DNA from: Rhizophagus irregularis
Lineage: Eukaryota > Glomeromycota > Glomeromycetes > Glomerales > Glomeraceae
Length of the DNA stretch: 64,000 bases
Reading direction: 5' to 3'
NCBI RefSeq assembly: GCF_026210795.1
Contig: NC_089430.1
Location: 1,674,001-1,738,000 of the forward strand
The position numbers were made by a program, and so were the translations under genes. Below the pieces are notes generated by a model that ran no database searches, was not told where the DNA came from, and saw nothing but the letters and a program-made list of their open reading frames with translations. Of the stretch, positions 1 through 64,000 are shown piece after piece; the stretch's first letter is position 1; each line of letters opens with the position of its first letter.

Positions 1-142
1 TTTCATTACATTCCTTACATCTTCCATATCTTTCCTCATTATTTTTTGAAATACAATTCTCACAATATTTACTTTCTGTATCACTTATTTGTTTGCATCG
101 AATGCATTCATATATTAGTTCTTTTCCATCTAATGGATACAT
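1..142 (-). CDS. N-terminal fragment of a kinase-family protein, cut by window edge
   Basis: Read on the minus strand from the ATG at 142-140, the frame stays open to the window edge (47 codons). It begins MYPLDGKELIYECIRCKQ and continues with paired cysteines (C-I-R-C, C-E-N-C) and the string YGRCKECNE. This Cys-pair leader followed by Y-G-x-C-x-x-C is the usual N-terminus of the large tyrosine-kinase-like families of Rhizophagus, where a zinc-ribbon-like segment precedes the kinase domain. The kinase domain itself would lie outside the window, so activity cannot be judged. Identification rests on recognition of the leader only. Confidence 0.5.
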   Translation of the reverse strand, partial: MYPLDGKELIYECIRCKQISDTESKYCENCISKNNEERYGRCKECNE

Positions 143-1378
143 GACAAAATTTAAATTAAAAATTTTATTGTTAAAAATCTTTTTATCTTTGTAAATTTAT
201 CTACTGAAAATTTTTGTTGGAAATAATGGAACGATTTAGAACGTTTATACAGTATTTTTATATACCGTACTTCAGATGATCGACGTGATGTGCAATATCA
301 ATATCACATGCAATCTATACCATTTTTTCCAAGATAACAAAGATAGTTACACTACCTCATTTTAAATAATAAATAATTAAACAGTTACAAATATAGCAAA
401 AATGAACCTTTAACAAGATTAATAGAAAACTCATTCGGGATTAGAGTTATAAGCCTTTTTTTTTTGGCAAGAACCAAAATAAAGAATAAAAGAATAAAGT
501 AATGGTCTCATTCATCAAAACATTTTGGCGTATGTGGCCAATGAAAATGATCAATATTTATTATCAATCAAATTATTGCCGCTTTCAATTGACGTTGATC
601 ATTTAACACAAAATTTCTAAGCCACGCCGATCACAATTTTTTCTCTCCTACTATTTGTAATAAATGAATTATTTTTTTTTTTGTTTGATCCGATAAATAG
701 ACTCTTTACATACTGTATACTCTGAATTCGAAGTTTTTTTACTAGAAACAATTTAGTATATTTACTGCTTAACTTTGATATTGCACTTTAGATCACACTT
801 TTAGATCACACTTCGATCTGTAACGCTAAAATGACACTGTAAGTACTAATAAAAAACTCTTGTTGTATTTAAAGACAATAATCAAGACTTTTAAAGTTAT
901 ATATCATATATTTATTTGTAAAAAATTGTTTTTGGACGCTTAATAAAAATACTAATAATCATATTTTAACTATAACGATAAAAACAAGTCAAGAGTACGT
1001 ATTATAGGTTTTGTTGCATACTTGTTAGCATGTAATAATTATGTATTATGTATAGAGTGCTTAATAAAATACTAATAATCATATTTAATTTATTTTTTAA
1101 CTATAGACGATAAAAACAAGTCAAGAGCACGTATTATTAGTAGTTTTATAGGGTTTGTTGCATATTTGTTAGCATGTAATAATTATGTATTGAAACTCTT
1201 TTTTTTTTAATTAGTCTACGCATTTTATTAAATTATTACCGTATAGCACTGACTAAAAGATCCCCCTTTGACGTTTCCCCATTATAATATACCCGGGTAT
1301 GATATGTGGTTTAGAATTACACACATGTTCCATATAAAATGCCCGGTTATAATTCAATTTTTAAAATAGATAAATAAT
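143..1378. other. A+T-rich intergenic stretch
   Basis: No supported gene. It contains the imperfect direct duplication described at 938-1191 and three short copies of TTAGATCACAC-like sequence near 788-820. Otherwise it is low-complexity A+T sequence. Confidence 0.5.
938..1191. repeat. Imperfect tandem duplication, two copies
   Basis: A segment starting GCTTAATAAAA and ending AATTATGTATT occurs at about 938-1047 and again at 1059-1191. The two share the core GATAAAAACAAGTCAAGAG and the stretch TTGTTAGCATGTAATAATTA. The second copy carries two small insertions. This reflects a local duplication; no function is apparent. Confidence 0.8.
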
Positions 1379-1777
1379 TTATACCCTGAGTATTTTACTA
1401 TTTGAATAAATTACATCACAAATTTTTATTGCTAAATTTTCATCATGACTTACTTCATGATATGGAGACAATCCAGAAATTATTTCATACGTAATTATAC
1501 CCAAAACTATAAAATATCAGATGCCTGCTTGGTATAATTTTGGTTCAGGTGCAACATAAGGTAAAATGCCATAGACATTATTTTCTGATGTATTGTAGTC
1601 TGCAGGTTTACATAATCCCATGTCAGTTATAACAGTATTATACTTGAGCTTTAATAAATTCCTAATATGTAAATCTTGGTGAATTAATTCGATTCCATAT
1701 GGTAAATGGATAATCTTACCATTCAGGGTTAATTTATGAACCATAGTGAGTATTAGGTACCCACACTTTGTACTCAT
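1379..1777 (-). pseudogene. Protein-kinase catalytic-domain remnant
   Basis: The minus strand encodes part of a kinase C-lobe: HQDLHIRNLL (catalytic loop, normally H-R-D), ITDMGLC (DFG region read as D-M-G), then YVAPE (APE motif). The frame then breaks at QAGI-stop near 1517. The expected next segment (SDIYSFG) is split over other frames. The last piece, GIITYEIISGLSPYHEV, runs on to LAIKICD and ends at a TAA at 1381-1379. N-lobe and C-terminus are missing. The order of motifs fits the Rhizophagus kinase expansion, but the two frame breaks, the missing N-lobe and the H-Q-D change mark a dead copy. Confidence 0.8.
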
Positions 1778-2333
1778 GATTACTCAAAATATAAAGTATT
1801 TGTTTAAGAGAAAGCAATATGATATTACAATATGTCAATTTAAGTCATATTATTTACAATAAATTTATCATACTGACAAAAGCTGATTTATTTTGCAATG
1901 CTTAATTTGTATTAATGTATCAGTTTTATCACTTTTTATTTGTATTTTTAGAAATATTTTCTGAAAAAATGTATTATACGCAAATAATTATAATTATTAT
2001 CAAGAAAAAATAAGCATTATTATAATGAAACATACTTAATATAAATATTAAAAAATAAATCATCTTTTGTCAGTTTGACCCACTATTACAAAAAAAAAAA
2101 ATAAACTTTGAATTTTTAGTTTGTTATTTTTTGTAATAATGAGTCAAATTGACAATTAAATTTGCATTAATATATCAGTACAAGTCATATTATTTTTTGT
2201 ATTTAAGATGTCTAATTTCTTACTTTTTTTATAAATCCTATTTGCTTTTTTTATATTTTTTTATAAAAAAAAAATCCTATTTGCTTTTTTTTTATATTTT
2301 TTGAGTTAAAAAAATAATTAATAACTAATCATC
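1778..2333. other. A+T-rich gap with a small inverted repeat
   Basis: No gene seen. Arms of about 27 bp at about 2068-2095 and 2122-2150 (left arm beginning GTCAGTTTGACCCACTATTA) can pair with about three mismatches. Homopolymer T runs follow up to 2310. The hairpin may be a short foldback element. Confidence 0.5.
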
Positions 2334-3681
2334 ATGAGTACAGGTGAAAATTATATTGGTTATGAAGCTCTTGTTTATTACTTAAATGAATCAAAAAATT
2401 TGTCATACCATGGATTTTTGACACTTAACCAAAATATTATTATTGCTTCATTAACTCAACTAACTACTAACTCTTCATTAACATCAGCCAAGTGGCAAAG
2501 CTTTAATATTACTTGGATTAAACACTTTTTGTATAAAGCAAAAGATTAATTGGATTCAAATACTTTTATTGAATTAAAAAAAAAGGTATGTTTTGTTTTT
2601 ATTTTGCAAAGGGTGGGTAACTCCTAATACTCTGCGTAGTCACTTTGTGAGAATTACTGGTCTCGTTCACTTGGTAACCACTCCAGGCTCTCATTCCAGG
2701 CACCCTAACTTTGTTGTTAGTAAAGTCTGCTAATTCTGGAGGAGGAATTGGCTATGTTCCTTCTTTACTACTAAATAAAAATTTAGCATACAATTAACAA
2801 TCTGCTTTCTCATAATAGGTAAATACAGAAGACTCGCAACGTAAGAAAGAGTTGCAAATATTCTGGCAAGAAGTTATTAAGGAATACAAAAAAAGTCAGA
2901 AAATTATTAAAGAATGTGAAAAAGAAAATACTTTTGCCACTGATACATTTCTTCCAAAAAAGTCAGTTAAACATTCTGAACCTTTACAACAAGATGCATC
3001 TTTACTTTCAAAAAATACAGTTTAAAAGTTCTGTTAAAAATCTTTCTAAATCTGAACAACTAGATTTATCTAAAAAGAATATTAAACTTACTAATTTCTG
3101 TTATGATATATTTCATGAACTTGAAAATGAATCTTATGCTAATTTATTTTCTGAAAAGAATATTAAAAATAAGGTTATAAAACATCCAATGGATCTATTT
3201 ACTATAAATTTAAAATTAGAAAATAATCAATACAAAAATTTAAAAGAATTTGAAAAAGATATTCGTTTAATGTTTCGTAATTGTTATACATACAATGATG
3301 TTAAAAGTAAAGAATATTGTTCAGGTGAAAAATTAGAATCTATTTTTAATGAAAAATGGAATGAAAAAATTATTCTTCAAGATAGACAAACAAGAGAACT
3401 GAGAAGAACAAGGGAATGATGCAGATCAATCTTGGAAGAAACAAAGACAAATTTTAGAACAAAATAAAAATAATTTAATATATAGACATGTTATTAATGA
3501 TGCACTTCTTGTTGCTTCAGCATATGAAAGCCTTGTTGTAGGTAATATTGTTAGATGTCAGTTCTTATACGCTTAAAAATAAGCTATGCATTAAAAAATG
3601 TTTATATTTAATAAAGCAGAAGGTAATTTTAAAGATCAACGTACAGTATATGTTAAAATCAATCCAATCAGATGTGAATAG
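2334..3681 (+). pseudogene. Spliced bromodomain-protein gene, decayed
   Basis: The ATG at 2334 opens a frame (MSTGENYIGYEALVYYLNE...) that meets a TAA at 2547-2549 but stays coding-like to a GTATG donor at 2586. After the intron (acceptor at 2818) the frame resumes in phase 0 as VNTEDSQRKKELQ. It shifts near 3015 in an A-run into the frame that holds the bromodomain C-terminal half: HPMDLFTINLKLENNQY, then FEKDIRLMFRNCYTYN and a YCSGEKLE segment. These match the PMDL..I..KL and NC..YN signatures of BET-type bromodomains, which bind acetyl-lysine on histones. Another +1 shift near 3412 gives NDADQSWKKQRQILEQ and LLVASAYESLVV. A final piece, NKAEGNFKDQRTVYVKINP, ends at TAG 3679-3681. One stop and at least two frameshifts make this a pseudogene. 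The N-terminal function is unknown. Confidence 0.7.
2586..2818 (+). other. 233-nt intron shared with another locus (introner-like)
   Basis: GTATGT..ATAATAG boundaries keep the reading frame (phase 0) of the bromodomain pseudogene. The sequence is far longer than the 52-79-nt introns elsewhere in the window. It matches, along most of its length and at both ends, the intron at 40855-41238 on the opposite strand. Shared landmarks are GCAAAGGGTGGGTAACTCC after the donor, GAGGAATTGGCTATGT near the 3' part, AAATAAAAATTTAGCA, and CTTTCTCATAATAG at the acceptor. Confidence 0.65.
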
Positions 3682-3860
3682 AGTATCGCTTCACACTGGC
3701 ACATACAATCAGACACAAATAAGGGAAAGCAGTATTTAATAAAGCAGAAAGTAATTTTAAAGATCAACGTACAGTATATGTTAAAATCAATCCAATCAGA
3801 TGTGAATAGAGTATCGCTTCACACTGGCACATACAATCAGACACAAATAAGGGAAAGCAG
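3605..3860 (+). repeat. Perfect-length tandem duplication, 2 x 128 bp
   Basis: 3605-3732 and 3733-3860 are the same 128-bp unit (starts TATTTAATAAAGCAGAA, ends GGGAAAGCAG) with one G/A difference seen. The unit contains the last coding segment of the bromodomain pseudogene including its stop, so the terminal exon was duplicated in place. Confidence 0.95.
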
Positions 3861-4482
3861 ATTAACCATATAAAACCAAACTTAAAATTAAGGTGTATAT
3901 TAAAGGGTAAACATTTTATTAATTAAATTCTTCACACATGTTTCTATATTGAATAATGCTCTTAATTAAGGTCTAATTACAGGTCTATATATACATAAAA
4001 TTCCAAACTAAAAATGTTTAAAATGTTTGATATGTACCATATATACCATATGTGCAATATGTGCAATATACTGTATTTAATATATTTAATATATTAAACA
4101 TTTCGAACATTGATCTTGACGTTGATCATTCATCGGTAATTTTATTTATTTATTTATTTTATGTGAAGACGGACAGACTATTAACAGGACATATACGTAA
4201 CCGTGCTATCCTACTTCTAGCTATCATCCCCCCGAAGACGGACCCGAACTTCTTTAAATCTAACGAACCAGAATGATCCCCTCCCCTACCAGAAAGGAAC
4301 CAATGAACCAATTAAAAAGCGAACTAATTAACCCGTATTTTTCTTTCAACCATAAAGGTCGCCACCTGTAAATACTGTCATAGGTGGAATGATTCACACT
4401 ATTTGTAATTGTTAATATCTAACTTAATATGAACCAAAAATTCAAAAAATGAATTACAAAAAAGAAACTAAGTTAATTTGAT
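3861..4482. other. Gap downstream of the orphan gene
   Basis: No gene supported; an ORF at 4052-4276 looks accidental. There is a T-T-A-T microsatellite near 4140-4160 and a small stem CCACCT (4362-4367) with AGGTGG (4382-4387). The stem lies just 3' of the minus-strand gene that ends at 4483. GACGTTGATCATT at about 4117 resembles, inverted, GATGTTGATCAAT near 6806 on the far side of that gene. Confidence 0.45.
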
Positions 4483-6600
4483 TTAACTACGAAATTTAAA
4501 GAATAAATCTATATTAGAGGGTAAGAAGTCATCTTCTTTGGTATCCCTACAATCAAAAAGACAAATTTTTTTTGTTAAAGGTATAAGATCACCATAATTA
4601 TTATAATGATTATGTTTCGCGCGACGCTTTTTTTGCCGACGTTCTAGTATTTTCGTGTCGTCGGAGGTATCACCTAGGTCGTCTTTTACGTATTCGATGT
4701 TGTTTGCTCGAATGATGGCATGGTATGGTTTAAAGGGGTAATGTTCATCCCTGTATTGTCGTCCATAATCTATTATCAATTTATTAAGACGGTTTGAAGC
4801 TCCTGGTCGTTTGTCGAAGGGTTTCCTTGTAGTTGCTCCATACGCGAATTTGCGAATACTGGCCATACGTTCATCAAAATTATCAGTCATTTGGGTAAAA
4901 AACTCCATAGCATTAGTACGCCTAAGATAATGTTTGGCAGAAGTATTATGATCTTTTATGTCCTTAATGACATTTAACCGTTCGTTAAGACGATCACGAG
5001 CTTTGATCTCACTGATGCGATCTTCATCTAAACCTAAAATATGTGCGTCTCTTAAGGATAGCTGAATTGTAGAGTCTTGTATTAAAAGCACAGCATCGAT
5101 GTATTCCGATGCACCTATACCATAGTGTTCGTCAATAAGATTCTTGATATACCAATTCCTATAAGAATTTTCAGATGTATCATCCCGGCCATCAATGGTT
5201 GAAGAAATATCCTCTTCTTCGGAGTCCTGATCCTTGATAGCACTGCGTAGTGCAGAGGTAATGTGAGGAGGGAAAAACCTATCATCAGGTAAATGTAAAA
5301 GAGTACAGTTCTGATCGTATGGAAAACGGAATAAGGGAACGCTTGGGAAGCGATTGAATAATCCCAAGTTGAACTTTAAGTGAAAAATCCGTTTATTGAT
5401 CCTTTGGTACGGATAGAAAAGGAATTTCCATTGATTCGCCAGTCTAATCTTTTGTCGGAGTTTGAGAGCCATCCCAGATTTGGGCTTATTACTATTGAAG
5501 ATACGTCGACAAGATCGGTCAAAACGAGCTTTTTGTCGTACAGCTGTTCGTGGATTAGAACTTAACATACGAGAGAAATTTTCATAAATCTTAGTGTACA
5601 TGGGACCAACAGCCTTGTAAGGGGGTAAAAGTGAGTCAAGGTTGTGCGCTTCATAACGCGTTGTATAAGAAATGCCCAATCGATTCGAAAAAATTTTTTG
5701 CTTTGAGTTATCATTATATTTTTCATAAATTATGTTGGCGTGAATACTCTTGTGATGAATGATGTTATTCACGGGTGCTGATGCAGCCTTATCCTCTGAG
5801 GGTGTATGTGTAATTTGAGCGATGGCCGAATGATGTTGGATACAAGCGTGTCGATTAAAATTTCTAACAAAAGGGCACGGTGTACGACATGGTGTTGTCT
5901 TATAATGGAGAGACTTCTTTGTAGGTAAGTAATTACAAGCTACATAGATACCAAAGTGAAATCTGTATCGTTTATAAGAGAAGTTAAAAAAAGTTTTCGT
6001 AATGTTGTTACTGCACGTGATTTTTCCTTCACGTGATGCTATCAGATTGAGTCTATCTAACAACTTGAGTCGTATCATGTTAAAAAATTTATTTTGAATA
6101 CGCCGAGGAATAACTCGTTGATGCAAAAAAAAATGCGTGAGGCACTTTGATATTTGAAATCGATGATTAGGTAATTTGCTTGTGGAATAATACCGAATTG
6201 GGGTAGATGACATATAATGATCGTTTGTGTAAATCTTCAGATGAATTTCATTGGTGTCTGGTATTTGATCGACAACCTCAAAAAAGAAACTTTTTGAATG
6301 CCTACATTCGTAGATCTTGTTATAACCTGCTTTGGACGCAGCGGTCACGTGAAATTTTTCGAAAGAGACCAAAAAAGAGAAGGTCGGAAGTGTTGAAGAA
6401 GGTAGAGGAACGTTGACTAAGATAGTCGGAAGTGTGTTATCCTGTGGTTTAATAGTCGTCTTTGAAACATCGTCTTTAGCAAGTCTGCCTTCAGGAATAT
6501 ATCGTCTGCTATTAGAATGTACGTCCAACTGCGGACAAGGTTTTGAAGGTTCATATGGAGCCACGGAAGAGTTGGGTTGGTTGTAACTTAAAGCTGACAT
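4483..6600 (-). CDS. 705-aa lineage-specific protein of unknown function
   Basis: An intact, intronless frame runs from ATG 6600 to TAG 4485-4483. Its G+C content is visibly higher than the flanks, and no conserved enzyme motif is recognised. It starts MSALSYNQPNSSVAPYEPS. It has a basic, Arg/His/Tyr-rich middle (around residues 150-420), an acidic patch (SEEEDISS, about residue 460), a charged helical segment (RISEIKARDRLNERLNVIK, about 540-560), and a nuclear-localisation-like ERRQKKRRAKH near residue 650. I believe it belongs to a multicopy Rhizophagus family carried in Pfam as a domain of unknown function (possibly DUF8211), but this is from memory and uncertain. The lack of introns, multicopy nature and possible short inverted ends around it suggest a transposon cargo or domesticated element. 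No transposase or DDE pattern is visible. Confidence 0.6.
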   Translation of the reverse strand: MSALSYNQPNSSVAPYEPSKPCPQLDVHSNSRRYIPEGRLAKDDVSKTTIKPQDNTLPTILVNVPLPSSTLPTFSFLVSFEKFHVTAASKAGYNKIYECRHSKSFFFEVVDQIPDTNEIHLKIYTNDHYMSSTPIRYYSTSKLPNHRFQISKCLTHFFLHQRVIPRRIQNKFFNMIRLKLLDRLNLIASREGKITCSNNITKTFFNFSYKRYRFHFGIYVACNYLPTKKSLHYKTTPCRTPCPFVRNFNRHACIQHHSAIAQITHTPSEDKAASAPVNNIIHHKSIHANIIYEKYNDNSKQKIFSNRLGISYTTRYEAHNLDSLLPPYKAVGPMYTKIYENFSRMLSSNPRTAVRQKARFDRSCRRIFNSNKPKSGMALKLRQKIRLANQWKFLFYPYQRINKRIFHLKFNLGLFNRFPSVPLFRFPYDQNCTLLHLPDDRFFPPHITSALRSAIKDQDSEEEDISSTIDGRDDTSENSYRNWYIKNLIDEHYGIGASEYIDAVLLIQDSTIQLSLRDAHILGLDEDRISEIKARDRLNERLNVIKDIKDHNTSAKHYLRRTNAMEFFTQMTDNFDERMASIRKFAYGATTRKPFDKRPGASNRLNKLIIDYGRQYRDEHYPFKPYHAIIRANNIEYVKDDLGDTSDDTKILERRQKKRRAKHNHYNNYGDLIPLTKKICLFDCRDTKEDDFLPSNIDLFFKFRS

Positions 6601-6901
6601 AGTCCCTTAGTATGGGATAAGATAAGAACTAAAAACCTTGTATAAGACCAAGGCGCCCGTTTGGGCCTCGTTCCCTTTAGCGTTTCAAATAGAAACTAAA
6701 AAAATAAAATTATCGCAAAAATACTGCGGAAAACAAACAAAAATGAAAAAAGGGGGCATTCATCGGTAATATTAATCGTTCCGGTAATTACCATTGATCA
6801 ACATCTATATCACGTGATTTCGTCACATTGTTTTTCATCGTAACAATATTATACCTTTTATTGAAATTTTAAAGACCTTTTTATTTTTAACAAGATCAAG
6901 G
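6601..6901. other. Intergenic region between divergent genes
   Basis: Holds the upstream regions of the minus-strand orphan gene and of the plus-strand remnant at 6902. TGATCAACATC near 6797-6807 may be one end of a short inverted pair (see 4117). No promoter motif stands out. Confidence 0.4.
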
Positions 6902-7480
6902 ATGTCTTTATCTTCAGCAAATGAATCTATGCTTCAGGCAATTGTTGAAAATCTTCTACCACTAAAATATCGTATTCCAGAGCTTTCATTAGTAATGGAT
7001 GGTAAAAAGCTAAAGGGATAAGGTCGCTTTGGATATTCAGATATTTTTGTTTTGAAAGGAACAGGAGATAATTATATTAGCTTAGAATTAAAATATATTC
7101 CATTAATTGGTTTAATAGTAAATCAGAAAGTTAAATATGGTGCAATTGAATTAGAAAACTTAGATAAAATCCTTGAAAAGGAAGATGAAGAAATTTTATT
7201 AAAAAGATCATATACATATTGGTCTAAAGAGTGTAAAAGAACAAACCAAACAACTATAGGTAATAATAGTATAAGCCAATTGAAATCATATATGAATACA
7301 ATCTCAAAGGGAAGAGTTGCTGATTACTTTAGCCCAAGAATATTTGATGAACGTGTTAAAGTAGTTGAATCAAATCCTAATAAATTGAAAGGATTTGTCA
7401 TTTTAGTAATTGGTTTCCAACGTATTTTATGGAAACCTGTTGATGAAGTAATATCAAATTATACATATAATATAATTTAA
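6902..7480 (+). pseudogene. PD-(D/E)XK nuclease-like C-terminal domain, one in-frame stop
   Basis: The ATG at 6902 gives MSLSSANESMLQAIVENLLP, then LVMDGKKLKG and a TAA at 7019-7021. The same frame goes on as GRFGYSDIFVLKG and ISLELKYIPLIGL to TAA 7478-7480. G-Y-S-D followed by E-L-K is the (P)D..(D/E)xK core of the restriction-endonuclease-like fold found at the C-terminus of fungal AAA-ATPase-like/PDDEXK proteins. Further typical pieces are ENLDKILEKEDEE, SYTYWSKE and LKSYMNTISKG. The family is large in Rhizophagus. The N-terminal part seems lost, and the stop just before the catalytic GYSD blocks the product, so I call a pseudogene. Restart at 7052 would drop the first catalytic Asp. Confidence 0.75.
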
Positions 7481-8463
7481 GGTACTATTTTAGCAATACA
7501 GTAATTTTATATAAAGTTATTATGTAAAAAATATTAATTCATATATTCATTAATACTTATATATTCATTGTAAAAAATATTTAATATATACATTTATGTA
7601 TTAACATTAAAAGTTTGTCATGATAATTAATTTGTATATTTTTTCTGAAGTAAGGAGGCAATTTTGCGTACTAAACTTATAGAAACCTCCTGCGTACAGC
7701 TATTAATAAAAAATTTGAAAGTTACCTTGCCTTTTATATATGTTTCATTGTTTCGGGGTCTTATTTGACCATAATAAATTTACTGTATTATAGAATGAAA
7801 AACCCAGTTCCCTAATTAATTTACCGTCGATATGTTAAAATTTTATATATACGATATCGATATATAGCGCATTTTGATTGATCAATTATCATGTGACTAT
7901 TTTTTTTGACTACAAATAAATAAATAAATAATACAGTAAAATAAATAAGTTAATTTATAAATATTTTAGATTGATTTTAAAACTTGCTACTTTTAAGATG
8001 GTTACTTAAATATATTATATCAGTTGGGTATTGATTGTAGAATCATTTATCAATCATATTGAATTTATTGAGAAATTTTTTCCATCATTTTTAATACCAA
8101 TAATGTTTACACTATATCCGTTATTACTATTATACAAAACTAAAATGTAGTCGTACATGTACTATATTAATTTATGATTTTATTTATTCTTAATAGCAAA
8201 GAATATGTATTATAAATTTTAAATTATATTTTTATAAATTGATCCCTAATTAAACAAACTAATTGATATCAATATGCATAATAATAAATATTGCTTAATT
8301 ATAAACTGATTTATTATATATGACAAGATAAGTTTGTATCATCCCACCCTATAAATCAGTGTTAAGCAAAACTGAATGTACTTTCTATATATTATATAAA
8401 CCTCCCGAAATCGAAAAAGATAGTAGCCTATGAATATTTTGATTATAATAATTTATTATTTAA
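7481..8463. other. Intergenic A+T-rich DNA
   Basis: No ORF or RNA gene supported. It has scattered palindromic bits such as CGATATCGATATAT near 7853-7866, and nothing else structured. Confidence 0.5.
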
Positions 8464-9194
8464 TTATTGATGGATTAAACGCACTTTTGTTCGTAAATTA
8501 ATCAAATCGCTACAGTCAGATTTAGAAACTTCCTGTAAATGATTAGCAGTTAATATAAATAACCTGGTAAATAAACAAGTAAATGAAGATCAAATTATTA
8601 CCCGAATATTTCACGGTCGATATATTATCATACATTTCATAATAATTATCAGAATTCTTTAGTTCAGAAAGATTTTTGAAGCTAAGTGGGCTGCTTTTAT
8701 AAACAGCTTCAGGATGTATTATATTTGTTAAAGATGAATCATCAGTTGATGAAACATTATTAATTTTTCTGCTTCTTCAATTTGATTAATTAATTCTGTT
8801 TTAATTAATTCCGGTTGTTCATTCATGTACAGCACCTAACAAAATCTTTCAACCATTCTTGAAAGATCTTTTGCATATGTTCGATTTGATGGGTTTGCAT
8901 CTGAGCAGCTTTTAAATCTCGATGAATTAAATCTTTAATATAGAATTTTTCTAAGCCCAAGTGGAATATGGAATAAAATATAAATCTCATGTACTTTTAT
9001 GCAACATTGTTTTTTCATTGTTCAATGAATTCCGTAGATTACTTAGCATAATTCATAACCATAATATAATCTTTTGTATTGGGATCTTGAGTTTTTCCGT
9101 GACATTTAATAATAATTTGATCTGATATCTTATATTCGTGAACTTAGATAGTATATTGTAACCTAATTATTTTAAACAAATTTATTGACAAAAC

Positions 9195-9596
9195 CAGTGT
9201 ATGATTTTCAAACTTAAACATGTGTGCGGATAGCGCACACCGTATGGTGGGATCATGTGCGGAAATTGTAATGGGTAGTGCGCAAATGTCGCAAAGCGAA
9301 ATAATTTTTTAATGGTGCGCAAAAAAAAATTTTTATCACCATATTATGTAAATTTAGTTACTAAGTTTTTTTAAAAAAGAAGAAGTGCAATGTAATAATT
9401 ATAGTTACACAATACTTTTATTTTTCTTACAAAATTGAATATTCTTTATTAATTGAAAATGATAATCTCATAGTGTCAAAATTGTGCGCAACTGTACGAG
9501 ATATGTGCGGAACTGTGGCGGAACTGTTCGGGTTTGTGCAACTGTGCAGAAATTGTGCGCAAGCGCACACTTCCGCACTACCAAAATCACACACTG
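9195..9596. mobile_element. Non-autonomous hAT-like MITE (402 bp)
   Basis: Inverted ends CAGTGTATGATTTT (9195-9208) and, reverse-complemented, CAGTGTGTGATTTT (9583-9596) match at 13 of 14 positions. They are flanked by 8-bp direct repeats GACAAAAC (9187-9194) and AACAAAAC (9597-9604). CAGTG ends with an 8-bp target duplication are typical of hAT transposons. The interior is rich in TGTGCGG/GCGCAA motifs with no ORF. It lies in an intron of the kinase pseudogene. Confidence 0.85.
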
Positions 9597-9717
9597 AACA
9601 AAACTATAATTTTTAAAATTTAATAAATCAGATAACTAACATGATATAATTAAGATACCTCATTAATAAATTCCAATGAAACATTTTGTGAATTATTCAA
9701 AACTTTAAGAGCTACAA

Positions 9718-9915
9718 CCCTATAAAAAATTTTTATCCGAATATTTCCATTATTTCTCCGTGTCTTCCATAAAAATTCCGTGAAAATGATACATTCACGA
9801 TATCCGTGTTAGCGAGATGAAAATTTCCATGATTTAAGGCTATAAATTCCATGAAAATGATACATTCACGGAAAAAACATGGAAAGATAAAACACGGATC
9901 AGATTTTTTACAGGG
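9718..9915. mobile_element. MITE with CCCT(A/G)TAAAAAAT ends inside kinase exon
   Basis: Ends CCCTATAAAAAATTTTTATC and, inverted, CCCTGTAAAAAATCTGATCC flank a palindromic interior with repeated ATTCCATGAAAATGATACAT-type blocks. The flanking CAA (9715-9717 and 9916-9918) is a 3-bp target duplication. Removing the element with one CAA joins the kinase frame exactly (G-M-F-V-A-L-K-V-L), which supports both boundaries. Related elements lie at 37959-38067 and 53542-53682. Confidence 0.85.
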
Positions 9916-10183
9916 CAAACATACCATCACTATGTCTTTTGTATCTCGAAATATAGCCACTTTTCCAACTTGCTCTATATATCTTTCCAAATCCATCTGC
10001 GATATATTTAGGATTTTATATTTGGAAATTATTTTTGCTGATAACTGTGTTTGAATGAACTTATCAATGTCATCATTACTACTAGTACGATTATGAAAAT
10101 TTTATTGAATTACAAGATCGACAACCTGTATATTTTTGGTAACATGTTCCGTGTTTTGGCTCTTTTTCATCTAATTGATTCAT

Positions 10184-11238
10184 TCACAAATTAAATATTT
10201 GGTAAATTTTGATACCCAAAGATTTTGATAAATAAATGTAACAATGTCAACACAATAGATAGACGTATTTATATCTTAATAATTGACATGGCTCTTATGA
10301 CAAGGATCATGCTTTCGATAATGTAACCATTCTTTCTAATATTTATCTTTTTATTAATAATAATATTAATATTATTATTTGTTTATAGAAAGCTTATTCA
10401 GGTTAAGAGTTTAAGCTTTTTATGGAAAGGATCAGTAGGAATAAGACCAATCATGTTGATGCTAGTAACAGGGCCATTCACAGTAAAATTCTAGTGCGAG
10501 AAAATTTATTAATAGTATCGTTCAAGTTATACATAAAATATATACATTTTATTTTTTTTTATTTTTGTAAAGAATTTATTTTTTTTTTTAGCGGCAAAAG
10601 GAAAAAAAAGGAAATATGTATCACTCCATTCATCTATAGATTATCATAAATCTTTAATTTCCATAAGTTGCGAATCTTTATGGCACTCCATAAGCATAAA
10701 AAGAATATACATAAATTATTATTTGAATATACATTTTGTTATAATCAAATAACCATTTTTACATATGTAATGATAACTTTTATATATTCACATGTATAAA
10801 AGTGGTCATTTGAATATGTAAAATGTTTATTCAAATAATAATTTACGTATATTCTTTTTGTGCTTACGGCGGGTCATACAAAAATGAAATTATACCGGAA
10901 TTGTGTGATACGGAATATATTAAAACGCAAATATACAAAACGTATCATTTCCGTATATAGATTTTTTATAAAGCAATCCAAATGATCGACATAATTTATA
11001 AGCTGCACAAAATCTCAGCCAAAAAACAAGTCAATTGGGTGCTAAAAAATTCCGGGTTCAGCACTTCAGGTCTTCAGCGATCTGATAATAAATTACTTGT
11101 CAAATATGGGAATGTAAAAAATGTGATCCACTTATCAACACAGTAACAAAAATTTTCTTTTTTATATTTCCATTAGGGTCACAAAATCTTTATATTATGA
11201 AATTCGGCATATTTCAACGCCAATATTAATTAACTACA
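10184..11238. other. Intergenic region with repeat fragments
   Basis: No gene; an ORF at 10422-10649 is probably accidental. It includes the foldback at 10691-10866. At about 10895-10975 there is a palindromic fragment (CGTATCATTTCCGTATATAG) like that near 39780-39890. The motif CCAAATGATCGACATAATTT at 10977-10996 recurs as the end of the 56.9-kb repeat. Confidence 0.5.
10691..10866. repeat. 176-bp foldback (snap-back) element
   Basis: Left arm from 10691 (TAAGCATAAAAAGAATATAC) and right arm ending 10866 (complement TAAGCACAAAAAGAATATAC) pair over about 75 bp with few mismatches around a spacer of about 20-30 nt. Weaker pairing continues outside. This is a MITE-like palindrome with no ORF. 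Confidence 0.85.
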
Positions 11239-11246
11239 TATATAAG
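11239..11246 (+). promoter_or_regulatory. TATA box of the acetyltransferase gene
   Basis: TATATAAG lies 98 nt upstream of the ATG at 11337 in otherwise mixed sequence. Similar TATA boxes precede the other intact genes here (30112, 36868, 52602). Confidence 0.5.
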
Positions 11247-11336
11247 TGGGGAATTTAATCCCTCCCCCAAAAATTACATTCCTTTTGTAAGATAACATAG
11301 TCGAAAAAGGCAGCCAGTCTACAGACACTAAAAAAA

Positions 11337-11924
11337 ATGACCATACAAGACAATTGCAAGAAGAATTACGTTGCTAATCTCAACAATAACTATATCACTA
11401 AAGTTCTAGCAACCGGTCCTGTTCTAGAGGCGCAACGGGCTACATTTAGTAATCTGTTCACGCAATCTTTTTCCCATGCATACCGTGATTTGCAACTTGA
11501 CCTATTTGACCTACCGCAGGAACAAACTTTGAGTTCATATCTTGAGCATTCCTTTAATGCTACTTGGTCTCTAATACAATCGGGAAAACTACAATTATGG
11601 GTCGAGGTTTCTAGAGACTCTTCGGAACTTGTGGTTGGTTTCATATGTGTCCAAACAAAAGACGATATCTGTTATATCGAGCAGTTTGTAGTTCATCCAG
11701 ATTTCCAACGCATTAAGATTGGTTCAAATCTCATCAAAGCGGTTGAAGAGCGTTACCGTCTCATCTGGCTACATACGCGTCATATTAATGAGGTTGCAAT
11801 TTCATTCTACACGCGAAATGGCTTTATTCGCTCAGATGCTGATGACGGTGATATGGCGTATCCCATTGAGTTTCCCTCACGTTCTTCAAAAACTTTTATG
11901 CTGATGAAAAAAGTGATATCTTGA
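11337..11924 (+). CDS. GNAT-family N-acetyltransferase
   Basis: An intact 195-aa intronless gene with G+C above its surroundings. The C-terminal half has the GNAT fold order: beta strand VVGFICVQ (99-106), IEQFVVHPDFQRIKIGSNLI (114-133; motif A that binds the acetyl-CoA pyrophosphate), then NEVAISFYTRNGF (151-163; motif B). These enzymes move the acetyl group from acetyl-CoA to an amine; the substrate cannot be told. The usual Q-x-x-G-x-G/A loop reads Q124-R-I-K-I-G-S, so the first glycine is Lys127, which may weaken cofactor binding. The first 95 residues have no recognised domain but are long enough for the N-terminal GNAT strands. The ATG context AAAAAATGA and the TATA box at 11239 support the start. 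Expression and activity are unknown. Confidence 0.85.
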   Translation: MTIQDNCKKNYVANLNNNYITKVLATGPVLEAQRATFSNLFTQSFSHAYRDLQLDLFDLPQEQTLSSYLEHSFNATWSLIQSGKLQLWVEVSRDSSELVVGFICVQTKDDICYIEQFVVHPDFQRIKIGSNLIKAVEERYRLIWLHTRHINEVAISFYTRNGFIRSDADDGDMAYPIEFPSRSSKTFMLMKKVIS

Positions 11925-13082
11925 TAACGAATAAAAGGTTTATTAGTATTAGATTAAAAATTTGAATTTGATGAGTAATAGTTTTATTTAATTATAATTA
12001 GAATGACAATATGTAACGTATTTTATATTTTAATTAAATGTAGTTGAAATACTTTTTTTTATTTTAAATTGGGAAATAAACAAACATTATTAAAAAAATC
12101 TTCTCATTTATTTTAAGAAACTTCTTAACTTCTCGATACTAATTCACTGTTTTCCAGGACATTTTTTCAATGTTTAAAGTTTCAAGATACATAAATTACT
12201 TTGGTGATGAACTGGATATATTTAAGTAATTATCCACCAGTTGTAATATTTATTGTTCATTACTCATTCTCTTTGTATTTAAATGTTTTTCAGGCTTGAT
12301 TTGTACCGTTATAAAATTTATTGAGAAGTTATTGAATTTCAACTTAAATTCTTCAAGATTATAGATTATTAAGTGTGAGGTTTTTTTTGTTTAGAGGAAA
12401 AATATATATATATATGAACTAAGTAACGAAAGAGAAAGTAATGATAGAATGATGGAGGAAGAGGCTAATCCAGTTTCGACTAATGAAATTTTGAAAATTT
12501 TGATCAGATTTATTTTTTTATTTTACTAACGAAAAAGGTTAACTTGGGACGATCAGCAGCCGCAGTAGAACGTTGATTTTTTTTAAAAAAAAAATTTTTA
12601 AATATATTTTTATCTCAGTTTTTTTTATTATTTTTTTTTATTACTTTTTATTACTTTTTATTCGGTTTATTACTTTTTTTTTTTAATTTCATTTTTTCAC
12701 CTTTTAGGTTTGGATCAGACCAGAACTGCTATAATAAAGATTTATAAAAAAAAAATATCCAGCCAAAAAATATAAGTATTATTTATTTCATGGGGAATAA
12801 TAGGGTTTTTTCCCCGAAGGGAAAAAATCCGAAATCAGTGACACTTCACACTTGGGATTATTTTGCCACCTCTATCACGTGATTCAATTAAATTAGCATG
12901 ACGTAAGTATCGATCATCTCTTATTTTAACTAACTTTTTTTTTGTAGGTGCTTTCTTATCTTGACTTTGGGGCTTCCGGTAATTTTTTTTTAACATTCAT
13001 ATTTTTTTGTTAATTAACATTAACTCTCTCTTTAATTCTTTTCAGCTTTAGATTTTGGTATCAGGGTCCAAGTAAATACACT
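11925..13082. other. Intergenic region, T-rich repeat debris
   Basis: No gene. Around 12540-12740 there is T-rich sequence with CACCTTTTAGGTTTGGATC, resembling the core of the T-rich repeat at 54830-55650. A stem GGTTTTTTCCCC (12804-12815) / GGGAAAAAATCC (12819-12830) forms a tight 12-bp hairpin. Confidence 0.45.
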
Positions 13083-13900
13083 TTGGTTGGAATTTTTTTT
13101 TGTGATTTAATTTCATTACTTTATTTCGTTTTGGGCTTCACCTTTTTTATTTCATTTTTCACTTCATCTTTTATCACCTTTTCATCCCTTATCGTTTCTT
13201 TTCATCATCCTTTCGCCTTTTCTCGTCTCTTCATTCCTCTTTCATTCCTAATTATTCTTTTCATTCCCTCATCTTTCTTTTTATTCCCCTTTCGTTCGTC
13301 ATCATTCTTTTCTTCCTTTTCGTCCTTTATCAATTTATTCATCATCTTTTCGTCTCCTACCTTTCTTTTTATCACCCTTTCATCTCTCATCGTTCTTTTT
13401 GCTTCCCTTTCATCCTTTATTTTCATTTTTTCATTTTTTCATTTTCTTTTTATGTTTCTTCGTCTTTTATCACGGTTTACCTTTTTTTTCGTTTCTCATC
13501 ATCTTCTTTCGTGTTTCTCATCATCTTCTTTCGTTTCTCATTATCATCTCTTCTCCTTTCTTTTGATCCCCATCATCATCTCTCATCATCATCATCATCT
13601 CATCTCCTTTCTCTTGATCTCCATCATCATCTCTCATCATCATCTCTTCTCCTTTCTTTTGATCCCATCATCATTTCTCATCATCATCATCTCTTCTCCT
13701 TTCTTTTGATCCCTATGACCCCATCATCATCTCTCATCATCATCTCATCTCCTTTCTTTTATTCTTCATCATCCTTCTCTCTTTTTTTGATCCCCTTTTA
13801 CCTTAATCTCTTTTCACACCTTTTCCTTTCCTTTCACTCCTATCATATTTTACTTTATCCCCTTTTACATCTTTTCATTATTTATTTTGTTTTTTATTAT
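13083..13900. repeat. Polypyrimidine low-complexity tract
   Basis: About 0.8 kb of almost pure C/T with A only in ATC triplets: imperfect TTTCATC-type repeats, then a 35-45-bp unit with CATCATCTCTCATCATC and CTCCTTTCTTTTGATC (13540-13760). ORFs on both strands are by-products of the composition. The reverse complement resembles the purine tracts at 49080-49480 and 56089-56500. Confidence 0.85.
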
Positions 13901-14202
13901 TTTTTATTTTATTTTTTTTACCATTGTAATTTGTTGTTAGATGCTATTGTGTTTATTACGTACTGTTAAAAATAAATAATGTTTAGCTTATTTAGTAAAT
14001 AGTTAACTAAAACGTACTGAAAAATTTTGTCACATATACAGTAAATATAATTTTTAATTTTTTTTATGCCAATCAAATTTTACTTTAAATCACATGATAC
14101 GGTGATATTATTAAATTATATCAATACTTATTTAATATTGTTCTTTTTTATTATTAATTATTATAATTTATTTTATTTAATATAGTAAAATTTTAATCAA
14201 TA

Positions 14203-15664
14203 TTATTTTTCACTCACCAAATTATGAATAAGTAAAAGCTCTGAATTAATACTATAATTATTGTTATTACTTATTCTAAATTCATCACAAGAAGCTTGAC
14301 TATGGTAACAAATTAATTCATTGCAAGACTCTTGACTTCGTTTAACAAATAATTCATTATTTATCATAGGAAGCAATCTGCTGGTGTATACGGCCTCTGA
14401 ATGTATTTTGATCTTTGGTAGCTTTTTGATCGTACTATGATTTCTATCAGCTTTGCTCCACACATCATCACCTTCAAAAATATCATTCAACCATTTCTCT
14501 ATTTCTCTTACAATATTTGCAATATTTGGCCTTTCATTTGGATTTTTATGCCAGCATTTTTGCATCAGCTCTTTATAACATTCGGGAGTTCCTTCGACGA
14601 TCTCTGGACGAGACCCATCACAGATCTGAAGCGCAAGGTTGAGATCATGTGGAATGTTAGGGAAAGGTCTATGGCCTGAGGATAACTCCCACATGATTAT
14701 TCCAAAACTATAAATATCAGACGCCTGGGTGAACGGTTTACCCTTAACAACTCTGGAGCTACATACAGCATAACACCGTAAACTTTTTTTTTGGATACTG
14801 ATGAGTCTGCAGGATGACACAATCCCAGATCTCCAATACCCGCATAATTTACATCTATGAGGAGATTTCCACTATGAATATCTCTGTGCATCAATCCTTC
14901 TGAATGAATAGTATTGAGACCACGAGCAATATCCAAAAGATGATCAAGACATTTAGACCAAGTCAAGTCAGCAAAGTTTTCAAAAAGATATTTTCCCAAG
15001 TCTCCACGGGCACAGTATTCTAAAACCATTATATATCCTTTGGATTTCGGATCTTGTGAAATGCCGTGACAACGAACAATTTCTGAGCAAGTATTAGAAT
15101 TTCTGTATAATTTTAAGTGCGATGTAGTCTGCAAATAAAAATTATTGTTAAAATTGTAATTTGTAAATAATTAAAATTAATTTACGTATATCGATATTAC
15201 CTACTTAGAAAGTCTGATGAAATGTTATGAGAGTTGTACAGCATTTTCAAAGCAACAGGTACACGTGGCCATCTAAACCATTGTTTCTTCTTGCGATCCC
15301 AATACAGAATAGGTCCATTCGACCAGGTTGCCTTAAAGACTTGCCCAAATCCACCCTTACTAATAAATTTGATGTCAGTGAATTGATCGTAAGGTATCCA
15401 CTCAAATGTACTCTCATAATGGGATGTGTTAATTTGAGTTTTTCTTATAAGTTCATCAATATTGTTGTTACCGCTAGTCCAAGAAGGAAATTTGTCAATA
15501 AAGTGCTGACTATTACAGGATGTACACCACGTACTCCAATCATCACCAAAACTATTCAAATTGCCGCACTCTTTGCAAAATCCATTTTCCGATACTTTAT
15601 TTGACGTTTCAGAGACAGAATACCCTCTATATAGAGCCTTGACCTTTGATATGTGACTATCCAT
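14203..15664 (-). pseudogene. Nearly complete tyrosine-kinase-like gene with two single-base breaks
   Basis: Exon 1 (15664-15201) starts MDSHISKVKALYRGYSV and has Cys-pair motifs C-K-E-C and C-T-S-C. It continues with FISKGGFGQVFKATW (glycine loop) and PVALKMLYN (catalytic Lys). A 72-nt intron (15200-15129, GTAATA..TTTGCAG) follows. Exon 2 has CHGISQDPKSKGYIMVLEYC (hinge), LMHRDIHSGNLL (H-R-D, Asn), IGDLGLC (DFG as D-L-G) and YVAPELL. Then come GKPFTQASDIYSFGIIMWEL, a C-lobe with CWHKNPNERP, and the tail IHSEAVYTSRLLPM to the stop at 14205-14203. No donor joins the exons in frame without one missing base at the splice site. A second missing base after APELLR splits the C-lobe off. Catalytic residues are otherwise intact, so this is either a recent pseudogene or two sequence errors. 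Confidence 0.85.
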
Positions 15665-16439
15665 CCTATATATTGTTATAATATATGGAGATGAATATAC
15701 CGTACTGTATGTGGTCGATTATATAAATGCTGGTAAGCCCGCACAGTAATAATCTTGTATTAATATTAATAGGAAGTCCTTACTCCTTAAAAAAAAAGTT
15801 ATAGTTTAGAATTTAGACGCGAATGTGACTAGCAAAATTGCGATCATTAAATATGAAGTTCTCACAACTTATTTCTTTTTAAATTTTAAATTTCAGAATC
15901 GGTAAAACTTCTGTAAATAGCTTCCATTTTCTTAAATATAGCATATTCACGGAATTTATAACCTCAGAGAATGGAAATTACTACAAAGTAGTAGTTCATA
16001 GATTGGTTTCGGGTGTTACAGAATTATGTGTCTTTGTAGAAAAATTTGTAATTACTAATTGTGCGTAAACAATGACTTTGAATTAAATATAATATTGCCT
16101 CTTTAGAACAAAAAATCAGCTGATAATAAACCTAATCATTATTAACGGTAATGACTTTATTCTTCATCCTGATTTTTGCTATTAAAAGTTAATAAGTAAT
16201 AACTTACCGAATAACTTTTAGTGAATTTTAAAATGAATAGCGTACGTTTTTTAATAAATTGATTGCCCGGTTCCTTTTTATAAACATTATAAACAAATCA
16301 AAATCCGAAAATATAAAAAGAAAAGTTTGTATTATAATATTCCTGAGTTACATATTGTAATTAGCTTAATATTGTAACAATATATATTTTTTTATGATAG
16401 TAATTATGGTTTAAATCTTAGCTTAGTATGGATTTCAAT

Positions 16440-16495
16440 AATTATATTGATTAGGGATTTTCTAACTAATTATATTGATTAGGGATTTTCTAACA
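16440..16495. repeat. Tandem duplication, 2 x 28 bp
   Basis: A 28-bp unit containing TATTGATTAGGGATTTTC occurs twice in direct contact (16440-16467 and 16468-16495) without a visible mismatch in the core. Confidence 0.85.
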
Positions 16496-17545
16496 AAGAG
16501 ACGTAATACAACCACGTGATATAGCTGATTACGCATGTAATTATTGGAAGACCATATGTGTTGTACTTCATGATGCAGCAAAAAGAAGATAGTATAGAAT
16601 TTCGGTCCTCACTCCTCAGTCATCAGACATTGCAAATTTGTGCAATATTTTTCCGAATATATTTTTGAATAAGAGTTATTTACATAATGTATTAATGTAT
16701 ACTTATTTTCTTTTGTGTTTTTTACTTTGTCTAATTTGTTTATATTGATTGTCATGACGCAGGTAAAATGAATATATCAAAACATGCTACTCCGGATATT
16801 TATACTATATTGGTTTATCTTATTATTATAAGTCCCAAATTGGTTAATTTTAATTTTCAAATAGAATATACATAGTTTTTTTTTCATCGGTTTCGTCCAA
16901 AATCAAATAAAAAAAAAGGGATAAGGATCATATTACTAATAAAAATTATATTACTAGATTGTAAAACAATAAAAAATATATATATATTTACTTTCTTTTT
17001 TGATATAATTCAAATTTTTTTGTTATCGATCGCTTTTTCTAATGAATTTATTACGTGAAAAAGAATTTTTTTTATTTTTGATTTTAAGAATTCTGTAAAT
17101 TATGTAACATTACCTTATCTTTACGTTCAAGAATGTGTTTACCATAAAAAAAATAAAAAAATAAAAAAAAGAGAAATAAAAAGATGAAAAAAATTAAATA
17201 TTATAAAATTTTTATTAATTATAATATATTATTGTAAAGTATTAACCAATTTATATTATAAAAAAAAGACAATTAATGAAAATTATATAATACACAAATT
17301 ATTATTCTAATTGCCTTGTTTTATTTAATGCAACCTTCAGCCCACAAAGAAGTAAAATTTTTTTTATTCTCACTAACGATTAGTAAATATGCGTATCTAA
17401 TTGAGTTACTTTTATGAAAAGAAAAAACTAACAATTTATAACAAAGCGGACATCTCTATATCATCACGAATTTGCCGATCATTTATTGACGTTGCCACAT
17501 AAGAATATGTGTCTATTTTTATATTATCCAAAAATGTGATATAAC

Positions 17546-17711
17546 TGTTGTGCCCCAAGTTGACGATTGCCCCAAATCAACGATCGGCCTAAATTATCAG
17601 CCCATCTTTATAATGCCTTAAGAATTTTCAAATCATTACTTTTCACATACAGTATAGTAATCATCGATGATTATTGTCAATTTGGGGCATATTGAGATTT
17701 GGGGCACAACA
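17546..17711. mobile_element. Small MITE-like element with TGTTGTGCCCCAA ends
   Basis: Left end TGTTGTGCCCCAA (17546-17558) is repeated inverted at the right end (17699-17711). Each end is followed inside by a second GCCCCAAAT block. The roughly 166-bp unit has no ORF. A clear target duplication was not found, so the exact ends are uncertain. Confidence 0.6.
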
Positions 17712-18699
17712 ACAATAAGGTAAGTTACATTTGGGATCAAAAATTAGAAATATTGATAACTCTGTGAACTTTAATGACCTGATGATAAGTTTAAAACATT
17801 GTATTCTAGGAATAAAAAAGAAAGTGATTTAAATTTACCAATTTATTTACAAAAACGAAAAAAAATACATCCAACATATGATAATAATAAAAAATACCTA
17901 GCTATTAAATAAGTGTATCAAATATTAGCTGAACTGCAAATATCTTTAACTCATAATTGGCTTATTTCACTAAAACTACAATTTATTATTAATCAACCTA
18001 ACAAGGATATGGTTTCTCTTTAGTTTCTCGATAATTTCACCAGTTACAAAAGATATTTCACTTGTCACTTCCATACTTGGCATTTTCGTACTTAACATTT
18101 CCCGATAACTACTATTTAAAAAATCATTTTAAAATAAGTAAAACTTTGAATTAACTTCATTTTTATTAATATTTACTAACCTTAGAGCAAAATATATAAA
18201 TCCTTTATTTGAAAATCAATGAGAAAATTATCCTAAGACCAAGTAATAAGAAATACTTCCATGAATTGGTTGTTAATCCTATTGAATGAGTAAGAAATAT
18301 AAGAATTAAAAAAAGAAAACCGATTACAAAACAAAATTTCCCTCAAATTTTTTAACGTCCGTTTTACAGGAGGATAACGTATAACCTCAATTTTAATATT
18401 ATCACTAGAATTATATTGAACTGAGTTGTAAATGATTTATTGTTATTTATTAGAACTTATCTATGTTTAAAATTTTTGAGACCATCGTTACCAAATCATA
18501 AACAATTGATTAACATGCCATTCATTTAACATTAAAATTTGTTTTGTTCCACATTTACCAAAAAAGTATTAATCATAACTTTAATTAGACTAGTTTGTAT
18601 GTAGTATACTGCTACGTATTGCTGTTTCATTGGCCTTGTTAATTTAATCATCATTCGTATTCATTCCCTTTTCTAATTGAAAATATCAAGCTTTTTCCA

Positions 18700-19260
18700 A
18701 TTTTTTAATATATTTTCTCTTAATAAACAAAATTTTGTTATTTTTCTTAAAAGTACTATCATTACAGTACTCTTTAAACCTTCAAAAGTAATTTAGTCCA
18801 GTCTTGATAATGGTCTTTAACTTATTCTAAAATTCTTTCTTATTATCTGTAATTTGATTGTTCATATTTTTTATTCTATGGGTTCCATTAGTTTTTTCCA
18901 TGATTCCTTTTGATTATTTCTCTTACATCATCTAAAAGTAAATGCTCCTTGTTTTTATTCTTGTCTTCTCTTACTTTAAAATTTTTAATTCTTTTCTATT
19001 ATGCTAAATATTTCTACTTTTATTATCGTAAAAATGGTCTTTATTAAGATAAGATCCTTATTTATAGTGAGTATTGTATTTCTGGTTCTACTTCATGATT
19101 TGATTCTGTCCTACTATCTCGCCACGCCGTTCTTTTCAATTTTGCCCTTTCTATTTTTAAATTTATGATTCTCTCAATAATTATTCAATTCGTTATTTGT
19201 TAAATATTCATGAAAAAATTGTCTTCCATTATTATCATATTGGTACGCCTTTTCCTATAT
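18700..19260 (-). pseudogene. Possible unrecognised coding relic
   Basis: Reading the minus strand gives separated protein-like pieces, e.g. KNKEHLLLDDVREIIKRNHG (about 18890-18950) and WRDSRTESNHEVEPEIQYS (about 19070-19130), with stops between. Composition and charge pattern look coding, but no family is recognised. It could be a decayed retroelement or host gene. Confidence 0.25.
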
Positions 19261-19694
19261 TTTAATTTTTGTTACAGTAAAATTGTTTGTTCTTATATGT
19301 AGTATTTAATTATAATAACATTTGTTAAATTATAACCTTTCTATAATTTTTTTTCAATGATTTTTTATTGTCATATTTGTGACCTAAGATTATACAGTAG
19401 TTATTTTCTTTGTATTTACCGTAAATGATATACTAATTCTTTCATCTTCTGTATAGATGACAAGATCTATTCCATTGTTTTGGTAAACTCAGATATTCTT
19501 AACCCGTATTCCCGTAAACCATTTGTTCATTTTATGGTAGAGACCACGTGTTATAAAGCACGTGATTTGAGCATCTGATCATTAGTGTTACACTGTATAT
19601 CCGCCGAACTGCAGAATGCATATTACGCAATTTATCACATGTGGTACGTAACACCCTTAAAACGTAAAAGTATAAATTACTCTTTGCCCTACGT

Positions 19695-20262
19695 TGTAAT
19701 GCCGTAGTATACATAGTAAATTTATTAATTGTGAGGCGCAGTATTATATTTAATCTTAGTGTATAAAATTTTAATTTATTTTTAGTTGTATTAATAATTA
19801 GACCGAAAAGTCGTTAAACTATTGATCAGGTGATTCAAGGATAATTGGTCCGAGATGACATTAAACTATCAGTCACGAGATTTAAGGATAAATAAAGATC
19901 CGAAAGATACTAAATTAAATGAAGTCAAGTGATCTGAGGTGTCAAGTGATTAACTTGCTGATCATTACTTTAATATTATAAATCATAATTCAGGAGGTCA
20001 CGATGATCAAATGGATACAGAATTAAGATAATGGAAATACTTTGATAATTTAAATCCATGAATCGAAATTATGAATTTGGTTACACTAAAACAAATATAA
20101 AAGGGTGTGAAGATCACCTTTTGAGAAGGACATTCTTGGATGAATTTCAATTTAATGTTATTAAACCAAGCATATTATTGTATTTATTTATATTATTAAT
20201 AAAGAGATATTTTGTTAATACCTAAGGTGGCAACGTGATTTATCACGGGCTTAGGTGTTACA
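19695..20262 (+). repeat. 5' LTR (568 bp)
   Basis: Begins TGTAATGCCGTAGTATACAT and ends TTAGGTGTTACA. It matches 29379-29967 except for a missing ~21-bp segment near 20150 and about two substitutions. It carries promoter and polyadenylation functions by family knowledge; AATAAAG at 20200-20206 is a possible polyadenylation signal. Confidence 0.95.
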
Positions 20263-20264
20263 AG

Positions 20265-20280
20265 TGGTGCATGCTCCGAG
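20265..20280 (+). other. Primer-binding site, glycine-tRNA-like
   Basis: TGGTGCATGCTCCGAG starts two bases after the 5' LTR. Its complement CTCGGAGCATGCACCA has the CCA tail, a discriminator A and a 7-nt acceptor strand AGCATGC. This pairs exactly with GCATGCT, the first seven bases of the glycine-tRNA-like relic at 29274 in the same element. So a tRNA-Gly primer is inferred. Confidence 0.75.
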
Positions 20281-21584
20281 AAAGGAAAAGTGATCATCCT
20301 CACATGATCACTACAGGTTACGAATAGGAGGATTTCCGAGAAAAGAAATGATCATTTATCACATGATCATCACAGGAAAAAGATTTAAAATCTTTCACCT
20401 AAGGATCGACAAAATTAAGAAGTTATAAAATTAAAAAGTTTAAAGTCTTGGTTGAAAAAGAATTTAAAAATGTATTAATGTTAAAATTTTAAGATATGCG
20501 AAAATAAAGGTTACCGATAAAAAAAATATTAATTCGAATAAATATAAACATGTAGGTAAAAATAATGTTCATAAATTATAATTTTTGATCTAACTTGACC
20601 ACCGGCTGATATGTCAATGAAAAATTATTATTACAATAATTTCCATGCATATGAATCAAATATGCATGGCAGTAATTGATTATCAAGGGAAATGCGAGGC
20701 TAATCAAGTTAGAAGGGGTTTTGAATAAAAATATTGTAAATAATTGAATGAGAGGATTAAGATTAAGTCTTGTATGGACTTTGATCATACTAAGTGTACC
20801 CAGAGCTGACACTATAAATTAAGATGGCGGGGATAATATAAAAGTGTACCCAGAGCCGACACTATAAATTAAGATGGCGGGGATAATATAAAAGTGTACC
20901 CAGGGCCGACGCTATAAATTAAGATGGCAGGGTTAATACTGTGTGATTCTGTGTGATTCTGTGTGAACTCAATTGAGGTATTCTGTGTGATCAATTGGGA
21001 ATAGGTCTGAGAAGGACCTTTAAAGATAATTCTGTGTGAACTTAGCTAAGAATAATTCTATGAGGGTACCCAAGAAAAATTATGATTAACGTTAACAAGA
21101 ATTAAAAATATTTGCTGGACAAATATATTCAAAGAAAGTTGTTAAAAATTAATAAGGATATAAATGATAAGAGATTTTGTAGCGTAGTAAAATTATATAA
21201 AATGTTAATACAGGTGTCGAGATTATTAATTAAAGATTATCAAAGCACAGTAAATTTTAGGATATAATAGAATTAGAGGCGTAGTAGAAGTATATGAAAG
21301 AGGGAGATTTGAATCTCCCACTTATTAAATGAATTGTTGACACCGTGGAAAGATACATCAGTCTTGGAAATACAACAAATAATCGGACAAATCAAATATG
21401 GATTCACACTTCAACCTTAGGTTGGAAAATTTTATGGAATATAAATTTATTTGTACAAACCTGTAAACTACCATACTCAGTAATGAACAAATGAGGTAAA
21501 GGCAAGCCCAGTATAGGTCAAATAAAATATAAAAGAAGGATAAAAAGTAAAAGATGTGAAAATTTTCAGAGAATTTTATTAAAA
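20281..21584 (+). other. Retrotransposon leader
   Basis: 1.3 kb untranslated leader upstream of Gag. Near 20277-20375 a block with TCCGAGAAA..GATCAT..CACATGATCA is repeated twice. Three 50-bp tandem units follow at 20794-20943. Packaging signals are likely here by analogy but not identifiable. Confidence 0.6.
20794..20943 (+). repeat. Tandem repeat in leader, 3 x 50 bp
   Basis: Units start at 20794, 20844 and 20894 with GTGTACCCAG and contain ACTATAAATTAAGATGGC. The third has several substitutions. Short GTGTGATTCT repeats follow. Confidence 0.9.
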
Positions 21585-24500
21585 ATGGAATGGTACCATG
21601 TTTGGAATGCTGGATATATAAACCATAAACAAGAACACGACCTAGGAGTGATAGAACCAGAGGAATGTTTAGCATGTGAAATATGTAACCCAATAGAAAG
21701 AGAAGTATCAGCAGCATTCAAGAAATTTTGGGATGCTTTATTTAAATTTAAGGATACAATACTAATGTACAATAATGTGACACATAAAGAATTATTGAAT
21801 TTATTAAGTATGGACAATAGAGAAAGGGAGGATACAATACATAAAGGAAAATGTAGGAATATAGTAGATAGAATAATTGAATCAATAAGGTACAGACAAC
21901 AACCAAAAATGAAAGAAAAAGGTTTAAGGATAATAATTGTAGTAATTGTAAGGGATTGTATTGAAGGAGACTTAGAAAATGAAGTATTTGACCGATTAAT
22001 TGGATGTCCAGAAATAATGGAACATGGATACATTTTAGAAGATTGGGATGTTGAAAATAGATTTCAAAAATTTTGGGATTGGTATAACACGATATTGGAA
22101 AATGAAATGAAAGCAATACATGTTAAGAAGTTAGCAATAAAGTTATTCAGGGATTTATTATATGAAGAAACAGAAGATCTGTTGAGGAGTGAAAAGGTAG
22201 TTGAATTAATACTCCAGATAGAACATCAGAATAGATGTGAGGCAGACACTCAAGAAGGAAAGGATGCATGGAAGAGATTGATGCAGAAAGTAGGACAAAG
22301 ATTTATTGACACCAAACAATTTACAAGGGAACCTGAGGACCCAGAAAGTGATAGTCCTGAAAGTTATGAACTAGAGGACAGTGATGGTAGTATACATTAT
22401 GAAATAAAAATAGAGGACAATGTCGAATGGACAGTGGAATTATTAAAAAGAAAAATTGAAGAAATGGGTGGAAGGTTCACTGACAAAGATATACAAAGAA
22501 TGTGGGACCTAAGGATAAGGATAGAATTGATATTAACAGAGGATTTTTTAGGTACATTTTTCGAATTAATGGGACTAAGTGATGAAAAATTAAAAGATGA
22601 AATAAATGAATGGTTGACAAAAGAAACATTGAGATGTGGAAATTGTAGAAATAGAAAGTTACCTGATATGATAGCAGACATTGGACAATGTAAAATTTGT
22701 GAACAAAAAGAATTATTAGAATTAAAGGATGACTTAGAAAAACTAGGATACGAATTAAATGTGTCAGAAATAGAGAGAATAAGAAAATTCAGGATAAGCA
22801 ATAGTATAATATTAACAACGGAATTTATGGAAAAATATTTCCAGGAAATTGATACGAATGACAAAGAATTAAGGATAAAATTATATGAATGGATAAATGA
22901 AAATACCACATTTTGTAATGAATGTGGAATAAGATGGATGAACAATAAATTTGACGAAGGAAAAACCAAGTGTAGGGATTGTGAGAATGACGAAAATGAA
23001 ATTGATATCAGGGTCAAAAGATTAAAACAAATATGTGATGATAATAAAATAGAAATAACTGATGGAGAGTTATTAAGGTTAATCAGTATGGGATATACTG
23101 ATGGAGAAATATTGGATCAAGAATTTATTGAAATATTCCAAGGAAATAAAAATGATTTGGAGAAAAATTTAAAACGGATATTGGATAAATTTCTAAAACA
23201 ACAAGCTGGAATTGAGGATAGTGAAAGTAGTGGAAATGAATCTGATAATGAAAAATCTGATGGATCTGAAAAAGAATCAGATGGATCTGGAAAAGATGGA
23301 GAAATTTTAAATCCAAATGATACCGATAGCAATGAAAATTTTGAAGAACCTTATGAAGAAAACATTATAAATAGACCTGGTTTTGACTCAAGTGAAAGTT
23401 CAGAACCAAATTCTGAGGATAAAAGTGAAATATCTGATTATAATATAGAAAATTTATCTGAAACACCTTTAACACCACCGATACCACCAATCCCACCAAT
23501 AGTACCAATAATTATGGGAGCAACAAGAGCTGAAGTAAGGGAAGATTTTAGAGCGGCTTTACTAGCAGCAACGGGACATGATATAGGAGGTAATTGGGCT
23601 GGATTAGTCGCAGCCAACCCATTAGCAAATGCAATTGAGGATGCAGGAAATGTAGCTGGAGGAATAATTAGTATGCCACAATTTTATGGAAAGGAAGAAG
23701 AAGATGTTAATGATTGGGTAAGACAATTCGAAATAGCATTTACTGCTATAGGAAAAGCAGCAGGAGTAAATGGAGCTAGACAAGCAGCAATGGCAGCTAC
23801 CTGTTTGAAAGGTGCAGCAGCACAATGGTATAATGAAAAGAAGGAAGCAAACAATGGTTATTTGATAAATTGGCAAGATAACGATAATGATAATGATTTA
23901 AAACATAGGATTAAACAAAGATTTACCAGGGAAGATGTTAGAAAAAGGAAAATGTTAGAATTAAGGAAAATAACACAAGGAGTAAATGAAAATGTTGAGG
24001 CATATACGATAAGGTTTAGACAAATATTAAGGATAGCTACCAGAGGCCATGCATTAGATGATGAATTACAAGTGGATAATTATATCGAAGGATTAACACC
24101 AGAATTGGGATATCAAGTCAGAAGACAAAACCCAGCAAATTTAAATGATGCAGTGAATACAGCAAGAAGAGAGGAGGAAGCTACTAATGAATTAATAAGA
24201 AGAACACGTAATATACCAGTTAGTACCCAAAGAAAAGGAATTGATATACAGGATGACAAGCCAAAGAATATATTTGAAAAACCATTGGAGAAAAATTATG
24301 AGGATGACCTTACCGAGATGTTTAAAAAATTAGAGGTAAAATTGACAAATCAACTTAGTGGACAAAGGAGACCACCAAATAACAATAGACAAGGACAACC
24401 ATTGCGAGCATGTTATAAATGTCAACAACCAGGACATTATGCAAGGGAATGTAGAGTAAATAATGGTCAAGCAAACTATAGAAGACCAAACAACCAAAAT

Positions 24501-25169
24501 TATAATAAAGGACCAAATAATTATAATGGAAGATCAAATAATTATAACAGACAACCAAATTACCAAAATAATAATCGAGGATTTAATACGATGGAATTTG
24601 ATAACTATAATGATTACAATGACCAATACGATTACGATGGCCAAGTTTATCAAGATGATTATGACCAAGAATACAATTATGGTGACCCATATTACCAAAA
24701 CAATGATATAGTATTTAACCATGTTGATCAAGATTTTTATAATAATCCAAGACAAACAAGGAGTAATATAAAAAATAGGTCAAGTGATCGAGATATAGAT
24801 ATGGAAATTGATCGAGAACAAGCACGCAGAAGAAATGATAAATATGCCAGTCAACAGAATAAGGCAGCAGCATTACCAAAAAGGGGATTTACTAGTGAGA
24901 GTTTGAGAAAAGCTCAGGAAACAAAAAGAAATAATAATACATGTGGAAATTGTGGACAAAAAGGTCACTATGCATCAGAATGTAAAAATGAACGTGTTGA
25001 AGGTATTCATAGGACAAGCGCATTTCAAAGAAATATACCAAAATATAACGTATTAGAGGATATGAAAAGTACCAGAGCAAATGCAACTTTTTCACAAATT
25101 ATAGATATAAGCCCAGAACAAAGAAAAATATATTATGATGGTATGAGAAGATATCCACAAGTAGATTGA
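21585..25169 (+). CDS. gag: Gag polyprotein with long Cys-rich repeat N-terminus
   Basis: 1194 aa, about three times the usual Ty3 Gag length. Residues about 690-880 are the retrotransposon Gag/capsid region (MPQFYGKEEEDVNDWVRQFE, CLKGAAAQWY, VEAYTIRFRQI). Two CCHC zinc knuckles follow, CYKCQQPGHYAREC (about 943) and CGNCGQKGHYASEC (about 1120), separated by an Asn/Tyr/Asp-rich linker. They bind element RNA in the particle. The N-terminal half is unlike other Gag proteins I know. From about residue 282 a unit of some 85-95 residues repeats: a helical part, then CGNC..CKIC (about 351-368) and CNEC..CRDC (about 444-463), followed by a third helical copy without cysteines. A Ser/Glu/Asp-rich acidic segment (about 540-620) and a Pro-Ile stretch link it to capsid. 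The UGA stop at 25167-25169 is followed by CUA with the protease open in the same frame. Confidence 0.9.
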   Translation: MEWYHVWNAGYINHKQEHDLGVIEPEECLACEICNPIEREVSAAFKKFWDALFKFKDTILMYNNVTHKELLNLLSMDNREREDTIHKGKCRNIVDRIIESIRYRQQPKMKEKGLRIIIVVIVRDCIEGDLENEVFDRLIGCPEIMEHGYILEDWDVENRFQKFWDWYNTILENEMKAIHVKKLAIKLFRDLLYEETEDLLRSEKVVELILQIEHQNRCEADTQEGKDAWKRLMQKVGQRFIDTKQFTREPEDPESDSPESYELEDSDGSIHYEIKIEDNVEWTVELLKRKIEEMGGRFTDKDIQRMWDLRIRIELILTEDFLGTFFELMGLSDEKLKDEINEWLTKETLRCGNCRNRKLPDMIADIGQCKICEQKELLELKDDLEKLGYELNVSEIERIRKFRISNSIILTTEFMEKYFQEIDTNDKELRIKLYEWINENTTFCNECGIRWMNNKFDEGKTKCRDCENDENEIDIRVKRLKQICDDNKIEITDGELLRLISMGYTDGEILDQEFIEIFQGNKNDLEKNLKRILDKFLKQQAGIEDSESSGNESDNEKSDGSEKESDGSGKDGEILNPNDTDSNENFEEPYEENIINRPGFDSSESSEPNSEDKSEISDYNIENLSETPLTPPIPPIPPIVPIIMGATRAEVREDFRAALLAATGHDIGGNWAGLVAANPLANAIEDAGNVAGGIISMPQFYGKEEEDVNDWVRQFEIAFTAIGKAAGVNGARQAAMAATCLKGAAAQWYNEKKEANNGYLINWQDNDNDNDLKHRIKQRFTREDVRKRKMLELRKITQGVNENVEAYTIRFRQILRIATRGHALDDELQVDNYIEGLTPELGYQVRRQNPANLNDAVNTARREEEATNELIRRTRNIPVSTQRKGIDIQDDKPKNIFEKPLEKNYEDDLTEMFKKLEVKLTNQLSGQRRPPNNNRQGQPLRACYKCQQPGHYARECRVNNGQANYRRPNNQNYNKGPNNYNGRSNNYNRQPNYQNNNRGFNTMEFDNYNDYNDQYDYDGQVYQDDYDQEYNYGDPYYQNNDIVFNHVDQDFYNNPRQTRSNIKNRSSDRDIDMEIDREQARRRNDKYASQQNKAAALPKRGFTSESLRKAQETKRNNNTCGNCGQKGHYASECKNERVEGIHRTSAFQRNIPKYNVLEDMKSTRANATFSQIIDISPEQRKIYYDGMRRYPQVD

Positions 25170-25709
25170 CTACAAGAACCAATAAATAACATTGAAGCTG
25201 AACATTTGACAGCATTAAGGGGTAAACTAATAATAAATCAAGAATTGAAGGATGTAATGTTTGATACAGGGGCAGCAGTAAATGTAATAACTAGTCAAAT
25301 AATGGATGAAATGGACCTAAGAATTGAAGAGCCAAGTACAGTAAGATGTGTGATGATAAATGAGGATAAAGTAGCATCAAGAGGTACCACAACAATATAC
25401 ATACAGTTTGGGGATAAGGAGATACCCATTAAGGTCGAAGTAATTGATTCTGGAAAGAATGAAATTGTGTTAGGGAATGGAGTATTAGATATGTTTAAGG
25501 CGAATATAGATTACACAGATAAAACAATAATACTTAGAATGGATGATGAAACCATGGATGTACCAGTAAAATATATACAAAAGACCATCAAAGGATTCGA
25601 AGAGACATTGATTGAAGATGAATTATTAGATGAATTATACCAAGATGAATTATACAATATATATGAAGATGATTATGAGAATTATGAAAATGAAAATTTT
25701 AAAGTATAA
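25170..25709 (+). CDS. Aspartic protease, in frame after the gag UGA
   Basis: The frame continues directly from Gag past the UGA (25167-25169) without another stop until TAA 25707-25709, so it need not have its own start. It has the retropepsin signature MFDTGAAVNVI (catalytic Asp in D-T-G-A) and the distal hydrophobic-Gly motif IVLGNGVLDMF. Acting as a dimer, it would cut the Gag-Pol precursor. The last 40 residues are very acidic. Expression presumably requires readthrough of UGA. The next enzyme lies in another frame, so in this copy the polyprotein would end here. Confidence 0.85.
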   Translation, partial: LQEPINNIEAEHLTALRGKLIINQELKDVMFDTGAAVNVITSQIMDEMDLRIEEPSTVRCVMINEDKVASRGTTTIYIQFGDKEIPIKVEVIDSGKNEIVLGNGVLDMFKANIDYTDKTIILRMDDETMDVPVKYIQKTIKGFEETLIEDELLDELYQDELYNIYEDDYENYENENFKV

Positions 25710-27184
25710 GTCTTGGTCAGAATGATACTGAAGAGACGATAAAGAAGCATAAAAATGACCATGAAAAATTTATTGAAAAATTTAAAGTAGGGGATATAAC
25801 CAATGAACAAAAGGGTAAATTAAAAGTATTAGTAGAAAAATATAAGGATATATTTGAGTACGATGGTGAAAAATATAACAGGACAAATCTAGTGAAACAT
25901 GAGATAAGACTAAAAGAAGGTACTGAACCGATAGCTCAAAAGAGATACAAAGAAAACGACGAAAAAGGTAAATTTATTAGAAAAGAGGTAGATGAAATGG
26001 TAAAATTAGGAAAAATTAGAGAATCCAGAAGCCCTTGGTCTTCACCAGTGACTTTAGCAGGAAAAAAGTCTGGAAATTATAGATTTTGCATCGATTATAG
26101 AAAATTAAATAAAGTTACAATAGCAGATGCATATCCATTACCAAGGATTGACGAACAATTAGAAAGGATAAGCTCAGGAAAATGGTTCACAAGCTTAGAC
26201 TTAGCATCAGGGTTCAATCAGATAGAGATGGCCGAGGAAGATATTGAGAAAACAGCATTCATATGCTCAGCAGGATTATATGAATATAATGTCATGCCAT
26301 TTGGGTTAACAAATGCGCCTGCAAGTTTTCAAAGGTTAATGGATAAAGTATTAAAGGAATACCTGAATGAATTTGTAATAGTGTACATTGATGATATAAT
26401 GATATATTCGGAAAATTTTGAAGACCACCTAAAACACATAAAGTTAGTGTTAGAAAAATTAAAGGAAGCCAGTTTAATACTAAAGTTAAAGAAATGTATA
26501 TTTGGAAAAACAGAAATAGAATTTTTAGGACATGTAGTTGGTAAAAATGGATTAAAACCAAGTCCAGGAAAAGTCGAAAAGATACAAAAATTAACAGCAC
26601 CTACAAATATAAAAGGTGTAAGGTCAATATTAGGATTATGTACGTATTATAGAAAATTTATTAAAGACTTTTCAAAAATAGTAAAACCAATAACGTCTTT
26701 ATTGAGAAAAGATGAAAAGTTTGAATGGGGTATCAAACAACATGAAGCATTAGAAATATTAAAAAGGAAATTAACCGAAGAACCAGTGTTAAGACAACCA
26801 GATTGGTTAAGGAAATTTATATTAATTACAGATGCTTCAGGAATAAGATTAGGGGCAGTATTAGCTCAAAAAGATGATAAAGGTCAAGAATACGTAATAG
26901 AATATGCCAGTAAAAGTTTAAACAGGACAGAACAAAGATGGCCAATAACTGAACAAGAATGTTATGCAATTGTATGGGGAATACAACATTTCCATAAATA
27001 CTTGATCAATAGAAAATTTGAGGTAGTGACAGATCATGCAGCTTTGAAAGGATTGATGACTGCAAAAGTACCAAAAGGAAAGAGATCAAGATGGGTCATG
27101 GAATTAGAACAGTATGATTTTGAAATAACCCATAGACCAGGAAAAGAAAATAAAAATGCGGATGCATTATCAAGAATAATATAA
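25703..27184 (+). CDS. Reverse transcriptase and RNase H
   Basis: This frame (-1 relative to protease) is open from 25703, beginning SISLGQNDTEETIKKHKN. An acceptable AUG is not seen upstream of RT. Numbering from the GTG codon at 25892: RT strand SLDLASGF (Asp103), YIDD active site (165-168), MPFGLTNAPASFQ, then LGHVV and the connection. RNase H follows with ITDASG (Asp314), Glu356, Asp381 and NADALSRI (Asp424). Together these copy the element RNA into DNA and remove the RNA strand. All catalytic acids are present. The frame break at 25700-25709 gives no slippage solution (TAA in the RT frame at 25700-25702), so it is probably a mutation of this copy. Confidence 0.9.
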   Translation, partial: SISLGQNDTEETIKKHKNDHEKFIEKFKVGDITNEQKGKLKVLVEKYKDIFEYDGEKYNRTNLVKHEIRLKEGTEPIAQKRYKENDEKGKFIRKEVDEMVKLGKIRESRSPWSSPVTLAGKKSGNYRFCIDYRKLNKVTIADAYPLPRIDEQLERISSGKWFTSLDLASGFNQIEMAEEDIEKTAFICSAGLYEYNVMPFGLTNAPASFQRLMDKVLKEYLNEFVIVYIDDIMIYSENFEDHLKHIKLVLEKLKEASLILKLKKCIFGKTEIEFLGHVVGKNGLKPSPGKVEKIQKLTAPTNIKGVRSILGLCTYYRKFIKDFSKIVKPITSLLRKDEKFEWGIKQHEALEILKRKLTEEPVLRQPDWLRKFILITDASGIRLGAVLAQKDDKGQEYVIEYASKSLNRTEQRWPITEQECYAIVWGIQHFHKYLINRKFEVVTDHAALKGLMTAKVPKGKRSRWVMELEQYDFEITHRPGKENKNADALSRII

Positions 27185-27273
27185 ATAGATAGGTAAAAGA
27201 CTTGAGACTCAAAAATATATAACAAAAGAGTTAAGCAGGATAAATAAATTGAAATTACCCGAGCAATGTAAAA

Positions 27274-28764
27274 ATGGGACCTAAAATAATAATTATATGT
27301 GGAGTTGATGGTACTGGAAAAACATTCATCGTAAATAAACTTATAAAAGAATTTGAAAAAGTAGGACAAAGTGTGAGGTTTAACACCTTTAAAAGGAGAA
27401 GAGAGGACAATGATAAGTATAAAATACCAAAGAAAGGTATAGAATGGGAATTCAGGAAGGAAGTTGTCGAACAAATCAACAGGAGAATGGAAGAACATGA
27501 TAATGAGGATTGGTTAATATTAGATAAAAGTCCTTATAGTGAGTACTTTTATCAACAGACACCATCATTTGATAGAGGATACATATCAAGATATGAGAAC
27601 CACCTATTAGAAAAGGAAATATTTAGGAACAAAAGGATAATTGATGAATCAATAGTGATATTTTTAGAAAATGAAAAATGTTGGGAAAATTACAAAGGTA
27701 GAGAATATTCGAAAAAGGATCAAGGACATAAAACATCATACCCATTGTTAAATGAAGAAAGATATATGGAGATGGTGAAATCATTTAAAGAATGTCAAGA
27801 TATTTACGAAGGAGAAAAATATGCTAATATTAAAATATCAAATAATGACACAGATTGGGAAAGAGTATATAATAAAATAATAGAATTAGATGGAGATAAA
27901 CCACCAATAGAGGTTAAAAATGTTGAGATTAAGGATAACATCAGAGTAACTGATGGTAAAAAGTATATTGAGAAAAATAGTAAAAACATCAGAGTAATAG
28001 AAGACTTTGAAAAGATGGGAGCATTATATTTGGCTCACAGTCATGAATTATCGGCACATATGGGAATCAAAAGTACTTATGATAATTTAAAAGATAAATA
28101 TTATTGGGAAAATATGCTGAATGATGTTGAAAGATATGTAAGGACATGTGATAAATGTCAGAGAAGAGGAAAACCACAAGGGAAAAATGAATTACACCCA
28201 ATTAAAGTAGTAGAACCATGGTATCAAATCGGGATTGACTTTGTCGGACCATTGAACACAACAACAAATGGTAATAAATACATCATAGTAGTGATGGATT
28301 ATTTTACAAAATGGCCAGAAGCCAAAGCAGTAAAAGAAGCAACTGCTAAAGAAGTATCAAAATTTATTTATGAAGATATCATCTGTAGACATGGATGTCC
28401 AATGAAGATATTGAGTGATAGAGGAAGTCACTTTAACAATGAAATGATTAAAGAATTAATGGAAAAATTCAGGATAAAATGGAATTTTTCTACCAGTTAC
28501 CATCCAGAAACAAATGGATTGGTTGAAAGATTCAATCGAACATTAGGTCAAGCATTAGCAAAATTATCAACTAAGGATGATTGGGATCAAAAGATAGCAC
28601 CCATATTATTCGCCTACAGAAATAAAAAGCACAGTTCAACAAAAATTCGACCATTTTATCTAACATATGGAAGAAATGTACGGACAATAATGGATGAAGA
28701 TATCAAAGGAATCAACCTAAGTGACAGAATAGTTGGATTATTAGAAGAATTACCAAAAATCTGA
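27274..28764 (+). CDS. Thymidylate-kinase-like domain fused to integrase
   Basis: 496 aa from an ATG in good context (AAAATGG), 90 nt after the RNase H stop. Residues 1-205 form a complete P-loop nucleotide-kinase-like domain. IIIICGVDGTGKTF holds Walker A at 10-17. LILDKSPYSEYFYQQ (81-95) aligns with the thymidylate-kinase D-R-Y-x-x-S-x-x-A-Y-Q motif with Lys for Arg. IVIFLENEKCWENYKGREY follows, then a Lys/Arg-rich lid-like region, and WERVYNKIIEL closes the fold. From 250 on is integrase: H257/H262 with C292/C295 zinc site, catalytic Asp322, Asp382 and Glu418 (35-residue D-E spacing). TMK phosphorylates dTMP to dTDP, so the module may raise dTTP during cDNA synthesis. Whether it is cleaved off or stays tethered is unknown. 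A UGA at 28762-28764 removes the integrase C-terminus. It could instead be another P-loop nucleotide kinase. Confidence 0.85.
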   Translation: MGPKIIIICGVDGTGKTFIVNKLIKEFEKVGQSVRFNTFKRRREDNDKYKIPKKGIEWEFRKEVVEQINRRMEEHDNEDWLILDKSPYSEYFYQQTPSFDRGYISRYENHLLEKEIFRNKRIIDESIVIFLENEKCWENYKGREYSKKDQGHKTSYPLLNEERYMEMVKSFKECQDIYEGEKYANIKISNNDTDWERVYNKIIELDGDKPPIEVKNVEIKDNIRVTDGKKYIEKNSKNIRVIEDFEKMGALYLAHSHELSAHMGIKSTYDNLKDKYYWENMLNDVERYVRTCDKCQRRGKPQGKNELHPIKVVEPWYQIGIDFVGPLNTTTNGNKYIIVVMDYFTKWPEAKAVKEATAKEVSKFIYEDIICRHGCPMKILSDRGSHFNNEMIKELMEKFRIKWNFSTSYHPETNGLVERFNRTLGQALAKLSTKDDWDQKIAPILFAYRNKKHSSTKIRPFYLTYGRNVRTIMDEDIKGINLSDRIVGLLEELPKI

Positions 28765-29055
28765 TATGAAGCCAAAGAACAAATATTAAAATCTCAAATA
28801 AAACAAAAAGAGTATCATGACAGAAAAATAATTAAAGAACATACCTTTGGAATTGGAGATAAAATATTACTTTATGATAAAGCCAAAGCACAACAATTAT
28901 CTGGAAAATTGGAATCAAAATGGTTGGGACCATTTTACATTCATGAAATACTACCAAACGGAGCCTACAAAATTAAAGATATTAAGGGTGTAATCAAGAA
29001 AACACCTGTAAATGGAGAATTGTTAAAGACTTACCATACACCGATGAGTAAATGA
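28765..29055 (+). pseudogene. Integrase C-terminal GPY/F module after in-frame UGA
   Basis: The integrase frame continues past the UGA with YEAKEQILKSQIKQKEYHD. It then has KWLGPFYIHEILPNGAYKI, the GPY/F-type module that ends Ty3 integrases, to the stop TGA 29053-29055. So one nonsense codon splits an otherwise normal integrase. Readthrough would give the full protein. Confidence 0.85.
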
Positions 29056-29273
29056 TAACCATCATCAATGGACTTAGAAAAATAAAGATAATTTATAATC
29101 ATGTGAAATAAAATCACATGACATAAAAATAATTTTGGAAAAATAGGAAAAATTAATGAAAATTTCCAAAGAAAGACCTAAGTGAAATCCGGTACAAGAA
29201 AACCGTGAAATTCAAAAGAACACATGACAAACCACGGGAACAGCTGCAGGACGCAGCTAAGTCAAGTAACAAC

Positions 29274-29342
29274 GCATGCTTGATTTAGTAGTATAATTCG
29301 CACCTACCACTTCGAGACACGAGTTCGATTCTTAGAATAAAT
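29274..29342 (+). pseudogene. Glycine-tRNA-like relic inside the retrotransposon
   Basis: The stretch reads like a tRNA. It has an acceptor 5' strand GCATGCT, then TG, a D-arm ATTTAGTAGTATAATT, and anticodon stem CGCAC with loop CTACCAC. Variable bases, a T-arm ACGAG-TTCGATT-CTTAG and AATAAAT follow. Layout and D/T-arm words fit eukaryotic tRNA-Gly, where the loop is normally C-T-G-C-C-A-C. The 3' acceptor strand and 3' anticodon stem no longer pair, so it is not functional. Its first seven bases are exactly complementary to the acceptor strand implied by the element's primer-binding site. Confidence 0.6.
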
Positions 29343-29368
29343 TTAATGAGGGCATTAAATTTTCATGC

Positions 29369-29378
29369 GGGGGATAGT
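29369..29378 (+). other. Polypurine tract
   Basis: GGGGGATAGT directly abuts the 3' LTR start at 29379, the standard place for plus-strand DNA priming. Confidence 0.75.
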
Positions 29379-29967
29379 TGTAATGCCGTAGTATACATAG
29401 TAAATTTATTAATTGTGAGGCGCAGTATTATATTTAATCTTAGTGTATAAAATTTTAATTTATTTTTAGTTGTATTAATAATTAGACCGAAAAGTCGTTA
29501 AACTATTGATCAGGTGATTCAAGGATAATTGGTCCGAGATGACATTAAACTATCAGTCACGAGATTTAAGGATAAATAAAGATCCGAAAGATACTAAATT
29601 AAATGAAGTCAAGTGATCTGAGGTGTCAAGTGATTAACTTGCTGATCATTACTTTAATATTATAAATCATAATTCAGGAGGTCACGATGATCAAATGGAT
29701 ACAGAATTAAGATAATGGAAATACTTTGATAATTTAAATCCATGAATCGAAATTATGAATTTGGTTACACTAAAACAAATATAAAAGGGTGTGAAGATCA
29801 CCTTTTGAGAAGGACATTCTTGGATGAATTTCGATAATGAATTATTTATTAGTTATTTAATGTTATTAAACCAAGCATATTATTGTATTTATTTATATTA
29901 TTAATAAAGAGATATTTTGTTAATACCTAAGGTGGCAATGTGATTTATCACGGGCTTAGGTGTTACA
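29379..29967 (+). repeat. 3' LTR (589 bp)
   Basis: Same sequence as 19695-20262, with an extra ~21-bp segment near 29835-29860 (TTATTTATTAGTTATTTAAT region). It ends TTACA followed by the ACGT target copy. Confidence 0.95.
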
Positions 29968-30172
29968 ACGTTGTATTAACTTTACGTAATAATATTGATT
30001 GTATTTTTTCTTATTGAGACGTCCCATTAGGTTTAAATATGTTTCGGAAATACAAATGCAATTCATTAAGACTTTATGCATAAATGTAACAATATTTAGA
30101 TATACATTGCCTATAAATACACAATAAAATAAGTTAAATATTCATCTTACAAATTCGCCACACGAATTCGCT
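29968..30172 (+). promoter_or_regulatory. Upstream region of the membrane-protein gene
   Basis: TATAAATA at 30112-30119 lies 61 nt before the ATG at 30173. The LTR retrotransposon ends only 205 bp upstream, so its LTR could affect this gene. Confidence 0.4.
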
Positions 30173-31378
30173 ATGAAAAATTATCAAAGAATTAAAAAGC
30201 AAAATGTTCATGATTTTATCATGTTCAAGAATGGGATTAACCACAATACTATTAAAAAGAAAACTAGTGGGATATCAAACCTTTTGAATTTTATCATTTG
30301 GAATATTATGTTCTTTTCACTATTTCCACTTGCTTCAGCATCAATTGCATCATTTGTTGACATAGATTATGTATCACATACAGATTTGTATGATGCAATT
30401 CTCAACACATTTTTTCCAATTTTTTTTGTGATTTTTCTCAATGCTTCAGGTAAAGATGGGTCCATCAAAAATATAGTATTACCATTACTAGATGATGTAT
30501 TGTATAATATGATCACTTGGGTGATTCCATTTGTAGTTTCTTTTGCCTATGATGACTTGATGAGCATAAAGATATTTTCAATCATAAACATGTGTTTACA
30601 TTTAATTTGCGCATTTCTCGTAATAATTAAAGGAAAAAGAATTGGTTATTTTGCTGGTGATCACTATGATTATAATTATGAGGAAACTTTCTTTGGTTCA
30701 ATTTTTTTTTTCTTGACACTTTTTCCAGTTCTAGTTATTCCAATATTCTGGATAATTACCATCACACATAAACATATTTTTAATTCAATTTCTATAATAT
30801 TTCTTATATTATTCGGAATATGCTTAGTTTCTTTTGTGTTATTTATAATTGTTATTATAATTGAAGATATGGGTGGCATGACGCAAATGGTGGCATGGAG
30901 AATATATTATGTATTATCTATTATATGTTTTTATTTTCCAAATATTCTTCAAACATTATTGATTACATTATTTTGGCCAATCAATTTTTACTTTGTTAAA
31001 GCATGCGTGTTTATACTGATTCTATCATTAACAAGAAATGTGTCCTATTTTGTTGATAAGATTCCTGGTAACTTTCTGGCTACTTCAACAACAATGACTC
31101 AATTTTTTATTAAGGCTTTTACAACAAAAAACATAAAAGAAAATATTAAGGGAGCACAAATATCAATAGAAGAAATGCAGGAAAAAATTTTAAAAATTGA
31201 TGGGATGCAAACGAAAATTGACAAAATTGATGAGATACAGGCAACAATGCAGACAACAACACATACAATTGATGATATGCAAAAAACAATGCAGACGAAA
31301 ATGGATGAAATACAGAAGATAATGGATGAAATAAAAACATCAGTGGAGGAGACAAAAAAAAATTCAACCAAAGGATGA
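30173..31378 (+). CDS. Multi-pass membrane protein with C-terminal coiled coil, unknown function
   Basis: 401 aa, intact and intronless. About eight hydrophobic spans are visible, roughly at residues 37-60, 78-95, 112-130, 138-155, 174-198, 207-232, 244-262 and 264-292. The C-terminal 80 residues are polar and form a heptad-like coiled coil built from repeats such as IDEMQ/MQTKMDEIQ (I-D-x-M-Q-x-x-M). The topology, a membrane body with a long C-terminal coiled coil, resembles orphan proteins common in Rhizophagus, but I recognise no transporter or receptor signature. The coiled coil suggests oligomerisation. The start is supported by the TATA box and the lack of an upstream in-frame ATG. Location would be a cellular membrane; which one cannot be told. 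Confidence 0.7.
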   Translation: MKNYQRIKKQNVHDFIMFKNGINHNTIKKKTSGISNLLNFIIWNIMFFSLFPLASASIASFVDIDYVSHTDLYDAILNTFFPIFFVIFLNASGKDGSIKNIVLPLLDDVLYNMITWVIPFVVSFAYDDLMSIKIFSIINMCLHLICAFLVIIKGKRIGYFAGDHYDYNYEETFFGSIFFFLTLFPVLVIPIFWIITITHKHIFNSISIIFLILFGICLVSFVLFIIVIIIEDMGGMTQMVAWRIYYVLSIICFYFPNILQTLLITLFWPINFYFVKACVFILILSLTRNVSYFVDKIPGNFLATSTTMTQFFIKAFTTKNIKENIKGAQISIEEMQEKILKIDGMQTKIDKIDEIQATMQTTTHTIDDMQKTMQTKMDEIQKIMDEIKTSVEETKKNSTKG

Positions 31379-32574
31379 TAATACAGAAGCTTACCCTTAT
31401 TAAAATTTTTATTTTATTTTATTTTTTTTTTTAGTTAAATTAGTTTAAAATTTAAAACAATATTTTTCACATTTAGTATCCATTAATATGTTGATTGCAA
31501 TGTACCTTAGAATATTATATTGATTTTCTGATTTTCATATATTATCTAAATAAATAAATTAAATATTTTAAATGAATAATGCATTATAATTTTTTTTTTA
31601 AAAAAATGATTATAATTAAAAATTTATTTATTCCAGGGAAAAAACGCGCAATAATTTTATGTTCTAATTACTCAATTCTATCAATTTTCATTTCTATTCT
31701 ATACTAAAGTTAATAATAAATAAAAGATCGAAAAATATATCTGCTAGAATTTCATATAATTCTTTCCATATATTTCACAAAGTATTTTTTCATTATCGGA
31801 TATAAATTTATTGATTGATTATAATAGTATGATATTAAAAATAAATTAATTTAATAAATAAAAGCATAAAAATAATAGTTTATTTGAAAGATGGATAACC
31901 ACTAATTTTAAAGAAATTCTAAAGTAGTATTTTTATCATTCAAAGCAACTATTTAAATTTTTAATATCATATATACGAAAAATAAACATGTTAAAAATAT
32001 GGAAAAGATTTTATTCATTGAACTTGGAGAAAAGAATACCAAAAAGCTTGTACAATAATGTGTTTAATATGGTCTTTAATTAATATTTTTAATTTTCTCA
32101 TTTATTATTAATATATTCAAAACTAACGAAAATATTAAGTCATGGTAAAATTAACAGGTTTTCTAATAAAAGCCTTCAATAATTCTTTAGCAAAAATTGT
32201 CCAAGTTAGAAATAATATCAGTATAACTGGGCTGAATTCAGATCAAAGAATATCTTTAAATTTTAATTATATGCAAAGTCATATGCAATGTCCGTGTGTT
32301 TTTTACATAAATTATTAAATAAAAAAATAAATTAAATTAAAATAACGAGTCTTTCACGTTTCATTGCTTTCTTGGTTTTTCTTTTGACGTTTTCGCTTCC
32401 TTTCATGTTAGCAATGAATTATGTGCAAGTGTTATACAGTATATGAAATATTATTAATAAATACGAATTTTATTTATCACACAAAACAAATGTTGCAGTA
32501 CTGTGAAATTCACAAATTCATTACAAAAACAATTTTATATAAGTAGTTTATTGTTACATTGTTACAAAAAAAAT
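31379..32574. other. A+T-rich intergenic DNA
   Basis: No gene seen; AT homopolymer runs and AATAAA words that may serve the gene ending at 31378. Confidence 0.5.
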
Positions 32575-33480
32575 CTTTTTTTTTATCTTAAAAAATTCCA
32601 TTGTAGCATTAAAAAAAATTACATCCTCTAGAAAAAAAAATATCTCACTAAAAAAAAAAATTCCCAGAAAAATTAATTATAACGATCTATCGTTACAAAA
32701 ATAAATGAATAAGTAATTATGTTAGTCTATTATTGAGCTTGATACGGCCTAAAAAATAATAATATTATTATTAATAAGAATCGGGAAGAAAGACAATTGC
32801 CGTGGCGCCGCAGCATCGATCCAAAACTTAAATGGTGAATGTATTCGGGAAAGAAAAAAAAAAGCCAAACCGAAAAAGGAAAAAGGGGGGAAAATTTCGG
32901 ATTGAAGAAAAAGTTAACCGGAAAAAACAGAAAAAAAAAATAAAAATAAAAATAATTCGAAAAAATAAAAACTAAAAAAAAAATTTGGGGAGGGAAAAAG
33001 AGAAAAATCGGGTTGAAAAAAAAATCGAAAGAAAAAGAAAAAAAAACGAAAAAAAATTTAAATCTGGGAGAAAGGAAATCGGTTTTAAAAAAAATAAGTA
33101 CTGAAAATTCTGAAAAAAAAAGAAATAATTCGTCCAAAAAGACCGAAAAAAAAATTCAAAAAAAAAATAATAATATGGTCTAAAAAAAAGACTGAAAAAA
33201 ATTAAAAAAAAAATAATAATAATTTTTCGGTTTTGGAAAAAAAAACAAAATCTAAACGGAAAAAAAGAAAAAAAAAACAAAAAAAAAGGAAAAAGGAAAA
33301 AAAACGAAAAATTTTAAAAAAAGAAAAGAAAGGAAAAGAAAAAGGTGTTTCGAAAGAGAAAAAAGGAAATTTTTTTTAAAAAAAGAACCATTTGTAAAAA
33401 TTAAAATTAAAAAAAGATGGGTTAAAAAAATGAAAATAAAAAAAAAAGATTAAAATTTCATTAACCAGAATTGGATTAGA
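32575..33480 (-). repeat. T-rich dispersed element, minus orientation
   Basis: On the minus strand this is a long T-rich block. It ends with a conserved core CACCATTTAAGTTTTGGATC, then ACGGCAATTGTCTTTCTTCC, a TTATTATTA run, TTTTTTAGGCC and GTAACGATAGATCGTTATAA. The same order is found at 54830-55650 on the plus strand and in part at 48240-48570. It has no ORF of note. Confidence 0.75.
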
Positions 33481-34199
33481 TGTACAACATGACTTTCCGA
33501 TAAAGCAGGTCTTAACTATAAAGAATATGGATCAGCAATTCATACAGGCTAATCTAAACGTTAGTCACGCCACCTCTCACTTTTATTAACAGGAGCAATA
33601 ATTTAAATCATAGTATTTGGAATTTTAACAATAATATCTCTAATAATTAAATATTGTAAAGCTTCTACTTGATGAGTTATTTTCATATGTTTTGAGTACT
33701 GTACTTTCGATATTATTATGTTAAATAAAAAATTATTTGATTAATGTTAATATCTTTAATAAATTAATAAATTGTTTATTGTCTACTAAATAATCTGATT
33801 TTGTTTTTAATAAAATCAAATACTTTTTAAACTGGCGCGTTTAACTATTTATAAATGGTTAAAACTTTTGAAACAGGATGGGCGTTCTTATCATTTCTTT
33901 TTTAATCTCGTCATTATTTAAACTCTTGTAAAATAAAGAATGTGTTTCCTTTTAAAAATTCTTGTCTCTTAATCACTAATTAAACAAAAATAGGGTTTCT
34001 CTCAAAATTCTTTCTATGAGTATTCAGGTTAAGATTAGTAGCTACTAAATTTTTTTTTTTCAATTAACGCACATAAAAACAAAAAAAAATTGTTTCGAAA
34101 TCTTTTTATTGATAGAATATAAATTTAATACTGATTATGATGATAAGTATTACTGATAAAGATTATAAAAAAATATACAACCTATAGACGATAATGCAG
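33481..34199. other. Intergenic DNA, nothing recognised
   Basis: A slightly less A+T-rich patch at 33470-33600 (with ACTTTCCGATAAAGCAGGTC) might be a coding scrap, but no frame holds up. Confidence 0.4.
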
Positions 34200-34932
34200 C
34201 TCAATCAAATTATCACTAATACTCAAATTGAAGAATTTTATAAATTTGGAGCAAAGATTCATTGAACTATGAAGAAAGTGAAATGTCTGAAGCTCAGAAG
34301 TAGTTTGATAAAAAATCAGCATAACAAGATATTGAAGCATTTAAAAAAGACTCAAAACTGCTCAAATCAGCAAAACATGTTTTAATTAGGATGTTCGCCA
34401 ACCATTAAAAACATCCCATTGCCATTACTGTTGAATCCACCAGGAGTTGATTCTATCTTTAACAACATTGACTAAATCTCATGTAACATCCGCTTCTAGA
34501 ATGTCGCAGCTTTAATTTAAATAACCCAAAGAATCCATTAGGTGTGAATTTAGTATGCCCTGCTACTAAACATACTTTGTCCTTTTTCTTCTGTTTTGCT
34601 TGTTCGATTAATTGTGTTAATGCCGACTGTTTCATAAATTAATAAAAAGCAAAACCGTTTTATATTGAGTTATGTAGAAATTAAAACAGCAGTAAAAGAA
34701 GGATTTCAACCAATAAATTTGACTAAAAAGGACACGGAGTAACTTATTCATCATTCCCAAAGAAATAATAATACCTAAAGGAATAACACCAGAACGAAAA
34801 TGGTACCTTTATGAAAAGGTACGACAACATATTCAAGATCCATCTGAACAGGATTCGTATTGTCCTTTGCCTTTCATTACAAAGCCAAAATACAACAAAA
34901 AAGGAAAATTTTATATTAAACATTTCTATTGA
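34200..34932 (+). pseudogene. Coding relic of unknown family
   Basis: Pieces of protein-like sequence lie in several plus-strand frames: NYEESEMSEAQK and EAFKKDSKLLKSAKHVL (34265-34390). The longest clean piece is LFIIPKEIIIPKGITPERKW (34743 on), continuing YLYEKVRQHIQDPSEQ and FITKPKYNKKGKFYIKHFY to TGA 34930-34932. Stops and shifts separate them. I do not recognise the family. Confidence 0.4.
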
Positions 34933-34989
34933 ATATTAAATATTATTATAATAAAGAATGTAATAAAAAAAATAAAAATTAAACTAAAA

Positions 34990-35344
34990 TTACATTTCCA
35001 TAACTTTCCTTGAACAAGATTTGCTAAAGTGCCTAAGAAGCCCGTTCTCGTTAATTATATTCTTTAATAATTCCAAAAATTCAACTTCGTCAATCTGAAC
35101 TTTATGATCTTTAAAAAAAACTATTCCGGAAGCAATGTTATTTTCCTACTAAAAAGAAAAAAAAAGAATGTTAAAATTACATTCTTTAAATATTTTCAAT
35201 TCACAAAATTATGAGACGAACTTTACCTTCAAAAACCATTTTGTCTGTCTTTTTGATGAACCGATCGAAAGGTTTTAACAAAATGGAATTGTTTAAAGAA
35301 ATATAATTCTAAAAGAAGACGTTAATATACGGTGAATGTGACAT
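34990..35344 (-). pseudogene. Small spliced gene remnant, unknown
   Basis: Minus strand ATG 35344 (MSHSPYINVFF, then an in-frame TAG), then NYISLNNSILLKPFDRFIKK and TDKMVFEGK to an intron. The 3' part resumes after a TTTTTAGTAG acceptor as ENNIASGIVFFKDHKVQIDE, VEFLELLKNIINENGLLRHF and SKSCSRKVMEM, stop at 34992-34990. The pieces read like one host protein. The donor is not canonical in the phase needed (GTTCGT), and one stop is present. No family recognised. Confidence 0.4.
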
Positions 35345-36867
35345 AGCGTAACATTGATATTCAACTGATGCTGTTATGTAAATTTGGTTAAAATATTTTG
35401 ATATTGCTTACAGATGACGCATACACATGACCTTATGACATATAATCATATATACAAATCGTACTTTGTGTTTTGTGTTTCATGAAATATCCGGGTAATG
35501 TGACCCTTATTTTCGGTCATGTACAACTAATCATTTTTATTTCTACTTGTTAGAACATAGTAAAGTCAAAAATATAATATGTCTTGTTGTTATGCAACTC
35601 AACGATGATAACATGAAAAGGTAGCAAGAGAAAACATGTTGGTGTCGTGAGTTTCAAGTGGGTCAAATAGTGAATTAATATGACAGCATCTAGTTTCGCA
35701 GATTTCATTAGGGACCGAAGGATGATATTTTCATTGTATCGTACTTTAGGAACAAATAGGTCCACTAAAAACTGTTGAATGAGTATCCCATAGTAGATGC
35801 TAGAAAAACAGCTGTATCACAAGAGTGTAAAAGGAAATGACACAAAAAAAGCCCAAATTCACTGTATACGTTAGTACGTATCACATGACAAAAAACTACC
35901 AATGCAAGAGATTTTACGTACGACACTGGTGTAACATAATTCGTCAGCTTTTTAATTTCCCGAGAATATTGAAATTTCTTTTTACATAATTCCTTGGTGG
36001 ATGCATGAGAATGCATAAATACTGTAGGTTGGCAAATCAAAATAGGGGGCAGTAACAATTCCTTCCGAACTGCAAGGCATTGCTTCTTTTCAAAATTACC
36101 AGAACAGTATTAACGAAAATTCTGATGAAGAAATAACTTTTAGTTATCACATGAAAATAGAAACCAATTTCCTGGGGTTGGGTCTCCAATCATTTTGATT
36201 AGATAAATTTTTACGCTATTCTGTATTTCTTTTCTTACGTTTATAAGTTTCTTTCTCCCTGCTTTTACGTTTTCGATCCACTAATATAAACTATTTATTA
36301 AAATTAAATTCGATCGATCATTTAAACTTTAAACTATAAAAATGGTTACACATCCTGATTGGGTAGACAGACATACATTTTCGGTAATGCTTCGGACAAT
36401 AATTCTATTGTTCATTTCGCAATGATGATTGTATAAATTAAGAAAATTTTTTATTTAATTTTCTATAAATAGTGTCGATTTGTACTAGTAATTAATAGAG
36501 AAAAGGAAAGGGGTATTAATATTTTGCGATTGTTACAATAGCAAGCGATCGGATAAAAAAAATGTATACATTTCAAAGAACGAATTCATATGTATATGAC
36601 AAATTTTTATGCACAAACAATGTAAAAAAAAAAATCCTAAAGAACCATAATTGGAAGACTTCAATCGAAATAAATAAGCATGCATGATGCATTCATGCAC
36701 GTATTCTATTTTTAATTATAGAATGAACTTTAAATGAGCAATTTATTTTTTCCTGAAATATATATATTATATTTTTTAATTAATTATTTTTTCCTAAATT
36801 AAGTAAGACTTATATTTAATAAATTTTATCTTGATAAGATGATGGTAAATTAATGATTCTTGACAAA
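35345..36867. other. Gene-poor stretch with doubtful ORFs
   Basis: Minus-strand ORFs at 35550-35765 (71 aa) and 35765-36058 (97 aa) adjoin and the area is somewhat richer in G+C. They have no recognisable motif, so they are not called as genes. Nothing else structured. Confidence 0.35.
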
Positions 36868-36875
36868 TATAAAAG
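36868..36875 (+). promoter_or_regulatory. TATA box of the secreted-protein gene
   Basis: TATAAAAG lies 113 nt before the ATG at 36981, followed by CACTTCCCTAACC near a likely transcription start. Confidence 0.55.
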
Positions 36876-36980
36876 AAGCGACAATTTGCTTCACTTCCCT
36901 AACCAAAAAAAAATAATTCTATTATAACGATAATTATTAATTATAAATTAATTTTATTCAACAATTTTTCAAAAATCAAA

Positions 36981-37406
36981 ATGATCTCAAGAAAATTGCT
37001 CCTTTTGGCCACGGTCGCCTTGTTTTGTATGATCTTTATTGGATCAACTCAAACAGCTCCATTGAATAAACGAGAAGCCACCGCTATCGCTGACTTTAAT
37101 AATGGGATTTCAGGTGAAAGCACCTTCATAGATGTTGGTTCTTATCGTTTAACTGGATCATTTACTAGAGGTTTCGAAAAAGATACGAATATTCAAAATT
37201 ATGAATTTTTTGTAATAACCAAGGATAGAAAGAAGATTGATTATACTAAAGACTTTATAAAAAGTGTCAAAATTTTTCCAGCTGGTGGTACTTCACCTTT
37301 TCAAAAAGTTTATGAAGGTTTTCACATTTGTGATCTTGTTGGCGGTACCTTTTTTGTTAATCATAAAGGAAAGAAATTTTCTGAAGCTTTAATTAAATAT
37401 GCTTAA
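36981..37406 (+). CDS. Small secreted protein with Kex2-type site
   Basis: 141 aa. Residues 1-25 are a classical signal peptide (basic MISRK, hydrophobic core LLLLATVALFCMIFIG, small residues before the cut). LNKR at 28-31 followed by EA is a dibasic Kex2-like processing site with an Glu-Ala dipeptide, as in yeast secretory pro-peptides. The mature part of about 110 residues (SGESTFIDVGSYRLTGSFTR, YEFFVITKDRKKIDYTKDF) is probably a compact beta-rich domain; it has few cysteines. A decayed duplicate lies at 47363-47713. Small secreted proteins of this kind in mycorrhizal fungi include effector candidates, but no effector motif is seen and a role is only inferred. The start fits the TATA box. 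Confidence 0.75.
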   Translation: MISRKLLLLATVALFCMIFIGSTQTAPLNKREATAIADFNNGISGESTFIDVGSYRLTGSFTRGFEKDTNIQNYEFFVITKDRKKIDYTKDFIKSVKIFPAGGTSPFQKVYEGFHICDLVGGTFFVNHKGKKFSEALIKYA

Positions 37407-40229
37407 AAAAAATATAAAAAATTTACGAATTCTAATAATATTCTTTTTTTTTAAAAAAAAAAATATTATAGTATATATACTGTATGTAGTTTCTTCCTAT
37501 TCCTATAATTTTTTTTAATTATCAAAATAGTAGATAGATATGTTTTCGTAGTATCTTAATAATAAAACGTTCATAATCAGTTAAATACTTTGTGTTCAAT
37601 AAAATTTTTTATTATGCGCTCTCCAATATTTATACAGTGCTTATAATGATTTAATTGTGTGTCAAATAGTTTCTTTTAAAAATTATACCATGATCAGTGA
37701 TAATTAAAAAAATAAATAATTTCGTTCAAGAATTATATATTATACACTAAATATAATTTATAAAAATCTAATTTATATTACATGGTGTAAATCAATTAGT
37801 TATAATAATTTAATATTAAAATCTGAATATAAAGCTTACAAAAAGTTAATAAAAAGTTTGTCGCTAATCAATATGATGCTCTACGGGTTGACGGGTGTTA
37901 TGCCACTTCGTGCACACATCATCATATCATTATTAAGCATCGTACAATAATATATTATCCCTATAAAAAATTTTTCAGAAAAATGATCACGTGTCTGAGT
38001 TTCTTCGGAATAAAAACTAGAAAAATAATTTTATTTATCAGAGTTTTTCCAGAATTTTTTTATAGGGCATGAAATAGAAATATCTTTCTTTGTTGCATTT
38101 TTATAAATTTATATTATCCTAATACAATACTTTTTGAATAGTACAAGAAAAGTTGATAGGTTTATATTTGAGTGATTATTTTGCAATACACAAAACCTTT
38201 CTTTTTTTTGGATAATGTCATGTAATTCTGACCCTGAAGAGATGCGTATAGTTAATAGTAAATGAGTTATTACCTACTATCTATGTATTACTCGGGTCCT
38301 AAAACCTCCTTTTTGTGTGTGTGTGATGTATGACAATTTATTTATTTTATCCGGGTATTTATGCATGATTTCGTTCCCCGGTTTTTTAATTTTTATTATT
38401 TTGGATAATAAATTTATTCGTTAAATTTATTTTTCCATAAAAATATGGCATAATAATAAAAATATGGCGTGATAATCGAATTCATTTCAAAATATGCAAT
38501 ATTTTATAAACAGCAATTTTTAATACGCATTTATATATATATATGAATAAATTAATGATTGCTAAATTTAGAGTTAGGTTGTGATAAATAAAGTAGAATT
38601 TAATGCATGTATAATGTAGACAGTCTGTGCATATATTTAACTTATTTTTGTAAAAATAGTTTTGCACTCGAAGCACAAATCACGTGATTATTTGTATTAC
38701 TAAACAGAATAGTCATTTACTGATAAAAGTATAGTTGACTCTGAAAATAATACTAATTGTGTGGATTTAGATGTCGAAGAATAACATGCCGTACATCATA
38801 TGATATTCAGTTGTCTCAGAACTTTAGTTTGACTGCATTAATTAAAAAAGTTGTATTTTCACACAGTCGTTGACAAAAGATATACTTAATTTTACATTAA
38901 AAATAATAGATAGCATAAAATTTGTTTGATTGATTTTAAAACTATTACAATCTAAAATTCTATTTAAATATCATTCAAATCCTTTTTCTTTGATAAAACC
39001 ATTCTTTTAATTCCAATTTTAGATCTATTTAAAGAAGAATTTCACAATTTCATTTATAAAAAAAAACGAAAAAAAATACATCCAATATATGATAATAATA
39101 GAGCCAAATTTCACAAAATTATGATACTGGATAAAAGCTTTTAATTGTTTTACTTTGAGAAATACTAAAGTTTGTTGAAAAATAATAAATTCTTTATAAT
39201 AAATTTCAAAATTAATTAATTACAGTAAATAAAAGTATTTAAAATATTATTATATGAAACTGCAAAATATCTTATAACTCACGGTTGGTAGTTAGCTTCT
39301 TATTTCACTAAAACTGCACGTACGTCATCAAAGTACAAAATTTTTCATAAAATTTTATTATATATTATTCTACTACATCATCAAATTAATATCAAATTAA
39401 TTTTATTTATTTTATTTTATTTAAAAAATGCTAACATTAAAAAAAGAATTGGAACATGACTTATTTAATTTGAAAAATTCAAAAATATTTTTTAATAAAT
39501 TTCTATATATGTACCTCGGACACATTCCTTCCAAAGAAATTTTTGAAAAAAAAGTTTCCATATATATTCCGGACATTTTCTGTATTAGAAATCACAATTT
39601 TTTTTTTAATAATAATTTCAACATATTTTGATCAAACAAAAATTTCCGTACGTTATCTGGAGATTTAATAAATAGGACAAAAATATATCGTATAACGCAG
39701 GCCATGTATAATTTCTCCCCTCTTTTTATGAAAAAATCTCCAATTTCTTTTAATTTCACTATTTAAACATTTTAATTCTATCCAGCCCTATAAAAAAATT
39801 GGATACGTTTTTTATAAAGTTTTTATACGATTTTTTTCCTTAGAAATAACGTATCATAATAGGATACGGAAAATGCACAATTCCGTATCACTAAAAATAT
39901 GGTTTGGATATGGAATTTGCACGGGATTCATATGGAATTTACATGATTTGATCACTGATTTTATCACAAAATTTATACGATTTGGTCACATAAATCTAAT
40001 TTTACTTTATTAAATTAAATAAAAAATAAAAAATAAACAAAATACAATTACATTATAAAAATTCCCTCCTTATTAAAACCACCTATTGCAACCAAAATTA
40101 TCTATAAGTTCACAACCTAAAAAAATAAAAAAGAAAGAAACATAAGAATGTTTAACTTAATTGGAAACAAAACTCACCCCTCATATAGTATCTGCAAACA
40201 TCCAAGTCACCAAAGGTCAGCATTCCTAT
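37407..40229. other. Intergenic region with short repeats
   Basis: 37407-37740 is the 3' flank that is duplicated downstream of the paralogue (47714-48045). It also has the foldback at 37959-38067 and the dispersed repeat 39058-39330 shared with 17835-17990. A CCCTATAAAAAAATT-ended fragment lies at about 39787-39895. ORFs at 38482 and 39428 look accidental. Confidence 0.5.
37959..38067. mobile_element. 109-bp palindromic MITE, CCCTATAAAAAA ends
   Basis: Left end CCCTATAAAAAATTTTTCAG (from 37959) and right end CCAGAATTTTTTTATAGGG (to 38067) are inverted copies. The termini match those of 9718-9915. No clear target duplication. Confidence 0.7.
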
Positions 40230-40545
40230 AAAAAAAGAAAAAGAACTCCAGAATGTCTGACCTACATAAAAGAAAAGAATTATGAAAAAGAAACCAAAAC
40301 AACAAAATAAATCCAAAACTGACTTACAAAAAAAGAAGACTCTGAAGTAACAAAACTGAAACAACCTACAAAAAAAAAGAATCTGAACCCAACTTACAAA
40401 AAAAAAAGAAAATTTGAACTGACCTAAAAAAAAAAAAATCCTGAACCATCCTACAAAAAGGAAAGAACTTCCAAACTGATCTACAAAAAAGAAAAAAGAA
40501 ACTGAATCTTCTCACAAAAAAAAATCTGCTGGCCTATGAAATAAA
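40230..40545. repeat. A-rich degenerate tandem repeat
   Basis: About nine units of roughly 30-35 bp, each like CTGACCTACAAAAAAAGAAA with variation. On the minus strand each reads as a T-run followed by TGTAGGTCAG, resembling a splice acceptor and start of exon. It lies beside the minus-strand pseudogene 40622-41345. Confidence 0.7.
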
Positions 40546-40621
40546 AAAAGGGATAATATAAATAAAAAAGAAAGGGGAATAAAGAATAAATCAAAAAAAA
40601 AAATTTTTTTAATCTTTACCA

Positions 40622-41345
40622 CACACCAGGATCACTAACTAAAGCTATATTACCTATTATGTTTTTAATTTTAGCAGTAAATGATTCAGTTTATTCGTAA
40701 TTAGTATTTCTAATAGAACCATTAACTAAAAAAAAGAAAAAAAATAAATATAATATTCTTAAAATAATTTTCAAATTAATTATTTACCATATATTATTTC
40801 TTTTAAAGTTGAAATTTCTTCATTCTATCAGTGATTGTAAATCTCTGCATTTACCTATTATGAGAAAGAAGAAATTATTAATAGTGTGCTAAATTTTTAT
40901 TTAATGGTAAAGAAGACATAGCCAATTCCTCCTTTAGAATTAGCAGACTTTATCAATAACAAAGTAGGATGTTATTTGCTTGAGTTGGTTATCAAGTGAA
41001 CAAGAGAAATAAAAAAAAAGAAAAAAAAGAAAAAAAGGGAATAAAAAAATAAAAATAAAAATAAAAAAGAAAAAGCAGGTAATTTCAAGGAATTACCCAC
41101 TTTGCTCACCCTTACCCAACCCAAACAAATAAATCCAGTACCCTCCTAAGTAAAATTTGTGAACTCCCCGACTCAATGAGTTATCCGTTCTAATTTTAGC
41201 TTAGGAAGTTACCCACTTTGCAAATAAAAAATACACACCTCTTTTAAAGTCTCTTGAGCCATTTTACACTCATCTAGAAAACTGGTAATGCACCATTCAG
41301 AGAGCTTTCATCAGTTGTCTAATGTTTCAATACAAAATAGTGCTA
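40622..41345 (-). pseudogene. Three-exon gene remnant, unknown function
   Basis: On the minus strand, exon a ends LSEWCITSFLDECKMAQETLKE at 41239. Exon b (40854-40788) reads VNAEIYNH, two stops, NEEISTLKEIIY. Exon c (from 40735) reads NGSIRNTNYE, stop, TESFTAKIKNIIGNIALVSDP. Canonical GT..AG introns separate them: 41238-40855 (384 nt, introner-like) and 40787-40736 (52 nt). At least three stops are present. Splice sites and phase make former coding status convincing; the family is not recognised. Confidence 0.55.
40855..41238 (-). other. 384-nt intron sharing sequence with 2586-2818
   Basis: Donor GTGTGT and acceptor CATAATAG on the minus strand. The ends and most of the body match the intron at 2586-2818 (TTTGCAAAGTGGGTAACTTC after the donor, AGGAGGAATTGGCTATGTC and TTTCTCATAATAG near the end). 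It also carries an extra insert with an A/T-rich run (41005-41075 region) and GGTAATTTCAAGGAATTACC. The exons on either side differ from those at 2586. Confidence 0.65.
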
Positions 41346-43336
41346 TAACTGATAAATAAAAAAAGGAATAAATATGATCCAATGATAAGAAGTCAGATAA
41401 CAAATATAAAGTATAAGTATAAACATAAAAAAAAAAAAATTTTCGCGTTTTTAATATTTGATACACACCCTTTTTCAAGAACTCCTCTAAGAAATAAGTT
41501 TATAAAACAACTGAAAACTCCACAAATAATATGTGGAGTGTTTTATGTGCACCTTCATTTTCATTTTATCCTATCGTTCTATAATAAAAAAAAAGATTTT
41601 TTTAATATTAATAATAAAGATTCAAGTATAAAAATAATAAAGTAATAAATATTTACTATTAGCTTTGCTGAAATATTGACAAAAATTTGATCACGGACGT
41701 CACTTCGTCCCTTTCATAGGTGTACGCGACGTCTTTGTTTATTAGGCTTCTTCAGAACGGTCTTAGCCTAGGGGTGATGATGAGTTTTCTGCTAATACAG
41801 AAGATATAAAGGAACAGGGTATGGGTGGATGGTGCGTGTTTGTTTGTGTATTTCTCACTCTTCTCTCGTTTTCCCTCTTTCTCTAGGTCTTCTCTTATAG
41901 TTCCCTTTCCTTTACATCTTCTATTAGATATGTAGGCTGGAAGTGTGGGTTGTGCGTAAGGGTAGAGTATGAGAGTATTTTTTTTTTTAGAAAAACCTGA
42001 TGGTATATATATATGTTGAGAGTATATATATATTTGTAAAAAAATCGCGACGCGTGAGTAAAAAAATGATGACTAACATTGTATCTATTGTATCTCGTGA
42101 TTCTGCAATTGATGAGATTGATGAGATGATGTGCGGAGCTTAATTATTATAATATAATATTATTTATGATTATAATAACCAATACTTTGTTGTGGCTTAG
42201 TGATTAGTAATCATATTTGAAGTTAGATATAATATTATTAAATATAATTTTAAGATATTAAAGTGGCTTTGTGATTAAAAAAATAGTATTTTATACAATA
42301 ATTTTATGTCCGACATGGATGATGTCAAATCATTGTACTACATGCTGAATCACCTGATCATCTCAAATAATTTATTCATTTACACGTTATAAAATTAATG
42401 TTTCTTCATAAAATTTATTAATTGTACAATTTTTATATTATCAATAACATTATTTTTTTTTTCATTGACTAGTGATTAAAATTGCATCAAATTTGACTAT
42501 ACATATTATGAGTAAACATTTACTAAATGTTTTAGGTCAGGATCGATTTCCAACGATGAGCATGATCACGAACCAGAGAAAATTATTTGTTCGTGTACCC
42601 CAAATTTTATTCATATGAATGGCATAGTTAACAATAACAATTCAAAAGCATCAGTATATCATCTGTTATGTCATATTTATTTAATTAGTCTTAAAAATTT
42701 GCTTTATTTTCGATCAAAATGAAAATCTTATTAACGTGATGGTTAACATTCTTACCAAACGATTTACAATAGTTAAGTCAGTCATTACTTATTTATTTCT
42801 TTTAATGAAATGTAATTTAGATATGTATATTACGCATTTTTAAATACATTATGTAACAACACTAACGACCTAACCTTAACATGATATATGAATCTGAAAT
42901 AATAGTTATTGCGTCAATCAAAAGTTCAATATGACTCACATTGACCTAATATTATTATTAGAGTTAGATATATTATGTAATAATTGTGTCTGATCTTTCC
43001 ACTCTTAGCCTCAAACGCGTAGAAATGAGGCAACTAAATTCCTCAAGGGTGCAACAGTATGCAAGAAAAAAAAATAATTTTCTTTTCTTCAGCCAACAAC
43101 TTCCGTTTAACACTAAAGAAAAAAAAAAGTATTTCTGGATAATTGATTATGTTCTGCTTCAGAATTATTATTATTATTATTATTAGACCTATCATTTGAT
43201 TTTCGATACTCTCGAAGATCAACGTGATCTTCACTACGACGACGAGAAGGTTTTGATCGTTCATGATCAGGTAATGGAGTATTGTGAGTAATATTCGGTA
43301 TATACCGTACCCATTTATCTTTGCCTTTTTTAGAAG
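41346..43336. other. Intergenic region, nothing recognised
   Basis: A G+C-richer stretch at 41690-41990 (GTGTACGCGACGTCTTTG, many TCTC runs) could be an old promoter or exon, but no frame holds. There are AT microsatellites near 42010-42040 and ATT repeats near 43170. ORFs at 41382 and 42986 are doubtful. Confidence 0.4.
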
Positions 43337-43492
43337 AACTCTGGCATTTATGAATACGAAAATGGAATTACAAAAGATTTAGTTAAAGCGATTTATTGGT
43401 ATGAAATATCTTCCAAACGAGATTATCAATATGCGCAAAAAAATATTTTGAAATCTTTCATCAATTACGGTTTATTTTATATAGTTACCTGA
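43337..43492 (+). pseudogene. Last exon of a Sel1-repeat protein, remnant
   Basis: After a TTTTTTAG acceptor-like site the frame reads YEYENGITKDLVKAIYWYE, then KRDYQYAQKNIL, to TGA 43490-43492. G-I-x-K-D-x-x-K-A-x-x-W-Y-x-x-[SA] with A-Q-x-x-L is the Sel1-like (SLR) repeat, which in Rhizophagus often follows a kinase domain. No upstream kinase is found here. Confidence 0.7.
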
Positions 43493-44170
43493 AAAATGAA
43501 TAATAAATAATTTATTAAAATTTTTACTATTTTATGTTTTATAATGATGGAACCGAAAATATATCTAAATTTTAGAAGATTGCTATTCTAATATGTCTTT
43601 TCATTACATATGAATCCAAAATTTGCAAGTATCGACCCTAGTATTTTAATAAAAAAAAAAATGGTTTTAAAAAAATTTCCGAAGAAAAAAAAAAAACTTT
43701 AAAATATAGATGCAAGACTATAATTTTGGATATATGACGGGGAATGCAGAATCTTGTTGCAAAAGGAAATTTTTTTACCGATCTGCTTGTGTAATAATCA
43801 CCTGCTACAACTACAGCCGAAATACAAATACAGCAAAGGGTCTGTTGCAAAATAGGTCTCCTGGCGGACATTTGATATGTTTAAAGTTAAAAATGAATTA
43901 CAACTTATCCGTTATCGTTACTTTATAATTGTCCTTATTGAAAAAATTATTTTATATCAAACAATATCAATATTTTTTTTTCTTTACCAAATTGCCAAAT
44001 TCATGTCGTGCGATATGAACACCTAGCATGTAGCACAAGTTTGTGCGACAATGTTTCATATATATATGCGCTAAACCGCTTCCATTAAAAAATTTTCCGC
44101 TCATATCTTCTATGCAATAATATCTTATGATATTTGAATCAATTTTAAAGTCAAAATTGGATGAAAAAAA
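43493..44170. other. Upstream of the Hsp70-like pseudogene
   Basis: Short ORFs on both strands (43638-43928) overlap each other and look accidental. No motif. Confidence 0.4.
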
Positions 44171-46372
44171 ATGGATCTGCAAAAAATTAGAATCCTTGTT
44201 GCTATAGATTTCGGAACGACTCATTCGAGTTTTGTCTATGTGCATATAGAAAATCCGGAAACTATCGTAATGAACTCTACTTGGTAAATTAAATATTTTT
44301 TTTTTACTTTTTTTTTGACGAGTGTTTTTAGTAAAATAATTAATTAAAAGGCCAGGACGTGAAGGTGTTTCTAAAATTCCTACTGCACTTAAGTATAATG
44401 AAACTTATACTCAAGTTATAAATTGGGGTGACTTGGCATTAGATGAGGAACTGGATGATACAGTTGATGATTTAAATAAGCGTTCTTGTCCAATTGAACT
44501 GTTTAAATTACATCTATCTAATTTAAGAGAAGATCAAAAACCTTGGTTACCTCCGCAATTAAATTACAAGAAAGCAATCGTAGATTATTTAACTCAAATG
44601 CGGATATTGATTAAAAGTACACTAGAAAGGATGTGGCCGACAATTAGTTTTCCGCAGCAAGTTGGTTTAATTCTAACCATTCCTGCTGAATGGGTATGTC
44701 GTACAAGATATGTTATTAGTAGTTATTTATTTTACAACTAATAATTAAATTCTTTAATAATATTAATTGAAGCCACCCCATAATACAACTGTCATGCGCG
44801 AATGTGCATATAAAGCTAGTCTCTTGACTACATTAAACTCTACACATCTTGAGTTTACTACTGAACGTGTGTATAATGATTAATTATTTCATGTCATTGG
44901 ATTAGGACGGTGAACTAATTTTTTCTTTGTTACAGCGGATGCAATTGCTTTATATTGCCTAAATGTTAAGGGGCATAATCTTCATTATGGAGGTAGTGGA
45001 TTTTTTTATGTAAAAAAAAATTATAATAATTGCTTTTTATAGATTACTTATCTGTTATATACTTTTTTTAAAAATAAAGATTCTTTCCTAGTTGCAGATT
45101 GTGGTGATGACACAGTCGATATTATAACGCGAAATTTCTTCAAAACAACCGATTAAATGAGATTACTAAACGTGTCGGCGATCTATGTGGTTTTACATTT
45201 GTTGATAAGGAATTTTTACACTTTCTTGAGCGTAAAGTTGGAATTCAAGCATTAGAAAAATTAAAACAATGTGAATATGGACAAGTACAGTGTTTGATTA
45301 AACAATTTTTTTCTACTCGGATTAGATTTAAATTTAACGAGGATCGTGAATGTTTTAGGACATGCAAGCTTAATTTGCAACAATATTGTCCTGATTTACA
45401 GGAATATGTTACGGGAGAATTTAAAGAGCAAATGGAAGAAGCTGGATGGATCATAAAGCTCGATTTTGAATCAGTGAAAAGGATGTTTGATCCAGTTGTA
45501 GATAGAATCATAAAATTGATTGATGGTCAATTAAATGATGTTAAGGAACGATGCCGTGCAATATTTTTAGTAGGTGAATTTAGTAAATCGCCTTATCTTT
45601 TGAGTAGAGTAAAAAAAAGCCTTTATAGATCAAGTTCCGATTATTGCATTGCCAACAGCCGCAGTTATTAGAGGTGCTATAATAAATGGATTAAACGTTA
45701 AACCTACTCACGACTTGTCAAATGAGGCATCTTCTGTTCATCGTATTTATGGTATGAGTGCGTTAAGATAGATTAATATTAGTAATGGCTGTAAATTTAT
45801 TGACTAATTCTTTATTACAAATTCGTAAAATCAATACAATATGGATTGATACTAGACGAGCTAGATAATTTAAATAAAATAAAAACAGTTTCATCTTCAT
45901 CGCGTGTTTTTGAAAGACATATGGTAAGTTGTAAACTAATTAATTAAAAAATACAGTATAATAAACTCCTATTTTATCTCTTTTAGGAATCAAAGCTACT
46001 CGCAAATGGAATCCTAGTGATCCAATTGAACGTAAACTTTCAGATGGAATGATTAATATTTTTTTACAAATAGCTAAACAAGGGAATGAAATTCCCATTG
46101 ATACAGGAATCTCAATGATTTTTAGTTCAAATTTCATTTCACGAAATAGTATAGATTTATTTATTACAGATGAACATGATGTAAAATATTGTGATTCTCC
46201 TGGGGTAAATTTAATTGGTACATTGAAGATTAGTACGCCCAGTACAATTAAAAACAGTGCTATTTCGATTACTTTATTGTTTAGTAATATAACAATTAAG
46301 GTTGTTGCTCAAGAAGTTGATGATAAAACTGGTTGGAAATATGAAACTTTATTTAATAATATAAGTTATTAA
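44171..46372 (+). pseudogene. Hsp70-like ATPase gene, spliced, several frameshifts
   Basis: Exon 1 starts MDLQKIRILVAIDFGTTHSS (phosphate-1 loop D-F-G-T-T). Introns at 44284-44350, 44694-44772 and 44877-44935, plus one from about 44990 to 45087, join clean exons: PGREGVSKIPTALKYNE, LTIPAEW, PPHNTTVMRECAYKASLL, and PDAIALYCL. Then comes DSFLVADCGDDTVD (phosphate-2, normally D-C-G-G-G-T-V-D). One missing base follows (T-R-N-F-F.. for T-R-K-F-L). FTFVDKEFLHFLERK and CRAIFLVGEFSKSPYLLSRV (adenosine motif, normally V-G-G-F) come next, then another shift into LPTAAVIRGAIINGLN. A last part, IKATRKWNPSDPIERKL to TLFNNISY, ends at TAA 46370-46372. The family is the divergent cytosolic Hsp70-like (HSPA12-type) group, amplified in glomeromycetes. 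The frameshifts and changed nucleotide-binding glycines show loss of function. Confidence 0.85.
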
Positions 46373-46943
46373 TATTTGTTAATTATTATTATTATTATAT
46401 AACATCCCATATTATACTAATAAATTATATAACAATTATTTACATTCCGAATATCACTGTGATATCTTATGTTGCACCAACAAATATTTACCTTATGATT
46501 TTCTATGTGTAATACCTTTCAGATAATTAAATCTCATATTCAAATCAAAACTTCTATGATCAACATCATAAAATTTAGTACTACGATATAATCTCATAAA
46601 AATAAAGAAATGGATACTACGCAAAATATACGTTTTTTTAAAATAATTTATAATACCAGATATACTGTACTATATATATATATTACTAGTATATATATTA
46701 TTATATATATAAGTGAATTGTAGCACTTACCAGAGGTAAAATTCACCAGAGGGAAATTCACCTCAGGTAAAATTCACCTTTACCATATTATATATTTATA
46801 TTTATTTCAGTATAAAAAAAACTAAATTTTTTACAATTTTAGTGCATATTATATATAAAATAAATGAATAAAAACTTGCCTAAAAATTAGTTTTTATACA
46901 TTATATAAATAAGGTAAAATTTATAATTTAACTCTTTATAAAA
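46373..46943. other. A+T-rich gap with GGTAAAATTCACC repeats
   Basis: 46730-46795 has four short variants of AGGTAAAATTCACC. The same words occur at 62490-62530 and, inverted, near 63635-63655. AT dinucleotide runs at 46670-46710. No gene. Confidence 0.5.
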
Positions 46944-47074
46944 TCAAAAATCATCATTTGGATAACAAAAAGTTATCCCATGCTTTTGTCTATTTTCATT
47001 CCTTCTAGATGCAATAATTTCATATTGACCAAAGGTTAGTCCGAAATCAATCCTTCTATTATCAAGATGTACGT
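46944..47074 (-). pseudogene. Terminal exon remnant, unknown protein
   Basis: After an ATTATTAG acceptor (minus strand) the frame reads VHLDNRRIDFGLTFGQYEII, then ASRRNENRQKHGITFCYPND and stop at 46946-46944. It is clean, but isolated. No family recognised and no upstream exon found. Confidence 0.35.
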
Positions 47075-47362
47075 CTAATAATGATTACAAAAAAGTTAAT
47101 TATAATTTATATATTTAGGTTATACAATTAACTCTGGCCAAATTATAATTCCGGCCGAAATTAAGAAATTAAAGTAATTTTACTGTGCAATAACTAAAGG
47201 AAAATAAATTAATTTACATAAAAATAATAAAAAATAAATTAATTAATTTAAAAAAATAAAGGCTAAAAAAAATTGAATTACTGCGCCACAATAAAGATTC
47301 GATTTTTTAATTCGATTTTTGATTAATCGATTTTGCTAGAATCGATTCCATTCTCTACCTTC

Positions 47363-47713
47363 GCTTACGCTGACTTTTCTAATGGGGATGCAGGTCAATG
47401 GACCTGGACAACTGGTTATTTTAATTTGATAAAAGGTCCAGTACTGATTCTTATCATTTTCGTGGATTATTTACTAGAGGTTTCGAAAAAGATACGAATA
47501 TCCAAAATTATGAATTTTTTGTAATAACCAAGGATGGGAAAAAGATTGATTATACTAAAGACATTTGAAAATGTCAAAATTTTCTCAGCTGGTGGTACTT
47601 CACCTTTTCAAAAAGATTATAAAGGTCTTAAAGTTATAGAACTTGCTGGCAGTACCTTTTTTGTTAAGCATAAAGGAAAGAAATTTTCCGAAGCTTCAAT
47701 TAAATGTGTTTAA
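47363..47713 (+). pseudogene. Decayed duplicate of the secreted-protein gene at 36981
   Basis: It reads AYADFSNGDAGQ, then (other frames) FTRGFEKDTNIQNYEFFVIT and KDGKKIDYTKD. One frameshift later it continues FSAGGTSPFQK..KVIELAGSTFFVKHKGKKF to TAA 47711-47713. Residues equivalent to the signal peptide and Kex2 site are absent. A rearranged segment replaces part of the GSYRLTG region. Similarity goes on for about 330 bp beyond the stop. Confidence 0.8.
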
Positions 47714-48239
47714 AAAAAAAAATAAAAAGATTTGTGAATCCTAACAATATTCTTTTTTTAAAAAAAAATATTATAGTATATACTGTATGTAGTTTCTTCC
47801 TATTCCTATAATTTTTTTTTAATTATCAAAATAGTAGATAGATATATTGTCGTAGTATCTTAATAAAAAGTTCATAATCTTTTAAATATTTTGTGTTCAA
47901 TAAAATGTTTTATTATACGTCCATTAATATTTATATAGCGTGTTTATAATGATTTAATTGTGTCAAATAATTTCTTTTAAAAATTATACCACCAATCTGT
48001 GATAATTAAAAAAATAAAAAATAAATAATTTCATTCAAGAATTATAAAATCTATATAACTAAAAAAATTTTCTTCCGTATAAATAATTTGAATTGTGTAA
48101 CTTGAAATCCCATACCATATAATTAAACCCCATGACGTGCCTCTGCCTATGGTCAAAAACTATTCGATCCATGTGCATTCCAATCAACTAATCCAATTTC
48201 AGTTAATAAATTTTACTTTATTCATAATGATTATTAATT
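47714..48239. other. Duplicated 3' flank, then plain A+T DNA
   Basis: 47714-48045 copies 37407-37740 (e.g. TACTGTATGTAGTTTCTTCC). The rest has nothing recognisable. Confidence 0.6.
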
Positions 48240-48570
48240 TTTTTTGCCCAAAATATTATTTTTTGGTTCCTTTTTCAGACTGAAAAAAATTTTTTCTCCC
48301 TTTTCTTCTTTCGGTTTGGTTTTTTTTTTTGGGACCAAAAAATTTGTTTTTCTCATTCTTTTCCCGTTCAGGTTTAATTTTTTTTTCCCAAACTGAAAAA
48401 TTTTTTTTTTTATTAAATAATCTCATTGTTTCGGTCTTTTAAGACCGATTTTTTTTATATTATTTTTTTTTCGATCTTTTTTTTTAGACCGTATTGTTAT
48501 TTTTTTTTAAATTGATTTTTTTTTTGTTTTTTTCTTTCCCCAAATTTTTTTAAATTTTTTTTTCTTTTTT
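48240..48570 (+). repeat. Partial copy of the T-rich element
   Basis: Contains CTTTCGGTTTGGTTTTTTTT, CGGTCTTTTAAGACCGATTT and TTTTTTTAGACCGTATTGTT in the order found at 55040-55210. The 3' core is missing. Confidence 0.65.
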
Positions 48571-49079
48571 TATTATCAAATAAAGAAATAAAATATTATA
48601 ATAAATATATTTAAAAAATTATTATTTTTTTAAAAAAAATCAATATAACATATAAGGTCGACGTTGATAGAAAGTTGATTAAGATTTTTTCAATTAAATC
48701 GAACGCTGGATAAATAGTTTGATTTTCAAATTCATAAAAATCAAAAAAATTGACATTTTTTCAATATTTTATAATTAATTAATTGAAGAAATTGTTGATT
48801 TAATAATAACCAAATCCATATCCGAAATTTTCTAAATAATCACCAGATTTTTGAATAAAGGTTTTAACTCAAATGGTTTAGTTAAATTAATAATTTATCG
48901 AGTAAAACGAGTATCAAAAGAATAATATTATGAAAATACTACAAATATTTTTTTAATTAATTATAAATTTTATAATTATTTCTTATTTTATATTACGTCA
49001 ATCTTAAACTTATAACCAACTTAGGAAAAATATTTGAATAATTAAATGTGTTAGAATCTGTTCATTTCATTTATTATTA
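48571..49079. other. A+T-rich intergenic DNA
   Basis: Nothing recognised. Confidence 0.45.
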
Positions 49080-49480
49080 AAGTTTTTTCGAAAATACTTC
49101 TGAAAAATTAATCAAAAAGAATGAGGGTGAATGAAAAAAATAGGGAGAGTAAAGGGAATAAAAGAAACGAAGGGGAAGTGAGGGAGGAACGAAATGGAGC
49201 AAAGGGGGAGTGAAAAAAACGAAAGGGAATGAAAAAAAAATGAAAAAAATGAAGGGGACGAAATGGAGCAAAGGGAATAAAAAATGAAAGGAACAAAGGG
49301 TAAAGAGATGTGGGAATGGAATAAAAACGAAAGGAATGAAGGTAGTGTAAAGGAATGAAAAAGACGAAAGAAATAAAAAACAACGGAAAAAACGAAGGAA
49401 AGGAAGAATAAAAAGAGCAAAAGAAATGAAGAGACAAAACAAAAAAATGGAGAAGGGACGAAAATGAGATAAACAGGGGG
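49080..49480. repeat. Polypurine low-complexity tract
   Basis: Almost only A and G (GAAAGGAATGAAGG-type words). All three minus-strand frames are open because the complement is C/T only; these are not genes. 49481-49853 continues with diffuse AAAGGACCTAAA words. Confidence 0.8.
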
Positions 49481-49853
49481 ACCAAGTAAAAACCAAACCC
49501 ATAAAATACAAGAAGAAATAAAGTTAGTAGGGAACAGAAATTACATGTAATAAATAAACGAAAACAAAAAAATAAAAAACATACCTTAGTGGTTGCAGAG
49601 AAGAACCAAAAGACCTAAAAAGAACGAAATACAAAATGTAAGAAACGAAATATTAAGAATGGAATAAAAAATAACGAAACGGCCATATAATGGTGTTCAT
49701 ATCTTAATTGCAAAATCGAAAGAGCCAAAGGACCTAAAAAATAAAATAAAGTTAGTAGGAAACAAAATGCAAGAAGCAAAATTGAAAAAAAAAGTACCTT
49801 AAGTGTCGTGCAAAGGAGTGAAAGGACCTAAAGAAAAAAAAGATTTATCTTAA

Positions 49854-50862
49854 GATTCGATCCGCCTATGATCGACAGAAAATTACTATATAAATTCGGG
49901 GGAAATTTTATTGCAAAAAATAAACTAAATAGGCAAAATTTTGCCAATCAAAATCATCACAAATCATGTTGTGATACCAAGTCATGTGATGAAACTTAAA
50001 AATGCCAAGAAAAATATCGAGAAAAATATTTTCACATAGAAACTCACAATAAACGCTAAAATCTGACACCTACCGTGTCTTAAATATTCATTTATTCAGT
50101 AAAATTGCTTCACGCATGAAAATTACTCAAATATTATTGTCAAAGGGATGGTTTTTTGGCTAAAAACAAGCGTAACTAACGTACAAATAGAAAAGATCTA
50201 AAAATGAAAAATTCAACCTAAAATAACCTATCTGCTATATAAATCCTTCTAAAAGCCATTATTACCTATTGTTCTGGTAATTGTATGTTATTTTTTTTTA
50301 TATTATTGTTACAACACTTTCAAAAAGCTAATAATATTTTGCAAACTAATGCTAAGAGTTTGTGTGATGCACTCAAATTGAAAAACTAGATAAGAATACA
50401 TATACCAAAACTTCCACCATTTGAAATTAATTTACGGGTTACTCCTCATGAAAATAGAAAGAGATCATAGTAACATGTGAACTAAAAGCAAGAGAAAATA
50501 TTAGAATTATATAAAACAAGTAGTTTCAAACATATAAAATACATGAGAACATAATTTTAAGTGTTCATATATGTTAAAATAACGTAATATACGACTTGAA
50601 ATTCTCACATATATATATATACATACCTGTCAAATCTGACGCTGCCTCAAAGTAAAGTTTTGAACAAATAAATAAATTTCTCAATTTTTTTTTATTTTTT
50701 TCATCTTTGACATTTAAGGAATCATCATGTGAATTTTGGTGCCACAGCATGATGATCTGCGGTTTTTATAGCCCATAAAATTTAGCCAATTTTGGCATTT
50801 TTATAATAACCTCGCCCCGAATTTATATAGTAATTTTCTGTCGTTCGTAGGCGGATCGGCTC
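49854..50862. mobile_element. 1-kb non-autonomous element flanked by TTAA
   Basis: Left end from 49854 (GATTCGATCCGCCTATGATC) and right end to 50862 (complement GAGCCGATCCGCCTACGAAC) are inverted copies. They share a perfect GACAGAAAATTACTATATAA block and match loosely for about 150 bp. TTAA lies directly outside both ends (49850-49853 and 50863-50866), the target duplication expected for piggyBac-type transposition. No transposase ORF. Confidence 0.75.
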
Positions 50863-50866
50863 TTAA

Positions 50867-52601
50867 TAAACATAAGAAATGATCAGCACATTAATTAGCC
50901 AATAAAATTTAATAGGGTGCGCATAATAATGAGGGTAATTATATAGGTTAAATCACCCTAGGTGAAAAATTGTTATATAATCTTCCTTAATTATCCGAAT
51001 TTCATTCTACACTCAAACGTCAAATCATTAATATAAGCTAAATTATTATAAATATAATTTATATTATTCTAATATTAAATTTTTCTATTTAAAAAAACTC
51101 ATTGGTCCCGATGCGAAGCAACGGATGACTAATCTATCTATCTATATTTATAAAAAAATCCCTGTGCGCCCATAACGTTTAGACTACCCCGCATAAAAAG
51201 GTGGATTTAATTCCTCTTCTCATCAACATAACCCCAAAATTGATGTCCATTTTCACAGATCATGATAAATATTTGTTAAATATACCAAAATTGACATTAA
51301 TAACCTGCCAGATATGAAGATATGAAACAAAAAAAAAAATATTAATTTAAATTGGATCGTCCAGCATCATGCGCCTGCGCCCTGTGCTACAGATTCTTAT
51401 ATAGGATTCAGAGTGGCGCATCATTTGCCATTTATTTGCTTAATTGGGCAGCCCTAATCCTAATACAATTTTGAATTAGGCTGCATAAATGATTGGCGTA
51501 GGACAGATTTAAGCAACTAAACCAATAAAAAATTTGTTAAGCTATAAAAATAATTTAATCGGGACAATGAAATTCTTCACATGAGAAATCATCATTGTCT
51601 TTTTAGAAATAGTCATTGTTTTTTTTAAAAAAAAAAATTTCAGTTTTTTGAATTTTCCCATATGACAAATTTTCTTTTTTTTTAAAAAAAAAATATTTTT
51701 CAGTTTTTTTTGGATTTTCCCACATGACGAAAAAAATCCACCTTTTCTTTTAAAAAAAATTTTACATTTAAATTTTTAATTTCTTCATCACGAATTTGCC
51801 GATCATTTATTGACATTGTTACCTAAGAAAAGGTGACTATTTTATATAAATTCTACAGATCAACATTTACCGTTAAATTGTCCAGATAGGTACGATTATA
51901 TAGAAAACATGTAGCGTACGGTGAGCTATGTATGTACGTATAGTGGTCAATGTATGGCAATGTCCGGTATACATCACTCTACAGTATACACCACCCCACC
52001 CTACAGTATGGTAAAAATGACCATACATACCGTACGTTGATCACTATACAGACATACATAGGCTTCTATACATGACATGTTTCCGTCGTACCCGATAGGT
52101 ACCTACAAAATAAAAAAAAGGCGGATCCCTGTTGCTGAAAAGCGACGTGAGACGATATTTCCTTTTTGGAAATTAATGTAACCAAAAATTTTCCTTTAGG
52201 AATACTATTCATTTTTGTTTGTGTAACATAACTGATGAGCGGGAGAAAAGCTACACAATTACACAATTCAAAGGAGTCTTAACGTGACACCACATGATTG
52301 CAATGATTTCAAATAATAGATAAAGATAATACAACAATATATAAAAAAAAAATATATATAATGATATAGTATTTTAGGACAATACTCATACTGAATTTTA
52401 AAAAAATATTGTTAACACACAAATATGGTGAAAATATTGTCTGTATGAAATTCTTTTGTATGTTGTGATGTTTCAGCTCCTAAAAAAGTGTAACTAAAAA
52501 TTTGACGTATTGTAGATCAATTACAATTGTTTTTTCAAACACGGAGACATGCGTAAATGCACACAATATTAAACATTTTTCAATCCAAAAGTATGAAAAA
52601 G
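50867..52601. other. Intergenic region with small repeats
   Basis: A hairpin GCAGCCCTAAT..ATTAGGCTGC lies at about 51449-51484. A duplicated TTTTAAAAAAAA..CAGTTTTTT..TTTTCCCA block is at about 51620-51729. The dispersed repeat 51785-51850 is shared with 17462-17530, and an inverted repeat lies at 51926-52061. An ORF at 52066-52266 is doubtful. Confidence 0.5.
51926..52061. repeat. Inverted repeat with 25-bp arms
   Basis: CTATGTATGTACGTATAGTG (51926-) and TATACAGACATACATAG (-52061) pair over about 25 bp with three or four mismatches around an 86-nt spacer of GTATAC/CAGTAT words. Possibly another small foldback element. Confidence 0.6.
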
Positions 52602-52609
52602 TATAAATT
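52602..52609 (+). promoter_or_regulatory. TATA-like box upstream of the CaaX ORF
   Basis: TATAAATT lies 141 nt before the ATG at 52743, followed by A-rich and T-rich leader sequence typical of short fungal transcripts. Confidence 0.4.
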
Positions 52610-52742
52610 AGCAAAAAATTTTCTTTAGAAGACAAAAAATTAAAATTCAATCAAAAAAAGAAAAAGAAAAATACTTTGATAGTTTTTTTCGCATAATTCA
52701 AACTCATTAAAATCAATTAAATTCTTTAAATTTCCTAACAAA

Positions 52743-52844
52743 ATGAATCAGACTGAAGTTACCATTAAACTATCCATTCCATCTATCGCAACTGCTGAAG
52801 CCACTGAAAAACCGGGTGAATCTGGTGGCTGTACAATTATGTAA
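52743..52844 (+). CDS. 33-aa CaaX peptide, possible lipopeptide-pheromone-like precursor
   Basis: The ORF reads MNQTEVTIKLSIPSIATAEA followed by TEKPGESGGCTIM, stop at 52842-52844. The last four residues C-T-I-M form a CaaX box; Met at the end favours farnesylation. A short, mostly polar precursor ending in CaaX is the layout of fungal a-factor-type pheromones, where the C-terminal piece is released by proteolysis after prenylation and carboxyl methylation. The coding stretch has about 42 percent G+C against roughly 20-25 percent in its flanks, and the ATG has A at -3 (ACAAAATGA). Both argue against a chance ORF. There is no homology evidence. It could equally be another small prenylated membrane peptide, and a chance ORF cannot be excluded. 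Confidence 0.5.
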   Translation: MNQTEVTIKLSIPSIATAEATEKPGESGGCTIM

Positions 52845-53541
52845 TAAAATAAAATTCTTTACATTTACGAATTTTATCGTCAGATCTGATTGGAAATTAA
52901 ACATTTATGTATTGTTAAATAATCATTTGTCTATAGTTTATCTATTTATTTGTAATAATACATTGTACATTTGTACTTTATATATATATATTTCGTTAGT
53001 TTACTTGTGTTATTATATTATCAAATTACTTAATATTCGAATCACTATTACATATTTTGTCTTGTATTCTGTATTTAGGGACATGTTTTAAAACGATTTC
53101 GGTGTTTTAAAACATGTGTTAAAAAATGTTTTAAAACACTTCGATATTATAAGCTTAATGCTTTAAATCTTAAATTTAGGTTAAAAAATCAATTTATATA
53201 TAATAAAACGAAAACTGTTTTAGAACATGTTGTTTTAAATTACGTGCCATACCTATCTGTATTTTATCATTTGTGTATTCTAAAAATTACAAAAATAAAA
53301 TCACATCTTTAAATTCATTATTTAAAATGTTCTAAATTCTAATAATTTTGGCAAGTTTGAGGTTGCCTTAAAAGTTGTCTAAACCATAACTAATTTTCTA
53401 ATAGTGTACACAGAAAATTTTCTATGCTGATCACGTAATAAGAAAAAAAATCTTTTTGATGCAAATACACAATATTTATTAGGACCAGTTGATCATCTTT
53501 ATAAGTAACGATAAATTAACATTTTTGTTAGAAGATATCAT
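52845..53541. other. Gap with GTTTTAAAAC palindromes
   Basis: Perfect 14-bp arms ACATGTTTTAAAAC (53081-53094) and GTTTTAAAACATGT (53104-53117) enclose a 9-nt loop. Each arm is itself partly self-complementary, and two more TGTTTTA(A/G)AAC words follow at about 53129 and 53216. No other gene. Confidence 0.55.
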
Positions 53542-53682
53542 TTCTGTAAAAGATTTATCCGTAATTTCTATATTACGGAAAAATAACTAAAAATCTATAC
53601 ATTTTGAGGCTATAAATTCCGTGAATATAATACATTTACGGGAATAACAGAATAAAAAACACGGAATAAATTTATTATAGGG
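53542..53682. mobile_element. MITE of the CCCTATAA family
   Basis: Left end CTGTAAAAGATTTATCCGTA and right end (complement) CCCTATAATAAATTTATTCC, with internal ATTCCGTGAATATAATACAT. Same layout as the element at 9718-9915. Ends are approximate. Confidence 0.6.
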
Positions 53683-54829
53683 AATCCTATATTATTATTA
53701 AGATAAACACAAGGTTAATGATAATTAAAAACTCGATAAAATATATATTATGGCGGAACCAACTATGGGAACTCTTCCCGCCGATCATTCGGACCAAAAA
53801 TTTCAGGACGAAAAAAGGTGGAAGAGTTCAAAAGTGCTTATGGAAATTAATTGTTTTACGCATTTCAACATCACCAACTGTTTATTCAGTCCTTTCTGAA
53901 CATTTTGATATGAAGTTTAGAAGAAGTTTGCTAGAAGGTTACAGATTTTTTCGACCAAAAAATTTATTTCTCGTTGTCAACTTAATGGTAGTGACCCAAA
54001 AATGCCAAGGAAGGGCTAGGTGTTGCTCCACATAAAAGTTTATCAGTGGGCAATAATAGAGGCTTGGAAAAATAAAAAGTTGGCCTTTGGAAGCTTCTTG
54101 GATAGCTTGGAAATAGTGGTTTCTTGGGAATTTTTCGTCACAGAATTTTTTGTCAGCGCAGCAAAAATTTAGCACGCGGATGAAATCTAAAAGTAGAAAC
54201 GGAAGATTCAGTGAGGAACCAATTGGATGGTCAGGAAATGAGGTGATTTACTGCGGGACAAATTGCGGCAACAAATTATCTGAGGGGATCGCCATATCCG
54301 CAGTAATCACATGAGAGAAGAGATGAGGATTCTAGTTTTGACTTGGGCGGTAGCAATGTAAATAAATGTAGGTTGTTAGGAAGATTTTTTAGTTTGGTTT
54401 AGAATTAGGGTAGTTTTTGTTGTTTCATTTTACTTTTGAGAAGTGTGAAATGCGTAAGGAAGGATTTTTGTGATTAATAAAGTATCTATATGTGGGAGTT
54501 CGAGGGAGTTTAGCATTGGCGCAAACGCTTGGTTAAAAAAAAAATTTGTTAAAACCAGGAGTATAAATAGCTAGTGTTAAATTTCGTGTTTTCTTTTTTA
54601 TTGTTGGGTTTAGTTTTAGTTTTTCTTCTTGTATGTTTTTTTTTTGATTTGTTTTTGATTGTAGTAGATAGATACTTTATTAGCAGATGCATGTCGTCTA
54701 GAACATGATGCGCTGTTTCAGCGATCATCATGTTATTAATAAAGTTTTTTTTTAAAAAAAAAAAAATATATATATATATTATTGTAAGTGATCATCTAAA
54801 CTCGATATTGTATGAAATTTTAATCGACC
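53683..54829. other. G+C-richer segment ending in a poly(A)-like tail
   Basis: 53720-54760 is richer in G+C than the flanks. An ORF at 53750-53899 reads MAEPTMGTLPADHSDQKFQD and goes on 29 residues with no motif; another of 105 aa overlaps it. The segment ends with ATTAATAAAGTTTTTTTTT then about 13 A (54734-54765), i.e. a polyadenylation signal followed by an A-run, as at the 3' end of a retroposed copy. An old retroposon is likely; the class is unknown. Confidence 0.4.
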
Positions 54830-55650
54830 GATTTATATTCATTTTTTTTAAAAAATTTTATCTTTTCTTTCGAACCGAATTGAATTCTTTCAGTTCCCTT
54901 TTTTTTAATTTTCTTTTTTTTTCCTTGAATCGATTTTTACTTTCAGTTCTTTCTTTTTTTTAAGTTTCCTCTTTTCTCTTTCGTTCCTTTTTCCTTTTTC
55001 TTTTCCTTTTTTTAAAAAAAAAATTTTCATTTTTTTTTCTCTTTCGGTTTGGTTTTTTTTCCAACCCGAGAATTTCATTGGTTTTTTTTCCCAAACTGAA
55101 AAATTTTAAATTTTTTTTATTGGTCTTTTAAGACCGATTTTTTTTTATATTATTATTTTTTCGGTCTTTTTTTTTAGACCGTATTATTAATTTATTTTAA
55201 ATTTTTTTTTCAGTCTTTTTTGGACCAGATTTATTGTTCTTTTTTTTCAGAATTTTTTTCGGTACTTATTTTTTTTACGGATTCCTTTTTCTTTTCCCCC
55301 AAATTTTATTTTTCGCTTTTTTTTCAATTTTCTTCATTGTTATTTTTTTTTCCCAAACCACCATTTAGATTTGGATCGGTGATCGGATTGACGTGGCACT
55401 ACGGTAATTGCCTTTTTCCCGATTCTTCTTATTATTATTAGTAATAATATTTTCCCTAATTAATTTTTAGGCTCAATATAAATAGACTGACATGTAATTT
55501 ACTTATTTATATTTTGTAACAATAGATCGGTTTAATAAATTCTATGGGAAATTGTTTTTGTCATGACAATAGATTGTTATAATTGGAGAATTTTTTTTTC
55601 ATAGCAATAGATTGTTATAATTGATTTTTGGGAGATTGTGAGATATTTTT
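54830..55650 (+). repeat. T-rich dispersed element, plus orientation
   Basis: It has T-rich blocks with GGTCTTTTAAGACCGATTTT, and the core CACCATTTAGATTTGGATCG. CGGTAATTGCCTTTTTCCCG, TTATTATTATTAGTAATAAT, TTTTTAGGCTCAATATAAAT and repeated ATAGATTGTTATAATTG follow. Same order as the minus-strand copy 32575-33480. Confidence 0.75.
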
Positions 55651-56088
55651 TTGGGAGGATTGCTAACCGATCACCGCCTGGGTTTTTTTCCAAATATGTC
55701 ACATGATGTACAAATTTATTAGTCGGCTGATGGTTGATTTTTTAACTTAGCTATTTTGATCGGTTAAACTTAAAATTTTATTGCGAAGATATTTTTTTAA
55801 AAAATTTTTTTGCATATTTTATTCAAAATAATCTTATTTAATGAAATTTTATTTGCAAATATTAAAATTTAAGCCACACATCTACGATTTTAAAGAAAAA
55901 AATCACCGTATTTAAACAATAACAATAAATAAAAAGATAAATAAATTACAATGACCAAGGAGAAAGATGCTAATAAAAACATGAAATAACAATGGAGTAA
56001 TGGAAAGTAATAGAAGATGAAAGAGAAAAAAAGAGTAATGATAAGTGATAGGAAACAAAAAGGAGAAATAGGAGTACAGGACATGATG
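55651..56088. other. Intergenic, nothing recognised
   Basis: A+T-rich; grades into the purine minisatellite after 55960. Confidence 0.45.
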
Positions 56089-56500
56089 AGAGATGAAAAG
56101 TAGTGATGGCCTGATGGGAAGCGAAAAGAAGTGATGGGAGACGAAAAGGAGTGATGGGAGACGAAAATAAGTGATGGGAGATGAAGAGAAGTGATGGGAG
56201 ACGATGAGAGACGAAGAGAAGTGATGGGAGGCGAAGAGGAGTGATGGGAGACGAAAAGAAGTGATGGGAGACGAAGAGAAGTGATGGAAGACGAAGAGGA
56301 GTGATGGGAGACGAAAAGAAGTGATGGGAGACGAAAAGGAGCGATGGGAGACGTAAAGGAGCGATGGGAGACGTAAAGAAGTGATGAGAATATGAAGAGG
56401 AGTGATGGGAGACGAAAAGAAGTGATGGGAGACGAAAAAGAGCGATGGGAGACGTAAAAAAGTGATGAGAAGATGAAGAGGAGTGATGGGAGACGTGTGT
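56089..56500. repeat. Purine minisatellite, ~20-bp unit
   Basis: About 19 units of GTGATGGGAGACGAAAAGAA with A/G variation (AAGAGG, GTAAAG). A higher-order pattern of two or three variants alternates. The complement resembles the polypyrimidine tract at 13540-13760. Confidence 0.9.
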
Positions 56501-56884
56501 TATTATTACTCTCTTTATTACTCTCTTACTTGATGGGCAAGTATCATTCCCGCCGCAACGCGACGGTTACACCTCGTTATTACTAAAAAAAATGAATTTA
56601 TGATAATTCAAATTAGGATATTCACGCGTATGTAATATGATTTTATTTGAACATTATGTAATATTTTACGCGATTTTTAAAAAAAAATGTTTTGCCAATA
56701 CTGGTTCTGAATATGAAAACTATGCACTATCAGTTTACACGAACTTTCCATAAATGTTACAATTAAATTATCGCGTTATACAGTCTGTAATCATATAATT
56801 TAAGTACAAACTTTTCTATAAAAATAATTAATATATCCAAATTAAATCTCAGTTTACGCGAACTTTCCATAAAGATTTGTCACC
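56501..56884. other. Intergenic, nothing recognised
   Basis: A G+C-richer scrap at 56525-56580 (CATTCCCGCCGCAACGCGAC) stands out, without a frame. CAGTTTACACGAACTTTCCA (56731) recurs with one difference at 56851. Confidence 0.4.
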
Positions 56885-57150
56885 CAATCCAAATGATCGA
56901 CATAGTTTATAAGCTGGAATTTCGGGCACAAAACATCAGATAAGAAGCTGTCCATGGTCAGATCAGACCATGGGATTTGATTGGTTAATACTTGATTAAT
57001 ATTAAGCTATCAAATAAGGCAATTCTATAATTTCTGACTGCAGATTTGCCTATAAACCAGCATGTAAGGATTGCAATAATATGTATTTTGTACTACCTAA
57101 TAACCAAAAAAAGTCAAAAAAAATTTTAAGGTTACACATTAATTATAGCC

Positions 57151-57850
57151 AAAATTAAGGTAATTCAAGGTAATTTAGGCCAAATCATTTTGGACAAAAT
57201 TGTCCACTTATTTTCAAATTAGCCAATCAAATTCTGCAAATCATTTTGGACAAAATTGTCCACTTACTTTTAAATTAGCCAATCAAATTCTGTAAAATTA
57301 CACCATAAATTCAGCCAAAATTAAGGTAATTCAAGGTAATTTAGGCCAAATCATTTTGGACAAAATTGTCCACTTATTTTCAAATTAGCCAATCAAATTC
57401 TGCAAAACATTTTGGACAAAATTGTCCATTTACTTTTAAATTAGCCAATCAAATTCTGCAAAATTATACCATAAATTCAGCCAAAATTAAGGTAATTCAA
57501 GGTAATTCGGGGCAAATCATTTTGGACAAAATTGTCCACTTATTTTCAAATTAGCCAATCAAATTCTGCAAAACATTTTGGACAAAATTGTCCACTTACT
57601 TTTAAATTAGCCAATCAAATTCTGCAAAATTACACCATAAATTCAGCCAAAATTAAGGTAATTCAAGGTAATTCAGGCCAAATAATTTTGGACAAAATTG
57701 TCCACTTATTTTCAAATTAACCAATCAAATTCTGTAATCAAATTATCAGTTACGTAATAAATTCAGCCAAAATTGAAGTAATTCTGGCCAAATCACTTTG
57801 GACAAAATTGTCCACTTGCTTTTAAATTAGCCAATCAAATTAATTAACCA
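57151..57850. repeat. Tandem array, 166-bp period
   Basis: Units start at 57151, 57317, 57483 and 57649 with AAAATTAAGGTAATTCAAGG, then a shorter fifth at 57769. Each unit holds two sub-copies of a ~65-bp block with TTTTGGACAAAATTGTCCA and TTAGCCAATCAAATTCTG. ORFs of 62 aa in it just follow the period. Confidence 0.95.
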
Positions 57851-58078
57851 ATTTAAATAGTCCAGTTAGAATTAAATAATGATGTAAAAATATCTATTTT
57901 TGGATAATTTTCTAAAATTTTCTGGAAGTAAAATTTTAAAATTTCCTTTTTTAAAAATTTGTATAACATTATATAACTTTAACACAAATAGGATTAAATA
58001 GGATCCTGGGCATCTCTTATAGAACTCACAATTGACTTTTTGCCAAAAAAGACTCAATTTGCTCTTTTTTTATTTTCC

Positions 58079-58217
58079 GTTTTTTGCGATTATCTCAGCA
58101 TTCAGTGATCCGATTCATGCGGATTATTTTTTATTTTGTAGAGCTCGATGAGAGCTACAAAACAAAAAAAAGTTCACACAAATTGGACCACTGAATGCCA
58201 AGATAATTGCAAAAAAC
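58079..58217. repeat. 139-bp foldback with 65-bp arms
   Basis: GTTTTTTGCGATTATCTCAG at the left pairs with TGCCAAGATAATTGCAAAAA at the right, and pairing goes on to the centre GAGCTCGATGAGAGCT with scattered mismatches. It sits between the two tandem arrays. Confidence 0.9.
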
Positions 58218-58384
58218 TGATTTTTTTTTGTGAAATTTAGGTCAATCTGTGAAATAGTTACCCTCTGAGTTGTATATGTAATGTTCAGGATCCTGATTAA
58301 ATGGTATAAATGCTGGTCAGATTACCAAATTTTAACTACCAATATGTAATTTTGGCTAATATTTAATTAACCAATCAAATTTTA

Positions 58385-59105
58385 TGGGCTGATTTTGTCC
58401 ATGGACAGTTTTATAGCTAAGATTTTCTGCGCAAATCTTCAGCTTATAAACTTTATCATTTTAACTTAACCAATCAAATTTCATGGTCATTTTGTCCATG
58501 AACAGTTTTATAGCTAAGATTTTCTGCGCAAATCTTCAGCTTATAAACTTTATCATTTTAACTTAACCAATCAAATTTTATGGGCTGATTTTGTCCATGG
58601 ACAGTTTTATAGCTAAGATTTTCTGCGCAAATCTTCAGCTTATAAACTTTATCATTTTAACTTAACCAATCAAATTTCATGGTCATTTTGTCCATGGACA
58701 GTTTTATAGCTAAGATTTTCTGCGCAAATCTTCAGCTTATAAACTTTATCATTTTAACTTAACCAATCAAATTTAATGGTCATTTTGTCCATGTGGACAG
58801 TTTTATAGCTAAGATTTTCTGCGCAAATCTTCAGCTTATAAACTTTATCATTTTAACTTAACCAATCAAATTTCATGGTCATTTTTTGTCCATTGGACAG
58901 TTTTATAGCTAAGATTTCTACGCATCTTCAGCTTTATAAAGCTTTATCATTTAAGCAACAATCAAATTTCGTAGTCGTTTGTCAATGGACAGTTTTATAA
59001 CTAAGATTTTCTGCGCAAATCTTCAGCTTATAAACTTTATCATTTTAACTTAACCAATCAAATTTCATGGTCATTTTGTCCATGGGTAGTTTCTTAACTG
59101 ATTTT
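58385..59105. repeat. Tandem array, 97-100-bp period
   Basis: CAGTTTTATAGCTAAG recurs at 58406, 58503, 58602, 58699, 58798, 58898 and 58990, with a degenerate last copy near 59086. Each unit has the 12-bp palindrome TGTCCATGGACA (variously mutated), TCTGCGCAAATCTTCAGCTT and AACCAATCAAATTT. Confidence 0.95.
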
Positions 59106-60299
59106 TTATGCAAAACCTTTTAGCTTATAAACTATATTATTTGACTATCGGCCAAATTTATAAATATTGGCCAAATTTATAAATTAATTTTGATAATTCT
59201 GATGTTATAATATTATTTTTACATTTTAGTTTAATTTTACATATATATATATATATATACTATATAAGGAAATTATGCAACTTTATGCATTAAGGTTACA
59301 CAAAGTAAATTTAGGTTTAAAATAAAGCTATACACATCAGGAATAATACTATGGAATCAAAATTATAAAATCTATAAATAAAAAAAATACTGTTATATTT
59401 AGATTACCTGTATAAATAAATTTAAATTGTATAACATTACTCCTATTAGCATTTTATCACGTGACATTATGCGAATTCCTAAAAAATGGAAATTTTGCAT
59501 AAAAATAGGAATTTTAGTTTTGCAAGTATTCCAAAAAAAGGAAATTTTACTTCTTATAAAAATAGGAATTTTGGTTTTGCAAATATTCCAAAAAAGGAAA
59601 TTTTTGCACTGATTATATAATTCTGGCCAGAATTAAAAATATTGCCTTTTGTTATGAAGTAATAGGTCATAACTAGTAATTGATTTTAAAGATTTGTTTA
59701 TTTTAAATAATAATATTTTATTTAAATTGAAATAATATCAATAAAATAATATCAATTAAATTTTATTAATCTTCTTTGTATTTTTATAAATTATATAACA
59801 AATTTTATTAAAATTAGAATAATTTTAATTAAATTAATTTTATAGTTTAGCTTAATAAAGTAGTAAAATATTGTATAAATTTATTAATGATTTTTTTTTA
59901 AAATTTTATTATAGATGCAGTCTTATCATATTATAACTATCATAATAAATTTATTAATAATATTAAATTTTTTTTTAATAATTTAAAATTAAGTATTTTT
60001 TATATATATTAATTTTAGCTAAAATATAATTTAAACTAAAATCCTTATAATTTTTGCCAAAAATACTTATTTTTGAATAATATTTAATTTTAAAAAATGA
60101 TTTTTTTTTAATATTTAATTAATATATATATTAATATATATTTATTATATTATATATATTATATTATTATTATTAGAAGTTATTTTAACATTACACTTAA
60201 AAAAATTATAAAAAAATATAAATATAAAAAAATGTTGTTTGTATTATGTTTTACAATTTATACATATAAAAAAATATTTTTTATGAATTTTTTTAAACT
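59106..60299. other. A+T-rich DNA, short direct repeats
   Basis: GGAAATTTTGCATAAAAATAGGAATTTT-like blocks are repeated two to three times at 59485-59605. 60050-60250 resembles 62530-62700, the outer part of the palindrome arm. No gene. Confidence 0.5.
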
Positions 60300-62330
60300 G
60301 TAACTTTTTTCCAAACATACTATTAACTTCCAAAGTTTTATATTTTTTTATTTAATAACTTTAGAGTGTAATTTCACTAGTCACCACTTTAGTCAAATGA
60401 AATCCTTGTATATTAATTTTTATAAGTGTATGTATAATAGGACCCAAACAATATATATATATAGGTCAGATGAAAAATTCAAAATTTACTAAGGTCAATA
60501 AGCAAATATTTTTCATGTTTACTAAGCAAACTTTTATCTAACCCATAAATTTTTTACATTGCTAAGCAACTTATTTTATGACATATATATATATATAATT
60601 TTTTTTATAAAATATGTATATAAAAAAAACTAAAAAAAAACAAAAATTTTTGAAATAATGCATGGATAAAGCTATTATTATTTTTTATTTTTTTTTTGTA
60701 ATATTATAAATGTTTCTTATAAATATTTTCGTATATCTGTTCTGTAACTTCGGAGCGTAATTTAGGCACTTCGGTCAAAGGATACGTCCAAAACCTTCTT
60801 AAGTAAAGTTGTTCAGCATGTTCGAATCTACTTATATACAAATTTTTATCATTATTGAATAGATATTTGTGGATTTATTCATGTTTTTTGTAATGCTACC
60901 AATACGCGGAATTTTTATTTTTTTAAAAAAAAATTTCTAAGTAAAAACGAAATAACTTTTATTGATTATTACAAAAATTATAGTGTAAAATTAAAAAAAA
61001 AAACCAGAAAAACACTTTTTCCCTTTTCACCCACCTGTTCTTCTCATATATTTTTTTTAGTATTACACAGACGCGTATATGTTATATTTTAATGTTACGC
61101 AATCACGTATTTGTTATGTCAAAAACATGTTACACGATCACGTCTAGTAAAAATGTTTCCTGTATCACGTATACAATTAACTAGTACACAAATATGTTTA
61201 TAAATTTGTTTACATTATTTTATTAAATTTTTTTAATGTAAAAAAATGAAAAAAATGTAAAATATATATTGTATTAAAAAAATCTATTCTACTACACAAA
61301 TATGTATCTGACTATTATTTTAAAATTATGTTATCAAATAAGCAATAATAAATCTCTCATAGGAAAAATTTTTATATTTCAACTAAGAAAACTCAAAACT
61401 TACATTTATATATATTGTTTGAGGTTCTGGTATGATACATATAAAGAAACCCATATTTTTTCATAATAGTATTAACTTTCAATTTTTTTATTTATTTATT
61501 AACTTCAGCACATAATTTTACCACTTTAGTCAAATAAAATCAACTTTTTAAATTAATTGAAAATTGTTCAGCAAGATCAAAACCACTTGTATATTAATTT
61601 TTATGGGTATAGGTATAATACATATAGAGAAACCTACATTTTTTATAATGGTACTAACTTTCAAATTTTTGTTCTATTTATTAACTTCAGCACGTAATTT
61701 TACCACTTTAGTCAAATAAAATCAACTTTTTAAATTAATTAAAAATTGTTCAGCAAGATCAAAACCACTTGTATATTAATTTTTATGGGTATAGGTATAA
61801 TACATATAGAGAAACCTACATTTTTTATAATGGTACTAACTTTCAAATTTTTATTCTATTTATTAACTTCAGCACGTAATTTTACCACTTTAGTCAAATG
61901 AAATCAACTTTCTAAATTAATTGAAAATTGTTCAGCAAGGTCGAAACTACTTGTATATTAATTTTTATGGATATAGGTATAATATATATGGAGAAATCTA
62001 CATTTTCATAATAGTACTAACTTTCAAATTTTTTATTTATTTATTAACTTCAGCACGTAATTTCATCATTTTAGTCAAATGAAATCAATTTTCTAAATTA
62101 ATTAAAAATTGTTCAGCAAGGTTGAAACTACTTGTATATTAATTTTCATGGGTATAGGTATAATACATATGGGAAAATCTACATTTTTCATAATAGTACT
62201 AACTTCCAAATTTTTCTTTTTTTTATTTACTAACTTTGGAGCGTAATTTCACCACTTTAGTCAAATGAAATCAACTTTCTTTATTAATTAAAAGTTATTT
62301 AGCAGTATAAAATCTACTTAATACTTATAA
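60300..62330. repeat. Tandem array, ~180-bp period
   Basis: Five clear copies between about 61420 and 62330 start with GGGTATAGGTATAATACATA (about 61603, 61787, 61970, 62150, plus a diverged one near 61430). They contain TTAACTTCAGCACGTAATTT, CCACTTTAGTCAAAT and AAAATTGTTCAGCAAG. More diverged copies lie at about 60300-60460 and 60730-60870. No ORF. Satellite-like. Confidence 0.9.
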
Positions 62331-64000
62331 GACTTATTACATTTTTTATATTAATACTAACTTATGAATTATTGTATAATATATTATTATATTTAAACTA
62401 TATACTTTATATAAATATTTTTATTAATAAATTTATTAGTTTTTTCAAAACAAAACAATTTAAATTTTAATAAATTATGTAATATAAGTGAACTTTACCT
62501 TGGGTGAATTTTATCTCTGATAAATATTAAAATTACTCTTTTAAATAGTATTTAATTTTAAAAAATAATTTTTTTAATATTTAATTAATATATTATTATT
62601 ATTATTATTAGAAGTTATTTTAACATTACACTTTAAAAAATTTATGAAAAATATAAATATAAAAAAATGTATAAATGATTTTTAAAATTAATAATAGAAG
62701 TTATTTCAACATTATATATATATATTATATATATTATTAAAAAATTTATAAAAAAAAATAATTTCTAAAATTAATAAATCAATATATTTAACTAATTATT
62801 ATATTTTATTGTTTAATATAAATAATTAACAAGTATTTTTTTGTTTAATTTATAGTAAAAATTTGTTTAAATTATTTGAATTGTAAAAAAATTAAAATTT
62901 TTACTTTTTAATTAAAACAAATAAAATAAAAAAAAATAAATGCCAAAATCTAATTTTTTAAAATCATAAATAACTTAAATTTCAGAAATTATAATAATTG
63001 AATTACTAGTTATTAATAAATCATTTTCAAAAATCACAAAAATTTTGATTTTTATTTAAATTGATCATCAATTTTTGTAATTTTTGAAAGTATAAAAATT
63101 GCAAATCATCAATTTTTGTGATTTTTGAAAACTAATTTTTTAACAACTAGTAATTCAATTATTATGATTTTTGAAATATAAGTTATTTATGATTTTAAAA
63201 AATCAGATTTTGGCATTTATTTTTTTTTATTTTATTTGTTTTAATTAAAAAGTAAAAATTTTAATTTTTTTACAATTCAAATAATTTAAACAAATTTTTA
63301 CTATAAATTAAACAAAAAAATACTTGTTAATTATTTATATTAAACAATAAAATATAATAATTAGTTAAATATATTGATTTATTAATTTTAGAAATTATTT
63401 TTTTTTATAAATTTTTTAATAATATATATATATAATGTTGAAATAACTTCTATTATTAATTTTAAAAATCATTTATACATTTTTTTATATTTATATTTTT
63501 CATAAATTTTTTAAAGTGTAATGTTAAAATAACTTCTAATAATAATAATAATAATATATTAATTAAATATTAAAAAAATTATTTTTTAAAATTAAATATT
63601 ATTTAAAAGAGTAATTTTAATATTTATCAGAGATAAAATTCACCCAAGGTAAAGTTCACTTATATTACATAATTTATTAAAATTTAAATTGTTTTGTTTT
63701 GAAAAAACTAATAAATTTATTAATAAAAATATTTATATAAAGTATATAGTTTAAATATAATAATATATTATACAATAATTCATAAGTTAGTATTAATATA
63801 AAAAATGTAATAAGTCTTATAAGTATTAAGTAGATTTTATACTGCTAAATAACTTTTAATTAATAAAGAAAGTTGATTTCATTTGACTAAAGTGGTGAAA
63901 TTACGCTCCAAAGTTAGTAAATAAAAAAAGAAAAATTTGGAAGTTAGTACTATTATGAAAAATGTAGATTTTCCCATATGTATTATACCTATACCCATGA
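62146..64000. repeat. Giant palindrome, arms at least 0.9 kb
   Basis: The sequence from 62146 to about 63040 is repeated in reverse complement from about 63110 to the window end, centred near 63075. Matching landmarks are TTACCTTGGGTGAATTTTAT (62506) with ATAAAATTCACCCAAGGTAA (63634), and TGCCAAAATC (62941) with GATTTTGGCA (63206). Outer arms differ only in microsatellite length as far as I can see; the inner 100 bp differ by several substitutions. Confidence 0.9.

Follow-up and report, generated by a model that had tools for sequence, protein, structure and literature searches.

A P-loop kinase of the thymidylate/deoxynucleoside kinase group lies between RNase H and integrase in Ty3/Gypsy retrotransposons of Glomeraceae fungi and may feed dNTP supply

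The element and its kinase-integrase reading frame

The window, a 64,000-nucleotide stretch of the Rhizophagus irregularis genome (contig NC_089430.1), contains one Ty3/Gypsy insertion at 19695-29967 (Table 1). Its long terminal repeats (LTRs) have TG..CA ends and are flanked by an ACGT target duplication; aligned with each other, they show 2 mismatches over 568 positions and a single 21-base indel. Pfam matches follow the order protease (PR), reverse transcriptase (RT), RNase H (RH), integrase (IN), and the RT is Ty3-like (PDB 4ol8, Ty3 RT). In its LTRs, its gag with CCHC knuckles, its PR-RT-RH-IN order, and an RT nearest to Ty3 in the PDB, the element resembles other Ty3/Gypsy elements (Metaviridae), but it differs in carrying a kinase between RH and IN and in having pol split into separate ORFs, with a small coding-like ORF between them in the window family. 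As an earlier note on this DNA had observed, the kinase is fused to integrase: approximately 205 N-terminal residues of the ORF at 27274-28764, with GVDGTGKT and LDKSPYSEYFYQ, precede the integrase zinc finger and core.

Table 1. Features of the Ty3/Gypsy insertion, in window positions
Feature	Position	Strand	Remarks
5' LTR, 568 bases, TGTAA...TTACA	19695-20262	+	ACGT directly before
gag ORF, 1194 aa: Retrotrans_gag and CCHC zinc knuckles	21585-25169	+	ends TGA CTA
Protease, in gag frame past TGA	25170-25709	+	
Reverse transcriptase-RNase H open frame	25703-27184	+	nearest solved structure Ty3 RT-RH, E 2.2e-96
89-base gap, RT-RH to kinase-IN ORF	27185-27273	+	shortened in window copy
Kinase domain, residues 1-205 of kinase-IN ORF	27274-27888	+	motifs, fold
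Linker, residues 206-250 of kinase-IN ORF	27889-28023	+	
Integrase: H2C2 zinc finger 251-299, core 318-411	28024-28764	+	TGA at 28762-28764
Remaining integrase frame, 96 codons past TGA	28765-29052	+	
3' LTR, 589 bases	29379-29967	+	then ACGT

The kinase and RT frames of the window copy are open. With an integrase frame that stops at 28762-28764 and a shortened pre-kinase gap, the copy is not necessarily autonomous. The same 503-residue frame was seen in 5 of 32 full-length matches (the window copy, L002, L010, L012, and L013), so the early end of integrase is seemingly common to them; other copies of the family have intact integrase frames. The gag stop lies in a readthrough-prone context (TGA CTA). 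Approximately 700 residues (21585-23765) precede the capsid match in the gag ORF, which is long for a Ty3 gag; they include several CxxC pairs and have no Pfam match. In the untranslated leader, a 50-base unit is present in 2.9 tandem copies (20792-20938).

No single stop-free frame joins RT-RH, kinase, and integrase. The gap before the kinase measures approximately 265 bases in 24 of 30 window-family copies, and in 23 of the 30 a 79-codon frame (MEQVV...KNGT) lies there and overlaps the start of the kinase, its stop falling just inside the kinase ORF (ATGGGACCTAA). Exceptions among these 23 are L008, which lacks the stop, and L030, which has ACG at the kinase start; the window copy retains only a remnant of the frame (27189-27284). 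With site-corrected N/S ratios of 0.17 for variants found once and 0.27 for shared variants, the 79-codon frame looks coding. Reading by eye, we found another small ORF (GLEIYVFIIH...) just 5' of integrase in L042, L043, and the kinase-less L050, an unrelated small ORF before integrase in L041, and a gap of only 54 bases in L044. Small ORFs that overlap or adjoin the next start suggest that Pol ORFs in this Ty3 group may be initiated separately, and we infer that the kinase-integrase ORF could be reached by termination-reinitiation. The available text of PMC8647823 and PMC11075540 counts R. irregularis Gypsy elements among those with expression in spores and colonised roots.

Copies, relatives, and exchange of the kinase

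We searched the 146.7-Mb genome with one kinase piece as the query; the counts cover the best candidates only and are therefore lower bounds. At least 150 matches were obtained, merging into at least 144 distinct loci, and at least 129 of these are nearly complete single pieces (190 or more of the 205 residues), with no stop in 122 of the 129. The core claim of the earlier note survived the two refuting tests that the note had named, one for lack of a structural match and one for a fusion unique to this copy with neutral decay elsewhere. Among the 112 RT matches listed at 64% identity or above, 107 have a kinase within 1.5 kb downstream. Two of the other five are window-family copies (96 to 99% identical) with a same-strand kinase approximately 4 and 15 kb further on, and these are probably interrupted copies. 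No kinase is listed for the last three, which lie in C31, in C24, and at C12:5075194. The C31 element (L050, L052) runs from RNase H through 210 bases to integrase with no kinase, and the C24 element (L051) is broken up, with no kinase in its sequence. Since these three related elements have survived with no kinase listed, the kinase is not indispensable to such elements. In a tree with a Ty3 outgroup, the RTs of the kinase-less elements nest next to that of the window element, at low support values (49 and 61).

Protein searches returned 32, 86, and 36 relatives. Organisms are named for 22 of the 86, namely R. irregularis (14), R. clarus (4), and Glomus cerebriforme (4), and NCBI taxonomy places R. 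irregularis and G. cerebriforme in the Glomeraceae. The kinase-bearing Ty3/Gypsy group occurs in Glomeraceae fungi.

In the elements that were read, the kinase sits between RNase H and integrase, and the ORF that hosts it varies. In the window family it is fused to integrase, whereas in L041 to L044 it is fused C-terminally to RT-RNase H and integrase is a separate ORF. P0012 of R. irregularis is a kinase-integrase protein with an N-terminal extension, and predicted proteins of 254 to 264 aa, P0044 and P0046 among them, begin with Met and contain the kinase without RT-RNase H or integrase. The RT of L041 is 88% identical to that of L042 and 67% to that of L044, whereas its kinase is 65% identical to that of L042 and 88% to that of L044; the kinase cassette has therefore been exchanged between element families. 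Pol in these elements is a modular string in which an accessory enzyme is swapped between families. The window element shares 62 to 67% identity in RT and 55 to 61% in the kinase with six other elements, and 53 to 60% in integrase with seven. Two of 21 sequences, P0024 and P0029, were left out of the trees because their end marks were not found.

Residues 1-55 of P0044 form a conserved, confidently modelled domain ahead of the kinase. A similar stretch of approximately 55 residues is present in L041 to L043, P0012, and P0014 and absent from the window family; fold-search matches for the model with this domain cover residues 55-263 only. In the family of L041, an unassigned open stretch of 113 codons (L041 bases 3640-3981) lies between the kinase and integrase ORFs.

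Motifs, profiles, and fold of the kinase

The window kinase has a P-loop at residues 10-17, FKRRR at 39-43, DKSPYSEYFYQ at 84-94, and a lid region at approximately 132-160. We aligned 12 kinase domains selected without regard to motif (P0024, a near copy of P0016, was dropped from 13 pieces), and on this sequence alignment V11-G13, G15, K16, K40-R43, D84-Y88, C136, W137, R143, and E144 are invariant. A retro-kinase profile was made from 60 retro-kinases in which P-loop conservation is built in, since they were selected by VDGxGK[ST]. The earlier note had read a thymidylate kinase (TMK) substrate motif with Lys for Arg. DKS is indeed present and invariant in 12/12 domains, but the second motif of TMK is DR[YHS], and this is not matched. 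The retro-kinase thus differs from TMK in having DKS for DR[YHS] and FKRR for FPxR, changes that the host TMK lacks, and in being part of a retrotransposon. The Lys in place of the usual Arg, together with the movement of the domain between ORFs as a module, would suit a kinase fold retained for a structural or binding role (as a scaffold, or for RNA/DNA or a host factor) without catalysis. None of the 12 domains departs from the P-loop residues or the basic cluster, however, and we consider this very unlikely; the retro-kinase is likely to be enzymatically active.

The Pfam TMK family (PF02223) scores 21.2 bits on the window kinase, below the 27-bit cut-off, but it is detectable in 12/12 domains (best 2.6e-8), as is TIGR00041, and it is precomputed on some relatives, such as P0054 and P0062. 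Fold, P-loop, and this profile are what the retro-kinase shares with TMK (PF02223; phage PHROG 761). The top Pfam match of the window kinase domain alone is AAA_28 (PF13521), at 27.2 bits against a cut-off of 27 (24.7 bits over the whole kinase-IN ORF), and one NadR/Ttd14 phage protein is among the best 50 viral fold matches listed. Both are compatible with a P-loop kinase that acts on some other small molecule (nicotinamide riboside, as in NadR, or another nucleotide) or on nucleic-acid ends, in a role unrelated to dNTP supply. Against this, the best 50 PDB matches listed in each of two fold searches are all TMK, dCK/dGK, or AbmG, and both TMK profiles match every domain, so that we regard such a substrate as quite improbable. 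We class the enzyme as a nucleotide or nucleoside kinase.

A structural match to nucleoside-monophosphate kinases, which the earlier note had proposed looking for, was found in the TMK fold (VIA Z 16.5). The deoxynucleoside kinase (dNK) fold was found as well, dCK scoring 16.9, which is a tie; the two folds differ by a Z of less than 1 in both fold searches. Of the suggestion that a dTMP or other dNMP kinase had been captured, the nucleotide/nucleoside kinase group and the structural match held, while TMK and dNK were left level by fold. A salvage kinase like dCK, dGK, or dAK, acting on imported nucleosides or on those released from DNA and likewise feeding reverse transcription, has to be weighed here. 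The best Foldseek match is a deoxyadenosine kinase. The retro-kinase profile gives the single host dNK-type protein 44 bits (bias 10, part of the score being composition bias), compared with 32 and 13 for phage TMKs, 11 for the host TMK (pieced together from exons), 9 for E. coli Tmk, and no more than 0.5 for reversed controls. In hhalign, the host dNK-type protein reaches a probability of 97.6 versus 80.8 and 50.7 for two phage TMKs, and E. coli Tmk gives no real match (0.1). The second motif is also like the E/DRS of dNK, with DKSPYSEYFY resembling DRTPLSSYFF of the host dNK-type protein. However, the dNK family (PF01712) matches only 4/12 domains (best 6.1e-4), with none listed for the window kinase at E <= 0.1. 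dNK enzymes have a catalytic Glu after the second strand, and no acidic residue stands at the position aligned to this Glu (in the HET of the host dNK-type protein): in the sequence alignment of these remote proteins it is occupied by Asn37, and N37 and KRRR are invariant instead. We therefore judge a salvage kinase to be unlikely, although less so than the other alternatives. Deoxynucleoside monophosphate kinase is the more likely activity, since no acidic residue aligns with the dNK Glu, KRRR adjoins the position of the TMK FPxR, and the P-loop is TMK-type, with the TMK family scoring better than dNK. dTMP would be one candidate substrate, but that it is dTMP in particular seems doubtful.

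Selection, proposed role, and origin

Across 30 window-family copies, mean dN/dS is lowest in integrase (0.075), intermediate in the kinase (0.126), and highest in the linker (0.247). Kinase variants found once comprise 25 synonymous and 27 nonsynonymous changes, those common to 2 to 4 copies 15 and 3, and those common to 5 or more copies 7 and 4; that nonsynonymous changes are over-represented among variants found once is consistent with post-insertion decay over strong constraint during spread. Stops occur in 0/30 kinases and 3/30 integrases, an under-count because the 30 copies are the best-scoring ones. Against L037, a diverged copy of the window family, dN/dS is 0.15 (dS 0.33). Between families, it ranges from 0.09 to 0.27 in 24 pairs, of which six have dS of about 1 or less, the others being near saturation: L041/L044 0.10 (dS 0.58), L042/L044 0.26 (0.81), L042/L039 and L042/L040 0.10 (0.99 each), L042/L043 0.09 (1.03), and L041/L042 0.22 (1.05). 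The kinase is under purifying selection across copies and families, which bears out the earlier suggestion that it is intact and selected. LTR elements do pick up extra ORFs (PMC2864245, PMC5408684, in the text available), and the available part of PMC5408684 reports no significant departure from neutrality for the ORFs found there, so a piece of a host gene that was picked up at random and is carried neutrally would have precedent. For the retro-kinase, this is improbable in the extreme given the low dN/dS at both depths, the near absence of stops among the listed loci, and its occurrence across diverged families and in three named species, with module exchange.

Retroelements are taken to depend on host dNTPs, and the capture of dUTPase guards only their quality. 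A selection-kept kinase in several element families suggests that these elements help to make their own copying material. Building on the computed fold, catalytic motifs, copy number, purifying selection, and exchange between families, our best explanation, which we hold to be somewhat favoured, is that Glomeraceae Ty3/Gypsy elements carry, between RNase H and integrase, a P-loop kinase from the TMK/dNK group that feeds dNTP supply; the role itself, dNTP-precursor supply, is by analogy moderately probable. The kinase would be made together with RT or integrase, inside Pol or beside it, and, if active, would make a DNA precursor and raise dNTP supply for reverse transcription where the host supply is limiting. 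A dNMP kinase yields dNDP, and host NDP kinase would still be required. The earlier note had further placed the supply of dTTP inside the particle and tied it to the copying of a very A+T-rich genome; these two points are conjecture. The broader proposal stands at about even chances: that a Ty3 clade in several Glomeraceae species carries its own deoxynucleotide kinase with RT or integrase, makes dNTP precursors on site, trades the kinase as a cassette, and represents the first such retroelements.

The benefit may be likened to that of retroviral dUTPase, which guards dNTP quality in non-dividing cells. According to the available text of PMC2427051, non-primate lentiviruses depend on their dUTPase in non-dividing cells, and the enzyme can be located between RT and IN. 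dUTPase is also present in fungal (Postia, Phanerochaete, Tuber) and bdelloid (Juno/Vesta/TelKA) LTR elements, as described in accessible parts of PMC2864245 and PMC5408684. Like the dUTPases of non-primate lentiviruses, betaretroviruses, and these LTR elements, the retro-kinase is a captured DNA-precursor enzyme in a variable place (PMC2427051, PMC2864245, PMC5408684, as far as their available text goes), but it differs in enzyme class and fold (a P-loop kinase) and in its presence at 107 of 112 related RT loci listed in one fungal genome. We found no earlier report of a thymidylate or nucleoside kinase in a retrotransposon in the literature searched, whose coverage lies largely outside subscription journals, and the word "kinase" is absent from the main text, in the form available, of a survey of fungal LTR elements (PMC3248453). 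If the proposal is true, these would be the first known retroelements to make dNTP supply rather than only clean it. A selected nucleotide-type kinase in many copies of several families would point to dNTP supply as a limit on retrotransposition in these fungi. Some Rhizophagus "thymidylate kinase-like" gene models would be explained as retrotransposon parts.

Concerning the origin of the kinase, scans with 2 to 6 peptide patterns each revealed no confirmed relative in viral contigs (queries P0001 and the 12-domain set) or in contigs of prokaryote genomes (12-domain set). By tblastn at an E limit of 10, 47 phage records matched; the best 20 listed have E values of 0.4 to 9, 13 of these 20 carry a thymidylate kinase annotation, and none of the matches listed spans 80% of the query. 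A host-gene origin by way of two intron-like loci (L033 and L038) was considered and rejected, as both are decayed element copies. Neither the host TMK (C13, in exons) nor the single host dNK-type gene is close to the retro-kinase. The latter, the one dNK-type match of the fungus (L049, G000:C28:1224011-1224604), has an open frame of 336 codons.
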